64,000 nt of DNA from Actinacidiphila guanduensis (GTDB lineage: Bacteria > Actinomycetota > Actinomycetes > Streptomycetales > Streptomycetaceae). The DNA is taken from assembly GCF_900103985.1 (NCBI RefSeq), contig NZ_FNIE01000008.1, positions 62,001 to 126,000 on the forward strand. Direction: 5' to 3'. Positions 1 to 64,000 of the stretch are shown here, one piece after another (positions within the stretch are counted from its first letter, which is position 1; every line of letters begins with the position of its first letter). The notes below the pieces were generated by a model. It ran no database searches. It was not told the DNA's origin and saw nothing but the letters and a program-made list of their open reading frames with translations. Position numbers and translations under genes: made by a program.

Positions 1-2178
<2,178 letters not shown>

Positions 2179-2226
2179 CTACGATCCAGCCCGCTCGTAA
2201 CCTGCCGCGTGGGGGGACACACCGAA

Positions 2227-2907
2227 ATGGCGCCGACCGTGCCGCATGCAGCGGCCGCCCTGTCCGCCGGGCCCGTCGCGGGCCTGAGCGGCACCTCCGC
2301 CTTCGTGCTGATCGCCGTGGTGGTGGTCGCCGTCGCGGCCATCGCCGTCACGCCGCTGATCCTGGACGTCCGCCGCGCCACCGCCTGGCGGCAGCAGCTC
2401 ACCGACCACCTGCTCGACCACGCGGCCGACGACGAGGAGGTCCGCGACTTCCTCCGCGACCTGCGCGAGCCCCGCGGGGTGCGCGGGCTCACCCGCAGCA
2501 TCATCGCGGTCCTCATCCTCGCCCTGGTCGGCTTCGCCCTCGCGGTCGCCATGCTCTCCTCGGGCGCGGACGCGGGCGACCTGCGCAAGACGATCGTGAC
2601 GGCGCTGATGACGGTGCTCGCCACGGTCGCGGGCTTCTACTTCGGCACACTGGGCGCCCAGAACAGCGCGGAGGACGCCCGCCGCCCCCAGCGCGCGGCC
2701 CCGCGCCCGAAGACGCCGGCCGCGGGCCACGGGGGCACGGTGACGGCGACGGCCACGGCGACGACGGACGCGCCAGGAGGTACGGCGGAGGCTCCCGCGG
2801 GCGCCGGCCCCGCTCCCGCGGCGGGTTCCGGCGCAGCACCGGCCGCCGCCGCACCGGCCGCACCGCCCGCGCAGACGGACCCCGCGGGCCCCGACCCGGC
2901 GAGCTGA
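2227..2907 (+). CDS. Three-helix membrane protein with Ala/Pro-rich tail, unknown function
   Basis: I do not recognise a named family. The 226-residue product has three hydrophobic stretches at about residues 25-45, 91-111 and 121-142, a charged loop of about 40 residues between the first two, and a disordered Ala/Pro/Gly/Thr-rich tail from about 150 to the end. The ATG at 2227 is preceded by GGGGGGAC about 9 bases upstream, a good ribosome-binding site, so earlier in-frame starts are unlikely. It stands alone, divergent from lacZ and convergent with the transketolase genes, with a strong hairpin after it. It could be a small sensor or scaffold, but nothing in the sequence shows this. Confidence 0.75.
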   Translation: MAPTVPHAAAALSAGPVAGLSGTSAFVLIAVVVVAVAAIAVTPLILDVRRATAWRQQLTDHLLDHAADDEEVRDFLRDLREPRGVRGLTRSIIAVLILALVGFALAVAMLSSGADAGDLRKTIVTALMTVLATVAGFYFGTLGAQNSAEDARRPQRAAPRPKTPAAGHGGTVTATATATTDAPGGTAEAPAGAGPAPAAGSGAAPAAAAPAAPPAQTDPAGPDPAS

Positions 2908-2940
2908 ACCCGGCGGGCCCGGCGGGGGTGGGCGAACCCC

Positions 2941-2988
2941 GTCAGGGTCCGGGCCCCGCCCATCCCACGCATCGGGCCCGCACCTGAC
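2941..2988. terminator. Bidirectional terminator hairpin
   Basis: The arms GTCAGGGTCCGGGCCC and CGGGCCCGCACCTGAC are complementary over about 15 positions with one small offset, around a loop of about 16 bases. The hairpin lies between the convergent membrane protein gene and the transketolase C-terminal gene. Confidence 0.6.
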
Positions 2989-3013
2989 GGCTCCGCGGCG
3001 CCGCCGTGTCACC

Positions 3014-3916
3014 TCACAGCTGCAGGAACCCCTCGATGCGCGGCCGCAGGGTCGCCGCCGTCAGGCCGTGGGCCCGCGCGTGGTCCGCGGCGGTGCCGTA
3101 GCGGCGCAGTTCCGCGCGGCGCGTGCCGAGCGCGAGAATCCGGTGGGGGAGCGCGGAGAGGGCCTCGGTCGCGAACGGCGTGGAGGTGCCCGCGAGGTAG
3201 GGCTCCACCAGGATGAGGTCGGGGTGGTCGGCCCGCCCGACCGCCGCGGCGACACCGGCGGCGTCGAAGGGCCGCACCGTCGAGGCGTACAGGACGCTCA
3301 CGTCCAGCCCCTCGGTCGCCGCCAGCACGGGGTCCAGCATCGGCCCCACCGCGAGCACCACGCCCGCCCGCCCCTCGCGCACCTGCCGGAAGCGGCCCGG
3401 TTCGATGGGCCGCGCCGCCGCGTTCGCCTGGTCGCTGAGCCGGACGTAGACGCGGGTGTCGCCGTCCGCCGCCGCGTGCCGCAGCAGCGCCTCGGCCTCG
3501 TCGGGGTGGCCCGGCACGTGCACCGTCCAGCCGTCGAGCGTGTCGAGCAGGGCGACGTCGCCGGGGCACTGGTGGGTGCGCCCCGCGGCCGCGCTGTCGT
3601 ACGAGGCCGCCGCGCTGACCAGCACCGCGCCCACGCCCTGGTGCCCCAGGTCCAGCTTCACCTGCTCGAAGGGGCGCTCGATGAGGAAGCTCGCGAAGGT
3701 GTGCACGATCGGCCGCAGCCCCGCCAGCGCGAGGCCGCCCGCCGCGCCCACCAGGAGCTGCTCCCTGATCCCGACGTCGATCACGCGGTCCGGATGCGCC
3801 CTGGCGGCCTCGGCGAAGCGGTCGCCGGAGATCACCGCGAGGACGACGGCCAGCCGCGGGTCGTCGTCCAGCAGCCGGCTCACGACGCTGCCGAAGCGGT
3901 CGCGCATGGTGTCCAT
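3014..3916 (-). CDS. Transketolase, C-terminal subunit (Pyr and C-terminal domains)
   Basis: Second half of a split transketolase: it contributes the pyrimidine-binding half of the thiamine diphosphate site and the C-terminal domain. The 300 residues start DRFGSVVSRLL and carry DVGIREQ with E52, equivalent to the Glu that activates the cofactor N1', followed by the FASFLIERPFEQV stretch. It follows the N-terminal subunit gene with a 27-bp gap, so the two are one operon. A full enzyme would act in the pentose phosphate pathway, or supply sugar precursors as split transketolases do in some secondary pathways. Its partner appears 5'-truncated, so the pair may no longer be functional. Confidence 0.85.
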   Translation of the reverse strand: MDTMRDRFGSVVSRLLDDDPRLAVVLAVISGDRFAEAARAHPDRVIDVGIREQLLVGAAGGLALAGLRPIVHTFASFLIERPFEQVKLDLGHQGVGAVLVSAAASYDSAAAGRTHQCPGDVALLDTLDGWTVHVPGHPDEAEALLRHAAADGDTRVYVRLSDQANAAARPIEPGRFRQVREGRAGVVLAVGPMLDPVLAATEGLDVSVLYASTVRPFDAAGVAAAVGRADHPDLILVEPYLAGTSTPFATEALSALPHRILALGTRRAELRRYGTAADHARAHGLTAATLRPRIEGFLQL

Positions 3917-3943
3917 GGAATGCCCTTCGTTCGGTGCGGGGAG

Positions 3944-4522
3944 TCAGCTCTTCGAAGCGACCCGGGCGACGACCACGTGCGGCCGCCCAGGATGCGGCGC
4001 GGTGAACGCCTCGTACAGCGCGCGGTGGTCGCGGCCGTCCACCGTCGCGGTGGACCAGCCCTCGGCGGCGAACCGCGGCGCGAGGCCGCCGGGCCAGCCG
4101 TATGTCGCCGAGGCGTTGTCGACCACGACGGTGTGCAGCCCCTCCAGGCCGACCGCGCCGGCGAACTGCACGGCCTCGAAGTTGCTGCCCTCGTCCATCT
4201 CGGCGTCGCCGACGAGCACCCACACCCGCGCCTCCGTCAGTCCCTGGGCCCGCAGGCCCAGCGCGGTGCCCACCGCCAGCCCGAGGCCGTGCCCGAGCGA
4301 GCCGGAGCCGATCTCGACGCCCGGCACGAGCGTGCGGTCCGGGTGCTGCCCGAGCGGCGAGTCGTACGAGGCGAAACCGGGCAGCCACTCGACGGGCAGG
4401 AAGCCCTTGGCGGCGAGCACCGCGTAGTACGCCATCGGGCCGTGGCCCTTGGAGAGCAGGAAGCGGTCGCGGGCGGGGTTCTCGGGGTCACGGGGGTCCA
4501 CGCGGGACGACCGGCTGACCAT
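3944..4522 (-). CDS. Transketolase N-terminal subunit, apparently 5'-truncated
   Basis: Carries the thiamine diphosphate/Mg-binding half of a split transketolase. Visible motifs are SKGHG (24-28) and the metal/cofactor motif GDAEMDEGSN (105-114). The product is only 192 residues; N-terminal subunits are usually about 230-280. Homology begins abruptly at PENPARDRFLLSKGHG, which normally lies about 45-50 residues into the protein, so the first helix with its GSGHP-type motif is missing. The ATG at 4522 lies inside sequence that codes for the SoxR-like helix-turn-helix on the other strand, and an in-frame stop lies a short way upstream, so no longer form exists. A deletion or rearrangement joining two gene 5' ends explains this best; an assembly error is the alternative. 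Confidence 0.7.
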   Translation of the reverse strand: MVSRSSRVDPRDPENPARDRFLLSKGHGPMAYYAVLAAKGFLPVEWLPGFASYDSPLGQHPDRTLVPGVEIGSGSLGHGLGLAVGTALGLRAQGLTEARVWVLVGDAEMDEGSNFEAVQFAGAVGLEGLHTVVVDNASATYGWPGGLAPRFAAEGWSTATVDGRDHRALYEAFTAPHPGRPHVVVARVASKS

Positions 4523-4976
4523 CGGCGAACTCGCCGCCCGCAGCGGCTGCGCGACCTCGGCGCTGCGCTACTACGAGGAGATCGGCCTGATCACGGCCGA
4601 GCGCACGGCGGGCGGTCAGCGCCGCTACCGCCGGGCGACCCTGCGCCGCCTCGCCTTCGTCCGCGCCGCCCAGCGCATCGGCCTCACCCTGGAGGAGGTC
4701 CGCACCGCGCTTTCCGCCCTCCCGGCCGACCAGGTCCCCTCGGCCGCGGCCTGGAACCGCGTGGCCCGCACCTGGCAGCGGCGCATCGACAGCCAGATCG
4801 CCGAGCTCCAGCAGTTGCGGGACCAGCTCACGGGCTGTGTGGGCTGCGGCTGCCTCTCGCTGACGAAGTGCGCGCTCTACAACCCGGCCGACACGGCCGC
4901 GTCTGCGGGCCCGGGGGCCCGCTACCTCCTCGGGGAGGGGCCGCCTGCGGCGGGGGAGGAGGGTCGCGGGGGGTGA
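4449..4976 (+). CDS. soxR: SoxR-like MerR-family redox regulator, start region damaged
   Basis: MerR-type regulator with a [2Fe-2S] sensor. The winged helix-turn-helix starts at LTIGELAARSG; a dimerisation helix follows, then C130, C133, C135 and C141 in the CX2CXCX5C arrangement of SoxR, within GCGCLSLTKCALYNPAD. In Streptomyces SoxR responds to redox-active metabolites. There is no ATG or GTG in frame: only a TTG at 4449, deep inside the opposing transketolase gene, or a non-standard CTG at 4518. The usual dozen N-terminal residues before LTIGEL are replaced by translated transketolase antisense. The gene has probably lost its native start and promoter; whether the TTG is used is unknown. 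The Gly/Glu-rich C-terminus runs into a G-rich spacer. Confidence 0.7.
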   Translation: MESRKRSRAGFSGSRGSTRDDRLTIGELAARSGCATSALRYYEEIGLITAERTAGGQRRYRRATLRRLAFVRAAQRIGLTLEEVRTALSALPADQVPSAAAWNRVARTWQRRIDSQIAELQQLRDQLTGCVGCGCLSLTKCALYNPADTAASAGPGARYLLGEGPPAAGEEGRGG

Positions 4977-5197
4977 GGGCCGCTTGTCGCGGCTGCGTGC
5001 TCGGGGGTTTGCGGGTTCGCTGGTCGCGGCGCGGTGCTTGGGGGGTCGGCGGGTGCACTTGTCGTGGCGCGTGCTCGGTGAGTCACGGGTTCGGCCACGC
5101 GGCCTGCGCGAGGTGGAGGGGGGGTGGGCGGTGCGAGGTGTTTGGGGGCGTGGGCCTTTGGGCTCAAGGGGAGCATCAGCCCCCGGGGGGGCCTGGG

Positions 5198-5470
5198 GTG
5201 GTCGGGGCCGCTGGGCTTGCGTCGGGCGGGGGTCCCGGTGGGTAGGGGGTCGAAGTGGTTGGGTGCGTTGAGTCGTGTGGGGGTGGGGGCCTGGTGGGTG
5301 GTGTCTGGGGTGGTTGGGTGCGTTGGGCGCGTGTCGGTGCGGGGCCCTGGTGGGTGCGGCTGGGGGGTCGGGTGCGCTGGGGTTGTGTGTGGGGGCTCCG
5401 GTGGGCACGGGGTCGGGGCTGTTGGTCGCGTTGCGTTGTGTCGGGGCCGCGGCGTTGCGTGTGCGCTGCT
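5198..5470 (+). repeat. Degenerate ~55-bp G-rich tandem repeat in a 557-bp gene-free gap
   Basis: The gap 4977-5533 has no convincing gene. Its + strand is strikingly rich in G and T. From about 5198 a unit of about 54-56 bp recurs around five times; its head is GTGGTTGGGTGCGTTG or a close variant at about 5199, 5255, 5310, 5364 and 5418, each followed by a variable block ending near GGTGGGNNNGGGGTCGGGG. A second pair, TGTCG(C/T)GGC...GTGCTCGG...GGGTTCG, occurs at about 4984 and 5060. The opposite strand is open over most of the region but would code for a Pro/His/Arg-only peptide, which I regard as an artefact. Confidence 0.6.
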
Positions 5471-5533
5471 TCGTCGCAGGCGCGTTGCTTAATCGGTGTG
5501 CGCCGCGGGTGGGAGGCGCGGCATCATGCGGGG

Positions 5534-6103
5534 ATGACTGCCGCTGTGGATGTGCCGCGTCTGGCCGCCGATGGGGGGCTGGTGCTGCGGGGCTGGGAGT
5601 TGGGTGACCTGCCGCTGGTCGAGGAGGCGTCCGGGGATGGCTACATTCCGCTGATCACCACCGTTCCCCCCGTGTACTCGCAGGCGGAGGGCGAGGCGTT
5701 CGTCAGGCGCCAGTGGCGGCGTACGGCAACAGGCGTCGGGTACCCATTCGTCATCGAACGGGTCGCGGACGCCCGGCCTTTGGGGACGGTCGGCCTGTGG
5801 CTCCGCGAGGTGGGCGAAGGGCGCGCCACCCTCGGCTACTGGCTGGCCGGCTCCGCCCGCGGCCGCGGGGTCGCCGCCGACGCCCTGCGTGCGGTGTCTC
5901 GTTGGGCCCTGGAAGAGCTGCGCATCCCGCGGCTGCAGCTCTACGTCGAGCCGTGGAACACGGCGTCCCGCAGAACCGCCGAGCGGGCGGGTTTCCGGAG
6001 CGAGGGCGTGTTGCGGGGGTGGCAGCAGGTGGGCGCGGAACGCAGGGACATGATCATGTATGCGCGCCGCTCGACCGACGAGGTGCCAGGGGACGGCAGC
6101 TGA
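5534..6103 (+). CDS. GNAT-family N-acetyltransferase (RimJ/RimL-like)
   Basis: Acetyl-CoA-dependent acetyltransferase of the GNAT superfamily, RimJ/RimL branch; the substrate may be a protein N-terminus, a small amine or a drug. The 189 residues show the typical layout: LVLRGWELGDLPLVEE at the start, FVIERVADARPLGTVGL (strands 2-4), the acetyl-CoA loop GSARGRGVAADALRAV around residue 115, then LYVEPWNTASRRTAERAGF, the conserved NxxSxxxxExxGF region of this branch, and EGVLRGW near the end. I chose ATG 5534 because conserved sequence begins a few residues later; upstream frame is repeat-derived. The gene stands alone after the G-rich repeat. Confidence 0.88.
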   Translation: MTAAVDVPRLAADGGLVLRGWELGDLPLVEEASGDGYIPLITTVPPVYSQAEGEAFVRRQWRRTATGVGYPFVIERVADARPLGTVGLWLREVGEGRATLGYWLAGSARGRGVAADALRAVSRWALEELRIPRLQLYVEPWNTASRRTAERAGFRSEGVLRGWQQVGAERRDMIMYARRSTDEVPGDGS

Positions 6104-6224
6104 GCCGGGTGTCGCGGCGCCGGCCGACCGGTGCGGTGCGGTGACGTTACGGCTCCACGACCTCGGGCCGGGCTCGCTCCTCCCCCCCACTCGCCGTAAG
6201 TCCCGAGGCCTTGGGCGAGCCCAG

Positions 6225-6360
6225 CGGCTCCCGACCAACCGCCCCGGGGCTGGTGCTTCCCCTGGACGCAAAGCCCCAGCCCCGTAACGACCCAACGGCT
6301 CCCGACTACCCCGGTGGGCTGACGTTCCCCCTGGCCGCAAAGCCCCAGCCCCGTCAGCCC
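6225..6360 (+). repeat. Two tandem ~70-bp copies, first with a strong hairpin
   Basis: This lies in the gene-free stretch 6104-6458. The block from CGGCTCCCGAC to GCAAAGCCCCAGCCCCGT occurs twice, offset by 69-71 bp. In copy 1, CGGGGCTGGTGCTT (6245-6258) pairs with AAGCCCCAGCCCCG (6271-6284), 13 of 14 positions, around a 12-base loop; this could act as the terminator of the acetyltransferase gene. In copy 2 the left arm has diverged and the hairpin is weak. Confidence 0.6.
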
Positions 6361-6458
6361 CCGACGGCCGCGGGCGTTCCGATGACGTGCCGGGGTCCGT
6401 CGTGGGCAGGCGGGAGGGCGGGGCGCCGTGCAGGGGCCCCGGAACGGGAGGACGTGTC

Positions 6459-7319
6459 GTGTTCGAGGGGTTCGCCACCAGGACGGTGCGCACCGGTGAG
6501 GCGTCCATCTTCGTCCGGTACGGCGGCGAGGGCCCGCCTCTGCTGTTGCTGCACGGCCACCCGCGCACGTCGGCGACCTGGCACCGGGTCGCGCCCCTCC
6601 TGGTGCGGCGCGGCTTCACCGTCGTCTGCCCCGACCTGCGCGGTTACGGGCGCTCCCGCGGCCCGGCGCCCGCCGCCGACCATGTCCCGCACTCCAAGCG
6701 CGCCGTGGCCGGGGACATGGCGGAGGTCATGCGGGCCCTCGGGCACCGGCGGTTCGGGCTCGTCGGCCACGACCGCGGAGCCGCCGTGGCGCTCCGCCTG
6801 GTGCTGGACCACCCTTCGGCGGTGACCCGGGTGGCGTTCCTGGACGGCCTGCCCCTCAGCGAGCACCTGGCCCGCGCCGACGCCCGGTTCGCCACCGCGT
6901 GGTGGCATTGGTTCTTCTTCGCCCAGCCGGAGATTCCCGAACGCGTCATCAACGCCGACCCCGACGCCTGGTACCGCGGCGACCCCGAGGCCATGGGGCG
7001 CGAGAACCACGACGAGTGGCGGGCCGCCACCAGGAACCCCGAGGTCGTGCGCGCCATGCTGGAGGACTACCGCGCCGGGCTCACCGTGGACCGCCGGCAC
7101 GAGGAGGCCGACCGCGCCCGGGGCGCGCGGATCGGCTGCCCCCTCCTGGTCCTGTGGTCGCTGCGGGACGACCTGGAGGACCTGTACGGCGACCCGCGCA
7201 CCATCTGGCGCGACTGGGCCGACGACGTGCGGGGCCACGGCATCGACGCCGGCCACCATGTGGCGGAGGAGGCCCCCGGCCCGCTCTCGGCCGCGTTGAG
7301 CGACTTCTTCACCCACTGA
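6459..7319 (+). CDS. Alpha/beta hydrolase resembling haloacetate (fluoroacetate) dehalogenase
   Basis: Predicted to displace halide from a haloacid, or to hydrolyse a related ester. The 286-residue product aligns with fluoroacetate dehalogenase along its length. Nucleophile D105 sits in GHDRGA, acid D129 in FLDGLPL and the histidine H266 in DAGHH; the halide pocket residues H150, W151 and Y204 are all present. One carboxylate-binding arginine is kept (R106), but the second, three residues later in characterised enzymes (DRGAR), is Ala109 here, so substrate preference may differ. The GTG at 6459 has GGGAGGA about 6 bases upstream, and the residue numbers then match characterised enzymes almost one to one. 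It is a single gene with a palindrome right after it. Confidence 0.82.
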   Translation: MFEGFATRTVRTGEASIFVRYGGEGPPLLLLHGHPRTSATWHRVAPLLVRRGFTVVCPDLRGYGRSRGPAPAADHVPHSKRAVAGDMAEVMRALGHRRFGLVGHDRGAAVALRLVLDHPSAVTRVAFLDGLPLSEHLARADARFATAWWHWFFFAQPEIPERVINADPDAWYRGDPEAMGRENHDEWRAATRNPEVVRAMLEDYRAGLTVDRRHEEADRARGARIGCPLLVLWSLRDDLEDLYGDPRTIWRDWADDVRGHGIDAGHHVAEEAPGPLSAALSDFFTH

Positions 7320-7320
7320 T

Positions 7321-7340
7321 CCGGCCCGGGTCCGGGCCGG
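7321..7340 (+). terminator. Palindromic hairpin after the dehalogenase-like gene
   Basis: CCGGCCCGG and CCGGGCCGG form a near-perfect inverted repeat immediately after the stop codon; no U-tract follows, as is common in actinomycetes. Confidence 0.45.
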
Positions 7341-7528
7341 GTTCGCGTGGGGCGCCTTCCGGGTGCGGCGCCTTGGGCCGCGTCGCGATGGGGCGTTGAG
7401 TCTGCGCGTCAGGGTGAGCGGGCGGGCTGGCGTCGGTGCGGGGCTTTCGTTCGGGGCGGCAGGCGGTGGGGCGCGCGGTGACCATCAAGGGTGTTGCTGT
7501 GCTGACGAGGGGGTCCGCTGCCCCGCCT

Positions 7529-7804
7529 TCAGCCGAGTTCCTCGTATTCGGCCGGCGGTTCGAGGAGTTCAGGGTGGTCGACCCAATAACGGTCGCCGTG
7601 GATCGCCAGCATCGCCCAATGCCACGCTTCGTCGTGGAAAATCAGCCCGGGATACGGCGCACCCTCGGCCTCGTACGGATACCGCAACAGGGCCGCTTCC
7701 CAGGCAGCTTCGGGCGTCAGCCCGCCGTGATGCCGCATCACCCAGGCGTAGCCCCGCCGTTCGGCCTCCAGGCACCCGACGTACTCCGCCTCGCTCCACC
7801 CCAC
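7529..7804 (-). CDS. Small hypothetical protein, 91 residues
   Basis: I do not recognise a characterised family. It begins VGWSEAEYVGCLEAERRGYAW and is rich in Trp, Tyr, Glu and His (WHWAMLAIHGDRYW near residues 61-74), with no membrane segment or signal peptide. The balanced composition, unlike the Arg/Pro-only shadows around it, and the G/C-ending codons support a real gene. The start is GTG at 7804 with only a weak GGCGG upstream. It lies convergent to the dehalogenase-like gene and 80 bp beyond the stop of the glycosidase at 7885, on the same strand. Confidence 0.6.
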   Translation of the reverse strand: MGWSEAEYVGCLEAERRGYAWVMRHHGGLTPEAAWEAALLRYPYEAEGAPYPGLIFHDEAWHWAMLAIHGDRYWVDHPELLEPPAEYEELG

Positions 7805-7884
7805 GCCGCCACGGTAGCCCTCGACGGGCCCGCCCCACCTCCCTGACGACCCCGTGGGGCGAGGCAGGCCACGTGGATCGGAGC

Positions 7885-9096
7885 TCAGCCGGCGACCGAG
7901 ATGATGCCCGCCTCGACCGGAGCGGACGTGCCGTACTGAGCTCCCGTGATCACGAAGACGAGGCCACGGTCCTCAGGGCTGCCCGGGCCGTCGAGAGGGA
8001 TGGTGTAGCGGCTGTAGCCCGCCGGCATGGGCGACGACAGGCGCGTCCACTTCCTGGGGTCGCCGAGGTGGCGGTTGATGAAGAAGTCCGCGTCGTCGTT
8101 GTCCGTGACGACGATCGTTCCGTCGGGGCCGCCCGAGTCCGACCACGACACGATCGGCGCCGCGTTCGGCGCGTAGCCGCTCTGGTCGACCAGCGGAAGG
8201 GTCTCGGAGAATCGGAACGACTCGGGGTTCCTCGCCAGCCGGTAGTGCACGTGGTAGGTGTAGTCGGCCTGGTCCGGGTTCTCGGGGTCGACGGGCGCTC
8301 CGTACTCGAAGGTGATGATCCACAGGTCTCCCCGCAGACGCGCCACCGACGTCATACCAGGGCGGTCCGCGTAGGCCGCCCCCGTCACGTCATCGACCAC
8401 CGGACCCCAGGCGCGCAGGTCCGTACTGGTCTGGTGGGCGAGCTTCTGCCCGAAATTCGGGTCGCGCTGATCCGAGTAGTAGCAGATCAGCACGTCGTTG
8501 TGGAGCAGCAGGAAGGGCTCCCAGACCGGCGTGGCGCCGTTGGTCGTGTCGGCCGGCCCGCCCTGGGCCACTGTGCTGAGGAACGTCCACGTGAGCCCGC
8601 CGTCCGTGCTTGCGTAGAGCTGGATGTTGGTTCCGACGCCGCCGAGTTGATTGCACGAAAAGAGCAGCGCGCCCTTGGGCAGGCCCGCGAACGCGCGGGG
8701 CAGTTCGTAGAGGAAGGGCTGCAGGGCGAACCCGTTGAGGGGAATGGTGCTGTACAGCCGCCAGGTGCGGCCCTGGTCGTCGCTCCGGTAGAGCGGGAAT
8801 CCGTCACGTGAGCCCTGGAACGTGGCGAGGATTGTGCGCGATCGCCCCGCAGGGTGAGAGGCGGTGAGTCGCACGGCGCGTGCGTAGGAGCCCTGCACGG
8901 CGCCGGCGACCGGAACCGGCCCGAACGGCCTGTCGCCCGGGGGCCTCGCGCCGGGAATCTGCGAGTCGGCGAACGCCGGCGCCGACAGTCCCACGGTGGC
9001 TCCGGCCGCCAGGACGGCGCCTGCTCCGAGGAACCTGCGCCGGGAGAGCAGCGAGGTGCGTATCGGTTCGTCTTCGTGCGATCCGCGGTGCTGCAT
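7885..9096 (-). CDS. Tat-exported Asp-box glycosidase (GH93/sialidase-like fold)
   Basis: Probable secreted exo-glycosidase with a six-bladed beta-propeller. The 403 residues start with a twin-arginine signal (SRRRFLGAGAVLAAG, about 18-32) ending near AFADS. Two Asp-box motifs, SDDQGRTW (105-112) and STDGGLTW (163-170), are typical of sialidases and of GH93 exo-arabinanases; the segment NGATPVWEPFLLLHNDVLICYYSDQRDPNF resembles GH93 more than true sialidases, and I see no sialidase Arg triad. Arabinan is therefore the more likely substrate, which fits the arabinofuranosidases at 51-56 kb. A GAAACGATCC element lies 109 bp upstream and resembles one before lacZ. Confidence 0.72.
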   Translation of the reverse strand: MQHRGSHEDEPIRTSLLSRRRFLGAGAVLAAGATVGLSAPAFADSQIPGARPPGDRPFGPVPVAGAVQGSYARAVRLTASHPAGRSRTILATFQGSRDGFPLYRSDDQGRTWRLYSTIPLNGFALQPFLYELPRAFAGLPKGALLFSCNQLGGVGTNIQLYASTDGGLTWTFLSTVAQGGPADTTNGATPVWEPFLLLHNDVLICYYSDQRDPNFGQKLAHQTSTDLRAWGPVVDDVTGAAYADRPGMTSVARLRGDLWIITFEYGAPVDPENPDQADYTYHVHYRLARNPESFRFSETLPLVDQSGYAPNAAPIVSWSDSGGPDGTIVVTDNDDADFFINRHLGDPRKWTRLSSPMPAGYSRYTIPLDGPGSPEDRGLVFVITGAQYGTSAPVEAGIISVAG

Positions 9097-9447
9097 TGCT
9101 TACCCTCTTCCACGAAGCGCCCCGACCGACAGGCACTCGTCATGTGCGCGTCGTACAGGATCGGGGTCGTGCACGATCGGAAGACGCTGAAAGGTTATCC
9201 GTGAGAAACGATCCCGAAACCGAAGGCGGGGTCGCGTCGCCCCAGGTGAGGTGTGCGGTCGCCGCCCGGTGGGCACGCGCGAAGCCGTCGTGCCGGTGCG
9301 GGGCGTGCGCGGACGCAGCGGGTGCCGTCGGCGCGTGGGTGTTGCGGAGGCGCGACCCCGTCGGCCAGCACAAGATGCGCTGACGGATGCGCAATCGCTC
9401 TATGGGCAACCGCTGGGTTGTTGTTCGACGTCCCTCGGGTCGGCTGC
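9097..9447. other. Gene-free gap with regulatory sequence only
   Basis: Both neighbours are transcribed leftwards; this stretch is upstream of the Asp-box glycosidase. Apart from the GAAACGATCC element at 9205-9214 I see no gene, repeat or strong hairpin. Confidence 0.5.
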
Positions 9448-9945
9448 TCAATCGAGCCAGATCAGCATGGCTTGAACGGCAGAGGCGGCGGCCTGGAAGA
9501 ACGTGGTCAGCGGGGTGAACAGGTCGCGGGCCCACTCCAGTGAGGTCGGCGAGTCCCAGATCTGCGGGTAGGTCCCGGCCTCGGCGAGTTCGGAGTGATC
9601 GACGCCGTGGATCAGCTGGTCGTACGTCATCCGGTGCAGTGCGTCGGCAGCCAGCCGGACCCGGTCGGCGGTCAGGTATCGCGGCGGTCCATAGCCCCAG
9701 TCGTCCGCGGCCAGGGGCTCCTCGCCGTGCACGATGTCGACCGGGAATGCCGCGCGATGTAGCAGGAATCCCAGCAGGTCCCAGGTCTTGTGCGTGGTGA
9801 AGTGCCGAGCCTCAGCGGGTGCCGGCTCGTTCTCCTCTTGAGCGTCCTGGATCTCGTCGGCGAGTTCCAGGGCCCACTCGGGATTCTTGACTGCTCGGGC
9901 CAGCTCTTCGGGTGTGACACGCAGGTACTCGCCGTTCATGCTCAT
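9448..9945 (-). CDS. DUF1877-family protein (YfbM-like)
   Basis: Small soluble protein of the DUF1877/YfbM family, whose function is unknown. I place the start at the ATG at 9945, giving MSMNGEYLRVTPEELARAVK, the standard opening of the family (165 residues); the upstream ATG at 9981 would only add a poorly matching dozen residues. The body contains the family's aromatic core, with KTWDLLGFLLH and GYGPPRYLTADRVR, and ends with a helical stretch FFQAAASAVQAMLIWLD. Such proteins often occur as single genes in actinomycetes. No operon partner is visible. Confidence 0.78.
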   Translation of the reverse strand: MSMNGEYLRVTPEELARAVKNPEWALELADEIQDAQEENEPAPAEARHFTTHKTWDLLGFLLHRAAFPVDIVHGEEPLAADDWGYGPPRYLTADRVRLAADALHRMTYDQLIHGVDHSELAEAGTYPQIWDSPTSLEWARDLFTPLTTFFQAAASAVQAMLIWLD

Positions 9946-10059
9946 GGGCGGCAGCATATGGAGAGGGTCTGACAAGGCCATCCAAGGCTCAGCCCGGTGA
10001 ACGGGGCGATGCAGGACGACTCCGACGCCGTGACCACATAGGTCACACTGCGTGGGACC

Positions 10060-10536
10060 ATGGCGACCATGTCAGGTCAGGTCTGGGTGTCGCTCATATC
10101 CTTGGGCGGCGTGGTACTCGGCGGCACGCTGTCCTACCTCGTCCAGCACAGGACTCAGTTGTCAGCGGAACGAGCCGAGCAGCAACGGCAACTGAACGCA
10201 TTGTCGGAGGCCCGGCGCGCGGAACGGCTGGCGTTGCTGGAGCGGTTCATCGAGGTGGCGGCCGAGGCGGAACGCTCCGCATTCAGCCGGCCTTCCGAAT
10301 GGGACGATACTCACCCCTGGTACTTCACGACCCAGGGCATCATGAACAGGCTATGGGTCGCAGAGCGGCTGATCCGCATCCAGTTCCCCCTACCCGTACA
10401 TGACGCGGCACGCGCGTACTTCCTGGACCTCAACCGGACGGTGTGGCAGGGCTTGCCCGACGGCGAGAGCGTGAGGGACTACCTGGAGGACAACCGGCTG
10501 GCGTTCCTCGACGCGGCCCGAGCGGTCATGGGATAA
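10060..10536 (+). CDS. Membrane-anchored hypothetical protein
   Basis: 158 residues, unrecognised. A single N-terminal hydrophobic helix (about 5-28, VWVSLISLGGVVLGGTLSYLV) is followed by a charged coiled-coil-like helix rich in Arg, Glu, Gln and Ala (about 30-75) and a mixed helical domain to the end. This layout, TM helix then Q/E/R-rich helix, is common in small actinobacterial membrane proteins near phage or toxin genes, but no such partner is visible. The start may be ATG 10060 or ATG 10069. It is divergent from the DUF1877 gene. Confidence 0.65.
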   Translation: MATMSGQVWVSLISLGGVVLGGTLSYLVQHRTQLSAERAEQQRQLNALSEARRAERLALLERFIEVAAEAERSAFSRPSEWDDTHPWYFTTQGIMNRLWVAERLIRIQFPLPVHDAARAYFLDLNRTVWQGLPDGESVRDYLEDNRLAFLDAARAVMG

Positions 10537-10989
10537 CCCAACTGCCAAACGGTCATTCCCGGAGCGTGGAAGCCGCGTCGGCAGCAGAGGGAGTGGAAAC
10601 GGGGGAAGGTGCGTGGACGTCTGCCGCGGACGGAAGTTTCCATCCGGCCGCGACCGGGATACGTGTGCGGGGCAAAGAGGCGCGCCCCCTGCATTCTTGA
10701 GTTCGAGAATCACCCGATGCCCCGGTACGGCAGGTGTTGCGCACGACAGGAACGGAGGCGCGCGAAGAGCGCCGGCTCGTGCCCAGCCGGTGCACCGTAC
10801 ACGCAGGAGACCGACCGCAAGCGCACCCGCCCCCGGAACCCCCGCCACAAGAAACCCGCGGACTTCCGTCCCGGCCAAGCCCCCACCGCTCGTACCCGGC
10901 GCCCGAGAACCCCAACAGGCCCGACGAGCGGTCGCCCCCACCCGGCAGGCCCTGATGCCCCCTCAAGCACGAAGCCGACCGCAAACAAG

Positions 10990-11150
10990 ACGGCTCGCCG
11001 CACGGCACGTACGCCCCCGCACCCCCCGTACGAGCCGCCCCACCGAACCCCGCACGCGCCCGCACCCCTCGTACGAACCGCCCCACCGACCCCCCGCACG
11101 CACCGGCACCCCCCGTACGAAAAGCCCCAAGCAACCCCCGTACACAAGAA
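10990..11150 (+). repeat. C-rich degenerate repeats with CCGTACGA cores
   Basis: The gene-free stretch 10537-11160 is C- and A-rich on the + strand. Between about 10990 and 11150, units of about 46-50 bp recur around three times, each with a core like CCCCGTACGA(A/G)CCGCCCCACCGA followed by CCCCGCACG. The strand skew is opposite to that of the repeat at 5198-5470. A short hairpin, ATTCTTGAGTTCGAGAAT, lies at about 10694. Both strands are open over long distances here but only code for Pro/Arg- or Gly/Arg/Val-rich peptides, so I call no gene. Confidence 0.5.
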
Positions 11151-11160
11151 GCCGCACCTC

Positions 11161-11202
11161 TTGACATACCCCCACCCCTGGCAGCAACGTTTGGCAACGT
11201 TG
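11161..11202 (+). promoter_or_regulatory. Candidate promoter with CAACGTTG-type operator before the giant GH2 gene
   Basis: TTGACA at 11161-11166 matches a -35 element. Where the -10 would fall lies a quasi-palindrome, CAACGTTTGGCAACGTTG (11185-11202, 14 of 18 symmetric). A repressor bound there would block the promoter. The same CAACGTTG core occurs in the palindromes before the GH127 gene. Confidence 0.5.
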
Positions 11203-11267
11203 TCAGAGCCGAGTTGAGCCGGGGGACGCTCCACTCCAAGACCCTCCCGGGATTGGACATTCCGCAC

Positions 11268-14200
11268 ATGTCGAATGAATCGCCGCGCCCGTCCCGCAGA
11301 TCCGTGGTGGCCACCGGCTCCACCCTGCTGGCCGGTCTGGGCCTCGGTGTCGCACTGCCCGCGACCGCTTCCGCCCAGGGCGCCCAGAGCTCCACTGCGA
11401 CCGGCGCCCAGCCCACGGCCGGCAGTCCGGCCGAACTCGCCGCCTACCGCCCCGTCGCGGTCTCCTCCACCGACTACGCCGCCACCCCCGCCGAGTTCGC
11501 CGTGGACAGCCTCAACTCCACCGGCGTGCGCGGCTCCGGCTGGCGCGCTGCGGCCGGCGACCCGCAGTGGATCTCGGTCGACCTGCAGGCCGACTGCGAG
11601 GTCGACTCGGTGAAGCTGACCTTCGAGGCCACCGTCGACGACCCGGTGTGGACCCCCTCCACCAGCGGCAACCCGTGGGACAGCACCACCGGCAAGGAGA
11701 TCCTCTCCAGCTGCGCGACGGACTTCGTGGTGGAGACCTCCCGCGACCACTCCTCGTGGACCACGGTGTACCGCACCACCTCCGGCACCGGCGGCGTCGT
11801 GGACATCCCGCTGGACCGGCCGGTCACCGCCCGCTGGGTGCGGCTGACCGTCCGCAAGCGCTCCAACGCCAACCCGCTGGGCCTGAACGGCTTCGAGGTC
11901 TACGGCCGCGCTGCCGGCCACCGCCCGCAGGCCACCGGCTGGACCGACTGGGGCGTCCACGACCACCGCCCGCCCGCGCTGGAGGTCGCCGCCGACGGCA
12001 CCGTCCCGCTGGAGTCGGGCTGGACACTGACGATGGACGACTGGGCCGGCGCGGACGGCGCCGCCCTGTCCCGCCCCGCGGTGGACACCAGCGGCTGGCT
12101 GCCCGCCACCGTGCCCGGCACCGTCCTCACCTCGCTGGTGGACCAGGGCAAACTGCCCGACCCCGTCTCCGGGTTCAACAACCTGCACATCCCCGAGGCG
12201 CTGTCGCGCCACTCGTGGTGGTACCGCCGCTCCTTCACCCTGCCGCGCGGCCTGCCCACCGGCGGCGGCCGCCGGGTGTGGCTGGAGTTCGACGGCATCA
12301 ACCACAAGGCCGACATCTGGCTCAACGGGCAGCAGGTCGGCGAGATGACCTACCCGTTCGCCCGGTCCGCGCACGACATCACCGCGCTGCTGGCCGACAG
12401 CGGCGAGCAGGCGCTCGCCGTGCAGATCACGCCCGTGCCGTACCCGGGCAGCCCCGGCGACAAGGGCCCCGAGGGCCTGTCCTTCGTGGATGCCGGCGCG
12501 AACATCATGAACCTCAACTCGCCGACCTATCTCGCCGCTTCGGGCTGGGACTGGATGCCGGCGGTCCGCGACCGCGTCTCGGGCATCTGGAACCACGTGC
12601 GGCTGCGCTCGACCGGCGACGCGGTCATCGGCGACCCGCGGGTGGACACGGTGCTCCCGGACCTGCCCGACACCGGCACCGCCGAGCTGACGATCACCGT
12701 CCCCGTCCGCAATGCCGCGAGCGCCGACCGCAAGGTCGCGGTGAGCGCCTCGTTCGACGGCGTGCAGGTCTCGCAGACGGTCACCGTGCCCGCGGGACAG
12801 AGCACCGACGTCGTCTTCACCCCCACCACGTTCACCCAACTCCGGCTGCGCAACCCGAAGTTGTGGTGGCCCAACGGCTACGGCAGCCCGGCGCTGCACG
12901 ACCTCGAACTGACCGCCGCGGTCGGCGGGAAGACCAGCGACACCCGCACGACCCGGTTCGGCATCCGGCAGTTCGACTACGCCTACGACACCCCACTGCC
13001 GTTCGTCTCCGGCGGGGACGCCTACACCCAGAGCGTCGACCTCGGCCCGCAGCAGGCCCAGCACGTCCGCGTGCGCTGCCTGACCCGCGCCACCGGCTGG
13101 GGCTCCTCGCTGTGGACGCTCGCCGTGATCGACAGCTCCGCGCCCAGCACGGACCTCGCGCTGCACAAGACGGCGACCGCCTCCTCCGTCGACGAGTCCG
13201 ACCACCAGCCGGGCAACGCCACCGACGGCGACCCGGACACCCGCTGGTCGTCCTCCTTCGACGACGACCAGTGGATCGCCGTGGACCTCGGGTCGAGCGT
13301 CTCCTTCGACCGGGTCGACCTCACCTGGGAGCAGGCGTACGCGCAGACCTTCACCGTGCAGGTCTCGGCCGACGGCCAGACGTGGACGGACGTGAAGTCC
13401 GTGGACAACTCCGCGGTGCCGCTGCCCTTCAACACCGGTGACGCGAGCCTGCAGACCGAGACCTTCGACGCGGTCACCGCCCGCTACGTGCGCATCGACT
13501 GCCACCAGCGCGCGACCAGTTGGGGCAACTCGCTGTGGACGCTCTCGGTCGTGGACAGTTCCTCGCCGGGCAAGGACCTGGCGCTGAAGAAGCCGGTGAA
13601 GGCGTCCACCGAGGACCCGTCCAACCCGGCGGTGAACGCCACCGACGGGAACGCGGGCACCCGCTGGTCCTCCGACTACGCCGACGACCAGTGGATCCAG
13701 GTGGACCTCGGGTCCTCGGTCTCCTTCGACGAGGTCGTGATCGTGTGGGAGGCGGCGTACCCGAAGACGTACACGATCCGCGTCTCGGACGACGGCTCGA
13801 CATGGACGGACGTCAAGACCGTCGACAACACCCCCGACCCGCTGAAGATCAGCGTCAACGGGGTGCGGGTGTTCGCCCGCGGCGGCAACTGGGGCTGGGA
13901 CGAACTGCTGCGCCGGATGCCGGCCGAGCGGATGGACGCGGCGCTGCGGATGCACCGCGACATGAACTTCACGATGATCCGCAACTGGGTGGGCTCCAGC
14001 GACCGTGAGGAGTTCTTCGCCGGCTGCGACGAGTTCGGCCTGCTGGTGTGGAACGACTTCCCCAACGCCTGGGGGATGGACCCGCCGGACCACCAGGGAT
14101 ACAACGACGTGGCCGCCGACACGGTGCTGCGCTACCGCATCCACCCCTGCGTGGTGGTGTGGTGCGGCGCCAACGAGGGCAACCCGCCGGCCGCGATCGA

Positions 14201-15356
14201 CAACGGGATGCGCAGCGCGGTCCAGACCCACGCTCCCGGCGTGCTGTACCAGAACAACTCCGCCGGCGGCATCATCACCGGCGGCGGCCCCTACGGCTGG
14301 GTGGACCCGAACCGCTACATCGACCCGTCCACGTACGGCCTGGGCAGCTTCGGTTTCCACACCGAGATCGGCATGCCGGTGGTCTCCACGGCCGCCAGCG
14401 TGCGCAACCTCGTCGGCGACGAGCCCGAGTGGCCGATCGGCGGCGCCTGGTACTACCACGACTGGAGCACGAAGGGCAATCAGGCCCCGCAGAACTACCA
14501 GGCCGCCATCGAGGCCCGGTTGGGCACGGCGACGGGCCTGGACGACTTCGTCCGCAAGGCGCAGTTCGTCAACTACGAGAACACCCGGGCGATGTTCGAG
14601 GCGTGGAACGCCAACCTGTGGGACGACGCCAGCGGGTTGATGCTGTGGATGTCGCACCCGGCGTGGCACAGCACGGTGTGGCAGACGTACGACTACGACT
14701 TCGACGTCAACGGCGTCTACTACGGTGCCCGCAAGGGCTGCGAGGCGCTGCACGTCCAGGCCCGGCCCGACACGTGGCAGGTGACGGCGGTCAACCACAC
14801 CCCGCAGGCACTCAAGGGCGCCCGCGTCACCGCGCGGGTGCTGGACCTGAACGGGCGGGACGTGGCGGCCAAGCGGACGGTCACGCTGGACGTGCCCTCC
14901 TCGGACAGGACCGACGCGTTCACCGCGGACTTCTCCTCCGGGCTGCCGGACCTGCACCTGCTGCGCCTCACCCTCACCGACGCCCGCGGCACGGTGCTCT
15001 CGGAGAACACCTACTGGCGCTACCGCGACCCGGCCGACATGAAGGCGCTGGGCCAGGCGCGGCCGGCGAAGGTGTCCGCGTCGCTCGGGCGGGTCACGCA
15101 CGACGGCTCGCGCAGCCAGGTGACGGCGACGATCCGCAACAAGGGCAACGCGGTTGCCGCCATGGTGCGGCTGTCGCTGATGGACGCCGCCGGCGGGGCG
15201 CGGGTGCTGCCGACGCTGTACGGCGACAACTACCTCTGGCTGCTGCCGGGTGAGTCGCGCGAGGTCGTCTGCTCCTGGCCGACCGACGCGCTCGCCTCCG
15301 GGCGCCCGGAGTTGCACGTCGAGGGCTACAACGCGCCCGCGGTGACCGCGCGTTGA
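11268..15356 (+). CDS. Tat-exported GH2 exo-glycosidase with three discoidin (CBM32-like) modules
   Basis: Very large secreted retaining glycosidase (1,362 residues) of the GH2 branch that includes exo-beta-D-glucosaminidases and beta-mannosidases. The ATG at 11268 gives a twin-arginine signal (SRRSVVATG). Order: discoidin-like module (about 58-211), GH2 sugar-binding domain with GINHKADIWLNG (about 250-430), Ig-like domain to FGIRQ (about 565), two more discoidin-like modules inserted in the linker (about 585-858), TIM barrel from VNGVRVFARGGNWGWDE (about 860), and a C-terminal Ig-like domain. Acid/base is E970 in WCGANEG; the likely nucleophile is E1033 in FHTEIG. The inserted modules share RAT(G/S)WG(S/N)SLWTL segments. 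The substrate (glucosaminide, mannoside or galactoside) cannot be read from sequence. Confidence 0.88.
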   Translation: MSNESPRPSRRSVVATGSTLLAGLGLGVALPATASAQGAQSSTATGAQPTAGSPAELAAYRPVAVSSTDYAATPAEFAVDSLNSTGVRGSGWRAAAGDPQWISVDLQADCEVDSVKLTFEATVDDPVWTPSTSGNPWDSTTGKEILSSCATDFVVETSRDHSSWTTVYRTTSGTGGVVDIPLDRPVTARWVRLTVRKRSNANPLGLNGFEVYGRAAGHRPQATGWTDWGVHDHRPPALEVAADGTVPLESGWTLTMDDWAGADGAALSRPAVDTSGWLPATVPGTVLTSLVDQGKLPDPVSGFNNLHIPEALSRHSWWYRRSFTLPRGLPTGGGRRVWLEFDGINHKADIWLNGQQVGEMTYPFARSAHDITALLADSGEQALAVQITPVPYPGSPGDKGPEGLSFVDAGANIMNLNSPTYLAASGWDWMPAVRDRVSGIWNHVRLRSTGDAVIGDPRVDTVLPDLPDTGTAELTITVPVRNAASADRKVAVSASFDGVQVSQTVTVPAGQSTDVVFTPTTFTQLRLRNPKLWWPNGYGSPALHDLELTAAVGGKTSDTRTTRFGIRQFDYAYDTPLPFVSGGDAYTQSVDLGPQQAQHVRVRCLTRATGWGSSLWTLAVIDSSAPSTDLALHKTATASSVDESDHQPGNATDGDPDTRWSSSFDDDQWIAVDLGSSVSFDRVDLTWEQAYAQTFTVQVSADGQTWTDVKSVDNSAVPLPFNTGDASLQTETFDAVTARYVRIDCHQRATSWGNSLWTLSVVDSSSPGKDLALKKPVKASTEDPSNPAVNATDGNAGTRWSSDYADDQWIQVDLGSSVSFDEVVIVWEAAYPKTYTIRVSDDGSTWTDVKTVDNTPDPLKISVNGVRVFARGGNWGWDELLRRMPAERMDAALRMHRDMNFTMIRNWVGSSDREEFFAGCDEFGLLVWNDFPNAWGMDPPDHQGYNDVAADTVLRYRIHPCVVVWCGANEGNPPAAIDNGMRSAVQTHAPGVLYQNNSAGGIITGGGPYGWVDPNRYIDPSTYGLGSFGFHTEIGMPVVSTAASVRNLVGDEPEWPIGGAWYYHDWSTKGNQAPQNYQAAIEARLGTATGLDDFVRKAQFVNYENTRAMFEAWNANLWDDASGLMLWMSHPAWHSTVWQTYDYDFDVNGVYYGARKGCEALHVQARPDTWQVTAVNHTPQALKGARVTARVLDLNGRDVAAKRTVTLDVPSSDRTDAFTADFSSGLPDLHLLRLTLTDARGTVLSENTYWRYRDPADMKALGQARPAKVSASLGRVTHDGSRSQVTATIRNKGNAVAAMVRLSLMDAAGGARVLPTLYGDNYLWLLPGESREVVCSWPTDALASGRPELHVEGYNAPAVTAR

Positions 15357-15368
15357 GACAGGCCCTGT

Positions 15369-15419
15369 GCGGCGGGTCCCCACCTCGGTCGAGGCACGTC
15401 CGAGGTGGGGACCCGCCGC
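15369..15419 (+). terminator. Strong terminator of the GH2 gene
   Basis: A perfect 20-bp inverted repeat (15369-15388 with 15400-15419, core GGCGGGTCCCCACCTCGG) with an 11-base loop lies 13 bp after the stop codon. Confidence 0.85.
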
Positions 15420-15574
15420 CGGTGGCCCCGTGAGCAGCCGTACTCGTATGCGCGGCACACCTGTTGGCGCGGCAGGACGCGTGTCGAGGGGGGGCTGTCG
15501 AGCGGCCGCGCCCGACCGGCGGCGGCGCGTTTCGGGGAGGACGCGGGCAGCGCCGCCGTAGCGGACTGGCCTGC

Positions 15575-15761
15575 CTGCGGCGCCGACCGCGGCGGCCGAG
15601 CCGGTGAGCTCCTTCAGCTGGAGCGGCAGGGCGACCAGGGTCAGGAAGCTGCCGAACGTCGTCACCGTGCCGGCCGTCCACATCAGCCGGAAGTCGCGCG
15701 AGGTGCGCCAGGGGGCGGTGTCGGGCAGCAGGGCGCGCAGGCGCGACGTCACGCAGGGCAT
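15575..15761 (-). pseudogene. N-terminal fragment of an MFS transporter
   Basis: From the ATG at 15761 the translation MPCVTSRLRALLPDTAPWRT continues into RDFRLMWTAGTVTTFGSFLTLVALPLQLKELTGSAAAVGA, the cytoplasmic lead and first helix of EntS-like exporters (RDFRLLW...LTGSxxAVG). Homology stops near 15580; beyond it the frame stays open but the translation is meaningless. About 60 residues of a transporter of usually about 400 remain, so this is a relic. It lies between the GH2 terminator and a different, intact MFS gene on the same strand, separated from it by a GC-only microrepeat. Confidence 0.65.
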
Positions 15762-15765
15762 CGTC

Positions 15766-15819
15766 GCCGCGGGGGCCGCGGGGGCCGCGGGGGCCGCGGG
15801 GGCGGCGGGGGCGGCGGGG
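15766..15819 (+). repeat. 9-bp microrepeat, six units
   Basis: Four copies of GCCGCGGGG followed by two of GCGGCGGGG lie just upstream of the transporter fragment and just beyond the stop of the intact MFS gene. Prone to slippage. Confidence 0.85.
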
Positions 15820-15826
15820 TTTCGGG

Positions 15827-17056
15827 CTACTGGGCCTCGGCGCGTTCTTCTGCCACGTGCGGGTCGCGCTGCTTCGGCGGTCGGTGCGGGCCCGGTGCGG
15901 GCGCGCGGACGGCCGAGGCGATCAGGGCCGACACGGCGAGGAGCGCGGCCGCGGCCGTGATCGCGTGGAGGACGCCCTGCCGGTGGGCGAGGAAGCCGAT
16001 CAGGGGCGGGCCGCCGAGGAAGGCGCAGTAGCCGATCGAGGCGATGACGCTGACGTGGGCGGCGGCGTGGTGCGGGTCGTCGGCGCCGGCGCTCATGCCC
16101 ACGGGGTAGCCCAGGGACGTGCCGAAGCCCCACAGCACGGCGCCCGCGAAGGCGACCGGGGTGGCGGAGCCGAAGGCGAAGAGCAGGACGCCGGCCGTCG
16201 CCACGACGGCGAGCACGCGGACCACGGGCACCCGCCCGTACCGTTCGAACAGGCCCGTGCCGAACCAGCGGCCCGCTGTCATCGCGGCGAGGAACACGGC
16301 GAAGGCGAGGGTGCCGAGCGCGGCGGGCCGGTGGTAGCCGTCGATGAGGGCGAGGCCGATCCAGTCGTTGCCCGTGCCCTCGGCGAAGGCGAAGGCGAGC
16401 ACGAACAGGCCGATCAGCAGGGTGCGCGGGGTGCGCCACGCGGTGAGGACACCGCCCGGCGCGGGGTGCTCGCCGCCGGACCCGGCCGCCTCGGCGTCGC
16501 TCCGGCGGTCGGGGAGCATCACGCGTGTGGTCGGGGGGATACCGAGGGCGACCACCGCGGCGATGGCGAGCAGGTGCGCGGTCACGGGTACGTGCAGCGC
16601 GACGGCCGCGGCGCCGACGAGCGCGCCCGCGACGGTGCCGATGGAGAAGCCGGCGTGGAAGCGGGACATCACCGTGCGGCCGAGCCGCCGTTCCACCAGC
16701 GCGCCCTGCACGTTCATGGCGACGTCCCAGGTCCCGTTCGCGAACCCGAACACGAACAGCCCGGCGGCGACCGGGGCCTCGCCCTGCAGGACGCCGACGG
16801 CGACCAGGACGAAGCCGAGCCCCAGCAGGACGGCCATCGCGGCGACCATCCGCCGCGACCCGAACCGCCCCACCAGGTGCCCCGACACGGGCAGCGCCAC
16901 CAGCGAGCCGATCGCGACGGCCAGGAGCAGCACGCCGAGGGCGGAGGCATCCAGCCCCAGCCGGTCCTTCACCTGCGGAATCCGCGCGGCCCAGCTCGCC
17001 CCGGCGAACCCGGACCCGGCGAATGCCAGATAGGTGGCACCCAGCGCGCGCCCCAC
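15827..17056 (-). CDS. MFS transporter (YbjJ/FucP-like)
   Basis: Twelve-helix major facilitator, 409 residues, in the cytoplasmic membrane. It begins with the first helix (GATYLAFAGSGFAGASWAARIPQVKDRLGL), a lead seen in YbjJ-type transporters, and carries the loop motif GRFGSRRM after helix 2 and a central hydrophilic loop (about 195-225). I place the start at GTG 17056, which has GGAAGGG 7 bases upstream and starts right before helix 1; a GTG at 17137 would add 27 residues of low-complexity sequence without a good ribosome-binding site. The C-terminus (about 385-409) is charged. Substrate unknown; related proteins move sugars or act as drug efflux pumps. It stands alone. Confidence 0.83.
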   Translation of the reverse strand: MGRALGATYLAFAGSGFAGASWAARIPQVKDRLGLDASALGVLLLAVAIGSLVALPVSGHLVGRFGSRRMVAAMAVLLGLGFVLVAVGVLQGEAPVAAGLFVFGFANGTWDVAMNVQGALVERRLGRTVMSRFHAGFSIGTVAGALVGAAAVALHVPVTAHLLAIAAVVALGIPPTTRVMLPDRRSDAEAAGSGGEHPAPGGVLTAWRTPRTLLIGLFVLAFAFAEGTGNDWIGLALIDGYHRPAALGTLAFAVFLAAMTAGRWFGTGLFERYGRVPVVRVLAVVATAGVLLFAFGSATPVAFAGAVLWGFGTSLGYPVGMSAGADDPHHAAAHVSVIASIGYCAFLGGPPLIGFLAHRQGVLHAITAAAALLAVSALIASAVRAPAPGPHRPPKQRDPHVAEERAEAQ

Positions 17057-17309
17057 GACTCCACCCTTCCCCAACCCCACCCCTCCCTCAACGGCCTCCC
17101 CATCGTACGCACCGGCCCCTCGTAGCCGTCCGGCCACGAAGCCCGCAGGCTCCGCGGACGGGCGGGTGGGCGGTCGCGTCCTGCTCGGGGCCGCTCCCGC
17201 GGGGTGCCGGCGGCCGCTGATCAGCCATGCCGCAGCCGGGAGCCGATCGTCTCCAATGACCCCCGGCGCGAGGGAGGGGAATGTCGGGGGGCGGTGACAG
17301 ACTCGGGGG

Positions 17310-17756
17310 ATGGCGTTGTGCGACTACTTCTCCGCACCCGACGACCGGGCTGCCGCGGCGGTGGCCGGGCGGTCGGGCGGGCCCGCGGTGTGCGGGTTGG
17401 ACGCGGTCCCGCTCACGGGGGTCGACCCCGTCGTCGCCGTCGCCCGGCTCGAAGCGATCCTCACCGGCTGCAGCTACGAGGAGGCGACCCGCCGCCCGCG
17501 GGCCGGGCGGCTGCTGTCCTCCCCGCAGGGGGACACGCCGATCGTACTCAGCCTCTCGGACACCCTGCTGGACGCACTCGTCCAGGCGGAGCCGTCCGAT
17601 CTCGCCCGCGCGGCCGGGCCCTGGTCGCGGACCGCGGAGCTGGCCCAGGCCCGCGTCGACGCCCGCACCGCGCTGATCGTCCTGGAGTCCCTGGCCGCCC
17701 TGACCCGGCGGGCGAAGGCCGACGGCCGGCGGGTCTACTGCTGGTGGTCGCTGTGA
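17310..17756 (+). CDS. Hypothetical protein, 148 residues
   Basis: A type common in Streptomyces but without assigned function. It opens MALCDYFSAPDDRAA, continues with LTGVDPVVAVARLEAILTGCSYEEATRRPRAGRLL and ends with RRVYCWWSL. No signal peptide or membrane helix. Two helices flank a strand-rich middle; the segment DTLLDALVQAEPSDLARAAGPWSRT suggests a compact alpha/beta domain. It is convergent with the sigma factor gene, with only 49 bp between their stops. Confidence 0.75.
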   Translation: MALCDYFSAPDDRAAAAVAGRSGGPAVCGLDAVPLTGVDPVVAVARLEAILTGCSYEEATRRPRAGRLLSSPQGDTPIVLSLSDTLLDALVQAEPSDLARAAGPWSRTAELAQARVDARTALIVLESLAALTRRAKADGRRVYCWWSL

Positions 17757-17805
17757 GGGCGAAGGGACCGGTGGGGTGACCCGCGCGCACGGAGCCGGGC
17801 ACGGC

Positions 17806-18342
17806 TCAGCGGGCCATCTCCTGCATGTAGAGCGTGCGCAGCCGGCTGCGCGCCCGCGTGTACGCGCTCTCCGCCGACTTGTGCGTGATGTTCAGCGCCC
17901 GCGCCGTCTCGGCCGTGGACATGCCGTCCGCCCGGGCCTGGATCACCTGCTGCTCGCGGGCGCTGAGCCGGTCGAGCTGGCCCATCAGCCAGCTGCCGGC
18001 CGCCCGTTCGCAGGTCTGCAGCTCCACGTCCGGGCCGTGGTCCGAGCCGCCGAGCGTCTTCACCCGGTGCGCCAGGCGCTGGTCGCGCGTGGCCCGGCGC
18101 TGCTGGTCCACGCACAGCCGCAGCGTGATGGTGGTCAGCAGGGCGCCGACCCGGTCCTCGTCGAGCGCGGCGTACGTCGCCGCGCGGATCATCGCTTCCT
18201 GGACGCAGTCCTCCGCGTCCGCCGTCCGGCCGAGCCGGCCGACGACCAGCCGCAGCAGCCGTTCTCGCTCCCGCATCACCAGCGACCAGCGACGCTCGCC
18301 GGTGCGCTGCCTGATGAGCCGCCTGTCGTCCTTGAATGTCAT
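17806..18342 (-). CDS. Small sigma-70-family (ECF-like) RNA polymerase sigma factor
   Basis: 178 residues from the ATG at 18342. Region 2 is seen in ERERLLRLVVGRLGRTADAEDCVQEAMIRA, and region 4 with its helix-turn-helix in LSAREQQVIQARADGMSTAETARALNITHKSAESAYTRARSRLR. No anti-sigma factor gene lies next to it. It is divergent from the SARP regulator at 18622 with a 279-bp shared upstream region, which suggests it may take part in controlling the cluster, though this is inference. It could instead be grouped with LuxR-type regulators from the C-terminal helix-turn-helix alone, but the DAEDCVQEA region 2 favours a sigma factor. Confidence 0.8.
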   Translation of the reverse strand: MTFKDDRRLIRQRTGERRWSLVMRERERLLRLVVGRLGRTADAEDCVQEAMIRAATYAALDEDRVGALLTTITLRLCVDQQRRATRDQRLAHRVKTLGGSDHGPDVELQTCERAAGSWLMGQLDRLSAREQQVIQARADGMSTAETARALNITHKSAESAYTRARSRLRTLYMQEMAR

Positions 18343-18621
18343 CCGAGTTGCCCCCGAGTCGTCCGACGGATGCTCTTCGTCGCGCTTCACGGATGAGCAT
18401 CCGGGCACCGGATGAAGCAAAACTTGAGCGTGCCGCGGGACCGCTCACGGGCTGTCAAGGATTCCTCCATCGCCGTGGTACCCGCATGCAGCCGACCTGC
18501 CCGGCGAACCGGTCCTGCCGGAAATCGGACTCCTGTACGGGGGTTCGCGCCTAGAGTGGTCGACGGGATCCGGTGTGGCCGGATTGCGTCGAGGGACGTC
18601 TCGCCGACAGGGAGTCGCCAC

Positions 18622-20298
18622 ATGGCCTTTGTGCGCCTGCTCGGGAACACGCAATGCCGGGGGCCGGACGGAACAGCGGTCGAACTCGGCGCGCCGCGGC
18701 AGCGCGGGGTGTTCGCGATGCTGGCCGTGAACGTGAACGAGGCCGTGACGACGGACAGTCTGATCGACTGGACCTGGGGAAGCGACCCGCCCTCCTCGGC
18801 CCGCAACATCGTGCAGGGCTACATCTCCCGGCTGCGCGGCGCGCTCGAGGCCGCCGGGATGTCGAAGGTGGCCGCGGTACGCCGGGCGCACGGCGGCTAC
18901 GTGCTGGAACTGCCCGTGGAAGCGGTGGACCTGAACGTCTACCGCGACCTGGTGCTGCGGGCCCGGGCCGAGGAGGGCGCCGCCGGAGTGCGGCTGCTGC
19001 GGCAGGCCCTGTCGGTCTGGGAGGACAGCCCGCTCGGCGGTGTGAGCTGCCCGTGGGCCGACCGGATGCGCCGGGTCCTGGAGCTGGAGCGGCTGTCGGT
19101 GCTGGTGGAGTGCCACGAGGCCGAGTTGCGGCTCGGCCGCCACCGCCAACTCCTGGGCGAACTGCGCGCGCTGGCCGACCGCCACGCCGACAACGAGATC
19201 GTCGTGCGCAACCTGATGGCCGCGCTGCACCGTTCGGGCCTGCGCGCCGAGGCGCTGAACGCCTACGCCGACCTGCGCTGGCGGCTCGCCGACCACCTCG
19301 GGGTGGACCCGGGCAGCGAGACGCAGGCCCTGGCCGCCGAGATCCAGGGCGGCCCGGCGGCCGCCCGGTTGCCGAACGCGGCGGCCGGCACCCTGTCGGC
19401 CCCGCCCGCCGCCGACCCGCCGGCCCCCAGCCAACTGCCGCGCGCGGCACGGCTGATCGGCCGCGAGCAGGAAGTCGCCATGCTGGACGGCTCCGTGGCG
19501 GCGGCCGAGTCCGAGCGCAGCCTGCGCGTCATCCAGGGACCGCCGGGCGTGGGCAAGACCGCGCTGGCCGTCCACTGGGCGCACCGGGTCGCCCCCCTCT
19601 TCCCCGATGGGCAGATCTTCGCGGGCATGCACGGCAGCGAGGACGGCTCCATGGCGCAGGGGCCCGAGGACGCCATGCGGTTCGTGCTGCGCAGCCTCGG
19701 CGTGCCCGACCCGGAGGGCTGGGCCTCGCTGGACGAACTGGCCGTGCTCTACCGCAAGGCGGCGGCCGGCCGGCGGCTGCTCATCGTGCTGGACGACCTC
19801 GGCGCGGACGTCTCCGGCGAGTTGCTGCGGGACCTCTGCGATGGTGCGACCGTGGTGGCGACCACCCGCTCGACCGCGCTGCAGGGCAGGCTGCGGTCAT
19901 GGCAGCCGATCCGGCTGGTCCGGCTGCGGGAGCTGAATGCGCGCCAGGCCGAGCGGATGCTCGCGGCGATCCTCGGCGAGGGCCGCGTCGGCGTGGAGGA
20001 GGAGGCGCTGCCGCGGCTGATCCAGGCCAGCGGCCGCACCCCGAAGGCGCTGACGCAGGTGGCCGAGATCGCCCTGAGCCGCCCCCACCTGAGCCTGTGG
20101 GACCTCAGCCGCATCCTGGAGGCCCGATCCGAGGCCCGACCGGGAACACAACCGGGAGCCCGGACGAAGGCCCACCGGGACAACCGGACTGAGGGCCACC
20201 CGGACATCCCGACCGGCGGCCACCCGGATACCCGGACCGCGGCCCATGACAGCGGCCCGCACCCCAACTCCCCGTCCGGGGACGGCATCGGCACCTGA
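18622..20298 (+). CDS. SARP-family transcriptional regulator with NB-ARC ATPase domain
   Basis: Pathway-type activator of the SARP/AfsR class, 558 residues. An OmpR-type winged helix (about 5-95, with SARNIVQGYISRLRGALE) is followed by a BTAD helical domain (about 100-245) and an NB-ARC-type ATPase with Walker A GPPGVGKT (306-313) and Walker B LLIVLDDLG (about 386). The TPR array found in full-length AfsR is absent; instead the last 60 residues are a hydrophilic Thr/Pro/His/Arg-rich tail with HPD repeats. The ATG at 18622 has GGGAG 7-8 bases upstream. It flanks the biosynthetic operon and its stop lies 52 bp from that of the TetR gene. Confidence 0.88.
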   Translation: MAFVRLLGNTQCRGPDGTAVELGAPRQRGVFAMLAVNVNEAVTTDSLIDWTWGSDPPSSARNIVQGYISRLRGALEAAGMSKVAAVRRAHGGYVLELPVEAVDLNVYRDLVLRARAEEGAAGVRLLRQALSVWEDSPLGGVSCPWADRMRRVLELERLSVLVECHEAELRLGRHRQLLGELRALADRHADNEIVVRNLMAALHRSGLRAEALNAYADLRWRLADHLGVDPGSETQALAAEIQGGPAAARLPNAAAGTLSAPPAADPPAPSQLPRAARLIGREQEVAMLDGSVAAAESERSLRVIQGPPGVGKTALAVHWAHRVAPLFPDGQIFAGMHGSEDGSMAQGPEDAMRFVLRSLGVPDPEGWASLDELAVLYRKAAAGRRLLIVLDDLGADVSGELLRDLCDGATVVATTRSTALQGRLRSWQPIRLVRLRELNARQAERMLAAILGEGRVGVEEEALPRLIQASGRTPKALTQVAEIALSRPHLSLWDLSRILEARSEARPGTQPGARTKAHRDNRTEGHPDIPTGGHPDTRTAAHDSGPHPNSPSGDGIGT

Positions 20299-20350
20299 CG
20301 GCACCGCCCGAGGATGCGAAGGACGCCGATCCCGGGCCGTGGGGCCAGGC

Positions 20351-21001
20351 TCAGTACGCGCCCGCGCCCAGTGGCTTGCGGCCCGCCACCGCGAGCGCGT
20401 CGAAGAGCCCTTCCAGCTCGCCCAGCGTCTCGGCGAGCGCTTCCTCCTGGTCCTCCGCGCCGGCGATCGCCATCGCCGACTCGCACAGTGCCCCGTAGAG
20501 CAGGTGGCCGAGCGCGGGGACGGACCGGGTGGCGATGTCGCCCGCCTCCGCGGCCCGCCGGATGCCCTCCTGCATCATCTGCAGGCAGCCGGTGCTCATC
20601 TCGCGGATCGCGTCGGTGCCCAGCGCGCTCGGCGCGTCCAGCAGGGTGATCCGCTGGACATCGGCGGCGAGCACCTCGGCGAGGAAGGCCCGCGCGCCCG
20701 CGTACACCGCCTGCCAGGCGCCCGGCTCCGCGGTCTCCGCCGCCGTGTAGGCACGGGCCACCACCCGGGCCAGCCGCCGCTGCTCGCGCTCGTAGACCGC
20801 CCGGAAGAGGTCCTTCTTGCCGGAGAAGTGGTGGTAGAGCGCGCCCTTGGTCATGTGCGCCTGGCCGCACACCGCGTCCAGGGAGGCCGCGTGGTAACCG
20901 TGCGTGGCGAACTGCTCGCGGGCCGCCGCGAGCAGCGCCTCGATGGTGCTGTCCGAACGCTCGCGCTGTGTGACGTGGGTCCTGCCGCTTGCGGCTGCCA
21001 C
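20351..21001 (-). CDS. TetR-family repressor, last gene of the biosynthetic run
   Basis: 216 residues. The N-terminal helix-turn-helix (about 15-65) reads TIEALLAAAREQFATHGYHAASLDAVCGQAHMTKGALYHHFSGKKDLF; the rest is an all-helical ligand-binding domain. A 19-bp element in its own upstream region (21049-21067) matches 16 of 19 positions with one in front of the DHA2 exporter, so I infer that it represses itself and the exporter and is released by the pathway product. The gene is 96 bp downstream of the dienelactone hydrolase gene and can have its own promoter there. Confidence 0.88.
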   Translation of the reverse strand: MAAASGRTHVTQRERSDSTIEALLAAAREQFATHGYHAASLDAVCGQAHMTKGALYHHFSGKKDLFRAVYEREQRRLARVVARAYTAAETAEPGAWQAVYAGARAFLAEVLAADVQRITLLDAPSALGTDAIREMSTGCLQMMQEGIRRAAEAGDIATRSVPALGHLLYGALCESAMAIAGAEDQEEALAETLGELEGLFDALAVAGRKPLGAGAY

Positions 21002-21048
21002 CGCTCACCTCCCGATCGTGCGCAATACGTCCAGCGTACAGTGGTTTC

Positions 21049-21067
21049 CATTCCGAGGGTACGTAAG
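21049..21067. promoter_or_regulatory. Candidate TetR operator, autoregulatory
   Basis: CATTCCGAGGGTACGTAAG lies 48 bp upstream of the TetR start; 16 of 19 bases match CATTCCTTGGGTATGTAAG before the exporter gene (34731-34749). A second GGTACG follows 9 bp further on. Confidence 0.55.
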
Positions 21068-21097
21068 CTGTGGTACGGGCGCGCGGCCGGGCCAGGT

Positions 21098-21880
21098 CTA
21101 CGAGCTGCCGACCGCCGGGGCGCCCACCCGCCGGGCGAAGGCCAGCACCCGCTGCCAGGCGTCGGCGGACGCGTCGGCGTACTGCGACCGGGCGGCGTCG
21201 AAGAAGCTGTGCGGGGTGCCGGGATAGGTGACCACCTCGTGGTCGACCCCGGCGGCCGCCAGCGCCTCCTCGAACTCGGCCACGTGCCGCGCCGGGATGC
21301 CCGGGTCGTCGCCAGCCATCAGTGCCAGCACCGGGGACTTCAGCTCGGCGGCCCGCGCGGTGGGGCCGGGGGAGCCGTCCGGGCCGGCGGCCGGCCAGCA
21401 GTAGAAGCCCACCACCCCGGCCAGGTCCAGGTCCCGGGCGGCGCCCAGCACGGCGATCCGCCCGCCGATGCAGAAGCCCAGCGTCAGCACCCGCGACGCC
21501 GCGCCGCCCTGCGGGGAGCGGGCGTGGCCGACCGCCGCCGCCAGGTCGGTGTAGATGTTGCGCGGGGTCAAGGTGGCCATGTGGTCGGTGTACGGGAAGT
21601 CCTTGGCCCGCTTGCCGGTGCCCGCCGAGCGGCCGTAGTAGTCGTAGACGAGGGCGCCCAGGCCGTTCTCGGCGAACCGCAGCGCGAGTTCGGTGTAGAA
21701 GCCGTACAGGCCGCGCACGTCGGGCAGGATCACCACGGTGGTGTCGCTGCCGTCCTGGGGCGCGGCGGCGAAGGCGCCGAACACGTTGCCGTCGGCGGCC
21801 GTGAGCTCCAGGTACGCGGACCGGGTGGACGCGTCCTTGTCGGCGGGTACCGGCGGGACCGCGTCCTCGTCGAAGCACAT
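21098..21880 (-). CDS. Dienelactone hydrolase-family protein
   Basis: Alpha/beta hydrolase of the dienelactone hydrolase family, 260 residues, cytoplasmic. The catalytic triad is visible: C137 in GFCIGG, Asp 191 or 192 in MAGDDPG and H224 in TPHSFFD. Such enzymes open lactones or activated esters; here it may process or detoxify a pathway intermediate. The ATG at 21880 has AGGAAGGGA about 10 bases upstream; a GTG at 21907 has none. It follows the DUF4873 gene by 85 bp and precedes the TetR gene, so it belongs to the same run. Confidence 0.85.
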   Translation of the reverse strand: MCFDEDAVPPVPADKDASTRSAYLELTAADGNVFGAFAAAPQDGSDTTVVILPDVRGLYGFYTELALRFAENGLGALVYDYYGRSAGTGKRAKDFPYTDHMATLTPRNIYTDLAAAVGHARSPQGGAASRVLTLGFCIGGRIAVLGAARDLDLAGVVGFYCWPAAGPDGSPGPTARAAELKSPVLALMAGDDPGIPARHVAEFEEALAAAGVDHEVVTYPGTPHSFFDAARSQYADASADAWQRVLAFARRVGAPAVGSS

Positions 21881-21965
21881 GCGGGGTCGTTCCCTTCCTC
21901 TGTTCACTGGTGGTGCATGACGTGCTGGTGCTGCGCTGCTGGGCTGCCCGGCGGCCGCGGGCGGT

Positions 21966-22286
21966 TCAGTGGTCGTCGGCGGGCTCGACGTCCTCCACGC
22001 CGAAGGGGACGTGGAACGGGGGCGCGCTCTCTCCCTCGATGCGGTAACGATTCCACAGGTCGGGTTCGCCGATGCGCCCTTCGGCGAACCCCTCCTCCGT
22101 GCGGAGGATGACGGCCGCCCCGCGGTCGCCCACCAGCCGGGTCAGTGCCTCGTCGGCCGCCAGCCGGCCGTACCAGCGGTACCGCCCGTCCAGCGGCTGG
22201 AACTGCCCGAGCAGCCGGGCGCGGGTCGCGAAGCGCTCCTCGCCCACGATCACCACCGCGGGGCCGTCGTAGCCGTCGTCCTCCAT
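21966..22286 (-). CDS. DUF4873-domain protein
   Basis: 106 residues from the ATG at 22286. The beta-rich sequence (GPAVVIVGEERFATRARLLG, then RYRWYGRLAADEALTRLVGDRGAAVILRTEEG and GRIGEPDLWNRYRIEGESAPPF) fits DUF4873, a domain of unknown function that in other actinomycetes is often fused to flavin monooxygenases. Here it stands alone, next to an AurF-like oxygenase, so an accessory role in oxidation or substrate binding is possible. The start is chosen because the upstream frame is poor and conserved sequence begins at once. Confidence 0.72.
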   Translation of the reverse strand: MEDDGYDGPAVVIVGEERFATRARLLGQFQPLDGRYRWYGRLAADEALTRLVGDRGAAVILRTEEGFAEGRIGEPDLWNRYRIEGESAPPFHVPFGVEDVEPADDH

Positions 22287-22383
22287 GTCGCTCCTCGTCG
22301 CTCCTCGTGTGCCGGGGCGCACGGCCCGGCCGTTCAACCGGTGGGTATTGGGTGGCTGGTGCGTTGCAGGCGCGCGGACGCGC

Positions 22384-23325
22384 TCAGTGCGCCTTGTCCG
22401 GCAGCCAGCCCGCCTCGGCCCACACCTTCTCGGACTTGCCGCCGATCAGGCCGATCGACTGGTAGTACGGGGCGATCCGCTCGGCCCCGTAGGCGCCGTT
22501 GGCCTTCGCGATCGGGTTGCTGCGCCCGGCCGCCACGGCCTCCTTGGGGTCGATGCCGGCCCGCTCGTACATCAGCGGGTTGTAGCGGTCGTGCCGGATC
22601 GTCTTGACCACACTGGCCAGGAAGTTGCGCAGCATCTCCAGCTTGCGCTTGGAGAGGGTGGGCACGAACCGCTCCAACTCGGTGCGGGCGAAGCTGATGT
22701 GCCGCGCCTCCTCCACCACGTGGATACGGGCGACCGCGCGGACCACCGGCTGGACCGTCTCGTCGTTGGCCTGCTCGCGCTGGAAGCGGTCGAAGAACTC
22801 CTCGGTGAGCAGGATCATCGCCCACAGGGCCGGCACCGGCGCGAAAGTCTTCAGCAGCAGGCCGTTGCGGTGGGTCTTGGGGGAGACCGGGTAGAAGTCG
22901 ATGCCGATCTTCTCCGCCAGCCGGGCGAACATGATCATGTGGCGGACCTCGTCGGCCACCTCGGTGATCGCGAACTGCACCTGGGGGCTGCTGATGTCGC
23001 GCTTGTAGGCGTACCGCGACACCAGGTGCATCAGGATGTGCTCGGTCCACACGCCCGCGGCCAGCGAGGAGCCCAGCTCCTCCCGGCTGAGCAGCAGCTT
23101 CTGCTCCTGGGTCAGCGACGCGTAGAGGTCGGTGCCGTAGATCGATATGCGCTTCTCGGGCAGGAACCACTTGCCGTCCTCCAGCGGCTGGTCCCAGTCG
23201 ATGTCGACACGCGGGTCGTAGGAGTGCTTGGCGGACGCGATGAGCAGCTGCGCCGCCTTCTTCGTCTGCCGGGCGAGCGGGTCCGCGTCGCGGCGCCGCT
23301 CACCCGGTGTGGTGGCTGTCGTCAT
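22384..23325 (-). CDS. AurF-type non-haem diiron oxygenase
   Basis: Predicted dioxygen-activating diiron enzyme of the family that includes p-aminobenzoate N-oxygenase AurF and CmlI, which oxidise amines to nitro groups; other members hydroxylate carbon. All seven AurF-type ligands can be placed in the 313-residue product: E95 (WTEH), E126 and H129 (DEVRH), E175 or E176 (LLTEEF), and H202, E206, H209 in the HXXXEXXH pattern (HVVEEARH). The extra histidine separates it from ordinary R2-like proteins. Start ATG 23325 overlaps the stop of the E1-like gene (ATGA), so the two are translationally coupled. The substrate may be ACP-bound. No reductase gene is nearby. Confidence 0.85.
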   Translation of the reverse strand: MTTATTPGERRRDADPLARQTKKAAQLLIASAKHSYDPRVDIDWDQPLEDGKWFLPEKRISIYGTDLYASLTQEQKLLLSREELGSSLAAGVWTEHILMHLVSRYAYKRDISSPQVQFAITEVADEVRHMIMFARLAEKIGIDFYPVSPKTHRNGLLLKTFAPVPALWAMILLTEEFFDRFQREQANDETVQPVVRAVARIHVVEEARHISFARTELERFVPTLSKRKLEMLRNFLASVVKTIRHDRYNPLMYERAGIDPKEAVAAGRSNPIAKANGAYGAERIAPYYQSIGLIGGKSEKVWAEAGWLPDKAH

Positions 23326-24206
23326 GGGGTGTGCTCCTGCTCCTTCGGGGTGGGCCGGGGTGCGGGTGAGACAAGGCTGTGGACGTCGAGCGTCAGGGTG
23401 TCCCGCACCGGGTTGCCGGCCAGCACCTCCACCACGTAGCGGCTGGCGATCACGCCGAACAGGTGGGAGGCGTAGACCAGTTGGGGGACGCTGTACTCGG
23501 CCTCGCCGCGGTGCGCGGTGATGTCGGCGATCAGGTCGGCGGGCACGATCTCGCGCGGGATGATCCGCAGCAGCAGGTTCCACAGCGTCTCGGTCGCCAG
23601 GTCCTGCTCGGTCACCTCGCCGGCCAGGGGCTCGGTCTCGACCCGGTAGTCGTAGTAGCGCACGTGCTGGGTGCCGGACATGTCGTAGCCGGAGACGACC
23701 GGCACGCGCAGCCGGGCCGCCTCGGCGTGCAGGGTGTACTTCGCCTGCCAGCCCTTGGCGGTGGTGACGTCCACGCCGTCCACCACCGCGTCCACGCCGT
23801 CCAGCAGCAGCGCGGCGTTGTCGGCCTGCACGCCGGCGGTGTCCACCACGACCTGGGCGTACGGGTTGATGGCGCGTACCCGGTCGGCGCCGACGTCGGC
23901 CTTGTTGCGGTCGAGGTCGGCCAGGGTGGCGCTCTGGCGGTTGAGGTTGTTCAGCTCGTAGGTGCCGGGCTCGGTGAGCACGAAGCCGCCCACGCCCAGC
24001 CGGGCCAGCGGCTCGATCGCGGCCCCGCCGGTGGAGCCGCAGCCGGCCACCAGGACCCGCGCGGTGCGCAGCCGGGCCTGCACCGCCTCGGGGATCAGCC
24101 CCCGGTTGCGCTCGGTGAACTCCCGGTAGAACGCGTCCGCGTCCCCGGGCACACCCTCGGGAACACCGTCGCGGACGCCGCCGGGAGCAGCTGTACTGCT
24201 GGTCAT
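23322..24206 (-). CDS. ThiF/E1-like adenylating protein without zinc or transfer cysteines
   Basis: Rossmann-type E1-like protein (294 residues) of the ThiF/MoeB/HesA superfamily, which adenylate carboxylates with ATP. The nucleotide loop is GCGSTG (55-60) with the downstream hallmark NNLNRQSATLADLDRNKAD, where R90, Q91 and K102 are the expected ATP-contacting residues, and VVDGVDV. It holds one cysteine only (C56 in the loop), so it lacks the CxxC zinc pairs of ThiF/MoeB and any thioester-forming cysteine. It therefore more likely only activates a carboxylate, as MccB or TcdA-type members do. No ubiquitin-like partner with a GG end is encoded nearby. ATGA overlaps link it to both neighbours. 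Confidence 0.8.
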   Translation of the reverse strand: MTSSTAAPGGVRDGVPEGVPGDADAFYREFTERNRGLIPEAVQARLRTARVLVAGCGSTGGAAIEPLARLGVGGFVLTEPGTYELNNLNRQSATLADLDRNKADVGADRVRAINPYAQVVVDTAGVQADNAALLLDGVDAVVDGVDVTTAKGWQAKYTLHAEAARLRVPVVSGYDMSGTQHVRYYDYRVETEPLAGEVTEQDLATETLWNLLLRIIPREIVPADLIADITAHRGEAEYSVPQLVYASHLFGVIASRYVVEVLAGNPVRDTLTLDVHSLVSPAPRPTPKEQEHTP

Positions 24207-25198
24207 ATCCGTACCCTTCTGATGGTGCCCTCGACCGTGGCGACCAGGTTCTTGAAGCCGGCCAGCGGGTCGGCGGCGGTCAGCGCCCGCTCCAGCCAGC
24301 CGATGAGCCGGTCCAGCTCCTCCCCGCCCGGGGCCCGCGCCACGAACGGCTTGACCACGTCGCGGGTCACATAGAGCGGGAAGTGGAGGTCGGTGTGCGG
24401 CAGCGAGGGCGCGGTGCCCTCGATGACGGTGATGTCCCTCAGGCTGCGGGTGAGCCGGCGGATCGCCAGCCCCTCCTCGCCGTCGCCGACCAGGTAGCGC
24501 GGGGCCGGGTCGAGCGCCCGCAGCGTCCGGTAGAAGGCGAGCATCATCTCCAGCGAGACCCGCAGCCGCGTCGCCGCCGAGGCGTCCTGCTCCGAGCCGC
24601 GCTGCACCAGCCGCTTGACCTCCCAGACCTCGTCGCTGTGCACCGAGTCCGGCACGGGCACGTGGTCGAAGAAGTTCACCCCGTGCGCCACCTCGGCCGG
24701 GAAGGGCCGGCGGGCGGGGTGGGTCAGCGGCAGCGGCTGCTCGTCGGTGGTGCCGACGTAGGAGACGTAGCGCAGGATCGCGCCGGTCTCCTCGCGCAGC
24801 GCCATGACGTGCACCTCCTCGCCGTGGTCGTCGTGCGGTTCGGCGAACAGGGCGCTGCCGTACGCGATCTCGTCGCTGGCGAAGCGCAGCCGCAGGTACT
24901 GGGCGAGCCGGAAGCCGTAGATCATCAGCCGGTAGCGGTCGGGCAGCCCCGACTGCGGGACGGCCAGCACGGTCAGGCCGTCCGGGCGGCGCGCCACGTA
25001 GAGCGGGTCGCACCGGTCCACCAGGCCGCGCAGGCTGATCCGGTCGTGCATCGCCGTCAGGTCGGCGACGTAGCGGCTGCGGCGCCCGGCGAGCCGGGCG
25101 TCCTCGGCGGCGGCCACGTCCGTGACGGCGTCCGCGGCGGTGGGCGGCACCGGGACCGCCGCCGCGGCGACGGCGGTCCCGGCCGGGCCTGCGGTCAC
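24203..25198 (-). CDS. Unrecognised 331-residue protein, possibly acyltransferase-like
   Basis: I do not recognise the family with confidence. After an Ala/Val/Pro-rich lead (about 1-30) comes a globular alpha/beta domain. The stretch around EEVHVMALREETGAILRYVSYVG, followed by a Pro-rich FPAEVAHGVNFF, looks like the strand-turn-strand core of autoinducer-synthase or N-acyl-amino-acid-synthase GNAT folds, but no acyl-CoA loop is clear. The second half is helical (EVKRLVQRGSEQDASAATRLRVSLEMMLAFYRTLRAL). Start GTG 25198 overlaps the dehydrogenase stop (GTGA) and its stop overlaps the E1-like start (ATGA), so strict co-translation with both suggests a shared step or complex. Confidence 0.7.
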   Translation of the reverse strand: MTAGPAGTAVAAAAVPVPPTAADAVTDVAAAEDARLAGRRSRYVADLTAMHDRISLRGLVDRCDPLYVARRPDGLTVLAVPQSGLPDRYRLMIYGFRLAQYLRLRFASDEIAYGSALFAEPHDDHGEEVHVMALREETGAILRYVSYVGTTDEQPLPLTHPARRPFPAEVAHGVNFFDHVPVPDSVHSDEVWEVKRLVQRGSEQDASAATRLRVSLEMMLAFYRTLRALDPAPRYLVGDGEEGLAIRRLTRSLRDITVIEGTAPSLPHTDLHFPLYVTRDVVKPFVARAPGGEELDRLIGWLERALTAADPLAGFKNLVATVEGTIRRVRI

Positions 25199-26496
25199 AC
25201 CCGCCGTCCGTACAGGGAGCCGGTGATCGCCAGGGCCAGCACCTCCGGGGTGCCCTCGTAGATCCGGGCGCCGAAGGACTCGCGGACCAGCTTCTCCACG
25301 TGGTTCTCCCGGCAGTAGCCGCGGGCGCCCAGGATCGACATGGCCTCCTCGGCCACCTCGATCGCCGCCCGGTCGGCGAACAGCTTGGCCACCGCCGGGC
25401 CGTAGACCGGCGCCGGCAGCATGTTGTCGGCCTGGTAGGCCGCCTGCAGGTACAGCAGCCGGGACGCCTCCACCTTCGCCGACATCTCGGCCAGCTTGCG
25501 GGCGGTGAACTGGTGCTCCCACAGGGGCTTGCCGGCCTGCACGCGCTCGCCGGCGAACTCCCGGGCGTACTCCAGGGCGCCGCGGGCCACACCGGTGGAG
25601 ATCGCGGCCACGATCGAGCGGGCCTGGTTGGACTGCACCGACAGGTAGTTCCAGCCGTTGCCCTCGCCGAGGACGACGTTCTCGGCGGGCACCACCACGT
25701 CCTCGAAGGTCAGCGTGGTGCCCAGGCAGGCCCGGTAGCCCATCTTGTCGGCGACCGCGCCGCGGGTGACGCCCTCGCTGTCCAGCGGCACGACGAAGAC
25801 GGTCAGGCCGGTGGCGCCGGGGTTGCCCTCGATGTTGGCGAACACCGTGGCCCACTGGGCCACCTTGCCGTTGGTGATGAAGCGCTTGATGCCGTTGAGC
25901 ACGTAGCCGTCGCCGTCCCTGCGGGCGGTCATCACATCGGCGGCCAGCTCGGCGTTCTCGGGTATGAGCAGGTCGCAGCCGGAGACCTCCTCGGTGATGC
26001 CGTTGCAGGCGAGCACCGGCTCGTCGCCGAGGAAGGGCGGCAGGAAGCGGGCCTGCAGCTGCTGGTCGCCGGAGAACAGCACGGAGGTCTGGCCCAGCAT
26101 GGAGGCGCCGAAGATCAGCGCGGTGCTGGCGCACACCGAGGCCAGCTCCTCCATGGCGACGGCCACACCGAGCACGCCCATGCCGCGGCCGCCGAAGTCC
26201 TTGGGGATGGTCAGGCGCAGCAATCCCAGCTCGTGGCCGAGGCGCACCATCTCCCAGTCGAACTCGTCGTGCGGCGCCAGGTCGTTCTCCAGCACCCGCG
26301 GCTTGACCACGGTCTGGGCGAACTCGCGGACCTCGTCGCGCAGTTCCTCCACGTCCGGCGGGAGGTCGAAGATCGAGGGCATGGCGGCGGCCTTGAGCGC
26401 CCGCAGGTCGGACAGGGTCGGCGCGTTGGGGACGGGGCCGGTGGGCACCGCGGAGGTGCCGAGGGAACCGGCGGTGGTCACAGGGCTATCGGTCAC
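25195..26496 (-). CDS. Acyl-CoA (or acyl-ACP) dehydrogenase
   Basis: FAD-dependent dehydrogenase, 433 residues, that would introduce an alpha,beta double bond in an acyl thioester. N-terminal helical, middle beta and C-terminal helical domains follow in the usual order; the flavin/substrate segment ACNGITEEVSGCD and the C-terminal GARGYCRENHVEKLVRE are typical. The catalytic base is E414 in IYEGTPEV, the canonical position. The first 35 residues are a Pro/Thr-rich extension. With a FAAL and an ACP in the same operon, the natural substrate may be ACP-bound. No electron-transfer flavoprotein gene is nearby, so it presumably uses the housekeeping one. Confidence 0.92.
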   Translation of the reverse strand: MTDSPVTTAGSLGTSAVPTGPVPNAPTLSDLRALKAAAMPSIFDLPPDVEELRDEVREFAQTVVKPRVLENDLAPHDEFDWEMVRLGHELGLLRLTIPKDFGGRGMGVLGVAVAMEELASVCASTALIFGASMLGQTSVLFSGDQQLQARFLPPFLGDEPVLACNGITEEVSGCDLLIPENAELAADVMTARRDGDGYVLNGIKRFITNGKVAQWATVFANIEGNPGATGLTVFVVPLDSEGVTRGAVADKMGYRACLGTTLTFEDVVVPAENVVLGEGNGWNYLSVQSNQARSIVAAISTGVARGALEYAREFAGERVQAGKPLWEHQFTARKLAEMSAKVEASRLLYLQAAYQADNMLPAPVYGPAVAKLFADRAAIEVAEEAMSILGARGYCRENHVEKLVRESFGARIYEGTPEVLALAITGSLYGRRV

Positions 26497-26643
26497 AGCT
26501 GGACTCTCTTCGCGTCGGGCGTCAGGGATGCGGTGGCGGACCGGGTAGGGCGGTGCCGGTGTGTCCGCGTGCGGCGGTGGTACGGCGGCGTACTGCGGCG
26601 GCAGGGCGGCGATACGTGCTGCGGCCGCGCGGCCTGAAGGGCC

Positions 26644-27021
26644 TCAGGCGGAGGCTGCGGTCAGCCGCCGGTGGTACTCGCGGCCGAGCACCGGCAGCAG
26701 GGCGCCCAGCTGCCGCACCGCGGTGACCTTGCCCTTGACGGCCAGGCCGTGCTCGACGATGGCGCGCGGCAGCGGCAGCTGCCCGAGCAGCACCGCGTGC
26801 AGGGCGTCGGTCTCGCCCTCCAGCCGGACGGTGGCGGCCTGCGCGCCCTCGGCCACCTCGTCCTTGTCGATGCGCAGTGCGACCTGCGGGCCGGTCAGCG
26901 CGAGCTGGAGCGAGAAGTCGCTCTCCTTGAGGGCGGCGGCGAAGGCCGCGTCGTTCAGGGCCGCCCGGGCGGCGTCGGCGAGGACCGCCTGGGCCTCGGC
27001 TGCGGTGGCGTGGACAGTCAC
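26644..27021 (-). CDS. SCP2 (sterol-carrier-like) domain protein
   Basis: 125-residue soluble protein that fits a single SCP2-like lipid-binding domain: strands in DFSLQLALTGPQVALRI and AQAATVRLEGETDALHAVLLGQLPLPRAIVEHGLAVKGKVTAVRQLGALL, with the characteristic pattern of a 'dA..lL.G.l....a...G.l...G' stretch. Such domains bind acyl chains or other hydrophobic ligands, so it may hold a lipid intermediate of the pathway. GTG at 27021 is preceded by GGAAAGG. The gene lies between the GMC oxidoreductase (134 bp) and the dehydrogenase (147 bp); these are among the longest gaps in the run. Confidence 0.6.
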   Translation of the reverse strand: MTVHATAAEAQAVLADAARAALNDAAFAAALKESDFSLQLALTGPQVALRIDKDEVAEGAQAATVRLEGETDALHAVLLGQLPLPRAIVEHGLAVKGKVTAVRQLGALLPVLGREYHRRLTAASA

Positions 27022-27155
27022 GGGGGATGGCCTTTCCGGTGAGGAGTTCGCGGGACGGGTGCTCGGTGACGAGTGGGGATGCGAGGGGACGGGACGCGAG
27101 CGGTGGAGACCTGGGCGGGTGGGCCGGTACGGGGCCCTGCGGGCCCGGACCGCGT

Positions 27156-28823
27156 TCAGCGGCCGGCGAGTTGGCCGACCGGCGCCGCGTCGGCGGCGGC
27201 CAGGATCAGGTCGGCCGCGCGCTCGGCGATCATCACGGTGGGGGCGTGGGTGTGTCCGCGGGGGATCGAGGGCATCACCGAGGCATCGACGACTCTCAGT
27301 GCCTCGATCCCCCGCAGGCGCAGGTCCGCGTCGACGACGGCGTCCTCGTCCGCGCCCATCCGGCAGGTGCCGACGGGGTGGTAGAGGGTCTCGGCGTACG
27401 CGCGGACGAGGGCGGCGACCGACGACTCGGAGCGGTCGAAGGCGCCGGGGGTGAGCGGGCTGCCGAGCCGGTCGGCCAGGGCCGGCCGGCTGAGCACGTG
27501 CTGGGCCAGCCGGACACCCGCGGTCAGGGTCCGCAGGTCCTCGCCGGCCGGGTCGGACAGGTAGCGCGGGTCGATCAGCGGCGGCCCGGCCGGGTCGGCG
27601 GGGTTCAGCCGGATGCTGCCGTGGCTGCGCGGCCGCAGCAGCACCACACCGAGCGTGACGCCGTGCTGCGGGCGCGCCTGCCGCTGGTCGAGGAAGGGCA
27701 GCACCATCCACACCAGTTCCAGGTCGGGCGCCGCCAGCCGCTCGGAGCTGCGGACGAAGGCGAGCGCCTCGGCGATGTTGGAGGTCAGCCGGCCGCGGCG
27801 GCCCCGCAAGTAGGTGCCGATCTCGGCGGCCTGGTCGGCGACGCCCGGCGACACCTCGCCGTAGGCCTCGAAGGCGAGCGGCACATAGAGATGGTCGGTG
27901 AGGTTGCGGCCGACCTCGGGGCGGTCGGCGTGCACGGCGATGCCGAGCGCGGCCAGCTCGTCGGCCGGCCCGACGCCCGAGGTCAGCAGCAGGTGCGGGG
28001 TCCCGACGGCGCCGGCCGCCAGGATCACCTCGGCCTCGGCCCGCACCTGCGCGGGTCCTTCGGCGGTGCGGTAGGCCACGCCCACCGCGCGGCCGTCCTC
28101 GATCAGCACCCGCTCGACCTGGGCACCGGTGACGACGGTGAGGTTGGCGCGGTCCTGGGCGGGCCGCAGGTAGGCGTCGGCGGCGCTCCACCGGCGGCCG
28201 CCGCGCTGGGTGGTGTGCACCGGCCCCGCCCCCTCCGGGGCGAGCGAGGTGACACCGGTCAGGTCGGGGATGCGCGCCTGCCGGCACGCGGCCAGGAACT
28301 CCCGCGTGGCCTCGGACGGGTCGCGCAGGTCCTCGATCCGGATCGGGCCGCCGGAGCCGTACCCGGCCTCGTCGCCGTCCGGTTCGGGGCCGGCCGAGCG
28401 GTCCTCGGCCCGCTCGAAGTACGGCCTGACCTCATCGGCCGACCAGCCGGGCAGGCCGAGGGCGGCCCAGCCGTCGTAGTCGGCGCGGTGGCCGCGGGTC
28501 CAGATCTGGGCGTTCAGCGAGGAGGAGCCGCCCAGGGTGCGGCCGCGTGGCCAGTTCACCCGTCGCCCGTCCAGCTGGGCCTGCGGCTCGGTGGCGAAGG
28601 CCCAGTCGACGTCGGTGCCGAAGAGGGTGGGGAAGGCGGCCGGGATGCTGATCGCGGCCCGGCCGTCGCTGCCGCCGGCCTCGATCAGCACCACGTCGCC
28701 GTCACCGCCGGCGCTCAGCCGGGCGGCCAGCACGCAGCCGGCCGACCCGGCGCCGACGACGACGTAGCGCGCGGTCCTGATGTCCGTGGTGGCGGTCCCG
28801 CCCGCCTGCGCGGTGCCGCTCAC
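27156..28823 (-). CDS. GMC-family FAD-dependent alcohol oxidoreductase
   Basis: Glucose-methanol-choline family flavoenzyme, 555 residues, that oxidises a primary or secondary alcohol. The N-terminal FAD Rossmann motif is VVGAGSAGCVLAARL (about 21-35), followed by the GMC signature around RGRTLGGSSSLNAQIWTRG. The active-site histidine is H482 in YHPVGT; the partner, 44 residues on, is H526 in GHTHAP instead of the more usual Asn, giving a His-His pair as in aryl-alcohol oxidase. Start GTG 28823 overlaps the SGNH-hydrolase stop by GTGA. It probably oxidises an alcohol made by one of the diiron enzymes or supplied with the acyl substrate. Confidence 0.92.
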   Translation of the reverse strand: MSGTAQAGGTATTDIRTARYVVVGAGSAGCVLAARLSAGGDGDVVLIEAGGSDGRAAISIPAAFPTLFGTDVDWAFATEPQAQLDGRRVNWPRGRTLGGSSSLNAQIWTRGHRADYDGWAALGLPGWSADEVRPYFERAEDRSAGPEPDGDEAGYGSGGPIRIEDLRDPSEATREFLAACRQARIPDLTGVTSLAPEGAGPVHTTQRGGRRWSAADAYLRPAQDRANLTVVTGAQVERVLIEDGRAVGVAYRTAEGPAQVRAEAEVILAAGAVGTPHLLLTSGVGPADELAALGIAVHADRPEVGRNLTDHLYVPLAFEAYGEVSPGVADQAAEIGTYLRGRRGRLTSNIAEALAFVRSSERLAAPDLELVWMVLPFLDQRQARPQHGVTLGVVLLRPRSHGSIRLNPADPAGPPLIDPRYLSDPAGEDLRTLTAGVRLAQHVLSRPALADRLGSPLTPGAFDRSESSVAALVRAYAETLYHPVGTCRMGADEDAVVDADLRLRGIEALRVVDASVMPSIPRGHTHAPTVMIAERAADLILAAADAAPVGQLAGR

Positions 28824-29512
28824 CGCACCTGGCCCTGCGCGCCGTACCGGCTGAGCCGCTGGGAGAGCGTGCGGACGATCTCCGCGGCGAGCGCGGCCTG
28901 GCCCTCCATCGCGAAGTGGATGCCGTCCTCGCTCATCAACTCCGGCCGCTTGCGCACCGGGTGGTCCCACATCTCGACGACCATCGCGTCGTGCCGGGCG
29001 GCCACCGCCCGGATCCGGCTGTTGAGTTCGGCCACCCGCAGGCCGAACTCGGCGAGTTCGGGCACGGTGTCGAAGACGTTCGCCACGGTGAAGGCGAACA
29101 CGTCGGCTCCCCGGCCGCGCAGCGCCGTGTACACGGCGTCCAGGTTCTCCTCCACCGCGTCGAAGTCGGGTTCGGGGTCGAAGATGTCGTTGCCGCCGGC
29201 GGCGACGTTGACCAGGTCGGGCTCGAACGCCATTACCTGCTCCAGCTGTTCCGCGCGCACCTCGGCGGTGCGCTTGCCGATGACACCGGTGTTCAGATAG
29301 GCGAAGTCGGGCCGCCCCTCGCCCAGTGCCGCGGCCACGCGCTTCGGCCAGGAGACGGTGGCGTAGCCGCGGCTGGGACCGCCGACCCCGGCCGCGAAGC
29401 TGTCGCCCATGGCGACGAACCGCTGCCAGGGGGCGCCTCGCAGCAGGCGGGCCGACTCCTCCTGCGACAGGCAGAGCGGGTCGGCGGCCTCGCGGCTGAG
29501 ATCCTCGGTCAT
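28820..29512 (-). CDS. SGNH-family hydrolase
   Basis: 230-residue cytoplasmic hydrolase of the SGNH/GDSL esterase family. Block I is VAMGDSFAAGVG with nucleophile S38, block III is GGNDIF with N108, and block V is DGIHF with D196 and H199. Family members hydrolyse acyl esters or thioesters or transfer acyl groups; within this operon it could release the product from the ACP or edit it. The ATG at 29512 has AAGGAG about 9 bases upstream. It follows the ACP gene by 47 bp and is coupled to the GMC gene by a GTGA overlap. Confidence 0.9.
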   Translation of the reverse strand: MTEDLSREAADPLCLSQEESARLLRGAPWQRFVAMGDSFAAGVGGPSRGYATVSWPKRVAAALGEGRPDFAYLNTGVIGKRTAEVRAEQLEQVMAFEPDLVNVAAGGNDIFDPEPDFDAVEENLDAVYTALRGRGADVFAFTVANVFDTVPELAEFGLRVAELNSRIRAVAARHDAMVVEMWDHPVRKRPELMSEDGIHFAMEGQAALAAEIVRTLSQRLSRYGAQGQVR

Positions 29513-29559
29513 GGTGACGGTGCTCCTTCGTTGCCGTTCTTCCGGTTCGGTGGGGCCGG

Positions 29560-29823
29560 TCAGGCCGCGTCGGTCGGCGCCGCGGCCTGCGCCTCGACGA
29601 AGTCCTCGATGTCCTTGACTGTGGTGATGTCGGGGGTGCCGCCGGCGGCGGCCGGGTCGAGCGCGAACTCCTGCTCGATGCGCAGCGAGAGCTCTATGAC
29701 GGCCAGGGAGTCGTAGCCGAGCTCCTCGACCAGGCGGTCCCCGGAGGCCGCCTCGCGCGCGCCCAGCGGGCTCATCTCGCCGACGATCGTGCGGACCTTG
29801 CTGCGTACGGTGCTGCTGTCCAT
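29560..29823 (-). CDS. Acyl carrier protein
   Basis: 87-residue acidic four-helix carrier protein. The phosphopantetheine site is S39 in LGYDSLAV, with the following IELSLRIEQEF helix. It carries the thioester-bound intermediate; FAAL enzymes load such carriers directly from acyl-AMP. It is the only carrier protein in the locus and no ketosynthase/acyltransferase module is present, so it probably scaffolds tailoring reactions rather than chain extension. The tail (about 70-87) is Ala/Pro-rich. Confidence 0.92.
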   Translation of the reverse strand: MDSSTVRSKVRTIVGEMSPLGAREAASGDRLVEELGYDSLAVIELSLRIEQEFALDPAAAGGTPDITTVKDIEDFVEAQAAAPTDAA

Positions 29824-29922
29824 GAGCGCTGCTCGCTTTCCGTTGTGTCGATGAAGGGCGCGGGACCCGCGGTCCCTGCGGCCGGGCGGTGCCGGTGGCC
29901 GGCTGCTCGCGGTTCGGGTGGT

Positions 29923-30927
29923 TCAGGCGGCGCGGGCGGCCGCGGCGCGGATCGGGTGCGGGGCGTTCCACCGCTCCTCGTAGGCGTCGACGGCCTGCTC
30001 GACCGCCTGGTCCCAGGCGAGCCCGGCCTTCTCCGTCAGGTGCGGCAGGCCCACCAGGCGCAGCTGCTTGAGCAGCCGCTCGCGGGCGATGTCGATCGCG
30101 CCCTGCAACTGGGCGGCCCGGCTGAAGAGGGCGGCCTGGATCGCGGGCACCGGGTTGTACCGGGACGGGCCGATCAGCACCCAGGCGGCCGAGCCGAGCG
30201 ACTCGAAGTGCGCGTCCTCGACGACCTGCGCGAAGCCGCCGTTGACCACGCCGTCCTGGGCGGCCCGCAGGCCGAAGGAGACGTGCCGCGACTCGTCGCG
30301 GGTGACGTTGGTCAGGCCCTCCTCCAGGGCCGGCAGCTTCAGCCGCTTGGCCAGGAAGCGGGTGGTGCGCAGCGCGGTGGCGGCGAGCACGCCCTCGGTG
30401 ATCAGGTGGTAGTAGATCAGCGCCCGGTACCAGGAGTCGCGGTCGGCGTGGTCGGAGCGCACCGCGTCGGTGACGCGCTGGAGTTCGGGCGCGAAGACCT
30501 CGGCGTAGTCCGCCGAGCCCTCCAGCTCCTTGCCGTCGGCGCCGTCCAGCGCGACCCCGCAGCCCTCCTCCAGGTAGGTCTGGAAGAAGCGTACGTGGCG
30601 GGCCTCGTCGGCCAGCTGGGTGCACAGGAAGATGCGGTCGTCCTCGGTGGGCGGGGCGTCGATCAGCGCGCCCAGCGTGTGGGTCACCGCGACCTCGCCG
30701 ACCTCCAGCTCGGCGAGCGAGCCGAGCATCTGGCTGCGGGAGAAGGACGACAGCGCGTTCCACACGGTGGCGTCGCGGGCCGGGTCGACCTGGGCCACGG
30801 CCCACTGCTGTCGCTCCCAGCGCCGGTAGAGGTCGGCGGAGTTGGCCAGCCGGCCGTGCTGTTCTGCGGTGGTCTCCGGGGCGGTCTCGGTGACGTCGAG
30901 AACGAGCCCCGCGGAAGTGGCGGTCAT
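29923..30927 (-). CDS. R2-like ferritin-fold diiron protein
   Basis: 334-residue helical protein with the six-ligand diiron set of ribonucleotide-reductase R2-like proteins: E78, E108 and H111 (DEARH), E178 (ITEGV), E212 and H215 (DESRH). The two E-x-x-H motifs and the E178-E212 spacing of 34 fit the R2 fold. There is no extra histidine four residues before E212 (a valine is there), unlike the AurF-type enzyme of the same operon, so this is a second, different diiron site. It is probably an oxygenase or desaturase of a carrier-bound substrate. ATG 30927 overlaps the FAAL stop by ATGA, placing it in direct coupling with substrate loading. Confidence 0.82.
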   Translation of the reverse strand: MTATSAGLVLDVTETAPETTAEQHGRLANSADLYRRWERQQWAVAQVDPARDATVWNALSSFSRSQMLGSLAELEVGEVAVTHTLGALIDAPPTEDDRIFLCTQLADEARHVRFFQTYLEEGCGVALDGADGKELEGSADYAEVFAPELQRVTDAVRSDHADRDSWYRALIYYHLITEGVLAATALRTTRFLAKRLKLPALEEGLTNVTRDESRHVSFGLRAAQDGVVNGGFAQVVEDAHFESLGSAAWVLIGPSRYNPVPAIQAALFSRAAQLQGAIDIARERLLKQLRLVGLPHLTEKAGLAWDQAVEQAVDAYEERWNAPHPIRAAAARAA

Positions 30928-32648
30928 GACGCAGCCCTGTCCATTCGTTCCGTCGAAGGTGCGGAGGATGCGGTGCCGGCGACGGCCGGACCGTGGGTGT
31001 CGTGCAGGACCCTGCCGGGCAGGGCGTTCTCGCCGGCCAGCCGGAAGAGCAGCCGGCGGCGCGGCTTGCCGCTGGAGGTGCGCGGGATGGTGCCGCGCCG
31101 GGCGGCCACCACGGTGATCGCGACCGTGGCGTCCAGCGAGGTGCGCAGCATGGTGAGCGCGGCCGGCAGCCACTCCTCGCCGGCGGCCTCGACCACGGCG
31201 ACCGCCCGGCCGCGCCCGTCGCTGCTGCCCAGCGCGACCGCGCAGCGGCCGGCGGGCACGCCGGGCACGGCGGCCAGCGCCGCCTCCAGGTCCTCGGCGT
31301 GGACCTTGCGGCCGCGGACCTTGAGGCTGTCGCCGATCCGGCCGATCACATACAGCTCGCCGTCGAGCAGGAAGCCGGCGTCGCCGGTGTGCAGGCCCGC
31401 CGCGGTGAAGGGCGCGGAGGCGTCCGGGTCGGGCGACTGGTAGCCCAGCGCCACGGAGGAGCCGGTCACCCGGATCTCGCCGAAGGCCCCCTCGGGCACC
31501 GGCTTGCCGTCGTCGTCCACGATCTCCACGGCGGTCTCGGGGACCGGGCGGCCGCAGGAGCTGAGCCAGCCCGCCGGGTCCTCGGGGCGGTCGAAGCCCA
31601 GGGTGCCGGTGCCGTCCACCGCCACCGGCTCGCCGGTGGCTGGCGCGCCGGCCAGCCGGACGATCCGGGCGCCGGTGCCCGGGCGGACCCCGGTGACGGC
31701 GAGGGTGGTCTCGGCCATGCCGTAGCAGGGGGTGAAGGCGCTGGTGCGGAAGCCGTAGGGGTTCAGCCGGGTGGCGAAGTCGGCGGCGACCCGGGCGTCC
31801 ACCCGCTCGGCGCCGCTCATCGCGACCCGCCAGGCGGAGAAGTCGCTGCCCGCCAGCTCCTCCTCCTTGACCCGCGAAGTGGCGTAGCCGTAGCCGAAGT
31901 TGGGGGCGGTGGTGATGCTGACGCCGTGCTTGCCGTGCGCCTCCAGCCAGCGGGCGGGGGAGCGGATGAAGTCCATCGGCGTCATCAGCCACAGGTCGAT
32001 CTGGGCGACGACGGAGCCGAGGAAGGTGCCGATCAGGCCCATGTCGTGGTAGAGCGGCAGCCAGGACGAGCAGGAGTCCTCGGGGGTGACGCCGAGCCAG
32101 CCGTGGATGGCGGCGACGTTGGCCGCGAGGTTGTCCGCGGTCACCCGCACGCCCTTGGGGGTGCCGCTGGAGCCCGAGGTGAACTGCAGCAGGGCCAGCT
32201 CCGCGGTGCGCGGCCCGGCCGCCGGCTCGTCCGGCAGCGTCTCGGGGAGCACCAGCGGCGCCGGCAGGCCCGCCTTGGCGCAGGAGGCGGCCGACAGCGG
32301 CTCCATCGCCGCGTCGGTGAGGACGGCCGCGGGCTCGGCCGCGCGCAGCACGGCGGCGGAGTGGTCGCCGTAGGCCTCGTGGTTGGCGAAGGTGACCGGC
32401 GAGGCGATGGGCGAGGGGGTCAGCCCGGCGTACATGGTCCCCAGGAAGGCGGGGACGAAGGTCTCCGGGGTCTCGATCTGCAGGCTGACCACGCCCCGGG
32501 TGACGCCCTCGGCGGTGAGCAGCGCCGCGATCTGCCGGGCCTGCCGGGCGATCTCCGGGTAGCCGCGCAGCTGCCAGCCGTCCGCTCGGTAGTAGTGGAT
32601 CCCGCGCTCGGGGACGGGATCGTCCAGCCAGTCAAGGACGGTGTTCAA
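30924..32648 (-). CDS. Fatty-acyl-AMP ligase (FAAL-type)
   Basis: Adenylate-forming enzyme, 574 residues, that activates a carboxylic acid and passes it to an ACP. The phosphate-binding loop is FTSGSSGTPKGV (156-167); the segment SSWLPLYHDMGLIGTFL and the opening with TPSPIASP are characteristic of FAALs, which load carriers rather than CoA. Later motifs GYGMAETT-like (TPCYGMAETTLAV), GDAGFL and IGRIGDSLKVRGRKVHAEDLE are intact, and SSGKPRR near the end holds the C-terminal lysine. I use the TTG at 32648, which has GAGGG 5 bases upstream. It is the first gene of the run and is preceded by a 16-bp element also found before the ketosynthase gene. Confidence 0.9.
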   Translation of the reverse strand: MNTVLDWLDDPVPERGIHYYRADGWQLRGYPEIARQARQIAALLTAEGVTRGVVSLQIETPETFVPAFLGTMYAGLTPSPIASPVTFANHEAYGDHSAAVLRAAEPAAVLTDAAMEPLSAASCAKAGLPAPLVLPETLPDEPAAGPRTAELALLQFTSGSSGTPKGVRVTADNLAANVAAIHGWLGVTPEDSCSSWLPLYHDMGLIGTFLGSVVAQIDLWLMTPMDFIRSPARWLEAHGKHGVSITTAPNFGYGYATSRVKEEELAGSDFSAWRVAMSGAERVDARVAADFATRLNPYGFRTSAFTPCYGMAETTLAVTGVRPGTGARIVRLAGAPATGEPVAVDGTGTLGFDRPEDPAGWLSSCGRPVPETAVEIVDDDGKPVPEGAFGEIRVTGSSVALGYQSPDPDASAPFTAAGLHTGDAGFLLDGELYVIGRIGDSLKVRGRKVHAEDLEAALAAVPGVPAGRCAVALGSSDGRGRAVAVVEAAGEEWLPAALTMLRTSLDATVAITVVAARRGTIPRTSSGKPRRRLLFRLAGENALPGRVLHDTHGPAVAGTASSAPSTERMDRAAS

Positions 32649-32679
32649 CGGTTCCCTCTCGGTGGACGGGCACTCGCTT

Positions 32680-32695
32680 GGTGTTACGCGCCCGG
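32680..32695 (-). promoter_or_regulatory. Shared 16-bp promoter element, operon copy
   Basis: On the minus strand this reads CCGGGCGCGTAACACC, identical to 34917-34932 before the ketosynthase gene and at almost the same distance from the start codon (about 32 bp). TAACAC could be a -10-like hexamer. Confidence 0.55.
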
Positions 32696-32840
32696 AGGGG
32701 AGTCCCCTCGGGAGATTTCGTGCCGCCTTTCCGCGGGCGGTGGTGAGACCGGTGCCGCGGTCCCGTTGCGCCGCGCGGTTCGTCCTGCTGTCGGCTGGTT
32801 TCGGCAGCTGGCGGCGGTGGTCAGCGGTGGTCGGCTGCTG

Positions 32841-32900
32841 GCGGTGGCTGGCGGTGGCTGGCGGTGGCTGGCGGTGGCTGGCGGTGGCTGGCGGTGGCTG
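32841..32900 (+). repeat. 10-bp tandem repeat, six perfect units
   Basis: GCGGTGGCTG repeats six times without error, with decayed partial units on both sides. It lies in the 547-bp gene-free gap 32649-33195, between the FAAL promoter and the terminators of the exporter gene. Likely variable in length between strains. Confidence 0.9.
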
Positions 32901-32964
32901 GCGGCGATTGCCGACGGCTTCCGGCTTCCGACTTCCGGCGGCGTCCGGCTGCTGGCGGCGTGCG

Positions 32965-33006
32965 GAAGGCCGGGGGCGGACCGGGGGAGTTCCGCCCCCG
33001 GCCTTC
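32965..33006 (-). terminator. Second terminator hairpin after the exporter
   Basis: Perfect 16-bp arms, GAAGGCCGGGGGCGGA and TCCGCCCCCGGCCTTC, with a 10-base loop. Confidence 0.7.
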
Positions 33007-33098
33007 GCGTGGCGCGGCGTCCGACCGCGCGGCCCGGGGCCGGCCGGGGATACCGGCGCCGGGAGTTGGGGGCCGGCCTGATGTCCTTACGGCCGGTT

Positions 33099-33140
33099 CC
33101 CGCCCGGCCGGGGACCCTGGGGCCTTGCCGGCCGGGCGGG
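33099..33140 (-). terminator. First terminator hairpin after the exporter
   Basis: Perfect 13-bp arms, CCCGCCCGGCCGG and CCGGCCGGGCGGG, with a 16-base loop, 56 bp beyond the exporter stop. Together with the hairpin at 32965 it insulates the FAAL operon. Confidence 0.65.
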
Positions 33141-33195
33141 TTCTGCTCTTGCGTTCTGCTGCGCTCTCGTGCGGGGTGCTGCCTGCCCGTGCGGG

Positions 33196-34710
33196 TCAGC
33201 CGCGGTCGGCCACCGCGGCGCCCTCGGCGGGCGCGGCGGCACCCCCGCTCGCGGCCGCGGCCGCGGCCTGCGCCTGGGCGGCCATGTACGCCTGCACCTG
33301 CCGCTGGGTCTCGGCGATGATGGCCATCGACTTCTTGGTGAAGAGCATCGAGGCGGGGATCGTCGAGGCCGCGAGGAAGACGCCGGCCAGCAGGAAGGCG
33401 TCCAGGTACGCCTGCGGCTGCAGCGGGTTGTGCGCGGCGATCACCGCGGCCATCACGGCGATGCCGATGGAGCCGCCGAACTGCCGTGCGGTGGTGTTCA
33501 GTCCGGTGCCCGCGGCGAACTTCAGCGGGTGCACCGAGATCGCCGCCGCCGTGGTGACGCTGGTCAGCGAGGCGCCGATGACGGCACCGCCGAAGGCGCC
33601 GTAGGGCAGCCAGATCGCGAGGAACTTCGGCTCGGCGCCCAGGGCGAAGTAGGCCCACAGGCTCAGCCCGAGGAAGATCAGCCCGCTGCCGATGACCACC
33701 GGGCGCTGCTTCTCCGGCTTGATCCTGCTGCCCACGATGATGGCGGTGACCGCGGACAGCACCGCGCCCGGGGTGACGGCCAGACCCGCCTTGAGCACCG
33801 AGTAGTGCCAGACGGTGGTCAGGTAGAGCGGCCCGGACAGGAACCAGACGAACAGGCCGGCGCCGATGAAGAAGACGGTGAGGTTGGCGGCCGCGAACAT
33901 CCTGCTCTCCCACAGCGAGGTGTCCACCGCCGGGGCCTCCCGGCCGCGCGAGCGCAGCAGGGTGAAGGCGGTGAGCAGCACGCCGGCGCCGATCCAGCCC
34001 CACGTCTCGGCCGAACCCCAGCCCCAGTCCTCGCCCTTGGTGAGGCCGACGACGACGCCGGCGATGCCGAGGGTGACCGTGGCGGTGCCCAGGATGTCGG
34101 GTGACTTGCCGCCGGCCGCGGGGCGCTCCGGCAGCAGCTTCGCGCCGGCGAGCATCACGGCCAGGCCGATCGGCACGTTGATGATGAACACCGCGCGCCA
34201 GTCCCAGGCGCTGACCAGCAGGCCGCCGAGCGAGGGGCCGGCCGCCGCGGCGACCGATCCCGAGGCGCCCCACAGGCCGATGGCCTCGGCGCGTTTCTCG
34301 GCCGGTGTCTCGGCGAGTACGAGGCCGAGAGCGGCGGGGATCATGCCGGCGGCGCCGATGCCCTGCACCGCGCGCACGGCGATGAGGAAGTCCACGTTCG
34401 GCGCGGCGGCGCAGGCGATCGAGGCGAGGGTGAACAGGCCCAGCGAGCCGAGGAAGAAGCGGCGCCGGCCGAAGACGTCGGCGTACCGGCCGGCGGGGGT
34501 GAGCAGTGCGGCGAAGAGCACCCCGTAGCTCGTGACCACCCAGGTGAGGTTCGTCAGCGACTCGTGCGGAAAGTCCGACCGCAGATTCGGGAACGCCACG
34601 TTCACCACGGTGGTGTCGAGGAAGGCCATGAACGTGGCCGCCGCGGTGAGCAGCAGCGTCGTCCCCGCCTTCGAGCTCTCGGCCGCCGATGGGGCCGTTG
34701 CTGAGGTCAC
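33196..34710 (-). CDS. DHA2-type MFS exporter (EmrB/QacA family)
   Basis: Fourteen-helix drug:proton antiporter, 504 residues. Helix 1 reads LLLTAAATFMAFLDTTVVNVAFP with the family's LDxTxVNVAxP motif C; the loop GRYADVFGRRRFF follows helix 2, and helix 5 holds the antiporter-type stretch. The C-terminal tail is Ala-rich. I use GTG 34710 with GGAAGGA 8 bases upstream; upstream ATG 34776 would translate through the operator. It is probably the export or self-resistance pump for the cluster product. It is divergent from the ketosynthase gene and controlled from an operator that overlaps its promoter. Confidence 0.92.
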   Translation of the reverse strand: MTSATAPSAAESSKAGTTLLLTAAATFMAFLDTTVVNVAFPNLRSDFPHESLTNLTWVVTSYGVLFAALLTPAGRYADVFGRRRFFLGSLGLFTLASIACAAAPNVDFLIAVRAVQGIGAAGMIPAALGLVLAETPAEKRAEAIGLWGASGSVAAAAGPSLGGLLVSAWDWRAVFIINVPIGLAVMLAGAKLLPERPAAGGKSPDILGTATVTLGIAGVVVGLTKGEDWGWGSAETWGWIGAGVLLTAFTLLRSRGREAPAVDTSLWESRMFAAANLTVFFIGAGLFVWFLSGPLYLTTVWHYSVLKAGLAVTPGAVLSAVTAIIVGSRIKPEKQRPVVIGSGLIFLGLSLWAYFALGAEPKFLAIWLPYGAFGGAVIGASLTSVTTAAAISVHPLKFAAGTGLNTTARQFGGSIGIAVMAAVIAAHNPLQPQAYLDAFLLAGVFLAASTIPASMLFTKKSMAIIAETQRQVQAYMAAQAQAAAAAASGGAAAPAEGAAVADRG

Positions 34711-34730
34711 AGTCGCTTCCTTCCCAGTTA

Positions 34731-34776
34731 CATTCCTTGGGTATGTAAGTACATACCCTCGGTATGTCGGTGTCAA
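34731..34776 (-). promoter_or_regulatory. Exporter promoter with overlapping TetR-type operator
   Basis: On the minus strand TTGACA (34776-34771) is followed after 17 bp by TGTACT as a -10. A perfect palindrome, GGGTATGTA-AG-TACATACCC (34739-34758), covers the -10, and CATACC-CTC-GGTATG forms a second overlapping one. The segment 34731-34749 matches the element before the TetR gene (16 of 19). Confidence 0.75.
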
Positions 34777-34916
34777 GGCGAACCCGCGGCGCCGCGGGTG
34801 GGGGGACTCCGGCGCGCCCGTGGGGGTCTGTGCGGCAGCCCTACGAGGGGGTCTCGACGGGAGTTCTGCCGCAGTTCGGCGGGAGCCGGGCCGGGTGGCC
34901 GCGCGGGGGCGGGGGC

Positions 34917-34932
34917 CCGGGCGCGTAACACC
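34917..34932 (+). promoter_or_regulatory. Shared 16-bp promoter element, ketosynthase copy
   Basis: CCGGGCGCGTAACACC ends 32 bp before the GTG start of the ketosynthase gene; it is identical to the element before the FAAL gene. Confidence 0.55.
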
Positions 34933-34964
34933 TGCGGAAGCAGCGCTGACGACGGGAGCCCACA

Positions 34965-35963
34965 GTGCACAGCACCGAGAGCGAGCGCACGTTCCGGCCC
35001 GCGGCCGAGAAGGGACACGCGGCCGTCCTGGGCGTCGGGACCTACCGGCCCCGGCGGATCGTCACCAACGAGGAGATCTGCCGCACCCTGGACTCGTCCC
35101 CCGAGTGGATCCTGCGGCGCAGCGGCATCAACACCCGCTGCGTCGCCCAGAGCGACGAGACGCTGGTGGAGATGGGCGCCATCGCCGCCGGCAAGGCGCT
35201 GGCCGAGGCGGGCCTCGCGCCCACCGACATCGACCAGGTGCTGGTCGCCACCATGTCCGACATCGACGAGGGGCGGGACCTGGCCGCCGCCGTCGCCGCC
35301 CGGCTGGGCGTGCCCGGCGGCAGCGCGCAGGTCAGCGCCGCCTGCTCCGGCTTCACCGTCGCGCTCGCGCTGGCGGCAAGCCTGATCACCTCGGGCGCCG
35401 CCCGCAACTGCCTGGTGGTGGGCACCGAGCGGATGACGGACATCATCGACCCCACCGACCGCGGCACCGCGTTCCTGTTCTCCGACGGCGCCGGCGCGGC
35501 CGTCGTCGGCGCGGTGGCGGAGCCCGGCATCGGGCCCGTGGTGTGGGGCACCGACCCCGAACTCGCCGACACCATCACCGTGCGCCCGGAACCCGAGCAC
35601 GACGGCCGCGCCATCCTGCGCATGCGCGGCTCCGCGGTCTTCCGCTGGGCGGTGACCCACCTGCCCGACGTGGCGACGGCCGCCCTCGAACGGTCCGGGC
35701 TCGGCCCCGGCGACGTGCAGGCGTTCGTCCCGCACCAGGCCAACCTGCGCATCATCGAGTCCGTCACCGACAGCATCGGCTTCCCCGGCCACGTCGCCGT
35801 CGCCCGCGACGTCGTGGACCAGGGCAACGCCTCGGCGGCCTCCATCCCCCTCGCGCTGGACCGGATGCGCACCTCGGGCACCCTGCGCACCGGCGACCTC
35901 GCCCTGCTCATCGGCTTCGGCGCGGGCCTCTCCTATGCCGCCACGGTGATCCGGGTGCCTTGA
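34965..35963 (+). CDS. 3-oxoacyl-ACP synthase III (FabH/KAS III family)
   Basis: Ketosynthase III-fold enzyme, 332 residues. The triad is complete: C127 in SAACSGF, H257 in VPHQANLRI and N288 in DQGNASAAS, so it should condense or transfer acyl groups. In a pathway without extender modules it may join the ACP-bound acyl group to a second acyl-CoA or malonyl-ACP, or transfer the acyl group to an alcohol or amine as some KAS III-like enzymes do. GTG 34965 has GGGAG 7 bases upstream. It is transcribed opposite to the exporter and carries the same 16-bp upstream element as the main operon, so both are likely switched on together. Confidence 0.92.
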   Translation: MHSTESERTFRPAAEKGHAAVLGVGTYRPRRIVTNEEICRTLDSSPEWILRRSGINTRCVAQSDETLVEMGAIAAGKALAEAGLAPTDIDQVLVATMSDIDEGRDLAAAVAARLGVPGGSAQVSAACSGFTVALALAASLITSGAARNCLVVGTERMTDIIDPTDRGTAFLFSDGAGAAVVGAVAEPGIGPVVWGTDPELADTITVRPEPEHDGRAILRMRGSAVFRWAVTHLPDVATAALERSGLGPGDVQAFVPHQANLRIIESVTDSIGFPGHVAVARDVVDQGNASAASIPLALDRMRTSGTLRTGDLALLIGFGAGLSYAATVIRVP

Positions 35964-36329
35964 CGCCCGTCCGGCAGAACCCGCCCCGGCATGCTCCCGG
36001 CCTCCGGCGGGGTGGCCCCCTCACCCCCCTGGGCCGGCGGCCGGAGACGTACCCCACCCTCCGCCGTGCGACGCGGCGGCGTGCTCGCCGCATCGCACAG
36101 CGGAGAGCGCCGGCCCCGCCGTGCCGGGCGGACGCCCCTACGTGCCGGGCACCCTCCGGTCCGTGTCCGGCACGGTCCTTGCCCGGCGGGGGCGGGACGT
36201 GCGTGCGGTGCCGGGCGCCTCGGGCCCGCCGGCGAGGAGCCACCAGCGCCGCGCGGTTCCGGGGCGCCCAGGCCCGGACCTCGTCGGTGCCGCCGTATGG
36301 GTCGCGGCACGCCCCGGCCGCGCTCGCCG
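35964..36329. other. Gap between convergent ketosynthase and SARP genes
   Basis: No gene seen. A weak hairpin, CGTGCCGG (36141-36148) with CCGGCACG (36167-36174), could help termination. Confidence 0.4.
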
Positions 36330-39300
36330 TCACACCAGGGCGCGCAGGGAGTCCGCCTCCGGTACGCCGAGGCGCTCGGCTATGCGCAGGCCGCGCGTGG
36401 CGGGGCGCCGGGCGCGGCCCCGGCCGGGGCCGGCGCCCACCGCCCGGCTCCAGGCCAGCAGTGCCCGCACCTCGCCGAGCGGCTGCTGCCCCGCCTGGTA
36501 GATCGCGGCCGCCCGCCGGTAACCGGCGACGGCCTCGGTGCCGCGCCCGGCCGCCAGGGCACAGTCGGCCTGCGACATCAGGGCCAGCGCCACCACCGGG
36601 TGCAGCGCGGTGCCGCGCGCCACCGCCAGCGCCTGCCGGCACTCGGCCGCCGCGTCCTCGTACCGGCCCAGGCGGACCCGGACGGCGGCGCTCTCGGCCA
36701 GCGCGCGGGCCACGCCCTGCCGGTAGCCGAACTTCTCGGCGATCTGCCGGGCCTGGCCGAAGCTGCGCAGCGCCTCCTCGGGGCTGTCGGCCGCGGCCTC
36801 CACACTGCCCAGGTGGACCAGGCAGTCGGTCTCGATCCGCGGGTCCGACAGGTGCGGGATCGCCACCCGCGCCAGCCGCGCGGCCGCCGCCGCCCTCGCC
36901 TGCGCGCCCAGGTCGCTGTGGATGCCGGCCCGGCAGGTCAGCGCGATCGCCAGCCCCTCGTGGAAGGACATCGCCTCGCTCGTGCGCACCGCCAAAGTGC
37001 ACCAGCGCTCGGCCTCCTCGTAGTGGCCCATGTGGCGCAGCGTCAGGGCGAGGTAGCCCGGCAGCCGCACCCGGCCGAACTGCGAGTCGGCCCGCTCCAC
37101 CAGCGTCAGCGCCCGCCGGAAGTGGCGCAGCGCCTCGGCCATCGCCCCCGCGTCGTAGACGTTGCGGGCGATGCGGGCCAGCGCGTTCGCCTGCCCCGCC
37201 CAGTCGCCCATGTCCTCGTGGATGCGCAGCGCCCGGGTCAAGTAGCGGTCGGCCAGGCCCAGTTCGCCGACCGACCAGTACGCGCGGCCCAGCGTGGTCA
37301 TCGCCAGTGCCTCCCCGGCCCGCCATCGCGCCCCGCGTGCCACCCGCACCGCGGCGCGCGCGTGGCTCATCTCGCCCTCGCCGTGGCCGACCCGGTAGTG
37401 CACGTCCGCCATGTTCAGCAGCATCCCGGTGTGCGCGCGGCCGTCGCCGGACAGCGCGGTCTGCCCCAGTGCGGCGGTGACCGCGGCCCCCCAGTCCTCG
37501 CCGCCCGGGTGCAGCCGGATGAAGCCCAGCATCGCGTCGGCCAGCTGCCAACTGGGCCGCCCCAGGCCCATCTCGGCCGCGTGCTTGACCGCCGCGCACA
37601 GATTGGCCTTCTCCCGGTCCAGCCACTCGATGCCCATCCCCTGCAGCGCCGCCGGCTCCTGGACCGCGCCGAAGGGCGGCCAGCCCTGCACCGCGCCCCG
37701 GTGGAAGCCGGCCACCTGGATGTTCTGGCTGCTGCTGGCCGCCTCCACGCACCGCCGGTACCACTCCAGCAGCCGCACCAGGACCTTCTCGCGCACCGGC
37801 CGCGGATCGGCGGCGGCGATCTCGGCCGCGTACTGCCGGACCATGTCGTGCAGCCGGTAGCGGTGCGAGGCGTACTCGGTGAGCAGGTTCGCCTGCACCA
37901 GCGCGCCCAGGCGCCGGTCGGCCTCCGGCAGCGAGCAGTCCGCGAGCGCGGCGGCCGCCTCGACCTCGAAGTCCGACCCGGGGATCAGCCCGATCCAGCG
38001 GAACATCTGCCGCTGCGCGGGGGCCAGCCGCCGGTAGGACAGGTCGAGGGCCACCCGCATCGCGCCCCGCGCGAGGTCGCTCTCGGCCGCCGCGGTGACC
38101 TGCGCCAGCAGCGAGGCCAGCGACTGCTCCGGGCGGCTCGCGGCATAGGCGGCGTTCAGCTGCAGGGTCAGCGGCAGCCGGCCCGAGACCCGCACCAGGC
38201 CGTCGGCCGCCGCCGGGTCGGCGTCCACCCGCTCGGTGCCCACCAGCCGCCGGAACAGCGCGAGCGAGGCCGGCATGTCCAGCACGTCCAGCGCGCACTC
38301 CTCGGCGAAGTAGCGGACCGTCAGCTCCGGCATGCGGCCGCGCGCGGTGACCACCACCGCGCTGCTGTGCGCGCCGGTGGGCAGCAGGTCGCGCACCTGC
38401 TCCGGGCCCGCCGCGTCGTCCAGCACGATGAGGACCCGGTGCCGGGCGAGCAGGGTGCGGTAGAGGGCGGCCCGCTCGTCCTGGCCGTACGGGATGTCGG
38501 CGGCGGGCACGCCCAGCGCGAGGAGCACCCGGGCGAGCGTCTCGGCCGGCGAGAGCGGCTCCAGGTTGCGGTGGTGGCCGCGCATGGCGACGAAGAACCG
38601 CCCGTCGGGGAAGGCGTCGCGGGCCTGCTGCGCCCACTGCAGCGCCAGCGTCGTCTTCCCCGATCCGGGCAGCCCGCTGACCACGAACAGGTTCCGGCCC
38701 GGGCCCACCGCGGCGGCCTGCGCCGGGCGGGCGGTGGCCAGCACGTCCATCGCCCGCAGCTCCTCCTCGCGGCCGAGGAAGACCTCCGGGGCCGGCGGCA
38801 TCGACAGATCGGCGCCGATCGGGGCCCGGTCGTGGGGGTCCGGCCGCCGGCGCAGCAGCGACGCGCTCGCCGCCTGCAGCTCCGGGCCCGGCCGCGTCGC
38901 CAGGTCCCGGGCCAGCCGCTCCACGAAGGCGGCGTACTGGCGCAGCGCCTCGGCCTGGTTGCCGCTGCCGCTGTGCGCCTTGACCAGCCGCAGCATCAGG
39001 TCCTCGGCATAGGGGTGCTCGGCGATCAGCCACTGCAGCTCCGGCAGGATCTCGCGGGCCCGGCCCAGCCGCAGCTGCGTGTCGTAGAAGGAGTTGAGCA
39101 CCTGGCGGCGCTGCTCCTCCAGGCCCGCCCGCAGCGACTCGACCCCGGTGCCCCACAGTCCGGTCAGCGGGGTGCCCGACCACTCGTCGAGCGCCTGGCG
39201 CAGCAGCCGGGCCCGCTCCTCGACCGGCGAGTCGTGCCGGCCGCCGCGGGCCGCCAGGTCGCGGAAGCGGTACAGGTCGACCGCGGAGCGGTCGGCGTGC

Positions 39301-39596
39301 AGCACGTAGCCGCCGTCGCGGGCGGCCAGCTCCACCGCGCTCCCGCGCGGCGCCGCGGCGGCCAGCGCCTTGCGCAGCCTGGTGGCGTAGCCGGCCATCA
39401 CGTTGCGGGCCATGCGCGGCGGGCGGCCGTCCCACAGCAGCTCGGCCAGCCGGTCGAAGGGCACCGGTACGCCCACGTCCGCCATGAGCAGGGCCAGCAG
39501 ACCGCGCTGGCGGGGGTGGCCGATCTCCAGATCGCGTCCGCCCGCGAGCGCACGCACCGGGCCGAGAAGTCGTAAGTCGATCAACTGACGCTCCAC
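36330..39596 (-). CDS. AfsR-like SARP regulator with NB-ARC and TPR domains
   Basis: Full-length AfsR-type activator, 1,088 residues: OmpR-type winged helix (about 5-100, with RMARNVMAGYATRLRKAL), BTAD helices (about 105-255), NB-ARC ATPase with Walker A SGLPGSGKT (about 308-316) and Walker B LIVLDDA, then TPR-type helical repeats from about 690 to the end. Such regulators integrate ATP state and protein contacts to activate secondary-metabolite operons; with the SARP at 18622 it brackets the cluster. The start region reads MERQLIDLRLLGPVRA. About 55 bp upstream, CCGGCCCGTAACATC resembles the shared 16-bp element of the cluster, which may indicate co-regulation. Confidence 0.9.
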   Translation of the reverse strand: MERQLIDLRLLGPVRALAGGRDLEIGHPRQRGLLALLMADVGVPVPFDRLAELLWDGRPPRMARNVMAGYATRLRKALAAAAPRGSAVELAARDGGYVLHADRSAVDLYRFRDLAARGGRHDSPVEERARLLRQALDEWSGTPLTGLWGTGVESLRAGLEEQRRQVLNSFYDTQLRLGRAREILPELQWLIAEHPYAEDLMLRLVKAHSGSGNQAEALRQYAAFVERLARDLATRPGPELQAASASLLRRRPDPHDRAPIGADLSMPPAPEVFLGREEELRAMDVLATARPAQAAAVGPGRNLFVVSGLPGSGKTTLALQWAQQARDAFPDGRFFVAMRGHHRNLEPLSPAETLARVLLALGVPAADIPYGQDERAALYRTLLARHRVLIVLDDAAGPEQVRDLLPTGAHSSAVVVTARGRMPELTVRYFAEECALDVLDMPASLALFRRLVGTERVDADPAAADGLVRVSGRLPLTLQLNAAYAASRPEQSLASLLAQVTAAAESDLARGAMRVALDLSYRRLAPAQRQMFRWIGLIPGSDFEVEAAAALADCSLPEADRRLGALVQANLLTEYASHRYRLHDMVRQYAAEIAAADPRPVREKVLVRLLEWYRRCVEAASSSQNIQVAGFHRGAVQGWPPFGAVQEPAALQGMGIEWLDREKANLCAAVKHAAEMGLGRPSWQLADAMLGFIRLHPGGEDWGAAVTAALGQTALSGDGRAHTGMLLNMADVHYRVGHGEGEMSHARAAVRVARGARWRAGEALAMTTLGRAYWSVGELGLADRYLTRALRIHEDMGDWAGQANALARIARNVYDAGAMAEALRHFRRALTLVERADSQFGRVRLPGYLALTLRHMGHYEEAERWCTLAVRTSEAMSFHEGLAIALTCRAGIHSDLGAQARAAAAARLARVAIPHLSDPRIETDCLVHLGSVEAAADSPEEALRSFGQARQIAEKFGYRQGVARALAESAAVRVRLGRYEDAAAECRQALAVARGTALHPVVALALMSQADCALAAGRGTEAVAGYRRAAAIYQAGQQPLGEVRALLAWSRAVGAGPGRGRARRPATRGLRIAERLGVPEADSLRALV

Positions 39597-40264
39597 TCAG
39601 CAGAGATGATGTACCCCTCAAAACACCTCGGTGCCGTTGTCCGCGTGACCCGATGTTACGGGCCGGTGGCGGAAGTGACCATGCCCACCGGATGCGGCGG
39701 CAATGCCCCGGTCACTCGGCGGTGACCGCCGCCGGTCTGCCTTTCGTCGGTATTTCGCGAGATTTACCGAGGAGTAAGCGCTTTCGCCGGCTCCGGCCCC
39801 GCGGCCTGTGCTGTTACCCCGAATTCACGTTTCGCGGCGGCCGTGGGCATTCCCATCTTTCACTCCTGCCCCGTGCGTGCGCATTCGTATGCGCGAAAGG
39901 GCACGGCGTTTACCCGTCGGCACCGCCGTGACCGTGCGGTGGGCGCTGCCGTGAAAATCAGGATTTCGCGCGGTGCCTTCCGGCGTGGCGCGCAGCCGAT
40001 ACGCGGTGCCCGCTGCGAGAATCACTGCGCGTGTGTTCGCCTCACTCCGCGTGAGAGACGGTGCGGCCGCCCCCGCGCGGGGGCGCCCCGGCCGGCGCGG
40101 TTCGGGTCAGCCGAGCGGCGAACCGGGTTCGGGTGGTGCGTGTGGGGCGCCCCGCCCGAGCCACGCTTTCCCCTGGTGCCCGCCCCGGCCGGGAAATCCG
40201 TTCGCCCCGGCCCGCCGCCGCGCGCGACCATGAGCGCTCGCCCGCAGCACCCGGAGAGTCGCCC
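39597..40264. other. 668-bp divergent regulatory gap
   Basis: Less GC-rich than the surroundings. It holds the upstream regions of the AfsR-like gene (leftwards) and of the nucleotidyltransferase gene (rightwards). I see a CGTAACATC element near 39652-39665, palindromes GCGCATTCGTATGCGC (39879-39894) and GCCCCCGCGCGGGGGC (40069-40084), and no convincing gene; the open frames give atypical Arg/Cys-rich peptides. Confidence 0.5.
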
Positions 40265-40987
40265 ATGAGCGCAAGTGCACCCCCAACTCCCCACGTCCTG
40301 CTGTCCGGTGTGGTCGGCTCGACCGCCTACGGGCTCGCGCACGCCGGTTCCGACATCGACCGGCTCGGCGTGTTCGCCGCGCCCACCGAGGAGTTGGTCG
40401 GCCTGCACCGGCCCCGGGAGAGCCACGTCACCACCCGGCCCGACCGCACCCTGCACGAGGCCGCCAAGTGGGCCCGGCTCGCCCTGTCCGGCAACCCCAC
40501 CGTGCTCGAACTCGCCTGGCTGCCCGACGAGCTGTACGAGGTCCGCACCCCGCTCGGTGACGAACTCATCGCCATCCGCGAGGCGTTCCTGTCCGCGCAC
40601 CGGGTGCGCGCGGCCTATCTCGGCTACGCCACCCAGCAGTTCAGGCGGCTGTACGAGCGGGGCGACGGCGCCCTCTCCGCCGAGGTCCGCGAGCGCACCG
40701 CCAAGCACGCCCGGCACCTGAAGCGGCTGTGCCACCAGGGGTACACCCTCTACGCGACCGGCGAACTGCCGGTCCGGCTGGAGGACCCCGAGGAGTACCG
40801 CGCCTTCGGCCGGGAGGTCGCCCGCGACGGCATGGCCGCGCTGCCGCTGCTCCGGCACTACGAGCACGCCTTCGACACCACCGTGAGCGTCCTGCCCGAC
40901 GCGCCCGACGAGCGCCCGGTCGAGGCCTGGCTGCGCCGTGTCCGCCGCGCCTTCTACGACCGCGAGCAGCAGGCGGCCGCCTCGTAG
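40265..40987 (+). CDS. RlaP-like nucleotidyltransferase (DNA polymerase beta superfamily)
   Basis: 240-residue predicted nucleotidyltransferase of the RlaP type, associated with RNA repair in some phages and bacteria. The catalytic core motif is GSTAYGLAHAGSDIDRLG, with G18-S19 and the metal-binding D30 and D32; later come HEAAKWARLALSGNPTVLELAW and KHARHLKRLCHQGYTLYATGELPVRL, which are typical of the family. ATG 40265 has GGAGAG 7 bases upstream. It stands alone, without a ligase partner, so the role is uncertain. Confidence 0.85.
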   Translation: MSASAPPTPHVLLSGVVGSTAYGLAHAGSDIDRLGVFAAPTEELVGLHRPRESHVTTRPDRTLHEAAKWARLALSGNPTVLELAWLPDELYEVRTPLGDELIAIREAFLSAHRVRAAYLGYATQQFRRLYERGDGALSAEVRERTAKHARHLKRLCHQGYTLYATGELPVRLEDPEEYRAFGREVARDGMAALPLLRHYEHAFDTTVSVLPDAPDERPVEAWLRRVRRAFYDREQQAAAS

Positions 40988-40989
40988 CC

Positions 40990-41024
40990 GCCGGACCCGG
41001 CTCCGGACGGGAGCCGGGTCCGGC
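40990..41024. terminator. Strong bidirectional terminator hairpin
   Basis: Perfect 15-bp arms, GCCGGACCCGGCTCC and GGAGCCGGGTCCGGC, with a 5-base loop, directly after the nucleotidyltransferase stop and facing the convergent slipin gene. Confidence 0.85.
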
Positions 41025-41157
41025 GAGCGGAGTCCTCAGGCCGGACGTTTTCAGGCCGGACGTCTCAGGCTGCTGCCCGCGGGGCCGGGAGGACTCGGCC
41101 TCGCGGGCAATGCGCGTGCCAGGCCCCGCCGCCCAGGCGGGCTTTGTCGGACAGGTC

Positions 41158-42153
41158 CTACGAGCGCCGTGGGTGGGAGCCGGCCAGCGGCTCGCGCAGG
41201 TCCAGGTCGGGTTCGCCGACGAGTCCGGCGCCCGGCTCGTCCCCCGCCGCCCGCCCCGGCTCGATCGCCGCGGGCTCCTCCTCGGGGTGCGGCCCGTCCG
41301 GCGCGGGCGCGCCACTGTCCCGCCCCGCCGCTCCGCTCCCGCCGTCCGCGGGGGCCGCTTCGCGCTCCCCGTCCTGCCCCTGGCCGGCCGCGCCCTGCTG
41401 CGCCCGCTCCAGGAAGCGCAGCAGCTCGACCGGGAAGGGCAGCACCAGCGTGGAGTTCTTCTCGGCGGCCACCGCCACGATGGTCTGGAGCAGCCGCAGC
41501 TGCAGGGCCGAGGGCTCGGCCGACATCTGGTGGGCGGCCTGCGACAGCTTCTTGGCCGCCTGGAACTCCGCGTCCGCGTTGATCACCCGGGCCCGGCGCT
41601 CCCGGTCGGCCTCGGCCTGGCGGGCCATGGAGCGCTTCATCGTCTCCGGCAGCGAGACGTCCTTGATCTCCACCCGGTCCACCTGCACGCCCCAGCCGAT
41701 CGCCGGGCTGTCGATCATCAGTTCCAGGCCCTGGTTGAGCTTCTCCCGGTTGGACAGCAGGTCGTCCAGGTCGCTCTTGCCGATGATGGAGCGCAGCGAT
41801 GTCTGCGCCATCTGCGAGACGGCGAACCGGTAGTCGGCCACCTTGATCACGGCGGCGGCGGGGTCGACCACCTTGAAGTAGACCACCGCGTCGACGCGGA
41901 CCGTCACGTTGTCGCGCGTGATGCCCTCCTGCGCGGGCACCGGCATCGTGACGATCTGCATGTTCACCTTGTGCACACGGTCGACGACCGGCACCACCAG
42001 GATGAAGCCCGGCTCCCTGACCTCCCGGCGCAGCCGGCCGAGCCGCAGCACCACGGCCCGCTCGTACTGCTTGACCACGCGGGCCGAGGCCAGCACATAG
42101 ACCAGGCCCACCACGACCACCACGGCGGCCACCGTGAGGAGTACCGCGAGCAT
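41158..42153 (-). CDS. SPFH-domain membrane protein (slipin/stomatin-like)
   Basis: 331-residue membrane scaffold protein. A hydrophobic N-terminal segment (about 1-23) is followed by the SPFH/Band 7 domain (about 25-200), with VKQYERAVVLRLGRL, GFILVVPVVDRV and GWGVQVDRVEIKDVSLPETMKRSMARQAEADRERRARVINADAE, the slipin signature. The C-terminal 90 residues are a disordered Glu/Pro/Ala/Gly tail. Slipins assemble on the inner face of the membrane and are often paired with NfeD proteins; no NfeD is visible here. ATG 42153 is preferred over the GTG just before it because of spacing to GGGGG. Confidence 0.9.
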   Translation of the reverse strand: MLAVLLTVAAVVVVVGLVYVLASARVVKQYERAVVLRLGRLRREVREPGFILVVPVVDRVHKVNMQIVTMPVPAQEGITRDNVTVRVDAVVYFKVVDPAAAVIKVADYRFAVSQMAQTSLRSIIGKSDLDDLLSNREKLNQGLELMIDSPAIGWGVQVDRVEIKDVSLPETMKRSMARQAEADRERRARVINADAEFQAAKKLSQAAHQMSAEPSALQLRLLQTIVAVAAEKNSTLVLPFPVELLRFLERAQQGAAGQGQDGEREAAPADGGSGAAGRDSGAPAPDGPHPEEEPAAIEPGRAAGDEPGAGLVGEPDLDLREPLAGSHPRRS

Positions 42154-42168
42154 CACGCACCCCCAAAG

Positions 42169-42221
42169 GTCCGAACATTCCCCTACCTACTCAACGTAGT
42201 CCTTGCGGGAACAGTTCGGAC
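42169..42221. repeat. Inverted repeat upstream of the slipin gene
   Basis: GTCCGAAC (42169-42176) and GTTCGGAC (42214-42221) are exact complements, and flanking bases (ATTCCC / GGGAAC) extend the symmetry with one gap. The site lies between the zinc-ribbon protein stop and the slipin start; it is either an operator pair or a long-loop terminator. Confidence 0.5.
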
Positions 42222-42261
42222 ATTTCGGGTGAAACTCGCGCGATCGGGATGGTGGGGAGGA

Positions 42262-43209
42262 TCACTCGATGCAGAGCACCAGGACGCACAGCCCGTGCTG
42301 ACCCGAGGTGGAGCCGGGGTCCGTGGTCGCGGGCGGCGTGGTCGGGTCGCTGGTCGCGGGCGGGGTGGCCGAGGTGCTGCCGCCCGTGCTCGTGCCGCTG
42401 CCCGCGGTGGTCCCGCTGCTCTGGTCGTCACTGCCGGTGCTGGTGGAAGCCGCCGAGGTGCTCGTGCTGCCCGTCGCCGTGGTCTGCGACGGCGCCTGGG
42501 TGGTGCTCGTCTGCGGCGCCCGGTGGGCGTGCGAGGTGGTGGCCGTCGTCGTGCCGGTCAGCGGGGAGCTGGCCGCGCTGTCGGTGCTCGGGTGGCTGGT
42601 CTGCGCCGCCGGGCGGGCGTGGGCGCCGCGCTGCTTGGGAACCGAGGGCGCGTTGTGCGCGCTGCCGGTGTTCCCGGCCGGGGCGGTGTCGTTGCCGGCC
42701 TGCGTCCCGGAGCCGCCGTCCTGCAGCGAGACGGGCGTCACCGTGTCGTACGACGACGCGCTCGCCGGTCCGCCGCGGCCCGTGGTGTGCACGGCCGCCA
42801 GCGTCACGCCGCCGCCGAAGAGGGCGAAGGCGGTGGCGACACCCGCGCGGCGCCGGCTCTTCTTCCAGCGGGCCATCTGCCGCCTGCGGGCGGCCCGGCC
42901 GCGGTGCAGGGTGGGCGCGATGGACGCCGGGCCGAGGACGGACTCCTGCTCGCCCGACTCCCCGCCGGCCGGGGCGGGTTCGGGCAGCGGCAGGGGCGCG
43001 GCGGCGGCCTGCGGCTGCCAGGCGCGGCCAGCCGGTTCCAGCGCGGCGTCGAGTTCCTGGAGGACGGCACCGGCCCGCGAGGACGGCGGTATCGGGCCGC
43101 CGGCGAAGGAGTTGCGGCGGGGTATGTCGGCCTCAGGCGCGCAGGCGCCGCAACCCGGGCACACCAGCGCCCCGTTGAGAGTGCGCTGGCACGTGTAGCA
43201 GTAGTCCAT
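42262..43209 (-). CDS. Zinc-ribbon membrane protein with Ser/Thr-rich outer domain
   Basis: 315 residues, unknown function. The N-terminus holds a zinc-ribbon-like motif (C4, C7, C17, C20, C23), then a Pro/Ala-rich cytoplasmic linker, a basic stretch RRRQMARWKKSRRR, one transmembrane helix (about 122-141) and a long, probably extracytoplasmic, Ser/Thr/Gly/Ala tail that ends in CVLVLCIE with two cysteines. The topology suggests a membrane-anchored sensor or surface stalk. Similar proteins occur across Streptomyces, but I know of no assigned role. The start ATG at 43209 gives MDYCYTCQRTLNGALVCPGCG. Confidence 0.78.
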   Translation of the reverse strand: MDYCYTCQRTLNGALVCPGCGACAPEADIPRRNSFAGGPIPPSSRAGAVLQELDAALEPAGRAWQPQAAAAPLPLPEPAPAGGESGEQESVLGPASIAPTLHRGRAARRRQMARWKKSRRRAGVATAFALFGGGVTLAAVHTTGRGGPASASSYDTVTPVSLQDGGSGTQAGNDTAPAGNTGSAHNAPSVPKQRGAHARPAAQTSHPSTDSAASSPLTGTTTATTSHAHRAPQTSTTQAPSQTTATGSTSTSAASTSTGSDDQSSGTTAGSGTSTGGSTSATPPATSDPTTPPATTDPGSTSGQHGLCVLVLCIE

Positions 43210-43400
43210 CCGCGGTCTTCCTGTGTGCTGACTGCGGCCGGGGAGGCCACTGGCATGTTCGCGTCCACCCGGTCAGGGCAGGTGTCACAAGCTAACAGCC
43301 GTTCTGGGAGAGGTCGAGTGAGACTTGTGATGCTCCTGCAAAGATCGTCGGTGATCTCGGGCACCGCCCGCGGCAGGCGTCCCGCTATGTCCGAAGTGGC

Positions 43401-43435
43401 GGCAGCCCGGGCGGGAGGATCCCACCCGGGCTGCC
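43401..43435 (-). terminator. Terminator of the secreted beta-propeller gene
   Basis: GGCAGCCCGGGCGGG and CCCACCCGGGCTGCC pair over 15 positions with one mismatch around a 5-base loop, 25 bp beyond the stop. Confidence 0.7.
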
Positions 43436-43459
43436 GGTGGCGGCGGTTGGCGGCAGGTG

Positions 43460-45514
43460 TCAGGGTTTGGTGAAGGTCAGGGTCAGCTGCGGGTGGCCCG
43501 TCGTGCCCGGGGCCTCGCGCGACCACAGCCAGGCCGAGTCCGTGCCGGTCGCGGTCAGGGCGAGATCGGCGGTGCCGCCCAGGTGCGCGCCGAGCGCCGA
43601 GGCGTCCAGGGCCGCGGTGTAGTCGGTCTGCAGGGCGGAGGGGGCGCTGAGGGTGCCGAGGGAGCCGGTGGCCAGGGCCGGGCGGTTCGCCCAGGTGACC
43701 CCGGTCTCGGTCCAGGCGCCGGTGACCTGCTGCACGGCGAGGTCGTCGGTGGAGCCGGCGGTGTCCTGTGAACTGGTGCGCACGCTCAGCCGCGCGCTGG
43801 TGAGCACCATCCCCGCCGGGGCGGAGGGCAGCGAGAAGCGCAGGTACGTGGTGTAGGCGCTGCTGCCGCGCACCGCGAGCTGCTGGTCGGTGCCGTAATT
43901 GGTGTTCGCGGCCGAGGCGTTGACGTAGGAGTCGGCGGTCGCGTCCAGGGTGACGGTGGAGGAGGTCGGCGTGCCCGGCGTGGTGACGGTCGCCGCCGCG
44001 GACCTGGCGCTGGTGTTGCCGGCCGCGTCGCCCGCCGTCACCTGGTAGGTGTAGGCGGTGCCGCGCTGGGTGCGCGCGTCGGTGAAGGTCAGCGTCGGCA
44101 GCAGCCAGAACTTGGAGTCGCCGGTGACCGTGCCGATCGCCACGCCGTCGCGGTAGACGGTGTAGGTGAGGGTGGAGTCGTCCAGGTCCAGGGCCGACTG
44201 CCAGCGCAGCCGCACCGTGCCGCCGGTGGCGTTGGCCGCCGAGACCTGCAGCGGAATCGAGGGGGCGCGGGTGTCGGGGGTGCTGGCGAAGCGGACCAGC
44301 CCCTGCTGCGGGCGGTTGCCGTTGCTGGCGATGCGGGTGAACTCCCCGCCCACCCACATGTAGTCGGTGCTCCCGCTGGTCGCCACCGTGATCGCGCGCG
44401 GCCCGATCTGCTCGGTGCCGGCCGGGCCGTCGTCGGTGTCGGGGAACCAGCCGAGCAGCGGCTTGGGGTTGTCCACGGACTCCGCGAGCAGGTGCTGGCG
44501 GTCGTTCATCTGCGGGAACTGGCCCATGGAGGAGCAGTCGTGGGCGTGCGAGGCGCTGTAGAGGACGCCCTTGTAGACCCGCACCGCCTGGGTGGCGCCC
44601 AGGCACGTGTCGCGCCACCGCTGGGCGAGGGTGCTCCAGCTCACCGCGATCCGGCCGTCGAAGACGCCGCTGCCGGTGCCCTCGTTGCCGGTGTAGAAGC
44701 TGGTGCCGTCGCTGGTGATGTTCTGCACGGTGGAGGTCGCCGGGATGAAGCCGGGATACGTCTTCACATTGGCGCCGGTGGTGGCGTTCACCACCGCCAG
44801 GGCATGGGAGTTGGCGCCGTTGACGGTGTCGAAGTCGCCGCCGAGGGCGAGTTCGGTGCCGTCGGGGCTGACCGCGATGGTCTTGCCGGCCTGGTCCGCG
44901 TCGGCGGTGAACGCCCTGAGGGCGCCCGAGGTGGAGACGGCGGCGAAGTGCTGCCGGGTCTGCCCCGCGACCGTGGTGAAGTTGCCCGCCAGGTAGACGG
45001 TGTCGTCGGTGACGGCGAGCCCGCGCACCTGGGAGTCCACGGCGACCTTGAAGGAGTCCTTCACGGTGCAGGTGGCGATGTCGATGGCGGCGATGTTGCT
45101 GACCGGCACGCCGTTCACCGACCCGAAGGTGCCACCCGCGTAGAGCGTGCTGCCGTCCGGCGAGACGGCCAGGGCCCGCACGGTCGCGGTGCCCGAGCCC
45201 ACCGTGAAGGAGAGCCGGCAGGAGGTGGGGGCGCCGGTGGCCGCGTCGAACGCCTGGAAGTTCAGGGCCGGTTGCTCGTCGGTGCCGGCGGCCGCGCCGG
45301 GCGGGCGGACCGAGGAGAAAGTGCCGCCGGCGAACACCACGCCGTTCGCCTCGGCCAGCGCCCAGACCACGCCGTTCGTCTGCCACGTCGGCAGGTCATC
45401 GGCGGTCATCGCCACCGGCGCGGTCAGCGCCGCCGCCGGCGGGACCGCGCCGGCCCCCAGCGCGGCCGCCACCACGCACGCCGCCGCGGCGGCCGTGGCC
45501 CTGATTCTTCGCAT
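43460..45514 (-). CDS. Secreted beta-propeller protein with FnIII and DNRLRE domains
   Basis: 684-residue exported protein. A Sec-type signal (about 1-30, ending VPPAAA) precedes seven-bladed-propeller-like repeats (about 35-425) with recurring 'LYAGGTFGSVNG', 'VYLAGNFTTVAG' and 'LALGGDFDTVNG' motifs, as in delta-60-type repeat domains. A fibronectin type III domain (about 430-525) follows, then a C-terminal DNRLRE domain (about 535-684) opening STVTLDATADSYVNASAANTNYG and holding TYLRFSLPS, which often marks cell-surface or carbohydrate-linked proteins. No catalytic motif is seen, so adhesion or matrix binding is likely. The 295-bp upstream gap (45515-45809) holds only short ACCGACGCGGAAGCCA-type repeats. 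Confidence 0.85.
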   Translation of the reverse strand: MRRIRATAAAAACVVAAALGAGAVPPAAALTAPVAMTADDLPTWQTNGVVWALAEANGVVFAGGTFSSVRPPGAAAGTDEQPALNFQAFDAATGAPTSCRLSFTVGSGTATVRALAVSPDGSTLYAGGTFGSVNGVPVSNIAAIDIATCTVKDSFKVAVDSQVRGLAVTDDTVYLAGNFTTVAGQTRQHFAAVSTSGALRAFTADADQAGKTIAVSPDGTELALGGDFDTVNGANSHALAVVNATTGANVKTYPGFIPATSTVQNITSDGTSFYTGNEGTGSGVFDGRIAVSWSTLAQRWRDTCLGATQAVRVYKGVLYSASHAHDCSSMGQFPQMNDRQHLLAESVDNPKPLLGWFPDTDDGPAGTEQIGPRAITVATSGSTDYMWVGGEFTRIASNGNRPQQGLVRFASTPDTRAPSIPLQVSAANATGGTVRLRWQSALDLDDSTLTYTVYRDGVAIGTVTGDSKFWLLPTLTFTDARTQRGTAYTYQVTAGDAAGNTSARSAAATVTTPGTPTSSTVTLDATADSYVNASAANTNYGTDQQLAVRGSSAYTTYLRFSLPSAPAGMVLTSARLSVRTSSQDTAGSTDDLAVQQVTGAWTETGVTWANRPALATGSLGTLSAPSALQTDYTAALDASALGAHLGGTADLALTATGTDSAWLWSREAPGTTGHPQLTLTFTKP

Positions 45515-45809
45515 GAGACCCCCTGATCCCCGGCGGGCTCCCCATTCGGCCGAAGCGGCCGCGCCCGGCGGCAGACTAGCGCCCGGCGCGCCGCCATTCC
45601 GCCGGTTCGGGTGAAATTTCCCCATCCGATGCCAAGGCGTTGCCGGCCCGGCCGCCGACCGCCGGCGGCGGAGCCGGGCGCGCTCAGAAGCCACCCGGAA
45701 CCGGCGCAGCACCGACGCAGCACCGACGCGGAAGCCACGCAGCGCCCAACGGGAACCGACGCGGAAGCCAGGCGGCACTCACTTGGCGCTCTGCCGCGCC
45801 CCGGGACTC

Positions 45810-47558
45810 TCAGTCCCGGCGCTCGAAGGGGGAGGGGACGGGGAAGTAGTCGGCGAGGAACGGGGTGAGCACGTCCTTCTGCGCCTCGGTGTCCTCACCG
45901 GTGGAGACCGTGTCGTTGACGCAGAAGACCGTGCGGTCCCGCTTGGCCAGCAGCCGGCCCAGCCGCGCCTCGGTGTAGGGGTGGGCGAGGTCCACGTAGG
46001 CGTAGGAGAGCCGGCCGGGGACCGCGCGCCCGCTGTCGTAGGCGTAGTAGTGGTGCAGCGAGGAGGCGATGGAGATGTCGTCCACGCCGCGGAACCGGCT
46101 GATGGCGGTGCGGTGGTGGGCCTCGGGGAAGGTCTGCTCGATCTCGGCGAGCACGCTGCGGCGCAGCGCGTAGGGCACGTGCTTCATCTTCTGGATGATC
46201 GTGGTGCCCGCGTGGGTCTCGACGATCCGCCGGTTGTTCTTGCCCGCGGCGGCCACCGGCGGGTCCTCCTCGGTGCGCTCGCCGAGCGGCACGAAGGCAG
46301 GGGAGGGGAAGAACTTCGTGGTGCCGTTGCCGAGGAAGAAGTCCTGGGGCACGGTCTCGCGGCCGAGCATCATGTCGTCGTTGAAGTACAGGAAGTGCTC
46401 CGAGAGGCCCTCGATGTGGTGCAACTGGCTCTCGATGGCATGGGAGTTGAAGGTGGGCAGGCCCTCGGCGGAGCGGAAGATCTCCCGGTGGGGGACGACG
46501 GTCAGGCCCGGCACCGAGGTGTCCAGCCACGCGGGCACCTGGTCGGCGGTGACCAGGTAGATGTGCCGCAGCCAGGGCGCGTACAGGTGCAGGGAGCGCA
46601 GCGAGTAGCGCAGTTCGTCGCGGCTGATCCAGCGGGCGGCGTTCGCCGACTCCTCGTGGTAGCCGGTGTCGCTGTAGCGGGCGCGGCGGGCGAGCCAGAG
46701 CGGATCGCTGCCGTCCACCCAGGTGTAGACGGCGTCGATCGGGAAGCGGATCTCGTCCATCGGGTGGATCGCGAAGGGCTCGCGGGTGCGCACGGTCAGC
46801 GGTGCGTCCTGTGCGGTGGCGCGGGGCGCGAAGCTGGTGAAGTAGCTGTCGGGGACTTCGACGGTCTTGCTGTCGGCGGCGATGTCGGCGGTGTAGCGGC
46901 CGGCCCGCGGGGCGACCAGCCGGCCGTCCTCCTCGCGCCAGAACTCGATGTCGCACCCGTACCGCAAGCCGAGCACGAGGCGCCGGGTCGGCTCCGCCCG
47001 GTACCAGGCCACGCGCAGCACCGAGGCGTGCTGCAGGCGCCGCCAGGTGGCCGGCTCGAAGCCGGGGTGGGCCGCCGACTCCGCGGCCCGGTTGTTGCCG
47101 CGCACCGGCACCACGTAGCCGGGCTGCTCGGCGCAGGCGGCGGCCAGCACATTGAGCACCAGGGTGCGGTCCTCGGCGCGCACGGCGACCGCGGAGGCGA
47201 TCTGCGAGCGGCCGCGGACGCAGAAGTGCTCCAGGCCGGCGGCGGCCAGCGCGTCCAGCACCCGCCGCAGGTTCTCCCGGCGGGTGGCCAGCGGGGTGAG
47301 GTCCGGGTCGAGCTCGGCGATCCGCGGCTCGCCGGCCTTGGTGACGACCGCGCGCCCCGGCCGGTCCAGCAGCGCATGGTGGCGCTTGGCGATCCGGGCC
47401 GCGCGCACCCGCTCGGCGGCCGAGGCTGCGTCCGCGATCCGCAGCTTGACCTGCTTGCGCAGGTCGGCGTCCACCCGCTGGGCGATGATGCGGCGCGCCC
47501 GCTTGGGCACCGCCCGCCGGTACGCGCCGACCAGGCGCGGCGCCTCGGGATTGCGCAC
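45810..47558 (-). CDS. Stealth-family sugar-phosphate (polysaccharide) transferase
   Basis: 582-residue enzyme of the Stealth family, which transfers hexose-1-phosphates to build phosphodiester-linked capsules or wall polymers. CR1 is IDAVYTWVDGSDPLW (about 272-286); CR2 includes RYSLRSLHLYAPWLRHIYLVT and FLYFNDDMMLG (about 310-395); CR3 and CR4 follow, with HHRTAISRFRGVDDISIASSLHHYYAY and VFCVNDT near the end. The N-terminal 250 residues are a less conserved domain. I use GTG 47558, with GGAGGGGG 6 bases upstream. No other polymer genes are adjacent, so this may be a single-gene glycan modifier. It is divergent from Ku. Confidence 0.9.
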   Translation of the reverse strand: MRNPEAPRLVGAYRRAVPKRARRIIAQRVDADLRKQVKLRIADAASAAERVRAARIAKRHHALLDRPGRAVVTKAGEPRIAELDPDLTPLATRRENLRRVLDALAAAGLEHFCVRGRSQIASAVAVRAEDRTLVLNVLAAACAEQPGYVVPVRGNNRAAESAAHPGFEPATWRRLQHASVLRVAWYRAEPTRRLVLGLRYGCDIEFWREEDGRLVAPRAGRYTADIAADSKTVEVPDSYFTSFAPRATAQDAPLTVRTREPFAIHPMDEIRFPIDAVYTWVDGSDPLWLARRARYSDTGYHEESANAARWISRDELRYSLRSLHLYAPWLRHIYLVTADQVPAWLDTSVPGLTVVPHREIFRSAEGLPTFNSHAIESQLHHIEGLSEHFLYFNDDMMLGRETVPQDFFLGNGTTKFFPSPAFVPLGERTEEDPPVAAAGKNNRRIVETHAGTTIIQKMKHVPYALRRSVLAEIEQTFPEAHHRTAISRFRGVDDISIASSLHHYYAYDSGRAVPGRLSYAYVDLAHPYTEARLGRLLAKRDRTVFCVNDTVSTGEDTEAQKDVLTPFLADYFPVPSPFERRD

Positions 47559-47835
47559 GATGAACCCCCTCCAGGAGCGGCGGTCCCCGCCGCCGCGGCC
47601 ACATTCGTCGAGATGACCGGCCGGCCGCGGCGGTAGTGCCCCGCCGGCATGGGCGGCCCGGTCGCACGTATCGACACCGCAGGCCGGCAGAAGGTTGTAC
47701 GAGAGGTGGCGCCCGGGTGAACGAAAGGTGAGGGCGGCGTCCCGTGGCCCGCGGGGCCGGGTGCGCCTAGGGTGACGAACAGGAGAAAAGGGTGATGCGC
47801 GAAAGACGCGAAAGAGCCGACATAAGGGGTGTGCG

Positions 47836-49014
47836 GTGCCACGGGTCTGGTCGGGGAGTCTGACGTTCTCGCTGGTGACGATCCCGGTGACGGTCGAGGC
47901 CGCGACCTCCAGCCACAAGGTGGCCTTCCGGCAAATCCACACCGAGGACGGCGGCCGGGTGCGCTACCGCAAGACCTGCGAGCTCGACCAGCAGGTGCTC
48001 CAGCCCGACGACATCGGCCGGGCCTTCGAGGCACCGGACGGCACCCTGGTGGAGATCACCGACGAGGAGCTGGACGGGATGCCCCTGCCGACGGTCAAGA
48101 CGATCGAGGTCAGCGGCTTCGTCGGGCTCGCCGATGTGCCGCCCGAGCAGTTCGACACCCCCTACTTCCTCGCCCCCTCCTCGCCGGCCGCGAACAAGCC
48201 CTACGTCCTGATGCGCGACGCGCTGGCCCAGTCCGGCAAGGCCGCCGTGGGCAAGCTGGCGCTGCGCGGCTCGGAGAAGCTGGCCCTGGTGCGGGCCCGC
48301 GGGGACGTCCTGGTGCTCCAGATGCTGCACTGGAACGACGAGCTGCGCGCGCCCGACGACGCCGCCCCGCGATCCGATGTCGAGGTGGGCGACGACGAGC
48401 TGGAGGGCGCGCTGGCCCTGATCGACTCGATGAGCGGCGTCAGCGTGGAGGACTACCGCGACGAGTACGGGGAGGCCGTCGAGGCGCTGCTCACCGCGCG
48501 GATGGAGGGCACCGAGCCGGCCGGGACCGCCGAGCCGCGGCGCAAGGAGGGCGGGGAGACGGTCGACCTGATGGCGGCGCTGGAGGCCAGCGTGGACGAG
48601 GCCCGCACGTCGCGGGCGAAGGGCGGCGGGCGCCGCGGCGGCGCCGAGGTCACCCATCTGCACGAGCACCGGTCGAGGAAGGCGGCCGCGAAGAAGTCGG
48701 CCGCCAAGCCGTCCTCCGATGCGGCGGCCGAGGGGGAGGACGCGGAGGGCGGGGCGCCCGCGAGGAGGACGGCGGCCAAGCGGTCCGGGCCGAAGGCGGC
48801 ACCGAAGAAGGCGGCGGCCAAGAAGGCGGCGGCCAAGAAGCAGCCCGGGAAGAAGGCGGCCGCGAAGTCCGCGACGTCCGCGACATCCGGGAAGAAGACC
48901 GCCGGGAAGAAGACCGCGGCCAAGAAGACGGCTGCGAAGAGCACGAAGAAGGCCACTCCCAAGAAGGCGGCCGGCAAGCGCTCCGGCGAGTCGGGCCGGC
49001 GCCGCACGGGCTGA
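47836..49014 (+). CDS. ku: Non-homologous end-joining protein Ku
   Basis: Ring-forming DNA end-binding protein for double-strand break repair. The conserved Ku core (about 1-255) opens with PRVWSGSLTFSLVTIPV and includes RVRYRKTCELD and IEVSGFVGLADVPPEQFDTPYFLAP. From about 280 to 392 the protein continues as a Lys/Ala-rich, histone H1-like tail (repeats of AAKK/KKAA), known in several actinobacterial Ku proteins to add non-specific DNA binding. GTG 47836 gives the standard N-terminus; a TAGGGT hexamer at about 47768 is a possible -10. No ligase D gene is in the window; Streptomyces often carry several ku genes. Confidence 0.95.
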   Translation: MPRVWSGSLTFSLVTIPVTVEAATSSHKVAFRQIHTEDGGRVRYRKTCELDQQVLQPDDIGRAFEAPDGTLVEITDEELDGMPLPTVKTIEVSGFVGLADVPPEQFDTPYFLAPSSPAANKPYVLMRDALAQSGKAAVGKLALRGSEKLALVRARGDVLVLQMLHWNDELRAPDDAAPRSDVEVGDDELEGALALIDSMSGVSVEDYRDEYGEAVEALLTARMEGTEPAGTAEPRRKEGGETVDLMAALEASVDEARTSRAKGGGRRGGAEVTHLHEHRSRKAAAKKSAAKPSSDAAAEGEDAEGGAPARRTAAKRSGPKAAPKKAAAKKAAAKKQPGKKAAAKSATSATSGKKTAGKKTAAKKTAAKSTKKATPKKAAGKRSGESGRRRTG

Positions 49015-49351
49015 CCTCGGCTGGACGGGCTGGACGGGCCGACCTCGGCCGCACGGGCTGGACCCGCTGGACCGGGTGGACCCCTGCACCGGCTATCACC
49101 GGCCCGTCGGCCCCCGGCCGGGCGCGGCCTGCGTGGTCTCTCGCGGCAGCGGGCACCTGCGCGGCCGAGGCCCGGGTGTCACCGCTGCCACCGGCCGGGC
49201 CCCCTCCCGGCCCGCGGCACCGGCCCGCACGACGCCACCGCCGGGGCAACGAGCCCACCGTCACGGCCCGTTGACGGCCCTCGCGAGCGCGTGTTATCCA
49301 ACTAGGGCGCCCCCTTGGACTAGACCAGACCTAGCCTAAGGAAACCCCCAC
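49015..49351. other. Gene-free gap with short G-rich repeats and a promoter
   Basis: It starts with degenerate 9-10-bp repeats of GGCTGGACG (about 49018-49085) that continue the end of ku. The middle shows nothing. The end holds the promoter/operator region of the PL7 gene. Confidence 0.5.
49271..49327 (+). promoter_or_regulatory. PL7 promoter region with DasR-like operator
   Basis: TTGACG (49271-49276) is a possible -35 with a weak -10 at about 49294. TGGACTAGACCA (49316-49327), 24 bp before the start codon, matches 11 of 12 bases of the DasR (GntR family) core TGGTCTAGACCA. Confidence 0.5.
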
Positions 49352-50545
49352 ATGACCTACCGCTCACGGCTCCTCGCGGCCACCGCGGCCGCAGGCGTCG
49401 CCGGCGCGCTCGGCGTGTTCGGCACCCCCACCGCCTCGGCCGCCGCGTCCGGACCCATCACCGGCCTGGCCGGCAAGTGCGTCGACGTCGCCGCGGCCTC
49501 CACCGCCAACGGCACCGCCGTCCAGCTCTACGACTGCAACGGCACCAGCGCGCAGAACTGGACGGTCGGCAGCGGCGACGGCACCGTCCGCGCGCTCGGC
49601 AAGTGCCTGGACGTCGCCGCGGGCTCCACCGCCAACGGCGCCAAGGTGCAGCTCTACGACTGCAACGGCACCGGCGCCCAGCAGTGGACCGCCAGCAACG
49701 GCGAGCTGGTCAACACCGCCTCCGGCAAGTGCCTGGACGCGACCGACAAGTCCTCCGCCAACGGCACCCAGCTGCAGATCTGGTCCTGCACCGGAGCCTC
49801 CAACCAGCTGTGGACGCTGCCCACCGGCGGCGGCAGCACCCCGCCCTCGGGCCTGAACCCCGGCGTCGCCCCCGGCGGCAACTTCAACCTGTCGGTGTGG
49901 GAGCTGCAGGAGCCGGTCGGCTCGCCCGGCTCGCCCACCACCATCTCCTCCTCCCGCCTGCAAGGGGCGGGCGGCTTCCAGGACTCGTACTTCTACACCG
50001 ACTCCTCCGACGGCGCGATGACCTTCTGGGCGCCCGAGAAGGGCGTCACCACGCCGAACTCCAACTACGCCCGCTCCGAGCTGCGCGAGATGAACACCGA
50101 CGGCAGCGCCGCCGACTGGTCGCTCGCCGGCACCCACCGGCTCAACGCGACCCTGCGCGTGGTCTCGGTGACCTCCAACGTCTGCGTCGGCCAGATCCAC
50201 CTCGGCTCGGGCGGCTCGTCCACCAAGCCGCTGATCGAGCTGTACTACCACTCCAACGGCGACATCGTCGCCGGCGTCGAGAACTCGCCCGACGGCGGCC
50301 AGACCACCCACACCGTCGGCCACGTGGCGGTGGGCACCACCTGGAGCTACACGATCGGCGTCTCCGGCGGCAACACCATCGACCTGACGGTCAACGGCAG
50401 CACCACGCACTACGCCATCCCGTCCTCCTTCGACGCCTACCACCAGTACTTCAAGGCGGGGTCGTACAACCAGTCCTCCTCCGACAGCACCACCCAGGGC
50501 GCCCGTGTCGCCTTCTACGCCCTGACCGTCTCCCACAGCGGCTGA
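49352..50545 (+). CDS. Secreted PL7 polysaccharide lyase (alginate-lyase-like) with ricin-type lectin
   Basis: 397-residue secreted lyase. A Sec signal (about 1-30, TPTASAAA) precedes a ricin B-type lectin (about 35-155) with repeated CLD(V/A)...STANG...QLYDCNGT...QxW blocks, and a PL7 catalytic domain (about 168-397). All three PL7 signatures are present: RSELRE (R241-E246), QIH (Q281-H283) and YFKAGSYNQ (Y366-Q374), which hold the catalytic Gln, His, Arg and Tyr. PL7 enzymes cleave alginate or glucuronan by beta-elimination; QIH rather than QVH is usually linked to guluronate preference. The DasR-like site suggests aminosugar-linked control. Confidence 0.9.
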   Translation: MTYRSRLLAATAAAGVAGALGVFGTPTASAAASGPITGLAGKCVDVAAASTANGTAVQLYDCNGTSAQNWTVGSGDGTVRALGKCLDVAAGSTANGAKVQLYDCNGTGAQQWTASNGELVNTASGKCLDATDKSSANGTQLQIWSCTGASNQLWTLPTGGGSTPPSGLNPGVAPGGNFNLSVWELQEPVGSPGSPTTISSSRLQGAGGFQDSYFYTDSSDGAMTFWAPEKGVTTPNSNYARSELREMNTDGSAADWSLAGTHRLNATLRVVSVTSNVCVGQIHLGSGGSSTKPLIELYYHSNGDIVAGVENSPDGGQTTHTVGHVAVGTTWSYTIGVSGGNTIDLTVNGSTTHYAIPSSFDAYHQYFKAGSYNQSSSDSTTQGARVAFYALTVSHSG

Positions 50546-50580
50546 CGGCAGCGGGCCGCCGCCCCTACCGGAGCGTTCCG

Positions 50581-50617
50581 GCGCCCGCCCCCGCCTCCCG
50601 CAGGCGGGGACGGGCGC
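50581..50617 (+). terminator. Terminator of the PL7 gene
   Basis: GCGCCCGCCCCCGCCT pairs with AGGCGGGGACGGGCGC (one mismatch) around a 5-base loop, 36 bp after the stop. Confidence 0.8.
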
Positions 50618-50697
50618 CGTTCGCCGGGGAAGGGGACACGCGGCGAAACAAGGGGGCATACCGGGGTGAAACGAACGCTCCGGGGTACCCGACCACC

Positions 50698-50913
50698 ATG
50701 AACCAGGGCATGAGTGAAGGCGCGGACATGATGCGGGCGGCGGCCCGCGACGTCCACCGGATGCGGGAGCAGGCGCGGGCGCTGGAGGCGGACGCCGAGC
50801 GGGCCGCGGACGCCGAGGAGCGACGCCGGCTCCAGCAGGAGGTCCGGCGGCTGGAGTCCGACGCCGAGCAGGAGAGCATGATGGCGGCCGGCGACATCTA
50901 CCCGACCGAGTAG
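50698..50913 (+). CDS. DUF6381-type small coiled-coil protein
   Basis: 71-residue protein, almost entirely one charged helix (RMREQARALEADAERAADAE, then RRLQQEVRRLESDAEQES), ending MMAAGDIYPTE. The Met/Gly/Asp ending and the E/R-rich helix fit the DUF6381 family of Streptomyces; function unknown. ATG 50698 or ATG 50710 may be used. It lies between PL7 and GH127 but has no visible link to sugar metabolism. Confidence 0.75.
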   Translation: MNQGMSEGADMMRAAARDVHRMREQARALEADAERAADAEERRRLQQEVRRLESDAEQESMMAAGDIYPTE

Positions 50914-50929
50914 CCCGCGGCGGCCCGCC

Positions 50930-50943
50930 TTCCCACGTTGGAG
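50930..50943. promoter_or_regulatory. Operator-like palindrome upstream of GH127, copy 1
   Basis: TTCCCACGTTGGAG matches the perfect palindrome at 51124-51137 in 12 of 14 bases. Confidence 0.4.
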
Positions 50944-51123
50944 AAGCGCGGCCGGCGATCATCCGCACCCCCGAGGCGAGGCCCGGCGCCCCGCCCGGGG
51001 GACAGCTGTGCCCGGTGGGTGCCCTGGTGTGCCCGATCCGCGGCGGATCGGGCAGGCGGACTTCCGTCAAAGGTATGGACATGACAGAGCGTGGAGTGCT
51101 GTCATGCTGACTGTCGCCGGGCT

Positions 51124-51137
51124 TTCCAACGTTGGAA
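51124..51137. promoter_or_regulatory. Operator-like palindrome upstream of GH127, copy 2
   Basis: TTCCAACGTTGGAA is a perfect 14-bp palindrome 79 bp before the GH127 start. Its CAACGTTG core recurs before the giant GH2 gene (11195-11202), in a context that suits a LacI-type repressor. Confidence 0.55.
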
Positions 51138-51216
51138 TTCCGTTGGGGAGCCCCATCGCGCGGCTCGGAACCCCCCACGCCCGCCCCAGGGCACCCCCCG
51201 AGCACCAGGAGTCGTG

Positions 51217-54090
51217 ATGGATCGTCGGAGCTTCCTGCGCGGCGGTGCCGCCGTCCTCGGCGCGGCTGTCCTGGCCGGCCGCTCGGTCACCTCGGCGTGG
51301 GGCGCCGCGGGCACCGGCCCGCGCATCGTCCTCGTCGGGGACACCTCGGGCGGCGGCCGCTACCACCCGAACCCCGCCGGGCTGAGCCGCACCCCGCTGC
51401 TGAAGCTGCCCTCGGGCAGCGTGCGCGGCACCGGCTGGCTGGCCCAGCAGCTCGCCCTGGACACCTCGGGCCTGGCCGGCCGTTACGACGAGGTCTCCCA
51501 CTTCCTCGACACCTCCACCACCGGCTGGCTCCACCCGGACCTGACCGGCTGGGAGGAGGTGCCCTACTGGCTGCGCGGGCTGACCGCCCTGGCCGGCGTC
51601 ACCGGTGACGCGGGGCTGCGGAGCAAGGCCGCGAGCTGGATCGACGGCATCCTCGCCACCCAGCAGGGCGACGGCTTCTTCGGCCCCACCTCCTTGCGCA
51701 CCCAGCTCGGCGGCGGCCCCGACTTCTGGCCGTACATGCCGCTGCTCCAGGCGCTGTGCACCTACCAGGAGTACAGCGGCGACAGCCGGATCGTGCCCTT
51801 CCTGTCGAAGTTCTTCGGCTACCAGGCGCAGTTCGGCGCCTCGGCGTTCAACCAGAGCTGGGCGGCCAGCCGTTGGGCGACCACCCTGTCCTCCGTGCAC
51901 TGGCTCTTCGCCCGCACCGGCGACAGCGGGTTGCTCGCCCTGGCCGACAAGATCCACCAGTACAGCGCCAGTTACGTGAACAACCTGCCGGTGCTGCACA
52001 ACGTCAGCCTCGCCCAGGGCTTCACCGAGCCCGCATTCGCCGCCCTGCGCGGCGACAGCTCGCTCACCCAGGCGACCTACCAGGACTACGCCGCGATCCA
52101 GGGCACCTACGGGCAGTTCAGCGGCGGCGGGTTCGCCGGCGACGAGAACGCCCGGCCCGGCTACGGCGACCCCCGCCAGGGGTTCGAGACGTGCGGCATC
52201 GTCGAGTACATGCAGAGCTTCGAGTCGATGGCCCGGATGACCGGCGACCCGAGCTGGGCCGAGGGCACCGAGACGCTCGCCTTCAACTCCCTTCCCGCCG
52301 CCATGGAACCGAACCACACGACGCTGCACTACGCCACCGCCGCCAACCAGGTGCAGCTGGACGACTACGACAAGACCCTCGGCCAGTTCGACAACGCCTT
52401 CTCCATGCAGGCGTATCTGCTCGGCGTCGACAAGTACCGCTGCTGCCCGCACAACTACGGCCAGGGCTGGGCGTACTTCACCGAGAACACCTGGCTCGCC
52501 ACCGCCGACAACGGCCTGGCCGCCATGCTCTACGGCCCCACCACCGTCACCGCCGAGGTCGCCGCCGGCACCGCGGTGACCATCACCGAGACGACCGACT
52601 ACCCCTTTTCCGACCAGGTCTCCCTGGCCCTCTCGCTTCCGGCGCCGACCGCCTTCCCGCTCTACCTGCGCCTGCCGTCCTGGTGCACCGCGCCCGCCGT
52701 GAAGGTCAACGGCCAGTCGGTGGCGGTGAGCGCGGGCTCCGGCTTCGCCGCGCTGAACCGCACCTGGGCGAACGGCGACACCGTCACCCTGTCGCTGCCG
52801 ATGCCGGTCGCCACCACCACCTGGACCGCCAACCACGACTCCCTGTCCGTCCACCGCGGCCCGCTCACCTACGCGCTGCGGATCGGCCAGAACTTCCTGC
52901 GCACCAACGACCCCTCCTCGCACTGGGCGGAGTACGAGGTCTTCCCCACCTCCGCCTGGAACTACGGCCTGGTGCCCGGCACGTTCACCCCGACCACGAC
53001 GGGCGCGAGCGGCAACCCCTTCACCCAAGGCGGCACCCCCGTCGCCCTCACGGCGCAGGCCCGGGCGATCCCCAACTGGCAGGCCGACACCCAGGACGTC
53101 GTCACCACCCTCCAGCCGAGCCCGGTCGCCTCCGCTGAACCCGTCGAGGCCGTCACCCTCGTCCCGATGGGCGCGGCCCCCTTGCGCATCACGTCCTTCC
53201 CCACCATCGGCCAGGGCACCTGGAGCTGGCAGCTGCCCGCGACGCCCACCGCCTCCTGGTGCTTCTCCGGCGACACGGTGACCGCCCTCAACAGCGCCTA
53301 CCTGCCGAGCAGCTCCTACGACCAGTCGCACCCCAGGTTCACCTGGTGGGACCACACCGGCAGCAGCGAGTGGGCGCAGTACACCTACACCTCGCCCATC
53401 ACCGCCTCCGGCGTGTCCGTGTACTGGTACGACGACATCGGCCACGGGCAGTGCCGGGTCCCGGCCTCCTGGCACGTCGAGTACCTCGACGGCGGCACCT
53501 GGCAGCAGGTCGGCGGCGCCAGTGGCTACCCGGTCGCCACCGACCGCTTCAACGCGGTCACCTTCACCCCCGTCACCACCACCGCGCTGCGGATCGTCGT
53601 CCAACTGGCCCCCGGCGTCTCGGGCGGCATCCTGCAATGGACGGTCGACGCCACCCTCGCCATCGTCCGGCCCGGCACCTGGTACCGGATCCAGAACAAG
53701 AACAGCGGCAAGGTGCTCGGCGTGGCCGGGATGTCCACCGCGGACAGCGCCGACGTGGTGCAGTTCGCCGACAACGGCACCGCCGACCACCTCTGGCAGT
53801 TCACCGACCTCGGCAACCACCGCTACACGGTCAGGAACCAGAACAGCGGCCTGCTGCTCGCCGTCAACGCCATGTCCACCGCCAACAGCGCGCAGGTGCA
53901 GCAGTACCACGACAACGGGACCGCCGATCACTACTGGCGGCTGATCGACAACGGCGACGGCTGGTACCGCATCCGCAACGGCAACAGCGGCCTGGTGCTC
54001 GGCGTGGACGGCATGTCCACCGCCGACAGCGCGCGCGTCGTCCAGTACGAGGACAACCGCACCGCCGACCATCTGTGGCGCTTCCTGTAG
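51217..54090 (+). CDS. Tat-exported GH127 beta-L-arabinofuranosidase with ricin-type lectin
   Basis: 957-residue secreted enzyme predicted to release beta-L-arabinofuranose. ATG 51217 gives a twin-arginine signal (MDRRSFLRGGAAVLGA). The (alpha/alpha)6 barrel and beta domains of GH127/DUF1680 follow. The zinc-thiolate active site is complete: E324 and C326 in FETCG, and C409-C410 in CCPHNYG, matching E338, C340, C417, C418 of HypBA1, so C409 is the likely nucleophile. The C-terminus (about 820-957) is a three-fold ricin-like lectin with repeating YRI(Q/R)N-NSG-VLGV-GMSTADSA-VVQ-DN-TADHLW motifs. GH54 follows after 66 bp; both act on arabinofuranosides and may be co-transcribed. Confidence 0.9.
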   Translation: MDRRSFLRGGAAVLGAAVLAGRSVTSAWGAAGTGPRIVLVGDTSGGGRYHPNPAGLSRTPLLKLPSGSVRGTGWLAQQLALDTSGLAGRYDEVSHFLDTSTTGWLHPDLTGWEEVPYWLRGLTALAGVTGDAGLRSKAASWIDGILATQQGDGFFGPTSLRTQLGGGPDFWPYMPLLQALCTYQEYSGDSRIVPFLSKFFGYQAQFGASAFNQSWAASRWATTLSSVHWLFARTGDSGLLALADKIHQYSASYVNNLPVLHNVSLAQGFTEPAFAALRGDSSLTQATYQDYAAIQGTYGQFSGGGFAGDENARPGYGDPRQGFETCGIVEYMQSFESMARMTGDPSWAEGTETLAFNSLPAAMEPNHTTLHYATAANQVQLDDYDKTLGQFDNAFSMQAYLLGVDKYRCCPHNYGQGWAYFTENTWLATADNGLAAMLYGPTTVTAEVAAGTAVTITETTDYPFSDQVSLALSLPAPTAFPLYLRLPSWCTAPAVKVNGQSVAVSAGSGFAALNRTWANGDTVTLSLPMPVATTTWTANHDSLSVHRGPLTYALRIGQNFLRTNDPSSHWAEYEVFPTSAWNYGLVPGTFTPTTTGASGNPFTQGGTPVALTAQARAIPNWQADTQDVVTTLQPSPVASAEPVEAVTLVPMGAAPLRITSFPTIGQGTWSWQLPATPTASWCFSGDTVTALNSAYLPSSSYDQSHPRFTWWDHTGSSEWAQYTYTSPITASGVSVYWYDDIGHGQCRVPASWHVEYLDGGTWQQVGGASGYPVATDRFNAVTFTPVTTTALRIVVQLAPGVSGGILQWTVDATLAIVRPGTWYRIQNKNSGKVLGVAGMSTADSADVVQFADNGTADHLWQFTDLGNHRYTVRNQNSGLLLAVNAMSTANSAQVQQYHDNGTADHYWRLIDNGDGWYRIRNGNSGLVLGVDGMSTADSARVVQYEDNRTADHLWRFL

Positions 54091-54156
54091 GTCCGCCGGG
54101 CCCGCGCCCACCGAAGAGGGCACCACCTCCCACCCCCGCCACCGAGGAGTTCACGC

Positions 54157-56070
54157 ATGCGCAGAAGAAGACGCCACGGGCTCGCCGTGGCCGCCCGAAC
54201 CGGTCCGCGCCGCCTGCCCCGGCCGCTGGCCGCCCTGCTCGCCTCCCCGCTGCGGGCGCTGTCGTCGGCCCTCGCCGCCCTGGTGCTGGTGCTCGGCGCC
54301 CTCGTCGCCCTGCCGGGAAGCTCCCAGGCGGCCGGCTCGCTGCCCTGCGACATCTACGCGGCCGCCGGCACGCCCTGCGTGGCCGCGCACAGCACGACCC
54401 GGGCGCTGTTCTCGGCGTACGACGGCCCCCTCTACCAGGTCACCCGCGCCTCCGACGGCGCCAAGAGCGACATCGGCCTGCTGTCGGCCGGCGGTTACGC
54501 CGACGCCCAGCAGCAGGACGAGTTCTGCGCGGGCACCACGTGCCGGATCAGCAAGGTGTACGACCAGACCTCGCGCCACAACGACCTGCTGCCCGGTCCG
54601 GCCGGTACCGCGGGCGGTGCGGACCGCGGCGCGGACGCGAGCGAGCTGTCGGTGACGGCCGGCGGCCACAAGGTCTACGGGATCTGGATCTCCCCGGGCG
54701 TCGGCTACCGGTACACCGGTGCGGCCTCGGGCGTCGCCGTCCACGGCCAGCCCGAGGGCGTCTACATGGTCGCCAGCGGCACCCACGTGGGGTCGGACTG
54801 CTGCTTCGACTACGGCAACGCCGAGAGCACGCCGTCCGACACGGGCAACGGCCACATGGACGCGGTCAGCATCGCCACCACGTGCTACTTCCAGCCGTGC
54901 ACGGGCTCGGGCCCCTGGGTCGAGGCCGACATGGAGAACGGCATGTTCCAGGGGAACAACGGCTCCAACACCGCCAACGCGGGCAACAGCAGTACCTATG
55001 TGACGGCGGTGCTGAAGAACAACGGGCAGACCACGTACGCCATCAAGGGCGGCAACTCCCAGTCGGGGGGACTGAGTACGTGGTGGAACGGGTCGCTGCC
55101 GACCAGAGGCGGCTACATGCCGATGCAGCAGGAGGGCGGCATCATCCTGGGCACCGGCGGTGACAACAGCAACCGCAACATGGGCACCTTCTTCGAGGGC
55201 GCCATGGTCGCCGGCTACCCGACCGACGCCGCGGAGAACGCCGTGCAGGCCAATGTCGTCTCGGTCGGCTACAGCGGCGAGACCAACGTGCCCAACGGCC
55301 CGCAGGGCACCATCACCGGCCCCGGCGGCCAGTGCGTGGACGTCGCCGCGGACGACACGGGCGTCAACCTGGCCGCGGTGCAGCTGTGGAACTGCCAGTC
55401 CTACGCCGAGGACCAGCACTGGACCCACAACGCCAACGGCTCGCTGAGCACCATCGGCCGCTGCCTGGACATCAACGGCAACGGCACCGCGGCCGGCACC
55501 CAGGTGGAGCTGTACGACTGCAACGGGGTGGGCGGTCAGAAGTGGGTGCAGCAGGCGGACGGTTCGCTGCTCAACCCGCAGTCCGGGCGCTGCCTGGACT
55601 CCCCGAGCGGCGCCACCGCCAACGGCACCCGGTTGCAGATCTGGGACTGCAACGGCTCCGCCGCCCAGAAGTTCGCGGTCAACGGCGGCGGCCCCGTGGC
55701 CGCTCCCGGCGGCCAGTGCCTGGACGTGGCGTCCGACGACACCGGCGGCGACGGCGCCGCCGTGCAGCTGTGGGGCTGCCAGAGCTGGGCGGTCGACCAG
55801 CACTGGTTCCACCAGAGCGACCAGTCGCTCAAGACGCTCGGCCGCTGCCTGGACATCAACGGCAACGGCACCGCGGCCGGCACCCAGGTCGAGTTGTGGG
55901 ACTGCAACGGGGTGGGCGGTCAGAAGTGGGTGCAGCAGGCGGACGGTTCGCTGCTCAACCCGCAGTCCGGACGCTGCCTCGACGCACCGAACGGCGTGAC
56001 CGCGAACGGCACCCGGTTGCAGATCTGGGACTGCAACGGCTCCGCGGCCCAGAAGTTCGCACTGAGCTGA
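54157..56070 (+). CDS. Secreted GH54 alpha-L-arabinofuranosidase with two ricin-type lectins
   Basis: 637-residue secreted enzyme that should remove alpha-L-arabinofuranosyl side chains. A long basic signal region (about 1-58, ALPGSSQAA) leads into the GH54 catalytic domain (about 59-380), recognised from LPCDIYAAAGTPCVAAHSTTRALFSAYDGPLYQV, VYDQTSRHNDLLPGP, EADMENGMFQG and GTGGDNSN. E in the ENGMF segment and D in the GGDNS segment are the likely nucleophile and acid/base by comparison with the Aspergillus enzyme. Instead of the usual arabinose-binding CBM42 it carries two ricin B-type lectins (about 385-505 and 512-637) that are nearly identical copies. ATG 54157 has GAGGAG 7 bases upstream. 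Confidence 0.88.
   Translation: MRRRRRHGLAVAARTGPRRLPRPLAALLASPLRALSSALAALVLVLGALVALPGSSQAAGSLPCDIYAAAGTPCVAAHSTTRALFSAYDGPLYQVTRASDGAKSDIGLLSAGGYADAQQQDEFCAGTTCRISKVYDQTSRHNDLLPGPAGTAGGADRGADASELSVTAGGHKVYGIWISPGVGYRYTGAASGVAVHGQPEGVYMVASGTHVGSDCCFDYGNAESTPSDTGNGHMDAVSIATTCYFQPCTGSGPWVEADMENGMFQGNNGSNTANAGNSSTYVTAVLKNNGQTTYAIKGGNSQSGGLSTWWNGSLPTRGGYMPMQQEGGIILGTGGDNSNRNMGTFFEGAMVAGYPTDAAENAVQANVVSVGYSGETNVPNGPQGTITGPGGQCVDVAADDTGVNLAAVQLWNCQSYAEDQHWTHNANGSLSTIGRCLDINGNGTAAGTQVELYDCNGVGGQKWVQQADGSLLNPQSGRCLDSPSGATANGTRLQIWDCNGSAAQKFAVNGGGPVAAPGGQCLDVASDDTGGDGAAVQLWGCQSWAVDQHWFHQSDQSLKTLGRCLDINGNGTAAGTQVELWDCNGVGGQKWVQQADGSLLNPQSGRCLDAPNGVTANGTRLQIWDCNGSAAQKFALS
55454..56060 (+). repeat. Internal 223-bp direct duplication, period 384 bp
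   Basis: 55454-55676 and 55838-56060 are almost identical copies inside the GH54 gene (128-codon offset), including long exact runs such as the stretch coding for GVGGQKWVQQADGSLLNPQSG. Recent duplication or gene conversion of a lectin module. Confidence 0.85.
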
Positions 56071-56123
56071 GCCGCGTGGCGCGTATCGGCTGATCCGGAG
56101 GCCACCGTCCGGCAAGCCGGCAG

Positions 56124-56172
56124 GAGCCGGGACGGGCCGGGGGAGTGAGCACCCCCCGGCCCGGTCCGGCTC
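56124..56172. terminator. Shared terminator of GH54 and the amidase gene
   Basis: GAGCCGGGACGGGCCGGGGG pairs with CCCCCGGCCCGGTCCGGCTC with only one or two mismatches around an 8-base loop; its right edge touches the amidase stop codon. Confidence 0.8.
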
Positions 56173-57307
56173 AGTGGCGGGCGAACGCCTCGCGCACCGA
56201 ACCGCCCACCACCGCGCACCACGTGCTCAGGTCCACCTTGCCGTCGGGCACCAGGCCGTGCAGGCGCTGCATGCTCTGCACGGCCTTCATCGTCGCGTGG
56301 TCGTAGGCGCCGCTGACCGCGACATCGGCGTAGCCCTTGCGGGAGAGCATGAACTGCAGGGCCTGGACCGGCAGTCCCTCGGCGTCCTTGCCCAGCGGCG
56401 GCGCCAGCGCCTCCCAGGTGGCCTGGTCGAAGGTGCAGTCCTGGGTGACCGGGATGCCGTTGGCGGTCTGGAAGTCGGCGACGATCGGGTTCATGTCGGT
56501 GCCGAAGACGCCGTCGATCGCCAGGTCGGTGTAGCCGGCGTTGTTGAGCAGGTACTGCGCCACCTCGACCACGGGGCCGTCCACGAAGCGCCAGATGTCG
56601 GGCCAGCGCCGGTCCGGCGCCGCCGAGAGCGGTGTGCCCATGGCCCGGCGCACCAGGCCCCGCACCATCGGGAACTCGGCGTAGAAGGCGATCCCCGGGC
56701 AGTCGGTGGTGTAGAAGTCCCAGTGCCCGAAGATGTCCCACGCCTTCAGGTCGAACTTCTCGCACACCGCCACGCACAGCGTCACCAGGGAGTCCAGCAG
56801 CGCGGGCGGCGGGGTCTCGGTGATGTAGGTGCCCTCGTTCTCGATGCCGATGGCGTTGCCGTTCTCACCCGGGCAGTGGGCGGCTATCACCTGGTGCTCG
56901 CCGGCCACCAGCGTCTCCAGGCTGCGGTGCCGGCCCTCCAGCACGTAGCCGCCGCGGCTCACCGTGAAGTGCTGGCCGGTGTCGGCCCACCCGTTGGTGT
57001 CCATGTGCAGGTTCTGACAGTCCCTGGCCAGTTGGAGCGCGTGGTCGCGCGAGTAGTCGGTGACGTTCGGGAAGGCCATGTGGTGCAGGATGATCTTGTT
57101 GGTGGTGTTGCCCGTGATCTGGATCGTGCTGGACGGCGGCCGCGCGCCCCAGGTGTCGCAGTCGATGATCCACGGGAACTCCGGCGCCGGCGTCGCGCCG
57201 GCGGCGTCCGGGAAGGCCAGCTCGGCGCCCACCACCGCGGCCACCGCCGTACCCAGACCCGCCTTGAAGAGCGTGCGCCGGTCGACCTCGTGCTCGTGTG
57301 TGCCCAT
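56171..57307 (-). CDS. Tat-exported N-acetylmuramoyl-L-alanine amidase with peptidoglycan-binding domains
   Basis: 378-residue secreted peptidoglycan hydrolase. The twin-arginine signal DRRTLFKAGLGTAVAAVVG (9-27) is followed by an amidase_2/PGRP domain (about 45-215). Zinc ligands are visible: the first His in KIILHHM, H in FGHWDF and C in TTDCPG; AAHCPGEN lies in the core. Two peptidoglycan-binding-like repeats follow (about 235-300 and 305-370), with VAQYLLNNAGYTDLAIDGVFG and LQFMLSRKGYADVAVSGAYD. It cleaves the amide between muramic acid and L-Ala. ATG 57307 has GGGAGAG just upstream. The gene is divergent from gltD. Confidence 0.9.
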   Translation of the reverse strand: MGTHEHEVDRRTLFKAGLGTAVAAVVGAELAFPDAAGATPAPEFPWIIDCDTWGARPPSSTIQITGNTTNKIILHHMAFPNVTDYSRDHALQLARDCQNLHMDTNGWADTGQHFTVSRGGYVLEGRHRSLETLVAGEHQVIAAHCPGENGNAIGIENEGTYITETPPPALLDSLVTLCVAVCEKFDLKAWDIFGHWDFYTTDCPGIAFYAEFPMVRGLVRRAMGTPLSAAPDRRWPDIWRFVDGPVVEVAQYLLNNAGYTDLAIDGVFGTDMNPIVADFQTANGIPVTQDCTFDQATWEALAPPLGKDAEGLPVQALQFMLSRKGYADVAVSGAYDHATMKAVQSMQRLHGLVPDGKVDLSTWCAVVGGSVREAFARH

Positions 57308-57572
57308 GCACTCTCCCGCAGGACGTGGCAGCTTCTTCCAGCTGCCGATGGCCTCTGGAGGATATTTCCCCGGCTGACGCGGTGCCAGGACTCCGGCGGT
57401 TACATCTGACCGACGGCCAACTTCCTTTGCGGTCGGCCCGATCGGGACCTCCTGTTGCTCCCGTATGCGCAGCGTCCGACCATGACGACCCTGTGTGACG
57501 ATGCGACCGAAAGCTGCGCATCGGTCGTAACCTGGACAAAAGGTCAGCGCACACCTGCCCCCGGAGACGGTC
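57308..57572. other. Divergent leader region of the amidase and gltD-like genes
   Basis: On the minus strand a perfect hairpin GGCAGC-TGGAAGAA-GCTGCC (57327-57346) lies 20 bases before the amidase start. The sequence before it (GCCGGAGTCC, then CCGGGGAAAT, then ATCGGC) resembles the 5' half of ydaO-type c-di-AMP riboswitches, but the conserved 3' half is missing, so I do not call a riboswitch. Confidence 0.3.
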
Positions 57573-59072
<1,500 letters not shown>

Positions 59073-59616
59073 GGCCGCCCCCTCCGGGGGCCTACGGGGA
59101 ACGCGCCGGCCCCAGCGCAGCCACGCCCGAGCGCCGGCCGCCGCGGACCCCGCCCGCGCCGCCCCGCGCCCCGCCCCGCGTGGACGCCCACCCGCCGGTC
59201 GGTGGGCTGCACGGCCGTGCGGCGCGTGCCCTCCAGGGCTCGTCGCCGGCCGGCGGCCGGCGTGGGGGCATGGCTGCCGCGGCGGCCATCGGCAGCGATA
59301 GTCCCGGCATGGCCGCCCGGCCGGGGGGCCTGCGCGTCGTGCGGCCCCGAATCCGTGCATGCGTCGCCGCGGGCCTCCACTCCCGTCCGGCCGGGCACGG
59401 GCCGCTGCGCGTCCGGGCCCCCCGTCCGGCCCGCGCCGCGGCCTCCGCGCCGCCCCGCGCAGCGGGCGGTACCGTCTCGGCGTAAGGGCTGGGCCATCCC
59501 GTCGGCGCTGGTCACCCCGGTGGCCGCCTTTCGCGGGCCGGTGCGGCGCGGCGCGCGGTATCCAGGCAGGGAGCGCCGTTGTCTGGCGTGAGCCCCCCAC
59601 GCCCAGGAGGCATCCC
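59073..59616. other. 544-bp gene-free gap before the hydrogenase operon
   Basis: Very GC-rich and without a convincing gene. A short hairpin (CCCCC-TCC-GGGGG within 59074-59094) follows the gltD stop. Just before the operon, AGGAGG (59605-59610) is a perfect ribosome-binding site for hhyS. I cannot place a promoter with confidence. Confidence 0.4.
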
Positions 59617-60699
59617 ATGACGGATGCGAGCCCTTCCGCCACCCAGGAGCACCCCGCGAGTCCCGCCGCCGACGAGGCGCCCATCCACGTGCTGTGGATC
59701 AACGCGGGCCTCAGCTGCGACGGCGACTCGGTGTCGCTGACCGCCGCCACCCTGCCCAGCATCGAGGAGATCGTCCTGCAGGGCCTGCCCGGCCTGCCCA
59801 AGATCGCCGTCCACTGGCCGCTGATCGACTTCGAGTGCGGCCCGGTGCAGGGCGCCGACGCCTTCATCGAGTGGTTCTTCAAGGCCGACCGGGGCGAGAT
59901 CGAGCCGTTCGTGCTGGTCGTCGAGGGGTCGATCCCCAACGAGGCGATCAAGGCCGAGGGCTACTGGTGCGGCTTCGGCGACGACCCCGAGACGGGCCAG
60001 CCCATCACCACCAGCGAGTGGATCGACCGGCTGGCCCCCAAGGCGCTGGCCGTCGTCGCCATCGGCACCTGCGCCACCTACGGCGGCATCCACGCCATGG
60101 AGGGCAACCCGACCGGCGCCATGGGCGTGCCGGACTACCTCGGCTGGGACTGGACCTCCAAGGCCGGCATCCCGATCGTGTGCGTGCCGGGCTGCCCGAT
60201 CCAGCCGGACAACTTCGCCGAGACCCTCACCTACCTGCTCTACCAGGCCGCCGGCTCCGCGCCGATGATCCCGCTGGACGACAAGCTCCGCCCGACCTGG
60301 CTGTTCGGCGCCACCGTGCACGAGGGCTGCGACCGGGCCGGCTACTACGAGCAGGGCGAGTTCGCCGCCGCCTACGACTCCCCGAAGTGCCTGGTCAAGC
60401 TGGGCTGCTGGGGCCCGGTGGTGAAGTGCAACGTGCCCAAGCGCGGCTGGATGGACGGCATCGGCGGCTGCCCCAACGTCGGCGGCATCTGCATCGCCTG
60501 CACCATGCCCGGCTTCCCCGACAAGTTCATGCCGTTCATGGACGAGCCGCCCGGCGGCAAGGTGTCCAGCTCGGCCAGCGGCCTGTACGGCGCGGCCATC
60601 CGCCGGCTGCGCGGCATCACGATGAAGACGGTCGACAAGGAGCCCAAGTGGCGCCACGGCGGCCGCGAGCTGACCACCGGCTACTCCCGCCCCTGGTAG
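59617..60699 (+). CDS. hhyS: [NiFe] hydrogenase small subunit, group 1h/5 (actinobacterial high-affinity type)
   Basis: 360-residue iron-sulfur subunit of a hydrogenase that oxidises trace H2, as known for Streptomyces spores. It lacks a signal peptide and a membrane anchor. The proximal cluster motif is LSCDGDS: C34 is kept but the second ligand position is D37 rather than Cys, the hallmark of the oxygen-insensitive actinobacterial type whose proximal cluster has three Cys and one Asp. Further cluster cysteines lie in IGTCATYGG, VPGCPIQP, VHEGCDRAG, CLVKLGCWGPVVKC and GGCPNVGGICIACTMPGF. The ATG at 59617 has AGGAGG 6 bases upstream. First gene of an operon with hhyL. Confidence 0.94.
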   Translation: MTDASPSATQEHPASPAADEAPIHVLWINAGLSCDGDSVSLTAATLPSIEEIVLQGLPGLPKIAVHWPLIDFECGPVQGADAFIEWFFKADRGEIEPFVLVVEGSIPNEAIKAEGYWCGFGDDPETGQPITTSEWIDRLAPKALAVVAIGTCATYGGIHAMEGNPTGAMGVPDYLGWDWTSKAGIPIVCVPGCPIQPDNFAETLTYLLYQAAGSAPMIPLDDKLRPTWLFGATVHEGCDRAGYYEQGEFAAAYDSPKCLVKLGCWGPVVKCNVPKRGWMDGIGGCPNVGGICIACTMPGFPDKFMPFMDEPPGGKVSSSASGLYGAAIRRLRGITMKTVDKEPKWRHGGRELTTGYSRPW

Positions 60700-60784
60700 C
60701 TGCCCGGCAGCGGCCCGCGGCCGCCCCAGCAGCACCTGCGGACCCCCCACCCGAGACACATGACGAAGGGCAACGGCACCGACG

Positions 60785-62566
60785 ATGAGCTCGCCCACGG
60801 CCGTAGGAGACGGCAGCGGCCTGATGGAGATGTCCTGGGACCCGATCACCCGGATCGTGGGCAGCCTCGGCATCCACACCAAGATCGACTTCAAGCAGAA
60901 GCGGGTCGCCGAGTGCTACAGCACCTCGTCGGTCTTCCGCGGCTACAGCGTCTTCATGCGTGGCAAGGACCCGCGCGACGCCCACTTCATCACCAGCAGG
61001 ATCTGCGGCATCTGCGGCGACAACCACGCCACCTGCTCGGTGTACGCGCAGAACATGGCGTACGGCGTCAAGCCGCCGCACCTGGGGGAGTGGCTGATCA
61101 ACCTCGGCGAGTCCGCCGAGTACATGTTCGACCACAACATCTTCCAGGAGAACCTGGTCGGGGTCGACTACTGCGAGAAAATGGTCCGCGAGACCAACCC
61201 CGGCGTGCTGGAGCAGGCCGAGCGCACCGAGGCCCCGCACGCCGGCGAGCACGGCTACCGCACCATCGCCGACATCATGCGCGCCCTCAACCCGCTGGAG
61301 GGCGAGTTCTACCGCGAGGCGCTGCAGGTCAGCCGGTACACGCGGGAGATGTTCTGCCTGATGGAGGGCCGCCACGTGCACCCCTCCACGCTCTACCCCG
61401 GCGGCGTCGGCACCATCGCCTCGGTCCAGCTGCTCACCGACTACCTCACCCGCCTGATGCGCTACGTGGAGTTCATGAAGCGCGTCGTGCCGCTCCACGA
61501 CGACCTGTTCGACTTCTTCTACGAGGCGCTGCCCGGCTACGAGGAGGTCGGCCGCCGCCGGGTGCTGCTCGGCTGCTGGGGCGCGCTCAACGACCCGGCG
61601 CACTGCGACTTCACCTACCGCAACATGACCGACTGGGGCCGGCGGATGTTCGTCACCCCCGGCATCGTGGTGGACGGCAAGCTGGTCACCAACGACCTCA
61701 CCGAGATCAACCTCGGCATCCGCATCCTGCTCGGCAGCTCGTACTACCAGGACTGGCAGGGCCAGGAGCAGTTCGTCACCCACGACCCGCTCGGCAACCC
61801 CGTCGACCCGCGCCACCCGTGGAACCAGCACACCATCCCGGCGCCGCAGAAGCGCGACTTCGACGACAAGTACAGCTGGGTGATGTCCCCGCGCTGGTTC
61901 GACGGCACCGAGCACCTCGCCCTGGACACCGGCGGCGGCCCCATCGCCCGCCTGTGGTCCACCGCCCTGTCCGGCCTGGTCGACATCGGCTACGTCAAGG
62001 CCACCGGGCACAGCGTCGTCATCAACCTGCCGCGCTCGCTCACCAAGCCGGAGACCACCTTCGAGTGGAAGATCCCGAAGTGGAGCAACGCCCTGGAGCG
62101 CAACCGGGCGCGCACCTACTTCCAGGCGTACGCCGCCGCGTGCGCGCTGCACTTCACCGAGCAGGCGCTCGCCGAGGTCCGCGCCGGGCGCACCCAGACC
62201 TGGGAGAAGTTCGAGGTGCCCGACGAGTCCATCGGCTGCGGCTTCACCGAGGCCGTGCGCGGGGTGCTCTCCCACCACATGGTGATCCGCGACGGCAAGA
62301 TCGCCAACTACCACCCCTACCCGCCGACCCCGTGGAACGCCAGCGTCCGCGACAGCTACGGCACGCCGGGACCGTACGAGGACGCGGTGCAGAACACGCC
62401 GATCTTCGAGGAGAACCCGCCGGAGAACTTCAAGGGCATCGACATCATGCGCGCGGTGCGCAGCTTCGACCCCTGCCTGCCGTGCGGGGTGCACATGTAC
62501 GTCGGCGGCGGCCGGACGGTGGAGAAGATGCACGTGCCGACCGGGTTGAGCGGGCTGGCCGGATGA
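60785..62566 (+). CDS. hhyL: [NiFe] hydrogenase large subunit, group 1h/5
   Basis: 593-residue catalytic subunit. The four nickel-binding cysteines are C74 and C77 in RICGICGDNH and C564 and C567 in DPCLPCGVH. After H570, where the maturation protease normally cuts, 23 more residues (MYVGGGRTVEKMHVP...) form the C-terminal extension to be removed, so a dedicated endopeptidase is needed and must lie outside the window. The enzyme pairs with the small subunit and feeds electrons from H2 to the respiratory chain. Its stop overlaps the next start (ATGA). Confidence 0.95.
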   Translation: MSSPTAVGDGSGLMEMSWDPITRIVGSLGIHTKIDFKQKRVAECYSTSSVFRGYSVFMRGKDPRDAHFITSRICGICGDNHATCSVYAQNMAYGVKPPHLGEWLINLGESAEYMFDHNIFQENLVGVDYCEKMVRETNPGVLEQAERTEAPHAGEHGYRTIADIMRALNPLEGEFYREALQVSRYTREMFCLMEGRHVHPSTLYPGGVGTIASVQLLTDYLTRLMRYVEFMKRVVPLHDDLFDFFYEALPGYEEVGRRRVLLGCWGALNDPAHCDFTYRNMTDWGRRMFVTPGIVVDGKLVTNDLTEINLGIRILLGSSYYQDWQGQEQFVTHDPLGNPVDPRHPWNQHTIPAPQKRDFDDKYSWVMSPRWFDGTEHLALDTGGGPIARLWSTALSGLVDIGYVKATGHSVVINLPRSLTKPETTFEWKIPKWSNALERNRARTYFQAYAAACALHFTEQALAEVRAGRTQTWEKFEVPDESIGCGFTEAVRGVLSHHMVIRDGKIANYHPYPPTPWNASVRDSYGTPGPYEDAVQNTPIFEENPPENFKGIDIMRAVRSFDPCLPCGVHMYVGGGRTVEKMHVPTGLSGLAG

Positions 62567-63123
62567 GCGCCCGCCCCGCCGGCACCACCCCCGACGCCGC
62601 GGCCCGCCGGGTGGAGGAGCTGCTCGACCGGCTGGCCGGCAGCGGCGGCCCCGCCGTCACCGAGACCGCCGAGGAACTGGTCCGCGCCCTGATGGACTTC
62701 TACGGCGCGGGCCTGGCCCGGATCGTCGCCCTGCTCTCCGGCCGCACCGGCAGCCCGCTGGGCGCGCTGCTGGACGACGAGACGACCGCGGGCCTGCTGG
62801 TCCTGCACGACCTGCACCCCGACGACACCGCGGGCCGGATCGAGCGCGCCCTGCGCAGCGTGGACGCCGCGGGGGTGCTCGACGTGGACGCCTTCGACCC
62901 CGACAGCGGCCGGCTGCGGCTGACCGCCCGGCCCGCCGCGGGCGGCTGCGGCTGCGGCGGCTCCACGGCCGCCCTGCGCGAGCAGGCCGAGGCGGCACTG
63001 GCGAGCTTCGCGCCCGAGGTCACCGCGATCGAGGTGGACGAGCAGCCGGCCGCACGGGAGCCGGTGCTGCTGCAGATCGGCAGCCGCCCGCCCGCCCCCG
63101 GCGCAAGGACGGGGTCCCGGTGA
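62563..63123 (+). CDS. Hydrogenase-associated NifU-like protein
   Basis: 186 residues. The central part (GLLVLHDLHPDDTAGRIERALRSVDAAGVLDVDAFDPDSGRLRL) and the cysteine pair in GGCGCGGS resemble the NifU-like proteins found right after the large subunit in actinobacterial group 1h hydrogenase operons; an EVTAIEVDE segment ends the domain. It may help insert or transfer iron-sulfur clusters, or relay electrons, but this is inferred from position. ATG 62563 overlaps the hhyL stop, and its own stop overlaps the next GTG start (GTGA). Confidence 0.8.
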   Translation: MSARPAGTTPDAAARRVEELLDRLAGSGGPAVTETAEELVRALMDFYGAGLARIVALLSGRTGSPLGALLDDETTAGLLVLHDLHPDDTAGRIERALRSVDAAGVLDVDAFDPDSGRLRLTARPAAGGCGCGGSTAALREQAEAALASFAPEVTAIEVDEQPAAREPVLLQIGSRPPAPGARTGSR

Positions 63124-63989
63124 CCGCGACGCCGTCACCGGCGGGTGGGCCCGCGTCGGGCGGGGTTGCCGCCAGGTCGTCGGGTTCGGCGGGTGCGGGT
63201 GTCCCGGGCGGGGTGTCTGCGTCGGCGGGTGGGCTCGCGTCGGGCGGGGGCGGGGGGCCGACCACGGGCGGGACGGGGGTCTCCGCGGCGCTCGCCTCGC
63301 ACCCCGCCGCGCTGCCCGGCCGCAAGCAGGGCGCCGGCGGACGGCCCGCGCGGGGGCTGCGCCGCTTCCGCGGGCCGCGGCCGCCGGCCGCCGAGCGGTG
63401 CGAGCTGTGCTCGGTGCCCTTGGAGGAGGAGCACCGGCACCTTGTCGACGTCGAACAGCGGGTGCTCGCCTGCGCCTGCCTGGCCTGCGCGGTGCTCTTC
63501 GACCGCGAGGGCACCGGCGGCGGCCGCTTCCGCACCATCCCCGACCGCTACCTGAGCGATCCCGGCCGCGAGGTCGGCGCGGCCGGCTGGCAGGCCCTCG
63601 GCGTGCCGGTCGGCGTCGCGTTCTTCTTCCGCAACTCCGCCCTGGACCGGATGGTCGCGCTCTACCCCAGTCCGGCCGGCGCCACCGAGAGCGAGATCGA
63701 ACCGGCCGCCTGGCAGGCCGCCTTCGGCGGCACCCCGCTCGCCGCGACCCTGGCCCCGGACGTCGAGGCGCTGGTCGTCCGGCGCGACGAGGAGCACACC
63801 AGCTGCCACCTGGTCCCGGTGGACACCGCGTACGAACTCGTCGGAAGGCTGCGGCTGCACTGGCAGGGCTTCGACGGGGGCGACCGGGCCCGCGCCGAAC
63901 TCGACGCGTTCTTCGCCGAGGTGGAGCGCAAGGCGATGCCCGTACCGCAGTCCGCGCCGGCCGCGCCGGAAGGGGGCGGCACGCCGTGA
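63120..63989 (+). CDS. DUF5947 hydrogenase-associated protein
   Basis: 289 residues; DUF5947 proteins occur in Streptomyces hydrogenase operons, function unknown. The conserved part starts near residue 75 (GLRRFRGPRPPAAERCELCSVPLEEEHRHLVD), with a CELC pair and a CACLAC pair that could bind metal, then FRTIPDRYLSDPGR, VGVAFFFRNSALDRMVALYPSPAGATESEI and DVEALVVRRDEEHTSCHLVPVDTAYELVGRLRLHW. The first 70 residues are a Gly/Ser/Ala/Pro low-complexity lead coded by a duplicated 26-bp block. GTG 63120 overlaps the previous stop; a later internal start is possible but lacks coupling. Confidence 0.85.
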   Translation: MTATPSPAGGPASGGVAARSSGSAGAGVPGGVSASAGGLASGGGGGPTTGGTGVSAALASHPAALPGRKQGAGGRPARGLRRFRGPRPPAAERCELCSVPLEEEHRHLVDVEQRVLACACLACAVLFDREGTGGGRFRTIPDRYLSDPGREVGAAGWQALGVPVGVAFFFRNSALDRMVALYPSPAGATESEIEPAAWQAAFGGTPLAATLAPDVEALVVRRDEEHTSCHLVPVDTAYELVGRLRLHWQGFDGGDRARAELDAFFAEVERKAMPVPQSAPAAPEGGGTP

Positions 63990-64000
63990 GCGACCTGGAC
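63986..64000 (+). CDS. Start of next hydrogenase-operon gene (partial)
   Basis: GTG AGC GAC CTG GAC overlaps the previous stop by GTGA and runs off the window. From operon order in related genomes this would be the DUF6084 gene; five codons cannot prove it. Confidence 0.5.

Follow-up and report, generated by a model that had tools for sequence, protein, structure and literature searches.

A soxR-like gene and the gene for the N-terminal subunit of a split transketolase run into each other head to head in the stretch of DNA analysed here (64,000 nt, called the window). This arrangement was probably produced by a deletion of about 210–300 bp, which, judging from the sequences of relatives, would have cut off the front of the transketolase N subunit and the start of soxR, along with the promoter/operator region between them. 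Compared with its relatives, the window lacks a stretch of DNA but keeps the order and orientation of the genes, and the missing piece has no match in the rest of the assembly; half of the congeners carry a direct repeat at the positions of the break. Unless it is an assembly error, this is a small gene-loss event of an ordinary kind, whose novelty lies in the instance alone; it shows cleanly how a single short deletion would put out of action a regulator together with the promoter that it probably controls and the gene behind that promoter.

The positions of the reading frames and of the junction are collected in Table 1. The C-subunit gene lies downstream of the N-subunit gene on the same strand, and its 300 codons were 74–82% identical to those of 14 congeners. 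In the N-subunit ORF, true transketolase homology was found from 3944 to about 4504, the remainder on the ATG side being antisense SoxR sequence, and the Transketolase_N match covered profile positions 41–228 of 334. Genuine soxR sequence starts between 4497 and 4509. The TIGR01950 match of the SoxR ORF (187.1 bits against a curated cut-off of 116.9) extended over protein residues 23–161, leaving 22 residues at the front that are not SoxR sequence. The HTH was complete, as was the C-x2-C-x-C-x5-C motif (CVGCGCLSLTKC), four cysteines that we take to be the 2Fe-2S cluster motif of SoxR. The only in-frame ATG, GTG or TTG available to this ORF was the TTG at 4449, which sits within antisense transketolase sequence, and no obvious ribosome-binding site was seen before it by eye. 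The short sequence TCCACGCG (4497–4504) could form the terminus of either homology, read as transketolase R-V or as SoxR S-T-R. The first-pass annotation had described an overlap of about 74 bp between opposite-strand 5′ ends, a SoxR gene without a normal start codon, and an abrupt end of both homologies near 4500–4515. These descriptions were borne out by the ORF calls, by a sole start codon lying outside the true SoxR homology, and by the limits of homology given above. For annotation, caution is advised, as the start of neither ORF is reliable as called.

Table 1. Reading frames and junction in the affected part of the window
Feature	Coordinates	Strand	Evidence
Transketolase C-subunit gene (split transketolase, 300 aa, intact)	3014..3916	-	Transket_pyr PF02779, E 1.5e-26
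Transketolase N-subunit gene, truncated (192 aa, ATG)	3944..4522	-	Transketolase_N PF00456, E 4.1e-23, and relatives
SoxR ORF as now readable (first start TTG, 175 aa)	4449..4976	+	TIGR01950, 187.1 bits
Head-to-head overlap of the transketolase-N and SoxR ORFs	4449..4522	both	ORF calls, 74 bp
Probable deletion junction	4497..4508		Comparison of both anchors with relatives

Comparison with relatives was carried out on 96 transketolase loci (16 from a genome search and the best 80 of 512 named records); L021 recurs unaltered over its whole length within L143 and is thus a duplicate record, leaving 95 distinct loci. Through this identity one congener genome, G012, was recognised as Actinacidiphila glaucinigra CGMCC 4.1858, so that the genus of the window is probably Actinacidiphila, one of the streptomycetes. 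The intact, separate genes that the first-pass annotation had proposed to look for in close relatives were indeed found: 27 of the 96 loci (26 of the 95 distinct ones) carried a divergent soxR beside the transketolase, with an intergenic region between the two. Fourteen of the 26 belonged to congeners, which were the closest genomes compared and whose pairs showed 75–89% DNA identity over long pieces. In the remaining 69 loci no SoxR-like match was obtained at E 1e-10, and a search for neighbouring SoxR-like genes gave just two matches, at E 0.50 and 0.97. The distance from the anchor RDRFLLSK of the transketolase to LTIGE of SoxR was 254–348 bp (median 278) in the 27 rows but 44 bp in the window, where 210–304 bp are thus missing; of the events suggested earlier, a deletion joining two genes fits these distances. 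Both genes had in-frame starts in all 27 rows. An overlap conserved across many species, which would have pointed to a genuine pair, was looked for, and none of the 27 intact pairs had the short overlapped form.

The extent of the loss was estimated on both sides. Measured back from RDRFLLSK, the intact pairs run for 56–89 codons (median 62) to the most distant in-frame ATG of transketolase-N. About 11 genuine codons of this stretch survive in the window, which puts the loss at 45–78 codons (median about 51); the loss of 45–50 N-terminal residues first proposed was therefore about right. For soxR, the nearest ATG or GTG lies 5–10 codons (mostly 8) before LTIGE; the window keeps 2–6 of these codons and has lost the start codon with roughly 2–5 further codons, only a very small part of the SoxR protein. 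When the junction was queried against 394 genomes of the family, 123 gave a match (the window's own included), and, among the matches listed, a single unbroken alignment spanning both sides was obtained from no genome other than the window's own. The one borderline row of this query, G090, was found to have its soxR start intact. In another relative, Streptomyces sp. SM1 (L129), an in-frame stop was noted in the conserved N-terminal segment of transketolase-N, immediately ahead of position 6001, where the match begins; it may be a loss or a sequencing error.

The gap between the two genes in the relatives contained a SoxR-box-type dyad, CTTCAAG-N4-CTTGAAG, with near forms. The strict pattern was present in 23 of the 27 rows, and a strict or looser form with TTGAC alongside in 25; in the remaining two rows (L023 and L026) a variant of the dyad can be made out by eye. 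Read towards the transketolase, also by eye, the layout is TTGAC(C/T), 19 bp and CANNNT, a long spacer typical of promoters activated by MerR-type regulators. No strict dyad was found in the whole window, and the relatives' operator type gave no match with at most one mismatch elsewhere in the window's genome. With a wider pattern one site was obtained in that genome, beside another gene: the sole match there to the strict SoxR-box pattern (L153, G000:C24:299475-299492), at most a candidate SoxR site, adjoins an ORF of GntR-like appearance by eye. Nine of the 14 congeners that have the pair carry a strict SoxR-box at this locus and nowhere else in the genome; in three it is one of several, and two have no strict site; given a single site in nine of 14, SoxR may be a local regulator there.

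Loci with no adjacent soxR were scanned for the same kind of promoter. The promoter-dyad pattern (up to three substitutions) occurred within 500 bp upstream in 67 of these 69 loci and in none of 1208 further pieces of 500 bp taken from these loci. Since the strict SoxR-box was confined to 16 of the 69, loci that lack an adjacent soxR may be controlled by a different regulator. The 67 loci (within L070-L148) thus show a MerR-type-like dyad promoter before a split transketolase, on which a regulator encoded elsewhere may act. In Streptomyces avermitilis, an excerpt of a published study places a SoxR binding site in the promoter of the putative transketolase SAV_1623 (PMC4146615); as far as that excerpt goes, the link between operator and transketolase has therefore been published in part. 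It was the only relevant paper on SoxR with transketolase among the matches listed, and a literature search on split transketolase returned no paper from the collection searched. SoxR presumably regulated the transketolase genes in the ancestor.

The ancestral locus would have been a divergent module, with soxR on one side, the split transketolase (N then C subunit) on the other and, between them, the transketolase promoter, whose long spacer held the SoxR-box dyad. A short direct repeat of about 5–8 bp, common to the R-V codons of the transketolase and the S-T-R codons of soxR, probably mediated the deletion, which would have eliminated the transketolase N-terminal end and the start codon of soxR with the promoter/operator region that separated them; slippage on a short repeat or end joining is the mechanism that we infer. 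At the two break positions, a direct repeat of 5–6 nt, mostly ACCCG(C), was found in seven of the 14 congeners; the repeat run was 0–4 nt in the other seven and 0–3 nt in 12 rows outside the genus (duplicate L143 left out). At the junction in the window, 8 bp are readable from either side provided that one extra codon (GAC) is allowed on the SoxR side, and fewer than 8 bp are shared when it is not. The repeat in half of the congeners thus supports a short-repeat deletion, though it does not prove it.

To see how far the remnants had decayed, Pn/Ps of the window was set against that of 13 or 14 congeners, L019 being left out for transketolase-N because of a frameshift. The window gave 0.305 for transketolase-N (others 0.214–0.305) and 0.431 for SoxR (others 0.332–0.505). 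For transketolase-C its value of 0.377 was the highest of the set (others 0.272–0.349), which is a weak hint of relaxation. Invariant columns were changed in the window at 3 of 112 positions in transketolase-N, 0 of 64 in SoxR and 3 of 162 in transketolase-C, against leave-one-out counts in the relatives of 0–3, 0–4 and 0–9, respectively. Decay as a clock gave no clear signal, Pn/Ps of both remnants lying inside the range of the relatives, and was set aside. Such little decay implies a recent event, a retained function or an artefact; a recent deletion is favoured over an artefact because the break shares just a few bases, and the event was presumably recent. In L019 (G030) itself, the transketolase-N frame on the minus strand is split by the frameshift at about 1676–1784, either a second, independent lesion or a sequencing error.

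Both genes of the window are presumably non-functional now. Its SoxR lacks the start codon and the upstream region that the relatives have, and its transketolase lacks the N-terminal segment aligned with SGH of 6yak, which is present in the relatives and whose His we take to be catalytic. Contig C16 of the genome carries a separate transketolase gene of full length (775.6 bits). No second SoxR above the TIGR01950 cut-off was found in the genome, and the seven of 14 other SoxR-search matches that were scanned (L006-L012) all lacked the cysteine motif. SoxR above the cut-off was likewise missing from 12 of 35 genomes of the genus; absence of SoxR therefore appears to be tolerated in the genus.

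Other explanations of the junction were weighed against a deletion. A less likely but serious rival is that the intergenic region is complete in the strain and that the assembler or the library dropped 200–300 bp of it. In its favour, the two remnants retain open frames with hardly any decay, no second genome with the junction appeared among the matches listed for the 394 family genomes, and a dyad is present in the relatives' version of the missing region. However, the junction shares only about 5–8 bp, and assemblers normally use word lengths far greater than this, so few shared bases are not a usual basis of collapse. The missing piece was also on no other contig (for the missing transketolase end, no match in the assembly was better than E 0.07), the assembly looks good (8.2 Mb in 33 contigs, completeness 99.99, no N in the window), and seven of the 14 congeners show the kind of direct repeat that a biological deletion would be expected to use.

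The open frames could also be taken at face value, as a functional new pair in which translation from TTG 4449 yields a SoxR extended by 22 residues and freed from its operator, while ATG 4522 starts a shortened transketolase. The complete HTH and cysteine motif of SoxR and its lack of decay at the invariant columns would agree with this, yet we consider it very improbable: the operator is lost, the transketolase has lost a conserved segment (EKHDPAATS in L025) aligned with SGHPGGSLS of 6yak, and none of the intact pairs has the arrangement. A crude sigma-70 consensus scan of 4300–5100 also found no promoter-like site, a result of little power as none was expected in shuffles either. Still further from credible is an inversion or translocation joining two unrelated loci. 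Both homologies do stop abruptly at one point, as such an event would have it, but in the relatives the same two genes adjoin in the same relative orientation, and the inversion put forward by the first-pass annotation does not fit and was rejected on that ground. A deletion between two genes that were already neighbours thus remains the preferred reading.

Besides the junction, the window contains stretches of skewed composition. Just after soxR, 4977–5500 is G/T-rich and strongly strand-asymmetric, with GC skew up to 0.53 and AT skew down to -0.81, and is made up in part of degenerate tandem units of 37 and 55 bp. No comparable skew was found in the 500 bp after soxR in any of the 27 relative rows. 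In a second stretch, 10826–11250, GC and AT skew are strong and run in the same direction, with a sign opposite to that of 4977–5500.

With respect to known systems, the window ORF shares with SoxR (TIGR01950; 2zhg) a score above the cut-off, the HTH and the C-x2-C-x-C-x5-C motif. A chain of 2zhg, named SoxR, was its best solved match (E 1.1e-37) and had the same cysteine spacing when aligned. It differs from SoxR in that its start codon and first residues are replaced by antisense transketolase sequence and its upstream region is lost. The split-chain transketolase N-terminal component 6yak was the best solved match of the intact relative's protein P0001 (L025; E 1.4e-31). As in the congeners, the window has the adjacent C subunit of such a 6yak-type split transketolase, whereas its N-subunit copy is missing the N-terminal part, and with it the segment that aligns with SGHPGGSLS. 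Like SAV_1623 as described in the excerpt (PMC4146615), to which the likeness concerns the promoter site only, the intact relatives carry a dyad resembling the SoxR-box before the transketolase gene, whereas in the window this operator appears to have been deleted.
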